From an uncultured Geobacteraceae bacterium (GTDB taxonomy: Bacteria > Desulfobacterota > Desulfuromonadia > Geobacterales > Pseudopelobacteraceae): a DNA stretch of 33,260 bases. Both the position numbers and the translations under genes were made by a program. Location of the stretch: contig CAIRND010000396.1 of assembly GCA_903879825.1 (NCBI GenBank), positions 1-33,260 on the forward strand, read 5' to 3'. The first letter of the stretch is position 1. Every line of letters begins with the position of its first letter. Below the pieces are notes generated by a model. The model was given only the letters and a program-made list of their open reading frames with translations, was not told where the DNA came from and made no database searches. Shown piece after piece: positions 1 through 33,260 of this stretch.

Positions 1-2
1 AT

Positions 3-359
3 ATTCATCAGCAGATTCTGGATGAACTCGAAAAAGGTGGTGCAGAGCCGCCGTTTCTGAGAGACCTCTGCGATTTACTGAAAATATCAGAAAAATTGGC
101 CCTTGAGCACTTGTCGCTGCTCGTTGTCGAAGGGTTGGTTATAAAGTTGAAGAGCGATATTTTCTACCGACCGGAACCACTGGCGAACCTGGAGGCGCTT
201 TTGACCGGGCACCTCAAGGAAAAAGGTGAAATAACTCTTGCTGAATATCGTGAATTATCAGGCCTGTCGCGAAAGTTTATGTTTCCGGTGCTGGAGCATT
301 TTGATTCACAGAAGGTGACAATTCGACTCGGTGACAAGCGGATACTGCGGAGAAAATAG
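3..359 (+). CDS. selB: Selenocysteine-specific elongation factor SelB, C-terminal winged-helix region (5' truncated by window edge)
   Basis: Frame is open from base 3. The C-terminus GEITLAEYRELSGLSRKFMFPVLEHFDSQKVTIRLGDKRILRR is typical of the last SelB winged helix. Confidence 0.85.
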   Translation: MHQQILDELEKGGAEPPFLRDLCDLLKISEKLALEHLSLLVVEGLVIKLKSDIFYRPEPLANLEALLTGHLKEKGEITLAEYRELSGLSRKFMFPVLEHFDSQKVTIRLGDKRILRRK

Positions 360-440
360 GTTGCATTTCGCCAATAAGGGCTCACAAACCCTCACGCACC
401 ACTGTCCAGGCACGGTGTGCACTGAACCTACATCCGGCAG

Positions 441-575
441 TTCATTGCCACAAAGAGGCACAAAAGTCACAAAAAACCGCTTATTACGTTGAGTAGACAC
501 TTAACCTGTTTGGCGATCTCGATGCATGTCATAACTCACTGATATTTTTTGTGCTTTTTGCGTTTTTTTGCGGCT
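441..575. repeat. Imperfect inverted repeat downstream of selB (GCCACAAAGAGGCACAAAAGTCACAAAAAA / TTTTTTGTGCTTTTTGCGTTTTTTTGCGGC)
   Basis: The left arm (about 449-480) aligns with the reverse complement of the right arm (about 544-574). Related in sequence style to the IR at 21606-21724. Confidence 0.5.
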
Positions 576-755
576 AACAGTTTTTCTGGGCTGAATGATT
601 CGCCAATGTATCGCCATCAGCTTCGTTCTGAAACGTCTTAAATCTCAGCAATTCAGGCGTAAACCACCATCGTTCTATCCAGCAAAAATATGTTATTGTA
701 TCGCCGCTCACTTTGTGTAAAAGTGCCCATATTCAATCAGAACAATGAGGTCTCC

Positions 756-1361
756 ATGACAACAGATATTAAAGAGCAAATTAGAGAATTCCGAATCGGT
801 GAGAAAATCAGGGGGCTTCGTCAGCAAAAACGGCTGACACTTCAGGAATTATCTGAACTGACGACGCTTTCCAAGCCACTATTGTCTCAAATCGAAAATC
901 AGCAGGTCATACCCCCCATTGCCACACTGCTTAAGATAGCCAAAGGGCTTAAGGTTGATATCCATTTTTTCTTTGCGGATGCCGGTAATCGGCAGAAGTA
1001 TGTGCTGACGAGACGAGAGGATGTGCGCGAAGACGAAAAGGTTCACCGCCCGGCATTAAATGAGATGACCCGGCCGTATGCCTATCACTCGTTAGCGCAG
1101 GGCCTCCGGCACAAACATATGGAGCCGTTTCTGATTGAGTTTGAGAACAAGGAGTGGGATGACTCACTATTCTTCAAGCATGATGGCGACGAGGAATTCG
1201 TCTATATTATTGAGGGGGAACTTGATTTTCACTACACCGATGAAGTGCTGCGCATGCGAAGCGGAGACAGTATTTATTACGATTCAAGCCTGCTGCACGG
1301 GTGGGTTGCTGTCGGCACCGCCACTGCCCGGGCAGTGGCGGTAATGTACACTAAAGAATAA
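756..1361 (+). CDS. XRE-family HTH regulator with C-terminal cupin domain
   Basis: N-terminal HTH (IRGLRQQKRLTLQELSELTTLSKPLLSQIENQQVIPPIATLLKIAKGL) and C-terminal cupin (EEFVYIIEGELDFHY...RSGDSIYYDSSLLHGW). The ATG at 756 follows GAGGT; the listed ORF start at 690 is probably too early. Confidence 0.85.
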   Translation: MTTDIKEQIREFRIGEKIRGLRQQKRLTLQELSELTTLSKPLLSQIENQQVIPPIATLLKIAKGLKVDIHFFFADAGNRQKYVLTRREDVREDEKVHRPALNEMTRPYAYHSLAQGLRHKHMEPFLIEFENKEWDDSLFFKHDGDEEFVYIIEGELDFHYTDEVLRMRSGDSIYYDSSLLHGWVAVGTATARAVAVMYTKE

Positions 1362-1378
1362 CGCAAAATTTTATATCG

Positions 1379-2011
1379 TCAGTGTTTTATTCCGGCTATA
1401 TTTTCGTACTCTTTTTCAAAACAGTCCGGGCACATGCCATGGCTCAGCTGTGCATCGGTGTTCTCTGTAATGTATGCCTCCAACCTTTGCCAGGAATCCT
1501 TATCTGTGCGGATACTTTTGCAGTACATGCAGATAGGGATAATCCCCTCGAGCCGTTTGACACGGGCAAGTGCCGCTTCAAGCTCTTCTTTCTGGTGCGC
1601 GAGCAGATCCCGTTGTTCCCTCACCTGATCATTTCGTTCCTTCAATTCGATATGATTCCGCACCCGCAGCTTGAGCAGCTCAAAATTTACCGGCTTGGTA
1701 AGATAATCTATACCGCCGAGCTCAAGCCCCCGAATTTCTCCATCAAGGGTGTCGAATGCCGTCAGAAAGATAACAGGAATGTCTGCAAACGTCGCATCAG
1801 ACTTAATGATTTTGCAGACGTCAAAACCACTCAGATCCGGCATCATAACGTCCAGAAGAATAAGATCAGGCGTCTTTTTCTTTAGTATGCTGATTGCCTC
1901 ATGCCCACCCAGTGCAGTGAACATTTCATACTCATCTTCCAGAGCGGCGGTGAGCACCTGGATATTAAATAGTTCATCATCCACGGCAAGTATCTTGAAT
2001 CGTTTATCCAC
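1379..2011 (-). CDS. Response regulator: REC, coiled coil, C-terminal Cys4 (CxxC...CxxC) module
   Basis: REC domain (ILAVDDE, LILLDVMMPDLSG, KPVN), a coiled-coil linker, then ICMYCKSIRTDKDSWQRLEAYITENTDAQLSHGMCPDCFEKEY. A GTG at 2011 is preceded by AGGAGGAATAAA and lies one base after the upstream stop, so it is favoured over the ATG at 2053. Confidence 0.85.
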   Translation of the reverse strand: MDKRFKILAVDDELFNIQVLTAALEDEYEMFTALGGHEAISILKKKTPDLILLDVMMPDLSGFDVCKIIKSDATFADIPVIFLTAFDTLDGEIRGLELGGIDYLTKPVNFELLKLRVRNHIELKERNDQVREQRDLLAHQKEELEAALARVKRLEGIIPICMYCKSIRTDKDSWQRLEAYITENTDAQLSHGMCPDCFEKEYENIAGIKH

Positions 2012-2012
2012 T

Positions 2013-5000
2013 TTATTCCTCCTCAGCGGCATGGTTCGTTTTCCCGACCACACCCGTTACCCGCTTCATCTCATAGATCAGTTCATTTACTTCAATCGGT
2101 TTCGAAACATAGCCATCAAAACCTTCCGCAAGAAAACGCTCCTTCTCGCCACGCAGCGAGTAGGCCGTCAATGCGATAACCGGCTGGTGGAAGGAGTTCA
2201 TCCGCTCCATCGTACGGATTCTTTGCAGAGTTTCTTCGCCATTCATATCCGCCATCTGGATATCCATCAAGACAAGATCAAAAGCCTCCTGCTTCAATAG
2301 CAGGAGGCATTCACTGCCACTTTCTGCAACCACAACTTCGTGCCCCAACTTATTAAGCAAGGATGACCCAAATGCAATGTTCACCGGATTATCTTCCACA
2401 AACAGTATCCGTAGTGGCGGGCCATCCCAACACAACGGTGATTGCCGTGGAGTAACCAGAGCAGCATCACTCTCCGTGCAGAGAGAAAACGGCAGCGTCA
2501 CCTTGAAACAGCTGCCCGCGTGTAGCGAACTTTCAACGGTAATAGCTCCGCCTAACAGCTCCACAAGACGACGGCTTATGGTCAAACCGAGGCCGGTCCC
2601 ACCGAATTTTCTGGTTATAGAGCCATCCTCCTGCACAAATGGCTTGAAAATATCGTCAAGGGCCGCAGCTGAGATGCCGACACCGGTGTCACGCACCGCA
2701 ATCTCTATAAGAACGGAGAAATCATACTGTGCAAGGAGCTGTACCGTAATGGAGACCCTTCCCCGCTCTGTAAATTTAACCGCATTTCCGAGCAGGTTGA
2801 GAATGATTTGTTTGACCCGGAGCGGGTCGCCCATCAGCACGGGCGGTACGTCATCAGACACATCCACGTCGAGAGCAAGCCCCTTTTCAAAGAGGGCTGA
2901 TTTCAGCATCAGGCCAATATCGTTAACGCAGTGCTGGATACTGAATTGGGTTAGTTCGAGTTTGATCTTACCGGCCTCGATCTTCGACAGGTCAAGAATG
3001 TCATTAATCAGTGACAGCAGGTTTCTGGCAGATACCTTAAGGACCTCCACGTATTCCTGCTGTTCCTTGGTCAGGTCGGTAAATTCAAGAAGTTGGGTCA
3101 TGCCGAACACACCGTTCATTGGCGTACGAATCTCGTGGCTCATGTTTGCCAGAAATTCACTTTTGGCGCGACTGGCAGATTCTGCGGCGTAGCGAGCCTG
3201 ACTCAGCTCAAATTCAAGATTCTTTTGTGCGGTAATGTCCGTAATGAAACCATACCAGAGTACGCTGCCATCCGGCATCGCCTCTGGACGAGCAAAACCA
3301 TAGCGCCAGCGAACGCCCTGACGAGGCAGAGACACACGATATTGAAGCTCCCACGGCAGTAATGTACGAGCAGACACCGCAATCGACTCCGCAATTTCGT
3401 CATAGTCATCCGGGTGCAGAACGGCAAAGACCGATGAGGCCTCCTCACGCACCTCATCCGGAGTTACTTCATACATTTCATTGATAGCCTGGCTGGCGTA
3501 GGGAAAACAGGAACGACCATCCGGAAATAGCTGAAAGTTGTAAATCATCCCCGGAATCTGCTGAGAAAAGGTCGTGAGAAGATCATGACTCTGCTGCAGC
3601 ATGGCTTTTTGTTCCCTTCGGAGCGTTTCATCTGTAAAAATCCAGATACTTCCAGCACCGGGATCAGTCAGGTCGATGCACTTTCCGGTAAATCTGCCAT
3701 AGAACAATGTGCCGTCGCGGCGCCGCATCTGCAGCTCTTTCGAAAAAGTTTCGCCCAACGCCAGGGCAGCATATGCTTCGCTGCCGAACTGTTCATATTC
3801 CTCATTCGAAGGGTAGAACATGCTGGTGCTCGCATCTGCCACCTCTGCAGCGCTGTAGCCGAATATCCGGCTAAAAGTTGCGTTCGCCCACTTTTGTCGG
3901 CGATTTTGGACAAAAGAGATACCGACTCCGGCATTTTCCAGTATTACCGCCTGCTCCTTGGTACGCTCCTCGACCTGTCGTTCAAGAAACTCATTCAGGT
4001 GTTGCTGTTTGGCATAAGATTGCCGCATCACTTCGCTCATCAGGTGGATACTTTCTGTTAATCCCTGCATTTCACTGGTTGAAGGCGGCGGCCATTCGAT
4101 GGTCTCTCCCGCTGAAATTTTTAGCGGCAGTTGACGCGTCATCCCTTCAAAGTCAGAAATAATAGCGGCAATTTTTTTAGAAAAACGCCGCGAAAAATAA
4201 ATCAGCAGCAGCAGTAATATTCCGACCCCTGCCAATGCCTGTGAAGTCTGCTGACCAATAGTCCTCAGTGTCGGCTTAAGAGAAGTATCCACCACGACTT
4301 TCCAGCCGGGGAGAGTCTCTACGGGAAGCTCCGTCCGGTAAAACGATGTCATCCAGCGTTTCGCACGGCTCATGCCCGGCTTCAATTCCGGCACCCAGTG
4401 ACTGACTCCGTCTTCGAGCGTCTTGAGCGTGCCGCTTGGGGGTAATGAAGACTCATCAAGCGGCTGTAGAGTGGGTGTTGTACTGACCACGACCCGTCCC
4501 GCATCATCTACGAGCGTCGCATTCATGTCGTCTGAATGAATCGAACTCTGCAGCAGTTTTTTGAGAGAATCAAGTTCCGCAACACCAAAGAGTGCTCCCT
4601 GATAGCGAGAACCTTCAATGATAGGAGCAGCTATTACAAGCCGCGCTCCCGGCGTACCGATTTTACCAACAATCAGCTCCGTCACCATGGTGTGCGGTGC
4701 AGCAGAGACTTTGGTGATGAATTGGCGGCCTGAGAGATCTATTCCAATGGTGGAGACGCCGTTTTCATCGACGGCAGGTGAAAAGGCCCGCGTGACTGCA
4801 TGGAGATCAACCATTGCCACGCGTTTCAATTCCGGCATGGTAGTCCGCGCAGTATCCAGTTTTTGTTGCAGGGAGAGAGGCGTTAACTTCGCGGCAGAGC
4901 TACTGGTCGCCGCAAGATAGCGGACGATTTCCTGACTGCGCTGGAACCAAAGGGCGACACCTTGCCGGGCAACACGTGCTGACAGCAATGCTTTCGCGCG

Positions 5001-5633
5001 GTGATCGGCAAGTTGTGTGTCAAGAGAGCGCCGGGTATCGATATAAAGAAAGAAAAAGGCGGGAACCACAACAAACAGCGAGACCGTCACAAAAACAAGC
5101 TGGCGCAGGCTCGGCAGTCGTTCCTGGTGGCGGTATTTATAGCAGTACGCGAGAGAGAGGGCGCTCGCCACCAGAGTGTTGGCTATGCCGTTAACCCCTT
5201 GTTTAAGGGCGATCATAAGGGATGATGAAAAAGAAAAACCCATGATTTGCTGATAAAACAGCAGAACCAGCAGAAGACCGCCACTGAGCCAGAAGGTGAG
5301 GTTTGCGATCACGGCATCCGCGTTCCGCTTCCGGCACAGCAGACCGGTACAGAGGGCTTCGGTGGTGAAGATTATTATCGCCCACGGCTGGTGCCAATGG
5401 TGCCACGTGCAGCTTGCCGCGATAAGCGCAGCCGTAACGCCGGTCACCAAGCCAAAACGCATGAGGGCAAACATGGTGAGAATCGAACCGAAAAGGAAAT
5501 CAATATTAAAGAACAGCTCCAGCTTAAACCAGTTGAGTGCAAAACCGGCCACCCCGAAGATGACACCGGTGAGCATGTCATTCCGGAATGAACGGTGCCG
5601 GTTTTCTGATTGTATGGCTGGTGCTGACGGCAT
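2013..5633 (-). CDS. Hybrid sensor histidine kinase: multi-TM N-terminus, dCACHE-like sensor, two PAS, HisKA, HATPase_c, REC
   Basis: H-box [20 protein letters not shown] boxes ([39 protein letters not shown]), C-terminal REC ([31 protein letters not shown]). The hydrophobic N-terminus of about 190 aa precedes a periplasmic region. Confidence 0.92.
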
Positions 5634-7270
5634 CAGACTTTGAATCTCGCAAGTACCCCGCGCAGATTTTCAGACTTTTCTGCCAGAGTTGAAGCAACAG
5701 CGCCAACTTCTCCGGCCACTGCGTTGTTCTGTTCGGTCAGAATAATAATCTGCTGCATCAATTCGATCAGCTGTTTAGTGCGGGTAGCAATATACGTGCT
5801 TTTACTTACCAGGTCGGATGAGATATCTACCGCTCCGCGCAGCCTCTCGTCGGTCTCACTGACGTTTGTGATCAGACGCCGGGTCTCCTCGGCAATGTCA
5901 CGCATCCGCGCAGCACTTTTCTCGTTAGCCCCGCACACTCGTTCCACACCGGTAACTACCGCCCGTACCCCGCTGTTTATCTGGGCAAGTGAGTTCTGCG
6001 TTTTAGCAGCGAGTGCCCGCACTTCGTCGGCTACCACGGCAAATCCCCGTCCCGCCTCTCCTGCCCGGGCAGCCTCTATCGAAGCATTCAGCGCCAACAG
6101 GTTGGTCTGATCGGCAATATCTGCAATAATTTCGAGAACTTTGCTGATATCAGTCGCCTTGACTGCCAATTCCTGAGTTTCGGTGGCCATTGCCGCCTGG
6201 CTGACCGATTCATTAATAATTATGTTGCCGGCCCGGCTCAACTCCTCCACAAAGCGCGACAGTGTGGTGCGTGTCGCTTCAATAGTCTCCGTTGTTGAAA
6301 CGGCCATATCCTCGGTTATATCCAGATTTCCCGCCACATCCCGGGTCAGCAGATCACTTTCTTCGATCATGATTGTCTGCCGGCGAAGAATACCGGACAG
6401 GTTGGCTACGATATGGGAAAGCTCCTGACTGGCGACAGCTGTTTCGTTTGAGCTATCGGCAGATTGAGCCACGCTATGCTGCACCTTGGCGATAAACTGG
6501 TCTATCAAACCGGCGGCCGCTCCAATCTCGTCCTTGTGAGTAAGGCCGAGACGTTTTGTCAGGTCACCCTCTCCATGGGCAAGATCATCCGCCATGGCAT
6601 ACATATGGCTGACCGGAACCGTCACCTGACGACTAATGAGGATAGATATCGTCATGATAAACAGGACAAACGCCAGATCTCCCCCCAGCAAAATCATTTT
6701 AATAAAAAACATCTCTTTGTAGAGATCATCTACATAGATGCCGCTGCCGACAACCCAGCCCCACGGCTCATAGAGCTTGACATACGACACCTTGGTCACC
6801 GGCTTACTCTCTCCCGCCTTGGGCCAGAGGTAATTAACAAATCCTCCTCCCTTTTCTTTGCAGACCTTGACAAACTCCATAAAGACAGGCTTTCCGGTCG
6901 GATCTTTAATTTCAGTCAAATCCTTGCCGACCAGTTCCGGTTTATATGGGTGCATAATCATGCGCGGCTGAAGATCGTTAATCCAGAGATACTCCTTTTC
7001 TTCGTAGCGAAGGGTGCCAAGCCGTTGTGCCGCCAGTTTTTTAGCATCTTCAAGCGAAAGAGAACCGGATTTCACCTGCCCATCTATTTCAGCCAGCAGC
7101 CCCCACGTCATCTCGACAACGTGCCGGGTTGCCGTCTGTTTTTCCTTAAGGAGGTTCTTCTCAAAAAGCGGCAGCAGATAGGCAATAACCCACACCGTCA
7201 TAAAAACAGCCATCATCGCCGGGGCAACAAGAATTTTGTTCCGGATTTTCCAATCACTTAAAAAGTTCAT
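5633..7270 (-). CDS. Methyl-accepting chemotaxis protein with sCACHE_2-type sensor and HAMP
   Basis: Sensor ([52 protein letters not shown]), HAMP, MCP hairpin tip [37 protein letters not shown]. The stop overlaps the start of the next gene (TGATG). Confidence 0.95.
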
Positions 7271-7302
7271 TTTTTCCCTTACCTTGGAGTTAAATCGGCA
7301 TC

Positions 7303-7602
7303 TTATTTTTCGATCAGGCGTACATTAAAAGGCTGTATAAGGCTGAGCTCTTCCAGTAGCTCATAGAGGCGCCGGTCACCGACAACAAGAGACACCGGTA
7401 GTTTGTCAAGATTGACCAGCTTCATCAGGTGGCCGATTACGGTCGATGTCATTGAAAAAGAGTCCTGAATTCTCAGGAGCAGGTTCTTGGCACCCTTCTG
7501 CTGAAGCGCATTGATGGCCTGTTTGATCTCGACACTGTCTTCAATTGACTTGATGTTACCGCTGATGATCAGTTCGTTACTGCCATTATGTTTAATTTCC
7601 AT
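7303..7602 (-). CDS. STAS-domain (anti-anti-sigma-like) protein
   Basis: A 99-aa single-domain protein with STAS-like pattern ([21 protein letters not shown]...[25 protein letters not shown]). Ser53 sits where STAS antagonists carry the phospho-Ser. RBS-like AAGGAG lies upstream. Confidence 0.7.
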
Positions 7603-7625
7603 AAGGTATCTCCTTTTATGTATGT

Positions 7626-8351
7626 TTATTTTACCGGTACGATAATGCTGATTGCGCCCCGAAGGTCTCCTTCTTTATAACCTTCCTTCTTGTGGCCGGA
7701 TATATCCATAGCTCCGATCGGATCGCCATGGCAGTTGAGGCAGGATTTAGCAATGTATACCGGCACCAGATAGCGGAGAACTTTTTTACCGTTAACAGTG
7801 GTTTCTTCGGTGTGAGTTTGATCTTTTGTTCCGGTGGTGAATTTTTTCAGGAGGGCTGTTTCATAATCATCTGGCTTGTTGTAGGTCGCCCGAAAGTGGA
7901 GGCTCGTCTGCTTGATCTGGATGTCCGACCGCTTTTGCAGCACTGCACCGACCCGTGCACCAAACGCTGCGGGGTTGAACCCTTTAAAATCTTTGCCAGG
8001 CACATTTATCTGGGCCTGGGCGTCAGTAATAACCTGCTTTGCCGATTGGTGGATATCAGACAGTGCTTTACCGAAATCGTCAGCAGCCATCTTGGTTATG
8101 TCGGTGGAAGTACGGTTCAAAAACTCCTTGCGGACCTGCTGTTCATACACGGCAGCGGTAAAACCCTTGTCACCCTGCGACGCGTCATTAATAAGCTTCT
8201 GATTCTGGGCAATAACCGCCCGTGCGGAAATCAGATATTCAACCATTGCCGTTGCAATTGATTCTTCCTTTTCACCGGCAGACAGGCACTGAACACCAAA
8301 AATGGTTACTACGGCACTGACCAACGCAATTGTTTTGAATCGAACAGACAT
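7626..8351 (-). CDS. Periplasmic Tll0287-like/DUF3365 heme-c protein
   Basis: Signal peptide (MSVRFKTIALVSAVVTIFGVQCLSAG), AAVYEQQVRKEFLNRTS..., one CXXCH (KSCLNCHGDPIGA) and GDLRGAISIIVPVK. The ATG at 8351 follows AAGGAGAATTACCC. Confidence 0.85.
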   Translation of the reverse strand: MSVRFKTIALVSAVVTIFGVQCLSAGEKEESIATAMVEYLISARAVIAQNQKLINDASQGDKGFTAAVYEQQVRKEFLNRTSTDITKMAADDFGKALSDIHQSAKQVITDAQAQINVPGKDFKGFNPAAFGARVGAVLQKRSDIQIKQTSLHFRATYNKPDDYETALLKKFTTGTKDQTHTEETTVNGKKVLRYLVPVYIAKSCLNCHGDPIGAMDISGHKKEGYKEGDLRGAISIIVPVK

Positions 8352-8375
8352 GGGTAATTCTCCTTTTTTGTGGGG

Positions 8376-8490
8376 TATAACATCTAAAATCAACCCCCCT
8401 CAGTCCCTTTATGCCCCAGAGGGTACCCTTATCAGGGGGGAAGCCTTTAAGCCTCCCTTGATAAGGGGAGGTTTGGAGGGGTTTGGTGCG
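8376..8490. repeat. MITE-like palindromic repeat, copy A
   Basis: The reverse complement closely matches 32622-32716: ACCCCTC-AAA-CTCCCCTTATCA...GGCTTCCCCCCTGATAAGGG...GAGGGGGGTTG(A/G)TTTTAGATGTT. This copy carries about 20 extra bp internally. Confidence 0.75.
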
Positions 8491-8525
8491 AAAGTTCAAT
8501 TGTTCCAGGGGTATATTGTGCATCG

Positions 8526-10958
8526 CTATATTTTAAAACGCTCCAGCGCCTCTCGCAGGTTATCAGATTTTTCTGCCAAATTGGCCGAAACGCCACTAAC
8601 CTCGACCGAAACAGAGCGATTCTGCTCCGAAAGGATACAGATCTGGTTCATCAATTCAATAAGTTGTTTGGTTCGTGTGGCGATATAGGTACTCTTTTTG
8701 ACCAGATTAGATGAGATATCGACCGAATCCTTCAGTCGTTCACCGGTTCCTCCCACTGTATCGATCAGGCCGCGGGTTGAAGCGGCGATTTCCCGCATCC
8801 GTGACACCGCCTGCTCGTTGCCGACGCAGACCCGTTCAACACCGTTGACCACCGCATTAATGCTGCCGTTGATCTGTTCCAGCGAGCTTTGTGTTTTGGC
8901 AGCCAAAGCCCGTACTTCGTTGGCCACTACGGCAAATCCCCGCCCGGCATCCCCTGCTCTGGCCGCCTCGATCGATGCATTTAATGCCAGCAGATTAGTT
9001 TGGTCGGCAATGTCCGCAATAATTTCCAATACCTGGCGAATATCTCCCGCTTTATCAGCTAACTCCTGAGCCTGGGCCGCCATGACAGCCTGGCTTTCAG
9101 ACTCACCAATGATAATATTACCGGTATTATTCAAATCCCCCACAAAGCGCGCAAGAACCGTTCGTGTTGCCTCAATCGCTTCCGTAGTGGAAATAGCCAT
9201 ATCTTCGGTAACATCCAGATTACCGGCCACATCCTGGGTTAATTTATCCCCCTCGGCAATCAATAGAGATTGACGCTGAACAGTCTCCAACAGATTAGCG
9301 GCAATGTGAGACAGCTCCTGGCTTGCCACGGCTGTTTCGTGACCGCTTTCTACTGACTGTGAGATACTCCCCTGTACCTTGGCGATAAACTGGTCAATAT
9401 AACCGGCAACGGTGCCGATCTCATCTTTGGCACTGATAGCAATACGCTTGCTCAGGTCGCCTTCACCTTCTGACAGGTCACGAACCCGCTCGGTAATTTC
9501 ACGTAAGGACTTGTTTATTGATGTGGCGATAGCCAATCCGGCACCTGAAACAACCATCACCACCACAACTGAAATGACCAGTATCAAAAAGGTAAAACTA
9601 GTAACCTTTGAGTTGACTGAAGAAACGACATCTTTCTGCTTTGTTTCAACAGACTTTACCCTCTCATTGCCCCCCTTTTCTGCTGCCAGGGCGGCTTCTT
9701 TAACTTTTCGCATGGCATCGGAAACTTCACTATTGGCGGTAATCACATCCCGCTGCGTTTTTACAATAGCATCCACGGAACTGACCACCGACCGGATTGC
9801 ACCGGTTGCTGCAAAGGCACGCCCCGTGATAGTGCGGATGACCGTATCAACTTCAGCAACATCTTTGTTGATGACGTTTTTAAGCCGTTCGACCGCCGCA
9901 ACTGCCTGCTCGTATTTTTCCTTTGTGTCAGACAGCAACACCATACGTGACTGTGCCTCAAGTGTTTTCGAATCAACCTCAAGCCGCCCGGTTGCCGCAA
10001 TAAGCGCATTGATCGCCTGACGCTGTTTCAGCGCGGCTTCTACATCGGTCTGACCGTGCTCAACTTTTTTAGCAAGCCCGTCAACGATAGTCTCCATTTT
10101 CAGGCCGGTTTCGTTGATTTGATTGATGGTCGCACGCTTGACTGCAGCAAACTCTGCCGGTGCCGCCGCGTCGCCCGACATAATTTTATTTTTCAGCGCG
10201 ATGAGACCGCCATCTTTAATAAACTGATCATACACTGTCTGCACGGAGGTTTTAACCGCAGGCCCATCAAAAGAGGCTGACTGGATAGAATCGTTTAAAC
10301 GTTTGACTTTGCTCTTTATGGCAAACACCTCGGTTTTGCTCTTGGCCAGGTCAAGATCGTAGGCGGCCACAAGCATTTCGCGGAGCATAATCTGTGATTC
10401 GCTGACAACAGTTGACCCCTTGAAGAGCGCTGAAGAGGTTTTGATTGTTCCGGAAACCTTCTGGGCAACGCCGGCGTTCAAATCGTCGATATTCTTTCTG
10501 ACCGACTGGAGAGTTTTGTCAACGCTGACAAGCGATGCTTCAAGCGACGCCATCTCTTTCCTGAACACCTCGACTGACGCAAGCCGTTTTCCAACTGATG
10601 CCTTAACCGTGTCATGGAGGCTCGAAAACACCTGGATATCAATGGCGTTCTGGTCACCGAGCGCCACAATTTCCGATGAAAGCCGTTTTACCGTCTCCAT
10701 TTCTCGGGAAACATCTCCCGCCCGCGTGTCAACCTCGGCACTGTTCTGTGCCGCCGTCATCTGCAGCAACTGCCCCGATAGCGATTCAATGGAGCGCTGT
10801 ATCTCGAATGTTTTTATCTGAAGCGGCGTCGATCGTTGCGTCAGCGTCGATATACTTCCCTTTATGGAAAAGATGACATACAGCGAGAGCGCAGCCAGGG
10901 CCGCTATACCTACGACAGCGAGCACTGCATTGGTAAAAAGTTTCGTTCGTATTTTCAT
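8526..10958 (-). CDS. Methyl-accepting chemotaxis protein with long helical periplasmic region and HAMP
   Basis: N-terminal TM, a helix-rich extracytoplasmic segment of about 430 aa, second TM, HAMP, and tip [37 protein letters not shown]. The ATG at 10958 follows GGAGCAAACA. Confidence 0.93.
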   Translation of the reverse strand: MKIRTKLFTNAVLAVVGIAALAALSLYVIFSIKGSISTLTQRSTPLQIKTFEIQRSIESLSGQLLQMTAAQNSAEVDTRAGDVSREMETVKRLSSEIVALGDQNAIDIQVFSSLHDTVKASVGKRLASVEVFRKEMASLEASLVSVDKTLQSVRKNIDDLNAGVAQKVSGTIKTSSALFKGSTVVSESQIMLREMLVAAYDLDLAKSKTEVFAIKSKVKRLNDSIQSASFDGPAVKTSVQTVYDQFIKDGGLIALKNKIMSGDAAAPAEFAAVKRATINQINETGLKMETIVDGLAKKVEHGQTDVEAALKQRQAINALIAATGRLEVDSKTLEAQSRMVLLSDTKEKYEQAVAAVERLKNVINKDVAEVDTVIRTITGRAFAATGAIRSVVSSVDAIVKTQRDVITANSEVSDAMRKVKEAALAAEKGGNERVKSVETKQKDVVSSVNSKVTSFTFLILVISVVVVMVVSGAGLAIATSINKSLREITERVRDLSEGEGDLSKRIAISAKDEIGTVAGYIDQFIAKVQGSISQSVESGHETAVASQELSHIAANLLETVQRQSLLIAEGDKLTQDVAGNLDVTEDMAISTTEAIEATRTVLARFVGDLNNTGNIIIGESESQAVMAAQAQELADKAGDIRQVLEIIADIADQTNLLALNASIEAARAGDAGRGFAVVANEVRALAAKTQSSLEQINGSINAVVNGVERVCVGNEQAVSRMREIAASTRGLIDTVGGTGERLKDSVDISSNLVKKSTYIATRTKQLIELMNQICILSEQNRSVSVEVSGVSANLAEKSDNLREALERFKI

Positions 10959-11036
10959 TGTTTGCTCCAAAAACCGGTGAGGGATGCGGATAGTTCCGTA
11001 TTTTTTTATTCCAACCGCGAGTACATTATTGGATTG

Positions 11037-11939
11037 TTACAGTAGAACCGTTGCCTTCACCACATTGCCAACGCCCTCAAATTCAACCGAGGCAAACGAA
11101 AAACGACGCGACATGGCAATGCCTCTGCCGTTCGGATCGAGTGATCGTTTCGGGTCTATGTCAAGATATTGTGCCCAGTCAAAACCTTTCCCCTGATCCG
11201 TTATCCGAAAATCCAGCGTGCTCTCACCCCGTTCAACGGTGACCGTGGCGCTCAAGCCGGCATACTCAGGCAAGGTGAGACGGTGCCTCAGCTCCTTTTC
11301 CCAGCTGTCTTCGAACATAAGACGTTTTTTTTCATCGTAACTAATTCCGAGATTGCCATGTTCCACCGCATTAAGCAGCAATTCTACCAATCCGCTGGAT
11401 ACCGCATCGGGATCAGGGCACATTGAAGCCAGGATTCCCGCCACGCGACTGACATCTTCAAGCGTGGAGAAACGGAGCTCCGCTGAGGTGAAATTTTTAA
11501 GTGTTTCGGTATAGCGTGCCGTCTGAGCAGACACCACTTCCCGAAGTTCAATATCAGCGAGAACAGAACGGACTATACACTGCAGCGCCTTTGGCACGAA
11601 TGGCTTGGTCAGATAATAGAAGGCGCCGGCATCGATGCCTTCTGAAATTTGCTCTGACGATGTCGCGCCTGACTGCATGACCACCGGCAGTGCCGCCAAG
11701 CGGCTGTCAGCCTTGATTCTGCGCAACAGCTCAAGGCCGTCAACACCGGGCATCATACGATCCAGTATCACCATGCTGAAATTGCTACCGGCCTGGTTCA
11801 GCATATCCCAGGCCAGAGTGGCATTGGTGGCGGTTTCAACCACACATGCTTCATTGCGCAGTAATTGCACAATCAGGTCGAGCAGTGTCGGCTCATCGTC
11901 GACAACCAGTATTTTCCATTTGGATCCGTTATCGCGCGG
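11037..11939 (-). CDS. Response regulator with HATPase_c (RsbW/anti-sigma-like) output domain
   Basis: REC (ILVVDDEPTLLD, MVILDRMMPGVDGLE, KPF) plus GHKL-type ATPase motifs (LVELLLNAVEHGN, ITDQGKGFD, GRGIAMSRRF). The ATG at 11939 follows AGGAGTATAT. Confidence 0.85.
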   Translation of the reverse strand, partial: PRDNGSKWKILVVDDEPTLLDLIVQLLRNEACVVETATNATLAWDMLNQAGSNFSMVILDRMMPGVDGLELLRRIKADSRLAALPVVMQSGATSSEQISEGIDAGAFYYLTKPFVPKALQCIVRSVLADIELREVVSAQTARYTETLKNFTSAELRFSTLEDVSRVAGILASMCPDPDAVSSGLVELLLNAVEHGNLGISYDEKKRLMFEDSWEKELRHRLTLPEYAGLSATVTVERGESTLDFRITDQGKGFDWAQYLDIDPKRSLDPNGRGIAMSRRFSFASVEFEGVGNVVKATVLL

Positions 11940-11986
11940 CATATATACTCCTGCGTTCCAATACGGCGAATATGACAATATTATTT

Positions 11987-13705
11987 TCAATGTGCACAGG
12001 CGCCTCCTCCCTCAAGTGTTTTCAACATAATCAGGCATCCGCCCGCTTCATCGAGAAAAACGACCTCACTATTTCGGGTAATCAGCCGCAGGCCGCTATC
12101 ATGAAGCGAAATATCATCGATTACTGTTTGAAGTGCTGCTGCCGACATTCCGGGGCCGTTATCGCAGACCTTCATGATCAGCAGAGGCTTTTTGGCACCG
12201 CGCCAGAGAGTTGCACAAAACACAATCTCCGCCACCGGCAGGAGTTCCTCTTTTTCGAGAGCGGCCTCCTCCCCACGGTCCTGGCTCTCTCCATCATTCC
12301 TGCCCCCCCTGCAGCCATGTTCAAGTGCATTGGTCAGCGCTTCGGTCAGAGCAATGTTCAACTCAGCACGTTCGCCGGGCGCCACATCTGCTTCCAGCGC
12401 CAGCGCCTCAAGAAACTCTTCAACTGTCCTTTTTACAGCGGATAGCGTTACATCAGGCTTCACGTTCCAGTTCCAGTCGGAATCTAAATCCAGTCGCCGC
12501 ACCAGGATCAGGGTCAAATCATCCTGGATTACCTGCTCGGTTTTTGCCCTGAAGCGACGCTGCAATGCAGGGAGTGTCGGTGCCGCCCGGTAATCAGCCT
12601 CAAGCACTTCGCGGTATGAACCACCTTCAGTAAGGAGTGCATCTGAGACACCGTCTGTCATTATCAGTATATCTGCGACGTTGGTCAGAGAAATGGTACT
12701 GATCCTGGTTTCGCTGGGATAAATCCCAATAGGCGGGTTCTCTCCGCGTACCCGCCTGACTGAGCCGTCCAATCCCCGTATCATCAGCGGAGGCAGCGCA
12801 AAGACAGCCGTTTTGATCTCTTCCTTTACCAGATCTATCAGAAAGAAAGCGCACGATAGCACCTCATCTTCAAGCAGCATACTGGCAAGATATTCCTTAA
12901 AGCGCTTAAGGAATATCCGCAGGGTGAAGGTTCCCCACAGATGCAGATTTTCAACCTGATAGTTAAAAAATGACGTCGCCAGCATTGCTGTCAGTGAGGC
13001 GGACATGCCGTGCCCCATGGCATCCACGACAAAGATAAGCTGTCGGCCGTCAAACAGATTACGCACGGAATAGCCATCACCACACATGATGTCTTGAGGT
13101 GAATAGGCAATATTGATCCCCCAGCGAACGCCTCCGGCACCCTTCAAAGCCTGACTGCGCAGATCATGACGCACGACATGGCGTTCTTTGCGCCGGGCCG
13201 ATTCCTGCTGCAGAGAATTATAGGCATCAAGGTCGCGGAGATGATTAACCTCCTGCTGGCGATGCTCTTCCAGTAACTGTTCATTGATCGTTTCCCGGGC
13301 AATGCTGGTAAGAGTCCGGACAATCTGATGGAAATCAAAAGGTTTCGGAACAAACCGCTCTATCCCGATATTAATCGCTTCCAGAAGGATTTTATTATCA
13401 ATAGTGCTGGTCATGAGAACGACAGGAGTTTTTGCTCCGGTAGCGCGGATTTTCCGTTTCAGGTCAAGGCCGGAGAGACCGGGCATGATCTGGTCGGTGA
13501 GCACGATATCCGGCGAATGTTCGCAAAAGAGCTGAAAACCCTCATCGCCGTCGGCCCCCGAGTAAATGTGTTTAAAAAGCCCCCCCAACTGAATGGCCAG
13601 CATCTCCCTGCTCAGCTGGTCATCATCAACCAGCAGTAACGTAAGCGACGAGGTTGCCACTCTGGATTGTGCCGTCAGGGCTGTCTCCGCTTTTATGTTT
13701 GTCAT
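11987..13705 (-). CDS. REC, PP2C/SpoIIE phosphatase, HATPase_c partner-switching regulator (HsbR/CrsR-like architecture)
   Basis: REC (LLLVDDDQLSREML, IVLTDQIMPGLSGLD, KPF), phosphatase metal motifs (CGDGYSV, LIFVVDAMGHGMSASLTAML, ILIMTDGVSDALL), C-terminal HATPase (ALTEALTNALEHGC, VCDNGPGM). Confidence 0.9.
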   Translation of the reverse strand: MTNIKAETALTAQSRVATSSLTLLLVDDDQLSREMLAIQLGGLFKHIYSGADGDEGFQLFCEHSPDIVLTDQIMPGLSGLDLKRKIRATGAKTPVVLMTSTIDNKILLEAINIGIERFVPKPFDFHQIVRTLTSIARETINEQLLEEHRQQEVNHLRDLDAYNSLQQESARRKERHVVRHDLRSQALKGAGGVRWGINIAYSPQDIMCGDGYSVRNLFDGRQLIFVVDAMGHGMSASLTAMLATSFFNYQVENLHLWGTFTLRIFLKRFKEYLASMLLEDEVLSCAFFLIDLVKEEIKTAVFALPPLMIRGLDGSVRRVRGENPPIGIYPSETRISTISLTNVADILIMTDGVSDALLTEGGSYREVLEADYRAAPTLPALQRRFRAKTEQVIQDDLTLILVRRLDLDSDWNWNVKPDVTLSAVKRTVEEFLEALALEADVAPGERAELNIALTEALTNALEHGCRGGRNDGESQDRGEEAALEKEELLPVAEIVFCATLWRGAKKPLLIMKVCDNGPGMSAAALQTVIDDISLHDSGLRLITRNSEVVFLDEAGGCLIMLKTLEGGGACAH

Positions 13706-13739
13706 ATTTCACCGCGTAACAAAATCAAAGTGATGTCCT

Positions 13740-16700
13740 TTATTCTGTTTTTTCCTGACATGATTCCTGAGCAACCCTGTTGAACTCCACAAATTCTGCT
13801 TCAAGCTGAGTCACCCGTTCGCTCAACTCTTCACAGCCTCCATCACGTGCCATCATTTCCAGATAAGAGGCACTCTCTACCATTTTGTGAGCAGATATGT
13901 TGGCTGACGCCCCTTTGATTGAGTGGGCCTGGAGGCGTATCTGTTCGACATTGCCGCCCTCTACCGCCAGTCGCAGTGCTTCAAGGTATCCGGAAACATT
14001 TTTTTCAAACAGGATCAGAAAACGCTGCAGCATGTCATCTTTTCCACCAAGCCGTACCAGCAGCCCCTTTTTATCGAAAACCAGGACGGTCTCAATATTA
14101 TTTTCCGGAATATTCGGAGTAGCGGGGCTGTTCAGTTCAACGTTAAGCGCCGCAATGCGTTTCAGAACGGTCACGATATCTTCCGGCTGAAACGGCTTAC
14201 TGATGTAATCATCCATACCGGCTTCGCGACACCGCTCCATATCTTCTTTCATAGCATATGCGGTCATGGCGATGATCGGGATATGCCCTCCCCCGGCACG
14301 TTCCCGTTCACGTTCACGAATCATACGGGTAGCCTCGAAACCGTCCATAACCGGCATCTGAACATCCATAAAGATAAGGTCATAACTGCCATCAGCGTCC
14401 TGCCACGCCTGCACCGCTTCCTCTCCATTTCCGGCGATGGTGACGGCATGGCCATAGCGCGCCAGAATTGTCTCAATGAGGATCTGGTTGATCTGAACAT
14501 CTTCAGCGACAAGAATAGCAAGCCGCTGCCTATTTTCCAAAATTTGATAGCGGGTTACCGGGATGTTTTCCGCCTGTCCGGGAGAGCTTCCGGATGAAAT
14601 AAGCAGGCACAGCAGGTCATGCACTTCCGTATGAATGATCGGTTTGGTGAGATAGCCGTCAACCCTCAGCTCACGGCAGCGCTTAGAATCGCCGCGCATG
14701 CCGGCGCTGGGGAGCAAAATGCAATGAACAGAGTCATGGACCGGTTGCCGGCGGATCTGCTCGACCAGTTGCCAGCCATCGCATTCCGGCATCTGTACAT
14801 CTATCAAGGCAAAATCGAAAGGGGCGGCCATCCGGGTTGATTCATCAAGCATCTTCAGTGCCGTGGCTGCATTTTCGGCTGCGGTGACGCGGAGACCCCA
14901 TTTGCCAAGAAAATTTGCCAGAATATCGCGATTTGTGGCGATGTCATCAACAACCAGCGCGGAACACCCGGTGAGAGGCAGCTCGTGATGTACCGCAGGC
15001 GGGATCTGCTGAATCCCAAAGCGGGCGGTGAAGATAAAGGTGCTTCCCGAACCGAGCTCGCTTTCCACCCGGATGGTGCCATCCATTAACTCAACAAGAC
15101 TCCGGGATATCGTAAGCCCCAGACCGGTGCCACCATATGATTTGGTGGTTGAAATATCCCCCTGCTCAAAAGGGTCAAATATTTTGCCCAGTTTTTCCGG
15201 GGCAATTCCGATGCCATGATCCTGGATACTGAAAGAGAGGGTACACATTTCTTCATCTTCTTCGACCACCTGAACCGATACGATCACCTGCCCACGAGCG
15301 GTAAACTTGATGGCGTTGCCAACCAGATTAATGAGTATCTGTCGGAGACGTCCGGGATCGCCGATCAGGGCGTCGGGGATCTCCGGTGCCGGGTCGAAAA
15401 GCACCTCCAGCCCCTTCTCCGTTGCCCGTACGGCAATACCCTGCAGTGTCTGGCCGATGGTCGTACAGAGCAGAAACGGCACATCGTCACGTTCAATTTT
15501 GCCAACTTCTATCTTGGAAAAATCAAGAATATCGTTAATGATCGAGAGCAGATTATCAGCCGATCGCTTCACGGCATTCAGATATGTTTGCTGCTCTGCG
15601 TCGATTTTAGTCGTCAGGCATAATTCCGTCATGCCAATGATACCGTTCATCGGGGTGCGGATTTCATGACTCATGTTCGCCAAAAACGTGCTCTTGGCCC
15701 GGCTGCCAGCTTCGGCCATGGCGATGGAGTCACGCATGTCTCGCAGATATCGACGCATTCCGGTGACAAGAAGAATGAGTGCCGCTCCGGAAATGAAGAC
15801 CAAGATGGTAAACTGAAATTTCACTATGCGTAACTGTTCGACATCTGTCATCGCAGCATAGGTAAATATGGTATAGCCATCCTTGCTTGGCTGGCTGCGC
15901 GCCAAAAGGAAGCGATTGTCGCTTTCGGGCAGGGTAAGTGAGGGGTATGCGGAAAACTGAGCCCCAAAGTTTCCAATGTTCAGCACCTTAAAATCGCGAC
16001 GTTTGTACTGTTTATCACGAGCGGTTGTCGTCATCTGGAAAACAGGAGCATCATTAAGAGCATGCAGATCTATGCGCTTGTCGCTGGAAAGAATGACCAC
16101 TCCGGAGGCATCAGTCACAAAACAGTTGAAGCGGTTAAACCATTGGGAAAGCGTGGTCACGTCGATTTTGACGGTCACCGCACCAATGACGCGCAGTCCG
16201 TCATAGATGGGGGCTGAAAAAAACAGACCCGGAATATTGGTCTGGCGACCAACTGCGTATTGCCTGCCCCGCATACCTTCTTTCGCGCTCTTGAAGTACG
16301 CTCGATCGGAATAACTGATGCCCACAAATGATTCGGGGCGGTCATGATTGCTGCTGGCGATGCAGTCTCCATTGGCGGCCAAAACCCAGATAACATCAAC
16401 ATTCAATTCTTTCTTCTGTGCTGCCAGATGGTGATTGAGGTCGGCAACATCGTTGCGGGAATTGAGAAATAGCCGTTTGTCGGCGGGAGATTCTTTTTCC
16501 CAGGATGATTGCCGTTCCAGTGAGCGCAGGGTGGTTATAACCGTCAGGTTATCAGCAATGGTTTCCGGCATGACATTCAGAAAGGCCAGTGAGCGCTCAA
16601 AGTGGTACGTGACCGCTTCAGCCGTCTGATTCAGTTCAGTGGAATGCTGTTTAAAGTCCGCAGCGAGGCGATTATCGGTAAAATATGACACCGCGAAAAA

Positions 16701-16844
16701 AGAGAGGAGCAACCAGCCAGCCAGCATTCCGAGCAGAGCACCTGACGGGCGCGGAAACAGAGTGGCGGATATATTTTTCTCCGGCTGCTTCTGCACGGCA
16801 CCGGATGGTGACGGAGGATGCGGGTATGGCGAATTCACGTTCAT
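13740..16844 (-). CDS. Hybrid sensor histidine kinase: dCACHE-like periplasmic sensor, HisKA, HATPase_c, REC, REC, HPt
   Basis: H-box [42 protein letters not shown], two REC domains ([30 protein letters not shown]), HPt [16 protein letters not shown]. Confidence 0.95.
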
Positions 16845-16875
16845 TGAGGGCGCTCCATTCGCGTGTGGATGTTCG

Positions 16876-17985
16876 TCATGCCAATCTTTCTATATCGCAG
16901 TTATGCACTCGATCCTCTTCCGGTGCATCCTGCAGTTTTTCCCTGATCGCGACGAAGTCATCAATATTGCCCAGAAACAGGTCCAGAAGGATTGGATCAA
17001 AAAACTCGCCACGCCCCTCTATCATGATCCTGAGCGTCTTATCAAGCGGAAAAGCCTCCTTGTAGGGGCGTTCAGAGGAGAGAGCGTCAAAGACATCAAC
17101 TATGGAAACGATCCGGGCGAAGCGGTGAATTTGTTCCCCTTTGAGCCCTGAAGGGTAGCCGCTGCCGTCCCATTTTTCATGATGCTGCAGAGCGATGATG
17201 CTGCCGGTATCAATGACAGGAAAGCGTTCCGCTTCGGATAATATTTTGCCGCCGATGGTGGTATGAACCTTCATGATATCAAATTCGGTCTGGTCGAGCT
17301 TGCCCGGCTTGAGCAGAATCCGGTCAGGAATGCCGATCTTGCCGACATCGTGCAGCGGAGAAGCAAAACGCAGCACCTCACATTCATCTTCTGTTATGCC
17401 GCCTAGTTGTGCCAGTCGTTTGGACAGTTCGCTGATGCGCCTGGTATGCATGCCGGTTTCCATATCACGAAATTCTGCGGCACGCCCCAGACGGAGCGAA
17501 ATTTCGTATTCAGCTTCAAGGGACAGGCTGAGCGCTTTCTGCAGAGCTGCAGTCTTTTTGACTACCTCCCCTTCGAGGACGCTGTTCATATCTTTTGCCA
17601 GATCGGAAAGTTTTTTGCTGCGAACATGGTTCATGACCCTCAGCCGCAACTCCTCAGGATTATACGGTTTTGCAATAAAATCATTGGCACCCAGTGCCAG
17701 CGTTCGCGTTACTTCGGTGGTTCCCGAAGTAACCACAATCACCGGGATATCCCGCCAGCCGGCACTCTGCTTGATGCGTTTGATCGTTTCGTAGCCATCC
17801 ATGACCGGCATCTCAAGATCTAACAGCACAACATCAATTGCTGCCCCAGTCTCTAATACTTCTAAGGCCTGTAGCCCGTTTTCAGCCTTCAACAGCGTGC
17901 AATCGAGGTCAGACAGCATTACGTCAAGCATCTCCAGATTCATGCTGTCATCATCAACCGCCAGTATGGTTATTTCATCAAACAT
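16876..17985 (-). CDS. REC-HD-GYP response regulator (putative c-di-GMP phosphodiesterase)
   Basis: REC (ILAVDDDSMNLEML, VVLLDLEMPVMDGYE, KPYN) and HD-GYP motifs (SPLHDVGKIGIPD, LQHHEKWDGSGYPSGLKGEQI, RIVSIVDVFDAL). Confidence 0.95.
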   Translation of the reverse strand: MFDEITILAVDDDSMNLEMLDVMLSDLDCTLLKAENGLQALEVLETGAAIDVVLLDLEMPVMDGYETIKRIKQSAGWRDIPVIVVTSGTTEVTRTLALGANDFIAKPYNPEELRLRVMNHVRSKKLSDLAKDMNSVLEGEVVKKTAALQKALSLSLEAEYEISLRLGRAAEFRDMETGMHTRRISELSKRLAQLGGITEDECEVLRFASPLHDVGKIGIPDRILLKPGKLDQTEFDIMKVHTTIGGKILSEAERFPVIDTGSIIALQHHEKWDGSGYPSGLKGEQIHRFARIVSIVDVFDALSSERPYKEAFPLDKTLRIMIEGRGEFFDPILLDLFLGNIDDFVAIREKLQDAPEEDRVHNCDIERLA

Positions 17986-18024
17986 GACAATTCTCCATTT
18001 AACGTCATTATGTTCGGATGTTTC

Positions 18025-20706
18025 CTACTTCGATACCTCGTGCTTAAAAGCCTCTATTTCATCTACAAGCTGCGGAATCAGGGCGACAGCAGCATCCCGG
18101 CGCCCCTCCCGCGCATGAGCCTCAATGTCTGAGGCAACTGTCCAAACCCTGCGAGCGGAAATATTGCCTGCGGCGCCTTTGATACTGTGCGCCTGAGTAC
18201 GTATTAGTTCCTCGTCACCGCTTTCAACGGCGGACTGAAGCGACTCCAGAAAACAGGAAACATTTCTGATGAACATTTCGATGAAACGCCCCAGCATCTC
18301 TTCCCGGCCGCCCAGACGCTCAAGCAATTCATCCCGGGCAAACACCGGCGCCACCGCATTGGAATGTGCCGAGTTCGTCAGGCCGACTTCACCTGCCTGA
18401 CTTTGGTGCGGCACCAGTTCGTTGAGTGCGGCAATTATTTCAGAAGGGCGGGCCGGCTTTGAAAGATAGGCATCCATATCTGCAGCCAGGCATTTTTCCC
18501 GATCCCCCTGCATGGCATAGGCGGTCATGGCGATTATCGGCGTCCGTGCCGAATTTCGCCCTGACTCAATTGCACGGATTTCGCGCACGGCACCATAGCC
18601 ATCAAGGACCGGCATCTGAATATCCATAAAGATAACATCAAAGGTGGTTCGTAAAAACTGGTCCACCGCTTCCCGCCCATCCTGAGCCAGGGTTACCCGG
18701 TGTCCCTGCTTTTCAAGTGTGGCACGTAAGACCTCCCGGTTTATCTCCACATCGTCCACCACCAGAATGTCACAGTGGGATCTCTCTTCCTGAACGCTGT
18801 GACGGGTGACCAGCTCTGCGTCACCGGTTTCAACCCAACGGGTTTCAACCCCGCCGATGACCGCTGCCAGGGCATCGTGAAGCTCTTCAAGGATGACCGG
18901 TTTTGTCAGATAGCCATCGATGCGAAGCTCCTTGCAGCGACACGCATCGCCACGCACCCCGGCACTCGGCATGATCATAATCTGAATGCCGTCATACGCC
19001 TCTTCACGTCGGATCTGCTGTGCAAGGTCCCAACCGTCCATGCCGGGCATCTGGGCATCCGTCAGCACAAAACGGGGCAGTGCAGCTTCTTCACGCATAC
19101 GGGCCAGTGCCACAAGAGCCGCATGTCCATCAGAGACAAGGTGCACCTCCATCTGCCAACGGGAAAGGAACCCGTTCAACATCTGACGGTTAATGGCGTT
19201 GTCATCGACAACCAGAGCAGAAAGCCCTTCCAGACTGGCAGCAAACGCTGAGTGAGCGACAGGATTAATCTGCAGTCCGAAGCGGGCCGTGAAGCTGAAA
19301 CAGCTCCCCTCTCCCGGCGTACTTTTTACGCTGATAGTGCCACCCATAACGTTTACCAGCCGCTTTGAAATAGCAAGTCCGAGACCGGTACCGCCAAACA
19401 GTTTGGTGGTTGAGGCATCCCCCTGCTCGAAGGCCTCAAAGATGCGTCCCTGCTGCTCCGGTGTAATACCTATCCCGCAGTCAGTTACTTCAAAACCGAG
19501 CAATATACCTTCCGTTTCATGTTCGACAAGGCGGATGACCACACTGATCTCGCCGCTTTCTGAAAATTTAACCGCATTTCCGGTGAGATTTATCAGTATC
19601 TGTCGCAAACGCCCCGGATCACCGATCAACGCATCAGGCACATTGTGCTCAACATTGAAAACTATTTCGAGCCCTTTTTGGTTGGCACGAGCGGAGAGAG
19701 TCCGCAACGTCTGCCCCACCATACTGCGAAGGAGGAACGGAGATGTATCAAGATCAATGCGCCCTTCCTCGATTTTTGAAAAATCCAGAATATCATTGAT
19801 TATGGAGAGCAGATTGTCGGCGGATGTTTTGACTGAGCGAAGATACTCGCGCTGCTCCCGACCCAGCTCGGTATCCAGCACCAGATCGGTCATCCCGATG
19901 ATGCCGTTCATAGGGGTGCGGATCTCATGGCTCATATTGGCCAGAAATTCGCTTTTGGCACGACTCGCGGACTCTGCAGCTTCCTTGGCGGTTGTCAGTT
20001 CGCTCACGCGCTCGGAAATAACCCGCGACATCGTATTAAATGCAACACCCAGCTGGCCCACGTCATCGGCACCCTCCTGTACCGGTGGCGGCGACAGATT
20101 ACCGGCGGCAACTTGAAGACTCGCCTGGGTCAGGGAGGTCAGATGCCGGGTCAGCCAGTAACCGATCAGAAGCAGCACCAGTGAGGAAAGCACAATCTCC
20201 AGAGCCGCGATAGCAACGCCCTGAACCAACAGCATTTTTCGCGCGGAGACGATCTGAGACAGGTCGAGGCCAAAATGGAGTGTTCCCAGCGACTGATATT
20301 TCGTCCCAATCGGGACCACCACGTCATAGCGTGGTTCCTTTGTGGTATCAAACAGCGGCAGTTCTTTGCTCGGTTCAGGTAGCGGCTTATCGGCAGCCCA
20401 GCCACTGAAACCGGCCCGATTGCCAGCCCGGTCCACGACAACGATGTAGACAACCCCACCGGAAGAACGGCTTTCGTCGATAACCGCCTGGACAGTGACA
20501 AAATCCCGCTGGGCCAGTGGGGCGGTCAGTGCGGCTTCAAGCACCGGGTAGAACTGTTCCGCCTGTGAACGGGCTTGAGCCGTCATGGCACTATGCTGTA
20601 GTCGCAGGCTATTAAAAACCATAATCGACAGCATCAGCACTTCCAAACCTATTGCCAGAAGGAGCAAACGACCACGAACAGTATGCCGGAGAGAAAAATG
20701 CATCAT
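18025..20706 (-). CDS. Hybrid sensor histidine kinase: periplasmic sensor, HAMP, HisKA, HATPase_c, REC, REC, HPt
   Basis: Two TM segments, HAMP ([40 protein letters not shown]), H-box, [14 protein letters not shown], two REC domains, HPt [16 protein letters not shown]. The start overlaps the upstream PhnD-like stop (ATGATG). Confidence 0.95.
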
Positions 20707-21530
20707 TTCGCGCTGCTGTTAAGCACCTTTCGCACTTCGCTGGCAAATGGATCCATATCTTTCATTTCGTTCGGGCGCAGCTTGCGGTAGCCTTCCAGCT
20801 TATTAGTTTCAAAGTACATTTTCGCCTCTGGAGTGGCAGCAAATGCCCACAAAGCCGCATCAATTTTTTTCTGCAGCGCAGCGTGGCGCTTGTTCAACAC
20901 ATACACTCGGCCAGCCATCGGCTTGCTTTCGGCAAGAATTCGCAGCTGTCCACGCACAGCCGGAGTTAATTTCTGATAGTTTGCCAGCGACGTAAAACCG
21001 GCCGCCGCTTCACCGGCCAGAATCAATTGGGCGACGCTGTCCGAGGCACTGACAAACTTGACGGTTGAGGCATCAATTTTATTCTCTTTCAGCCAGTGAA
21101 TCCCCCACAGAGTCACCAGCGAGGCGGGACTCAGGCCAAACACCTGCTTGCCCTTGAGATCAGCAGCTTTGTGTATCGGACTGGCGGCAGCGACCAGTGC
21201 CACCGCTTTAAATTCTGCTTTGTAGGTGAGCATCGGCAGGTATTTTGAGTCAGTTTGAAACAGCCGCGCCTGGTGACCGGTGGTAACCGCAAGGTCAAAC
21301 TCCTGAGCCAGACCGCGACGGGCGAAGGTGTCAAAATCTTGCGCGGTGACAATTTCCACCTGCATATTCAGGGCTTTCTCCATGTACAGCCGCAATGGCT
21401 GATACATATCGAGGAGAACCCGGGCGCTGGTATGGGGGGCCACGCCGATAACAAAAGTGCCCCCGGCGCAGGCCATGCCGACAGTTACCTGCAGTAATGC
21501 CATGATGAAGAAAATTTTAATTGTTTTCAT
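20703..21530 (-). CDS. PhnD-like periplasmic substrate-binding protein
   Basis: Signal peptide, [64 protein letters not shown]...; PhnD/SBP type-2 pattern. No ABC permease or ATPase nearby. Confidence 0.85.
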
Positions 21531-21605
21531 TGTGTTGTCTCCTTTATGTGGATACCTTGCTGTAACTGTTCAGATCATGAAAAAATTATTTAAAAACCGA
21601 TTTCA

Positions 21606-21724
21606 CACGAAGGCACAAAGGCACAAAGGCACGAAGAGAACCAGAATTTATAGCTTTAACTCTTTGGAATAAACCCTAAAGACGTTGTTTTTGACTTTCT
21701 TCGTGCCTCTGTGCCTTCGTGAGA
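21606..21724. repeat. Inverted repeat with CACAAAGG units (large potential hairpin)
   Basis: Left arm cacgaaggcacaaaggcacaaaggcacgaag (21606-21636). The right arm cttcgtgcctctgtgccttcgtg (about 21699-21721) is its reverse complement minus one AAAGGCAC unit. Confidence 0.8.
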
Positions 21725-21750
21725 GTAGCTTTTTGTTCTGACCTGAGTAG

Positions 21751-24768
<3,018 letters not shown>

Positions 24769-24783
24769 TAATACCCTAATCGG

Positions 24784-25665
24784 TTACTTCATACCTTTGA
24801 AGAATTCAGGAAAATAGCGGGATGCCGTCGGATAGTATTTTTTTATAAGAGCCAGATAGGTGCCATCGTGCTGAGCTTTCTTGATAAACACATTGTACGC
24901 TTCCAGCAACTGTGGTGAATCAGGTGAAAACGCGGCAGCCATCTGCTGCTTATCTGAAACCGGGCCAATTATTTTCAATTTACCCTTCCATTTTTCAAGG
25001 GCAACCAGAGCGTCAGGCACGTCCAGAATAGTCAGATCCCCCTCTTTGTTAAGAAGCGCCGGGGCCATTTCATTGAGGTTGCCGGTGCGGCAGATCACCG
25101 AGGCTCCGGTGGCAGCCAGGTTGTACAGTGTCGGGTCAAGGCAGGTCTTTTCCATGGAAAGAACCGTTTTGCCTTTCATCAGAGCCTTGGTAAGTTGGAT
25201 ATCCTTGTCGATATTCTTTGTCGGCTTGATTGGCTTAATACGCGAGTCTGCCCGGGCAATCAGCCAGATCTGGTTCGGGAAGGTCGGAGTTGCAAAACGG
25301 ACAACCTGCTGTCTCCAAGGGATTACGGTAAAGCCGTTGGCAATCATGTCTCCTTTTATCGGAGCATTTTCAAGTAGTTCGGCTTTGCCGCCGGCAACCT
25401 TGATTTTCTTTCCGATCAGGTCCTGAACAACAACTCCCCAGTCACTCTGCACGAACTCATAGGTTACCCTCAGGGACTTGGCAAAGAGCTTGGTCAGTTC
25501 GACTTCCATGCCATCGCCGGCACCGGAGACAAAGTTGGCATAGGGAATTCCGATGTGGCGGATAACGCCACGTGTCTTTATTTCGTCAAGGTCCGCGCCG
25601 AAAACCAGCGTTGCAAGCATACACGTCATAATCAGGCTTGATACAGCGGTAATCCATTTTTTCAT
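24784..25665 (-). CDS. SBP_bac_3-family periplasmic solute-binding protein
   Basis: Signal peptide (MKKWITAVSSLIMTCMLATLVFGA), DEIKTRGVIRHIGIPYANFVSGAGDGMEVELTKLFAKSLRVTYEFVQSDW...; the stop lies 15 bp before the start of the next hybrid kinase gene. Confidence 0.87.
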   Translation of the reverse strand: MKKWITAVSSLIMTCMLATLVFGADLDEIKTRGVIRHIGIPYANFVSGAGDGMEVELTKLFAKSLRVTYEFVQSDWGVVVQDLIGKKIKVAGGKAELLENAPIKGDMIANGFTVIPWRQQVVRFATPTFPNQIWLIARADSRIKPIKPTKNIDKDIQLTKALMKGKTVLSMEKTCLDPTLYNLAATGASVICRTGNLNEMAPALLNKEGDLTILDVPDALVALEKWKGKLKIIGPVSDKQQMAAAFSPDSPQLLEAYNVFIKKAQHDGTYLALIKKYYPTASRYFPEFFKGMK

Positions 25666-25762
25666 GTGCGTTATCTCCAGTGGTCACCTTCTATATTCTG
25701 AGGATCGTTTATCGTCCAAAAGCAGCAATTTGTCCAGTGTGTCGTTCCGTTTATTTTGCTCC

Positions 25763-27352
25763 TTAGTTAAGCCTGAAACCCGACGTTGAGTTTTTTAAAT
25801 CCTTGGCCGTTATCGTAAGCTCGGCTATTTCTCTCAGTACGTTTTTTTCCACCTCCTTGTTTGAGTTAGCAACATCTGACACAACCTGCATATTGTTGTT
25901 AATTTCATGGATTGTTGAAGTTTGTTCTTCAGCAGCGGTGGCGATCTGGCATATTTGGTTCGTTACCGTACCTATCTGCTCAAGGATTTTCTCGAGCGCC
26001 TCACCCGATCTGGCCGCTTCCCGTGTTCCCTTCTCAACCTCCTGAACCCCTTCCTCCATTGATTTAACCGCTTCTTTGGTTTCTGACTGAATTGTTTTGA
26101 TCATGGCGCCGATTTCTTTAGTCGCTCTGGTGGTTCTTTCCGCCAGGGCACGGACTTCATCTGCCACCACGGCAAAACCGCGCCCCTGCTCGCCCGCTCT
26201 CGCCGCTTCTATCGCCGCGTTCAGCGCAAGCAGGTTGGTCTGATCGGCGATATCTTCAATGGTGCCGACTATCTCACCGATCTGGTCGGATCGGGAACCG
26301 AGGCTTTCCACCGTAGAGGCGGTGTATGTCACACGTTCCGCGATGGTCGTCATTACCCGGAGGGTGTTTTCAACTACTTTGGCACCGTCCTGGGCCATGA
26401 CATCGGCCTGCCGGGCGCTCTGCTCAGCCAGATGGCAGTTGTTGGCGATTTCTCCCGACGTTGCCGCCATCTCTTCATTGGCGGTGGCGATCTGTGTAAT
26501 TTGATTGATCTCCTGCTCTGAACCTTCAGACACCGCCTTTGATTCCTGGCTCAACTTGTCAACAACGGTCACAATGTTGCTCGAGGAAACCGATATTTGG
26601 CCTATCAAAGTTCGAAAGGTCTGAACCATATCGCTCATGCTCGAACTGAGTATGCCGATTTCATCCCCACTTTCGTGGCTAAAGTTAACGGCCAGATTGC
26701 CGCTTTTTAACTCCGTTACGTTGCGAGTTAATGCTTCCAGCGGTTTCAAAAAATATCTCGCCATCATGTACACAAACCCGGTCAGCACAATTGTCCCAAG
26801 AAGGCCCAACGCCGCGAATAAATATTGATAATTGTTTATTCGGGCACGTGAGTCAGTCAGTGAAACGCGGATAACAACCGCCCCCAATACCGTCCCTTCA
26901 GGTACGTTGTGGCATTCCAGACAGTTTTTACCTGCGCTTTTGCTTTGGGCAACATAGGGGTAGATGCCCCTGATCATGTCCCCCTCAAACAGAACTTTGG
27001 CCACCCCCTTGTCAATGGCCTCCTGCTCATACTTGTCTTTCGCATAATCTTCGACACCCCCCTTGCCAAAATCTTTATCCAGAGCGGGTGAGCGAATGAT
27101 TCTTAAATCAGCGGTCTGCTTCATCTGGGCGATGAATGAATCTACGTTACGCGCAATATCGGCGCCGCTCATCATCGATGTTATGGAGATAAGCACGGTG
27201 TCGCGCAGCTTGACCATGGTAGATTTTTCAATTTCCGCGACCACCACCTGGCGCGCAGAGTAACCGGTAACAAAAACTGTCGCCATGACGCCAATAGCGA
27301 CACAGGTTACAATGGGTATAATCAGTTTCCAGCGCAGCGATGTTTTGTTCAT
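25763..27352 (-). CDS. Methyl-accepting chemotaxis protein with periplasmic heme-c (Tll0287/DUF3365-like) sensor and HAMP
   Basis: CXXCH in [28 protein letters not shown] ([23 protein letters not shown]), tip [41 protein letters not shown]. Confidence 0.93.
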
Positions 27353-27372
27353 GTAGTACTCCCCGAGTTTGT

Positions 27373-27606
27373 TTAGCTGTTGCTCGCAATATTTATTTTA
27401 GAAAAACGCTTTATTCTTCCGTCCAAATAACCAGCTACCATATCGATACGCACAACATCGTCATGGGAAATAGAATTCAGTTCATCCTCATTCAGGTCAT
27501 AACCAGCCTCCCGGCTGACGCACACGATGGATTCTCCGGCCCGTTTCCGGAAATGATCGTCCGTCAGCAACCGTCCTAATAACCGCTCTACCGCTTCCTG
27601 GCTCAT
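27373..27606 (-). CDS. Small protein resembling the NHLP-clan/Os1348 leader-like family
   Basis: [68 protein letters not shown]: the [18 protein letters not shown]...GYDLxxxEL pattern recalls Os1348/NHLP proteins. The ATG at 27606 follows GGAGAAGCTT; the listed start at 27669 overlaps a candidate promoter. Confidence 0.65.
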
Positions 27607-27620
27607 AAGCTTCTCCATAC

Positions 27621-27637
27621 TGTACTTTTTTGGAACA
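27621..27637. promoter_or_regulatory. Operator-like motif copy 1 (TGTACTTTTTTGGAACA)
   Basis: 16/17 identical to 27732-27748; imperfect dyad TGT-N11-ACA. Confidence 0.45.
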
Positions 27638-27663
27638 ACCTGATGGTAAGAACCTATTGTACA

Positions 27664-27678
27664 GCACAAAAAGCGCCA
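27664..27678 (-). promoter_or_regulatory. Candidate sigma54 (-24/-12) promoter, TGGCGC-N5-GTGC
   Basis: The reverse complement reads TGGCGCTTTTTGTGC. GG and GC cores have correct spacing, with 8/10 match to TGGCAC-N5-TTGC, about 45 bp upstream of the small ORF's RBS/start region. Confidence 0.45.
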
Positions 27679-27731
27679 ACAAGATCGATCAAATAAAATC
27701 AGCCAGTTATGTCATGTAGGGGCAACAGCAG

Positions 27732-27748
27732 TGTACTCTTTTGGAACA
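27732..27748. promoter_or_regulatory. Operator-like motif copy 2 (TGTACTCTTTTGGAACA), candidate enhancer site
   Basis: 16/17 identical to 27621-27637; about 95 bp upstream of the plus-strand sigma54 promoter. Related half-site TTGGTACA at 27761-27768. Confidence 0.5.
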
Positions 27749-27840
27749 TAACGGGTGATATTGGTACAAGTGGGGAAGAAGAAGGGAGGGTGGCGCCTCA
27801 GCACACATCAGGTCAAATCATAAAAACCGGTCACGATATC

Positions 27841-27855
27841 TGGCACCCTCCTTGC
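27841..27855 (+). promoter_or_regulatory. Sigma54 (-24/-12) promoter TGGCACCCTCCTTGC
   Basis: Exact match to TGGCAC-N5-TTGC in the intergenic region, predicted start near 27866, upstream of the GTG at 27934. Confidence 0.8.
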
Positions 27856-27933
27856 TGACGGATTTGAAGTGACTGGCCGTTTTTTCCGCAGGCTAAATCC
27901 AACCTCCGCGGCAACAGTAGGAATAATCCAATA

Positions 27934-30510
27934 GTGACAGTTAGTTGTAACGACATTGCCGCAATAGATCTTTTCAGTGGCCTATCGCAGGAAGATCTGC
28001 AGCGTATCGCCGTTCGTCTGGTTAAGTGTGTCTTTTTGTCCGGAGTGGTCATTATGGCCAAGGATGCACCGGTTGAAGAGTTATATGTGATCCTTGCCGG
28101 AACGGTGCGGGTCGAACTACACGACGGCACCGGGCAGATATTCAACCTTACTGAGCTGACCGCCGGGAATCTGATCGGGGAGCGCGCCGTCCTCACTGAT
28201 GAGCCGCGCACCGCCGATGTCAGGGCGATCACCGAGGTCCACGCGGTGCGGCTGTCAAAGCACGACTTCAAAGAGCTGCTCCATGAAACGCCGCTGGTGT
28301 ACGCCAATTTATGCCGAATCCTCTCCCTACAGCTTGGGAGTTGGTCACAGCGACATCAACGGGAGGAGCGGGAGCACCGCGACATCATCACCAATGTTAT
28401 TGGCTGGCAGCTGTTGCCGGAATTCGGCGAATTCCCAGGGAGCTCCGCCTGGGTTCGCGATTTAAACAAACGCCTGGAACTGCTTGGAAAATCCGACTGT
28501 CATGTGTTGATTGTGGGGGAAGCGGGCACATGGAAAGATTTAGCCGCCCGGCTGATTCATTTCCACAACGACTCCAACTGCCCGGTCCTGTTTCTGGACT
28601 GTGCCTCCCCTCCGCCTGTCATTGGCCATGAAAATCTTCATACGACCTCGTGCCGTGATTCACTGCTGCAAGAGATTGCCCAGGAAGCGGCTCTCTTCGG
28701 GCATGCGCCGGACGGCGCGGTGTATACCCGGCGAATCCGGCGCGGCATGCTGGAACTGGCGGCCGGAGGCGATATGATCCTGCGCAATATCGACTGCCTG
28801 ACAGCGGCAGTGCAGGAACAGTTGAGCAATTTCATTGCAAGCGGCCTGTTTCGTCGCAGGGGGGAAAGCAGCCAGCGCAGCGCACAGGTACGCTTTATTG
28901 CCACCTGTAGCGAACCGCTCCAGCCGCTGGTCGCCAGCGGGAAGTTCTCTGCAGCTCTTGCCGGGCAGTTAAGCGGCGAGACGATTGAAATGGCCCCGTT
29001 GCGGGAACGCAAGAAAGATATCGCCGTTATTGCCCGCAGCCTGCTGAAAAATCTTAACGCCAAGCACCATAAAAATGTCCGCCGCATTTCTCAAGATGCC
29101 CTGAACCGCCTGGTTGATCACGACTGGCCGCTGAACGGCAGCGAACTTTATCAGGTCGTCAGCCGTGCTGTCGTCGTTTGCAACGACGAAGAGATCCTTC
29201 CGGAGCATATATTTCTCCAGGGACAGCCATTTGGTGACGGTCGTTTCAACCTGCTGACCCTACCGCTGATCGAGAAGATTGCCCGGCGGCCCGACTTCCC
29301 CCGGCTGCTGCGCTGGAGCACCATACCGCTCTTTCTGCTGATTATGCTTTATACGCTCCTGGGACCTCCGTTCGGCAATGCCGCCAATCTGGCGGTCTGG
29401 ACGCTTTGGTGGCCGGCGCTGCTACTGACAGCTTTTTTGTGTGCTCGCGGCTGGTGCAGCTTTTGCCCATTGGAAGCGATCGGCGAGTTTATCGGCGTCA
29501 AAAACCGGGTCACCCATGAGCCGATGCAGTGGTTGCGGCGCTTTGGCCCGCCCATCAGTCTCGCCGGGCTCGTATTTATTGTGCTGATCGAACAGGCAAC
29601 CGGCATGTTCTCCTGGGCCTTTGCCACCGGACTGCTGCTGTTCGGACTGTTAACGGCAACCGTCTCTGCCGATCTGATCATCGGTCGACGCGGCTGGTGC
29701 AAATTTCTCTGCCCTCTCGGCAGGATCGTCAGCCTGGTGTCACGAATCTCCCTGATGGAGATGCACAGCAACCACACCGTTTGTGTCAGCAGATGCCGGG
29801 TTGACGATTGCGTCAAGGAGAGGGGATGTCCTATGGGACTGCATCCCACCGGCATCGACAATTCGGACCATTGCGTCCTCTGCCTCAACTGTGTGCGCAG
29901 CTGTCCCCACCACTCCATGCAACTCGACCTGCGCAATCCAGTCTGGGGACTTTTCAATCAGGCACGTCACGGCTTTTACGAAGCACTCTTCAGCGTCGTC
30001 CTGGTGGGGGTTGTCATTGCTACCAAAGGGACCCCGCTGCTTGCAGGCCGGACTAACGAGGTTTTTCCGCAGACGCTTTGGAGTCTGACAGAAGCCGCGC
30101 TGGCACTTGGCATTGTGATCGGATTCACCGGACTTGCCATGATGTCGTCAGCGAGTAGCGGCCGTTCCGGCTGGAAAGCGACCTTCACCATGTGCGGCCT
30201 TGCGTATCTGCCGTTATCTGTTGCCGGGCTTTTCATAATCTACTTCAGGGCACTGGTCGAGGGGGGCGCTCAGCTCGTCCCGCTCATTATCACGGCAACT
30301 GGCGTGGGCAGCTGGCTTGATGCCGCCAGGCTGACCCCGGAATTGGGAACACTGCGGCTGTTTATTTATCCCACTCTGGTAATGAGTGCTCTCTTCTCAT
30401 GGATTGTTCTCGGCAGAATGCAGCGCCAATATAAGCTGAACCCTTCCGCCCTTGTCGGTCACCGCCTGCTGATAATCCTTGCGGCGTCGGCATTCATCGT
30501 TACCCTGTAG
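27934..30510 (+). CDS. Fusion protein: cNMP-binding (Crp-type) domain, degenerate sigma54-type AAA+ domain, polytopic membrane 4Fe-4S (NapH/NosR-like) module
   Basis: cNMP fold (FSGLSQEDLQRIAVRLVKCVFLSGVVIMAKDAPVEELYVILAGTVRVEL...NLIGERAVLTDEPRTADVRAITEVHAVRLSKHDF); AAA-like remnant (LIVGEAGTWKDLAARLIHFHN... MAPLRERKKDIAVIARSLL... DHDWPLNGSELYQVVSRAVV); membrane Fe-S motifs (CARGWCSFCPLEAIGEFIG, GRRGWCKFLCPLGRIVSL, HCVLCLNCVRSCPHHSM); C-terminal TM helices. Confidence 0.88.
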   Translation: MTVSCNDIAAIDLFSGLSQEDLQRIAVRLVKCVFLSGVVIMAKDAPVEELYVILAGTVRVELHDGTGQIFNLTELTAGNLIGERAVLTDEPRTADVRAITEVHAVRLSKHDFKELLHETPLVYANLCRILSLQLGSWSQRHQREEREHRDIITNVIGWQLLPEFGEFPGSSAWVRDLNKRLELLGKSDCHVLIVGEAGTWKDLAARLIHFHNDSNCPVLFLDCASPPPVIGHENLHTTSCRDSLLQEIAQEAALFGHAPDGAVYTRRIRRGMLELAAGGDMILRNIDCLTAAVQEQLSNFIASGLFRRRGESSQRSAQVRFIATCSEPLQPLVASGKFSAALAGQLSGETIEMAPLRERKKDIAVIARSLLKNLNAKHHKNVRRISQDALNRLVDHDWPLNGSELYQVVSRAVVVCNDEEILPEHIFLQGQPFGDGRFNLLTLPLIEKIARRPDFPRLLRWSTIPLFLLIMLYTLLGPPFGNAANLAVWTLWWPALLLTAFLCARGWCSFCPLEAIGEFIGVKNRVTHEPMQWLRRFGPPISLAGLVFIVLIEQATGMFSWAFATGLLLFGLLTATVSADLIIGRRGWCKFLCPLGRIVSLVSRISLMEMHSNHTVCVSRCRVDDCVKERGCPMGLHPTGIDNSDHCVLCLNCVRSCPHHSMQLDLRNPVWGLFNQARHGFYEALFSVVLVGVVIATKGTPLLAGRTNEVFPQTLWSLTEAALALGIVIGFTGLAMMSSASSGRSGWKATFTMCGLAYLPLSVAGLFIIYFRALVEGGAQLVPLIITATGVGSWLDAARLTPELGTLRLFIYPTLVMSALFSWIVLGRMQRQYKLNPSALVGHRLLIILAASAFIVTL

Positions 30511-30533
30511 GCTATCAATTCATCGCTAAAACG

Positions 30534-30569
30534 AAAAAGGGCCACCATGCATTCGTGGTGACCGTTTTT
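30534..30569. terminator. Rho-independent-type terminator, possibly bidirectional
   Basis: AAAAAGGGCCACCA-loop-TGGTGACCGTTTTT shortly after the stop at 30510. Confidence 0.65.
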
Positions 30570-30652
30570 CTGATCTTCGTCCATTATATCATTGCAGTGT
30601 TAGCTAGGTCTTTGCATATGTTATTTATCCACATGTTTGGTGTTATTTTTAG

Positions 30653-30780
30653 CCCCCCTCCTCATTTTAGGAGGGGCTGGGGGTGGTAAGGTTTTCGCTT
30701 TTGACTCTTTTTAATTCTTGAGATTGATGAGAATCAAAGGCAACCACCCCTATCCCCTCCTTAAAAGGAAGGAGGGGGAT
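30653..30780. repeat. MITE-like element with arms of about 36 bp that are themselves palindromic
   Basis: Left arm cccccctcctcattttaggaggggctgggggtggt matches the reverse complement of accacccctatcccctccttaaaaggaaggagggggat (30743-30780) with few mismatches. Confidence 0.75.
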
Positions 30781-30818
30781 GAACGGCAAAAGCCAAACTG
30801 ATGATGACGTTTAAAATA

Positions 30819-32558
30819 TCATTGCAACACTTTGTAATGCTGGAAGTTATCTCTCCCCTGATCCTTAACCCGGTAGAGAGCAATGTCGGCATTTTTCAAC
30901 AGTGTCTCAGCATCTCCGCCAGCGTCGGGGAAATCAGCGATGCCGATGCTGGCTGTTACCGTGAGAGTATGGCCGTTGCAGACAAACGGTTCACGGAACG
31001 CGGTGACTATCTTTGCGGCGGTAACAGTCGCACTCTCCGCCGAACTGATATTCGGCAGCAACATCACAAACTCATCCCCTCCCATGCGGCACACCGTATC
31101 GCTTTTTCGCAGGAGCCCCATCAGTCGTACACCAACAGCCTTGAGCAGCAGATCACCGACACTATGGCCGAGCGTGTCGTTAACATCCTTGAAACGATCC
31201 AGATCCAGGATCATCAGCGCCCCACAGCTGCTGGATCGACCAGACAACGCAAGCACCTGCCCCAGACGGTCGTTGAGCAGGACCCGGTTAGGCAGTCCGG
31301 TCAGGGCATCATGAAAGGCCATGTGACGAATGGCCTCTTCATAGAGTTTGCGCTCAGTGACGTCGTTCAGCATCAGCACGAACCCGGCCAGCGTGCCGCG
31401 CCTGTCCACTATGCCGGACAGGGTACCGTCGTAGAAACAGGCGACCCCATCCCGCTTGATTTCAGCCGGAAAAAGACATTTACCCTCTTTTTGAACAATC
31501 TCCCGCGCCTGGTGCAGAGTCAGCGGAGCAATATCTTCCAGAGCCAGCAATTCCAACGCGGGACGACCAATGACGTTAGCAGCGCTGCAGCTAAATACTT
31601 TTTCAGCTAACGGATTAAAATATTTAATATTCAGAGTAATGTCTGTCGCTATAATTGCCATATTAACAGAAGAGCTGAGAATGTTGTCCAAGTACACCGT
31701 CTTGTCCAGTAGTTCTCTGGCGGTATGCTGGAAGACATCCTCTTTTTCCCGGATAATCTCCTTCAGCAACTCGATATACTTCCCCTCCAGACCCTTGACG
31801 ATGTCGGACTGAGTGATTATTCCCGCAACACGATCCTGCTCATCAACCACCACCACGTGGCGGAAAAGTTTTTTCTTCATCTGCAGGGTGGCTTTATGGA
31901 CTGTCGAACCGGTTTTGACGGTCAGAACGGGGTTGCTCATGACGCCCTGAACGCAAACTGTTCTTAAATCAACGCCGTCCGCCACCAACCTGACCACATC
32001 ACGTTCTGTCAGTATTCCAACCGGACGGCGCTCGTCCACAACTACCGTGCAGCTTATGCCCGGACCAGCCATTGCAGCCAGGGCATCACAGATGGGGATG
32101 TTACCCGCCACCGTCACGACACCGGGAGTCATGACCTGCTCGACCTTGCGCATTTCAAAAAAATATTCGTGCCCCAGATGATCGACCAGATCGGATTGAG
32201 TCATCAAACCGAGGAGCTGGCCGCTCGCACCTACCACCACATGGTGACGTATCCGGTTGGTGAGCATAAGGCTGTACGCTTCATAAATACTGAGTGAACC
32301 GGATATTGTGATGACCGGACTGGTCATCACCTCGCGCATCGTCTGGCTGCCAATGGCGAGTTGCTGGTTGGCAAGCCTGACCAGATCCCGTTCGGTGAAG
32401 ATACCGCAGGGCCGCTTGTTTTGGGCCACAACAAGACAACTGATTTTTGAACCCGCCATAAGGGTAACAGCCTCATCCAGCGAGGTTTCCGGGGTTACAC
32501 ACTTTATTCGCCGGGAAATGATCTGGCGGATCTTTGTCTTACTTATCGGTTCGGTCAT
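30819..32558 (-). CDS. 4xCBS-PAS-GGDEF diguanylate cyclase
   Basis: Four CBS repeats (e.g. MTSPVITISGSLSIYEAYSLM, MSNPVLTVKTGSTVHKATLQM), PAS, and GGDEF (DALTGLPNRVLLNDRL; RKSDTVCRMGGDEFVMLLP) with an RxxD I-site. Start probably ATG 32558 (MTEPISKTKIRQIISRRIK) rather than 32624. Confidence 0.92.
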   Translation of the reverse strand: MTEPISKTKIRQIISRRIKCVTPETSLDEAVTLMAGSKISCLVVAQNKRPCGIFTERDLVRLANQQLAIGSQTMREVMTSPVITISGSLSIYEAYSLMLTNRIRHHVVVGASGQLLGLMTQSDLVDHLGHEYFFEMRKVEQVMTPGVVTVAGNIPICDALAAMAGPGISCTVVVDERRPVGILTERDVVRLVADGVDLRTVCVQGVMSNPVLTVKTGSTVHKATLQMKKKLFRHVVVVDEQDRVAGIITQSDIVKGLEGKYIELLKEIIREKEDVFQHTARELLDKTVYLDNILSSSVNMAIIATDITLNIKYFNPLAEKVFSCSAANVIGRPALELLALEDIAPLTLHQAREIVQKEGKCLFPAEIKRDGVACFYDGTLSGIVDRRGTLAGFVLMLNDVTERKLYEEAIRHMAFHDALTGLPNRVLLNDRLGQVLALSGRSSSCGALMILDLDRFKDVNDTLGHSVGDLLLKAVGVRLMGLLRKSDTVCRMGGDEFVMLLPNISSAESATVTAAKIVTAFREPFVCNGHTLTVTASIGIADFPDAGGDAETLLKNADIALYRVKDQGRDNFQHYKVLQ

Positions 32559-32621
32559 GATCAGGCACCTCATCAGGTTTGCGCACATTGGTTGCATCAT
32601 ATAACACTTATTATTTCGCAG

Positions 32622-32716
32622 CAAACCCCTCTAAATCTCCCCTTATCAGGGGAGACTTCAAGGCTTCCCCCCTGATAAGGGGGGATTGAGGGGGGTTGGT
32701 TTTAGATGTTCCAAGG
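32622..32716. repeat. MITE-like palindromic repeat, copy B (inverted relative to copy A at 8376-8490)
   Basis: acccctctaaatctccccttatcaggggagacttcaaggcttcccccctgataaggggggattgaggggggttggttttagatgtt. Confidence 0.75.
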
Positions 32717-32764
32717 CACTAGTCTCAGTTACTGAATTATGTGCATTAGCAACAGAGCGTATAG

Positions 32765-33260
32765 TTAATCCCGATAGAACATCTTCCTGTCTATTTTCAA
32801 CAATTGGGCCGCTTTGGATTTGTTGCCACTGCAGCGTTCAAGTGTCTGGGCAAGTATCTGGCTGGTCAGATTGGCAAGCGACAGGCTGTGCGTTGGACTT
32901 TTCAGGGTGTAGGTGGTGGTAGAGGGATCAGAATCCGCAGTTTTTGATGCTGCGGACTCATCCGTGATCAAGCCGAGATGTTCGGGGCGGATCAGGTCAC
33001 CGACCGTGAGTATGGCTGCACGCTCAAGACGGTTGCGCAGTTCCCGGACATTACCGGGCCACTCATAGGCGATGACAGCATCCATTGCTTTCTGTGAAAT
33101 CCCGGGCAGTAACTTCCCGAGATGCTGCTGCAGTTCGGCAACAACATGCTCGCAGATATGCCCGATGTCGTCTTTCCGTTCGCGCAGCGGCGGGATATGC
33201 AGAGGAAATATATTGATACGATGATACAGGTCCTCGCGGAACAGTCCGGCGGCCACCCGC
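32765..33260 (-). CDS. NtrC-family sigma54-dependent activator, C-terminal part (truncated by right edge)
   Basis: AAA+ C-terminal signature (GLFREDLYHRINIFPLHIPPLRERKDDI, YEWPGNVRELRNRLERAAIL) and Fis-type HTH (LTSQILAQTLERCSGNKSKAAQLLKIDRKMFYRD). Confidence 0.93.
   Translation of the reverse strand, partial: RVAAGLFREDLYHRINIFPLHIPPLRERKDDIGHICEHVVAELQQHLGKLLPGISQKAMDAVIAYEWPGNVRELRNRLERAAILTVGDLIRPEHLGLITDESAASKTADSDPSTTTYTLKSPTHSLSLANLTSQILAQTLERCSGNKSKAAQLLKIDRKMFYRD

Follow-up and report, generated by a model that had tools for sequence, protein, structure and literature searches.

A family of proteins fusing cNMP-binding, degenerate sigma54-activator-type AAA+ and membrane Fe-S domains in Geobacterales and beyond

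Within the window, a stretch of 33,260 nucleotides of DNA from an uncultured Geobacteraceae bacterium, one gene (27934..30510, + strand; 858 aa, with a GTG start and the stop codon included) encodes a cNMP-binding domain, an AAA+ domain of the sigma54-activator type that has lost its catalytic motifs, and a polytopic membrane module with invariant cysteines. We read its product, tentatively, as a cNMP- or nucleotide-gated membrane Fe-S electron-transfer protein of the NapH/NosR kind, with a cytoplasmic head made up of the cNMP and degenerate AAA+ domains; this is the account that we favour, at somewhat less than even weight. Because the ATP-burning parts and the DNA grip have been lost and a membrane Fe-S part has been fused, gene activation seems unlikely, and the probable task of the protein is to adjust electron flow or to sense redox state rather than to switch genes on. 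An earlier note on this DNA had proposed that an activator became a sensor, in the membrane, of redox state or nucleotides, or else a regulated electron-transfer protein, and from the comparisons described below this still appears to be the best reading.

Domain layout and distribution of the fusion

The cNMP-binding domain (aa 34-117; 28033..28284, on the + strand, as are all the features of the gene given below) matched Pfam cNMP_binding over its length (1e-17) and is followed by a highly conserved linker (aa 126-164; 28309..28425). The AAA+ core (aa 165-350; 28426..28983), identified by Pfam, phmmer and alignment, matched Sigma54_activat over residues 170-347 (5e-19), the lid (aa 351-430; 28984..29223) matched AAA_lid_14 over 357-426 (2e-15), and Fer4_5 was matched at 488-521 (2e-6); all of these matches lie above the gathering thresholds. 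Hydropathy averaged over 13 homologues predicts nine TM segments between residues 458 and 858. Profiles and hydropathy thus agree with the earlier description of a single ORF joining a cNMP domain, a domain derived from sigma54 activators and a multi-TM Fe-S module. The Sigma54_activat score of 69 bits, against a cut-off of 20.2, places the core within the bEBP AAA+ family, and a phmmer comparison of the window protein with NtrC-family structures gave 6e-27; the earlier note would have abandoned its reading on finding a complete ATPase site or no AAA fold, and we found a strong AAA+ match with an incomplete site.

No profile match to an HTH was obtained after the lid of the window protein; the chain passes from the lid directly into TM segments, as had been supposed. 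VpsR is a non-canonical activator of the EBP family and is among the sequence matches to solved structures, and such non-canonical activators make conceivable a transcription regulator working through sigma70 or needing no ATP hydrolysis. These EBPs, VpsR included, do share with the fusion an EBP-type AAA+ domain that works non-canonically, but they retain the DNA-binding HTH, whereas the fusion is membrane-bound, carries Fe-S motifs and has nine TM segments where the HTH would be, and we regard a regulator of this kind as very improbable. The HTH is missing from about 4% of EBPs (PMC3162934).

Full-length versions of the fusion were found in about 27 of 98 genomes from the same genus, family and order, with a patchy distribution in Geobacterales and whole-length identities of 59-79% (main clade) or 35-37% (second clade); diverged fusions occur in 20 of 395 genomes spread across the phylum. 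These counts rest on the wider genome search, a single-sequence scan of contigs having given only two Geomonas loci. Phyla beyond that of the window were sampled through plasmid records, and these yielded one member, a protein of 904 aa with the same five Pfam matches, on plasmid AP018309.1 of the cyanobacterium Aulosira laxa NIES-50. At this locus (L128, AP018309.1 69590-80195) a cysteine synthase gene starts 18 bp after the fusion gene, and a PetC-type Rieske gene, an ArsP-type permease and MerR and Rrf2 regulators lie in the vicinity. The viral contigs scanned held no relative. These counts answer in part the question, raised in the earlier note, of how far the architecture extends. The conservation of the full-length fusion in dozens of genomes disposes of the concern that a sequencing error had joined separate genes, and on this record the architecture is a real family rather than a fusion artefact. 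In a tree of AAA+ domains, one branch, with support of 98/99, splits the fusions from active bEBPs, which is compatible with a single origin. A full-text search of open-licence papers returned no study of the architecture, which is weak evidence of novelty.

Lost catalytic parts of the AAA+ domain

In order to compare the AAA+ sites, 29 fusions were aligned with 15 active bEBPs, which nearly always retain every site except sensor I. The three motifs quoted in the earlier note lie where it had placed them: GEAGTWKD at residues 195-202 (28516..28539), GAVYTR at the position of the GAFTGA loop (261-266; 28714..28731) and MILRNI at Walker B (281-286; 28774..28791). Its claim of a degenerate Walker A stands in one part, since the replacement of Gly200 by Trp is a real lesion, and needs refining in the other, since in sigma54 activators Glu normally comes directly after the P-loop Lys and the KD of the window protein is therefore near normal. 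The Walker B Glu is absent from 29/29 fusions and present in 15/15 controls, and the Walker B Asp is lost in 27/29 fusions; neither the GAFTGA loop nor arginine finger 1 survives in any of the 29, finger 2 survives in two, and the sensor II Arg is lost in 27/29. The window protein itself has W200 in Walker A, R284 and N285 in Walker B, and S339 and Q345 (arginine fingers) and S403 (sensor II) at positions that hold Arg in all controls. The fusions thus belong with bEBPs such as NtrC, NorR and PspF in the family of the AAA+ core and lid, but differ from them in having lost Walker B, GAFTGA, the arginine fingers, sensor II and the HTH.

The P-loop Gly is replaced by Trp in 8/8 rows of the main Geobacterales clade, within which the substituted P-loop, GExGTWK, is itself invariant, and is retained in 16/17 rows from elsewhere in the phylum as well as in the cyanobacterial member. 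The earlier verdict of a catalytically dead domain thus extends, by motif loss, to the whole family, and ATP hydrolysis is excluded family-wide on motif grounds. Because the catalytic motifs are lost while the P-loop is mostly intact outside the Geobacterales clade, nucleotide binding would still be possible there; inside the clade it is doubtful.

The dN/dS estimates (AAA core 0.157, lid 0.065, linker 0.061, ferredoxin loop 0.031, cNMP domain 0.204) are all approximate because dS is high (1.2-1.5). Since purifying selection acts on a core and lid whose catalytic residues are lost, these are kept as a pseudo-ATPase, 'not junk', and not as a sigma54 activator. A decaying fusion, in which the AAA part has no present function, would account for the long branches and variable catalytic sites of the AAA domains, and one relative (L031, G003:C49), possibly a decaying copy, has an insertion in its AAA part and has lost the N-terminal cNMP match; the low dN/dS of core, lid and linker and the invariance of GExGTWK in the main clade speak against decay, which we already disfavour and consider most unlikely.

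Membrane Fe-S module and proposed cytoplasmic inputs

TM1-TM4 (29305..29745) carry the motifs CxxCP and CxxxCP (C508, C511, C589 and C593), and the ferredoxin-like loop that follows (29782..29904) holds C617, C621, C626 and C632 together with C647, C650, C653 and C657; five more predicted TM segments (aa 679-858; 29968..30507) complete the chain. All 12 cysteines are invariant in 18 diverse homologues of 23-72% identity to the window protein, mostly 23-37%. The number of helices and the positively charged loops suggest that, if the head is cytoplasmic, the CxxCP/CxxxCP motifs and the ferredoxin-like loop (585-680) lie on that same side. An AlphaFold2 model built from three sequences had a pLDDT of 35 and was discarded.

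The best profiles for the C-terminal half were NapH and NapH/MauN (TIGR02163, NF007013; E 1e-10), with which it shares a TM core with CxxCP/CxxxCP and a cytoplasmic 4Fe-4S loop, but it scores far below their cut-offs (40 bits against 213), has five extra TM segments and bears the cNMP/pseudo-AAA+ head. The NosR profile was matched weakly (E 3e-6); NosR/NirI are likewise polytopic membrane Fe-S proteins with a regulatory link, but the fusion gave no match to an FMN-binding domain, and its head, predicted to be cytoplasmic, is cNMP plus pseudo-AAA+. With Fer4_5, CxxCP/CxxxCP in a TM context and a 4Fe-4S loop, the window protein is, by these sequence features, a member of the broad NapH/NosR-like superfamily, and neither NapH nor NosR proper. 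The C-terminal half also occurs alone, as a protein of about 455 aa (e.g. L088:1432-2799), whose genomic neighbours were uninformative as to a partner; because it exists alone, and best resembles NapH/MauN, the head has the look of a regulatory addition. We predict that the module holds Fe-S clusters and that electrons pass between it and quinol, and the invariance of the 12 cysteines, while the AAA catalytic residues vary, favours the gated redox reading. The remoteness of the NapH similarity, and its confinement to the Fe-S part, count against it.

The phosphate-binding cassette of the cNMP domain, IGERAVLTDEPRTADVRA, has the pattern G-E ... R-[ST]-A, with G82, E83, R92, T93 and A94; of these, G82, E83, R92 and A94 are invariant in alignment A1. 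The domain resembles in sequence the regulatory domains of PKA/PKG and shares the canonical cassette with Crp/PKA-type proteins, but is without their winged helix or kinase partner. The canonical cassette is retained across the Geobacterales members, and four class III cyclase matches were found in the draft genome of the window organism; both support a cNMP-gated redox protein, and the window protein is predicted to bind cAMP or cGMP. Many members outside Geobacterales have lost the cassette Arg, so cNMP cannot serve the whole family as ligand, and this too weighs against the gated reading. In some relatives the N-terminal domains are swapped, with extra FHA (L069, L074) or two GAF domains (L070), as would be expected of a signal input.

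In the mechanism that we propose, electrons would pass between the (mena)quinone pool and clusters at the cytoplasmic face through the membrane Fe-S part; binding of cNMP, and in lineages with an intact P-loop perhaps also of ATP or ADP without hydrolysis, would shift the conformation or oligomeric state of the head, and this shift would gate electron flow or access of a partner. AAA+ domains of the sigma54-activator type oligomerise, and the head might instead be a structural scaffold, in which pseudo-AAA+ domains assemble into a ring or oligomer and so bring membrane Fe-S units and a soluble partner enzyme together, ligands exerting little control. The strong conservation of lid and linker, which rank among the best-kept parts of the protein, would suit a scaffold, but the canonical cassette in Geobacterales and the swapped FHA and GAF inputs suggest signalling, and we think a scaffold rather unlikely.

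Promoters, neighbouring genes and the role of the family

The fusion gene looks monocistronic, with a terminator-like hairpin followed by a T run downstream (30533..30570, + strand; z -2.0) and a divergent gene upstream (27373-27618, - strand) that encodes a small protein of the Os1348/Frankia_peptide (Nif11-like) RiPP-precursor type. Between the starts of these two genes lie two 17-bp palindromes, TGTACTTTTTTGGAACA (27621..27637), a possible activator site, and TGTACTCTTTTGGAACA (27732..27748), for neither of which a strand is assigned. The core occurs exactly only twice in the draft genome, in these two copies upstream of the fusion gene, but no regulon can be read from the element because the genome holds seven matches against six for the reversed control. 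Elsewhere in the window, all on the - strand, are a chemoreceptor (25763-27352) with a CxxCH haem motif (NCLECH) in its sensor part, suggesting a c-type haem sensor; a four-CBS/PAS/GGDEF protein (30819-32624); a bEBP of intact appearance (32765-33259), truncated by the contig end to its C-terminal part, with both arginine fingers, PGNVREL and an HTH-like end; and a run of genes (13740-25665) in which solute-binding proteins, PhnD-like and of family 3, are interspersed among three hybrid histidine kinases that have Hpt domains.

Upstream of the gene, TGGCACCCTCCTTGCT (27841..27856, + strand) is a perfect match to the -24/-12 element, for which TGGCACG-N4-TTGCW is quoted as the consensus (PMC2725144). 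The form TGGC-N7-TTGCW lies 84-103 bp upstream of the start in 9/22 loci (shuffle mean 0.07), and the window gene and eight homologues carry this sigma54-type promoter. A scan of the window for -24/-12 elements with one mismatch allowed was no richer than chance, so the call rests on the conserved sequence and distance. In the draft genome the RpoN DNA-binding domain was found, at a contig end, and Sigma54_AID was not.

No conserved neighbour was seen among 22 Geobacterales loci or at the diverged loci, and the absence of a neighbour that would name a donor or acceptor counts against the gated redox reading. An intact NtrC-type regulator adjoins the fusion gene in two lineages, divergently at 192-196 bp (L050/L051) and on the same strand at 94-105 bp (L113/L117). 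A link to a specific histidine kinase/NtrC pair (L050, L051, L054, L055) was dropped, the kinase family being widespread in the order.

NosR and NirI are membrane Fe-S proteins required for gene expression, and they provide a precedent for the main rival to the gated reading, in which the Fe-S part would act as a sensor of quinone or redox state, and the catalytically dead AAA+ domain would poison the ring of an active bEBP as one of its subunits, or tether that bEBP at the membrane, so switching a sigma54 regulon off. Such an anti-activator would fit purifying selection on a catalytically dead core and lid, the sigma54-type promoters and the adjacent NtrC-type regulators. However, across about 40 loci an adjoining bEBP was seen in just two lineages, genomes of the order often hold the neighbouring two-component kinase whether or not they hold the fusion gene, and the fusions have lost the arginine fingers, through which one subunit reaches the next. 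A homologue also exists in the Cyanobacteria, of which 29 genomes are all reported to be without sigma54 and its activators (PMC3162934), two exceptions in the phylum being reported separately (PMC12316311); sigma54 was not found on plasmid AP018309.1, searched alone. Since the phylum is reported to have sigma54 rarely or not at all, sigma54 activation is unlikely as the general role of the head, and we consider the anti-activator an unlikely, if serious, alternative.

A second promoter type occurs in the family: a GTATAC box is present in 12/22 homologue promoters (0.78 expected), and two loci (L047 and L057) have both elements. Across seven loci from Geomonas and its close relatives (128 kb), 15 GTATAC copies occur, and 13 of them fall within the fusion-gene promoter. 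Further Geomonas copies (loci L143-L145, L149-L151 and L099/L101/L103) precede nuoA (4-5), the ATP synthase (b-subunit) operon (2) and gltA, encoding citrate synthase (3); gltA, atpG and nuoA are among the genes downregulated by HgtR (PMC7726332). The box is a candidate operator of an HgtR-type regulator of central metabolism, and because it is shared with nuoA, the atp operon and gltA it ties expression to respiration and ATP synthesis, pointing to a role for the fusion gene in core energy metabolism. It is absent before the window copy, and this counts against the gated reading. We entertain as a possibility, though a doubtful one, that the family is a new class in which a pseudo-AAA+ nucleotide-sensing gate integrates cNMP and adenylate state and controls membrane Fe-S electron transfer, the genes of the family being regulated, in Geobacterales, together with those for Complex I, ATP synthase and citrate synthase.

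AAA+ domains of the EBP type are known as transcription machines, and here a whole family is without the catalytic parts, the sigma54 contact loop and the DNA grip. Annotation may misname such fusions, as with the Aulosira laxa NIES-50 member, annotated 'nitrogen assimilation regulatory protein', and EBPs would be over-counted wherever every Sigma54_activat match is taken as an activator. If the proposed gating is true, second messengers and energy state would directly control respiratory electron flow.
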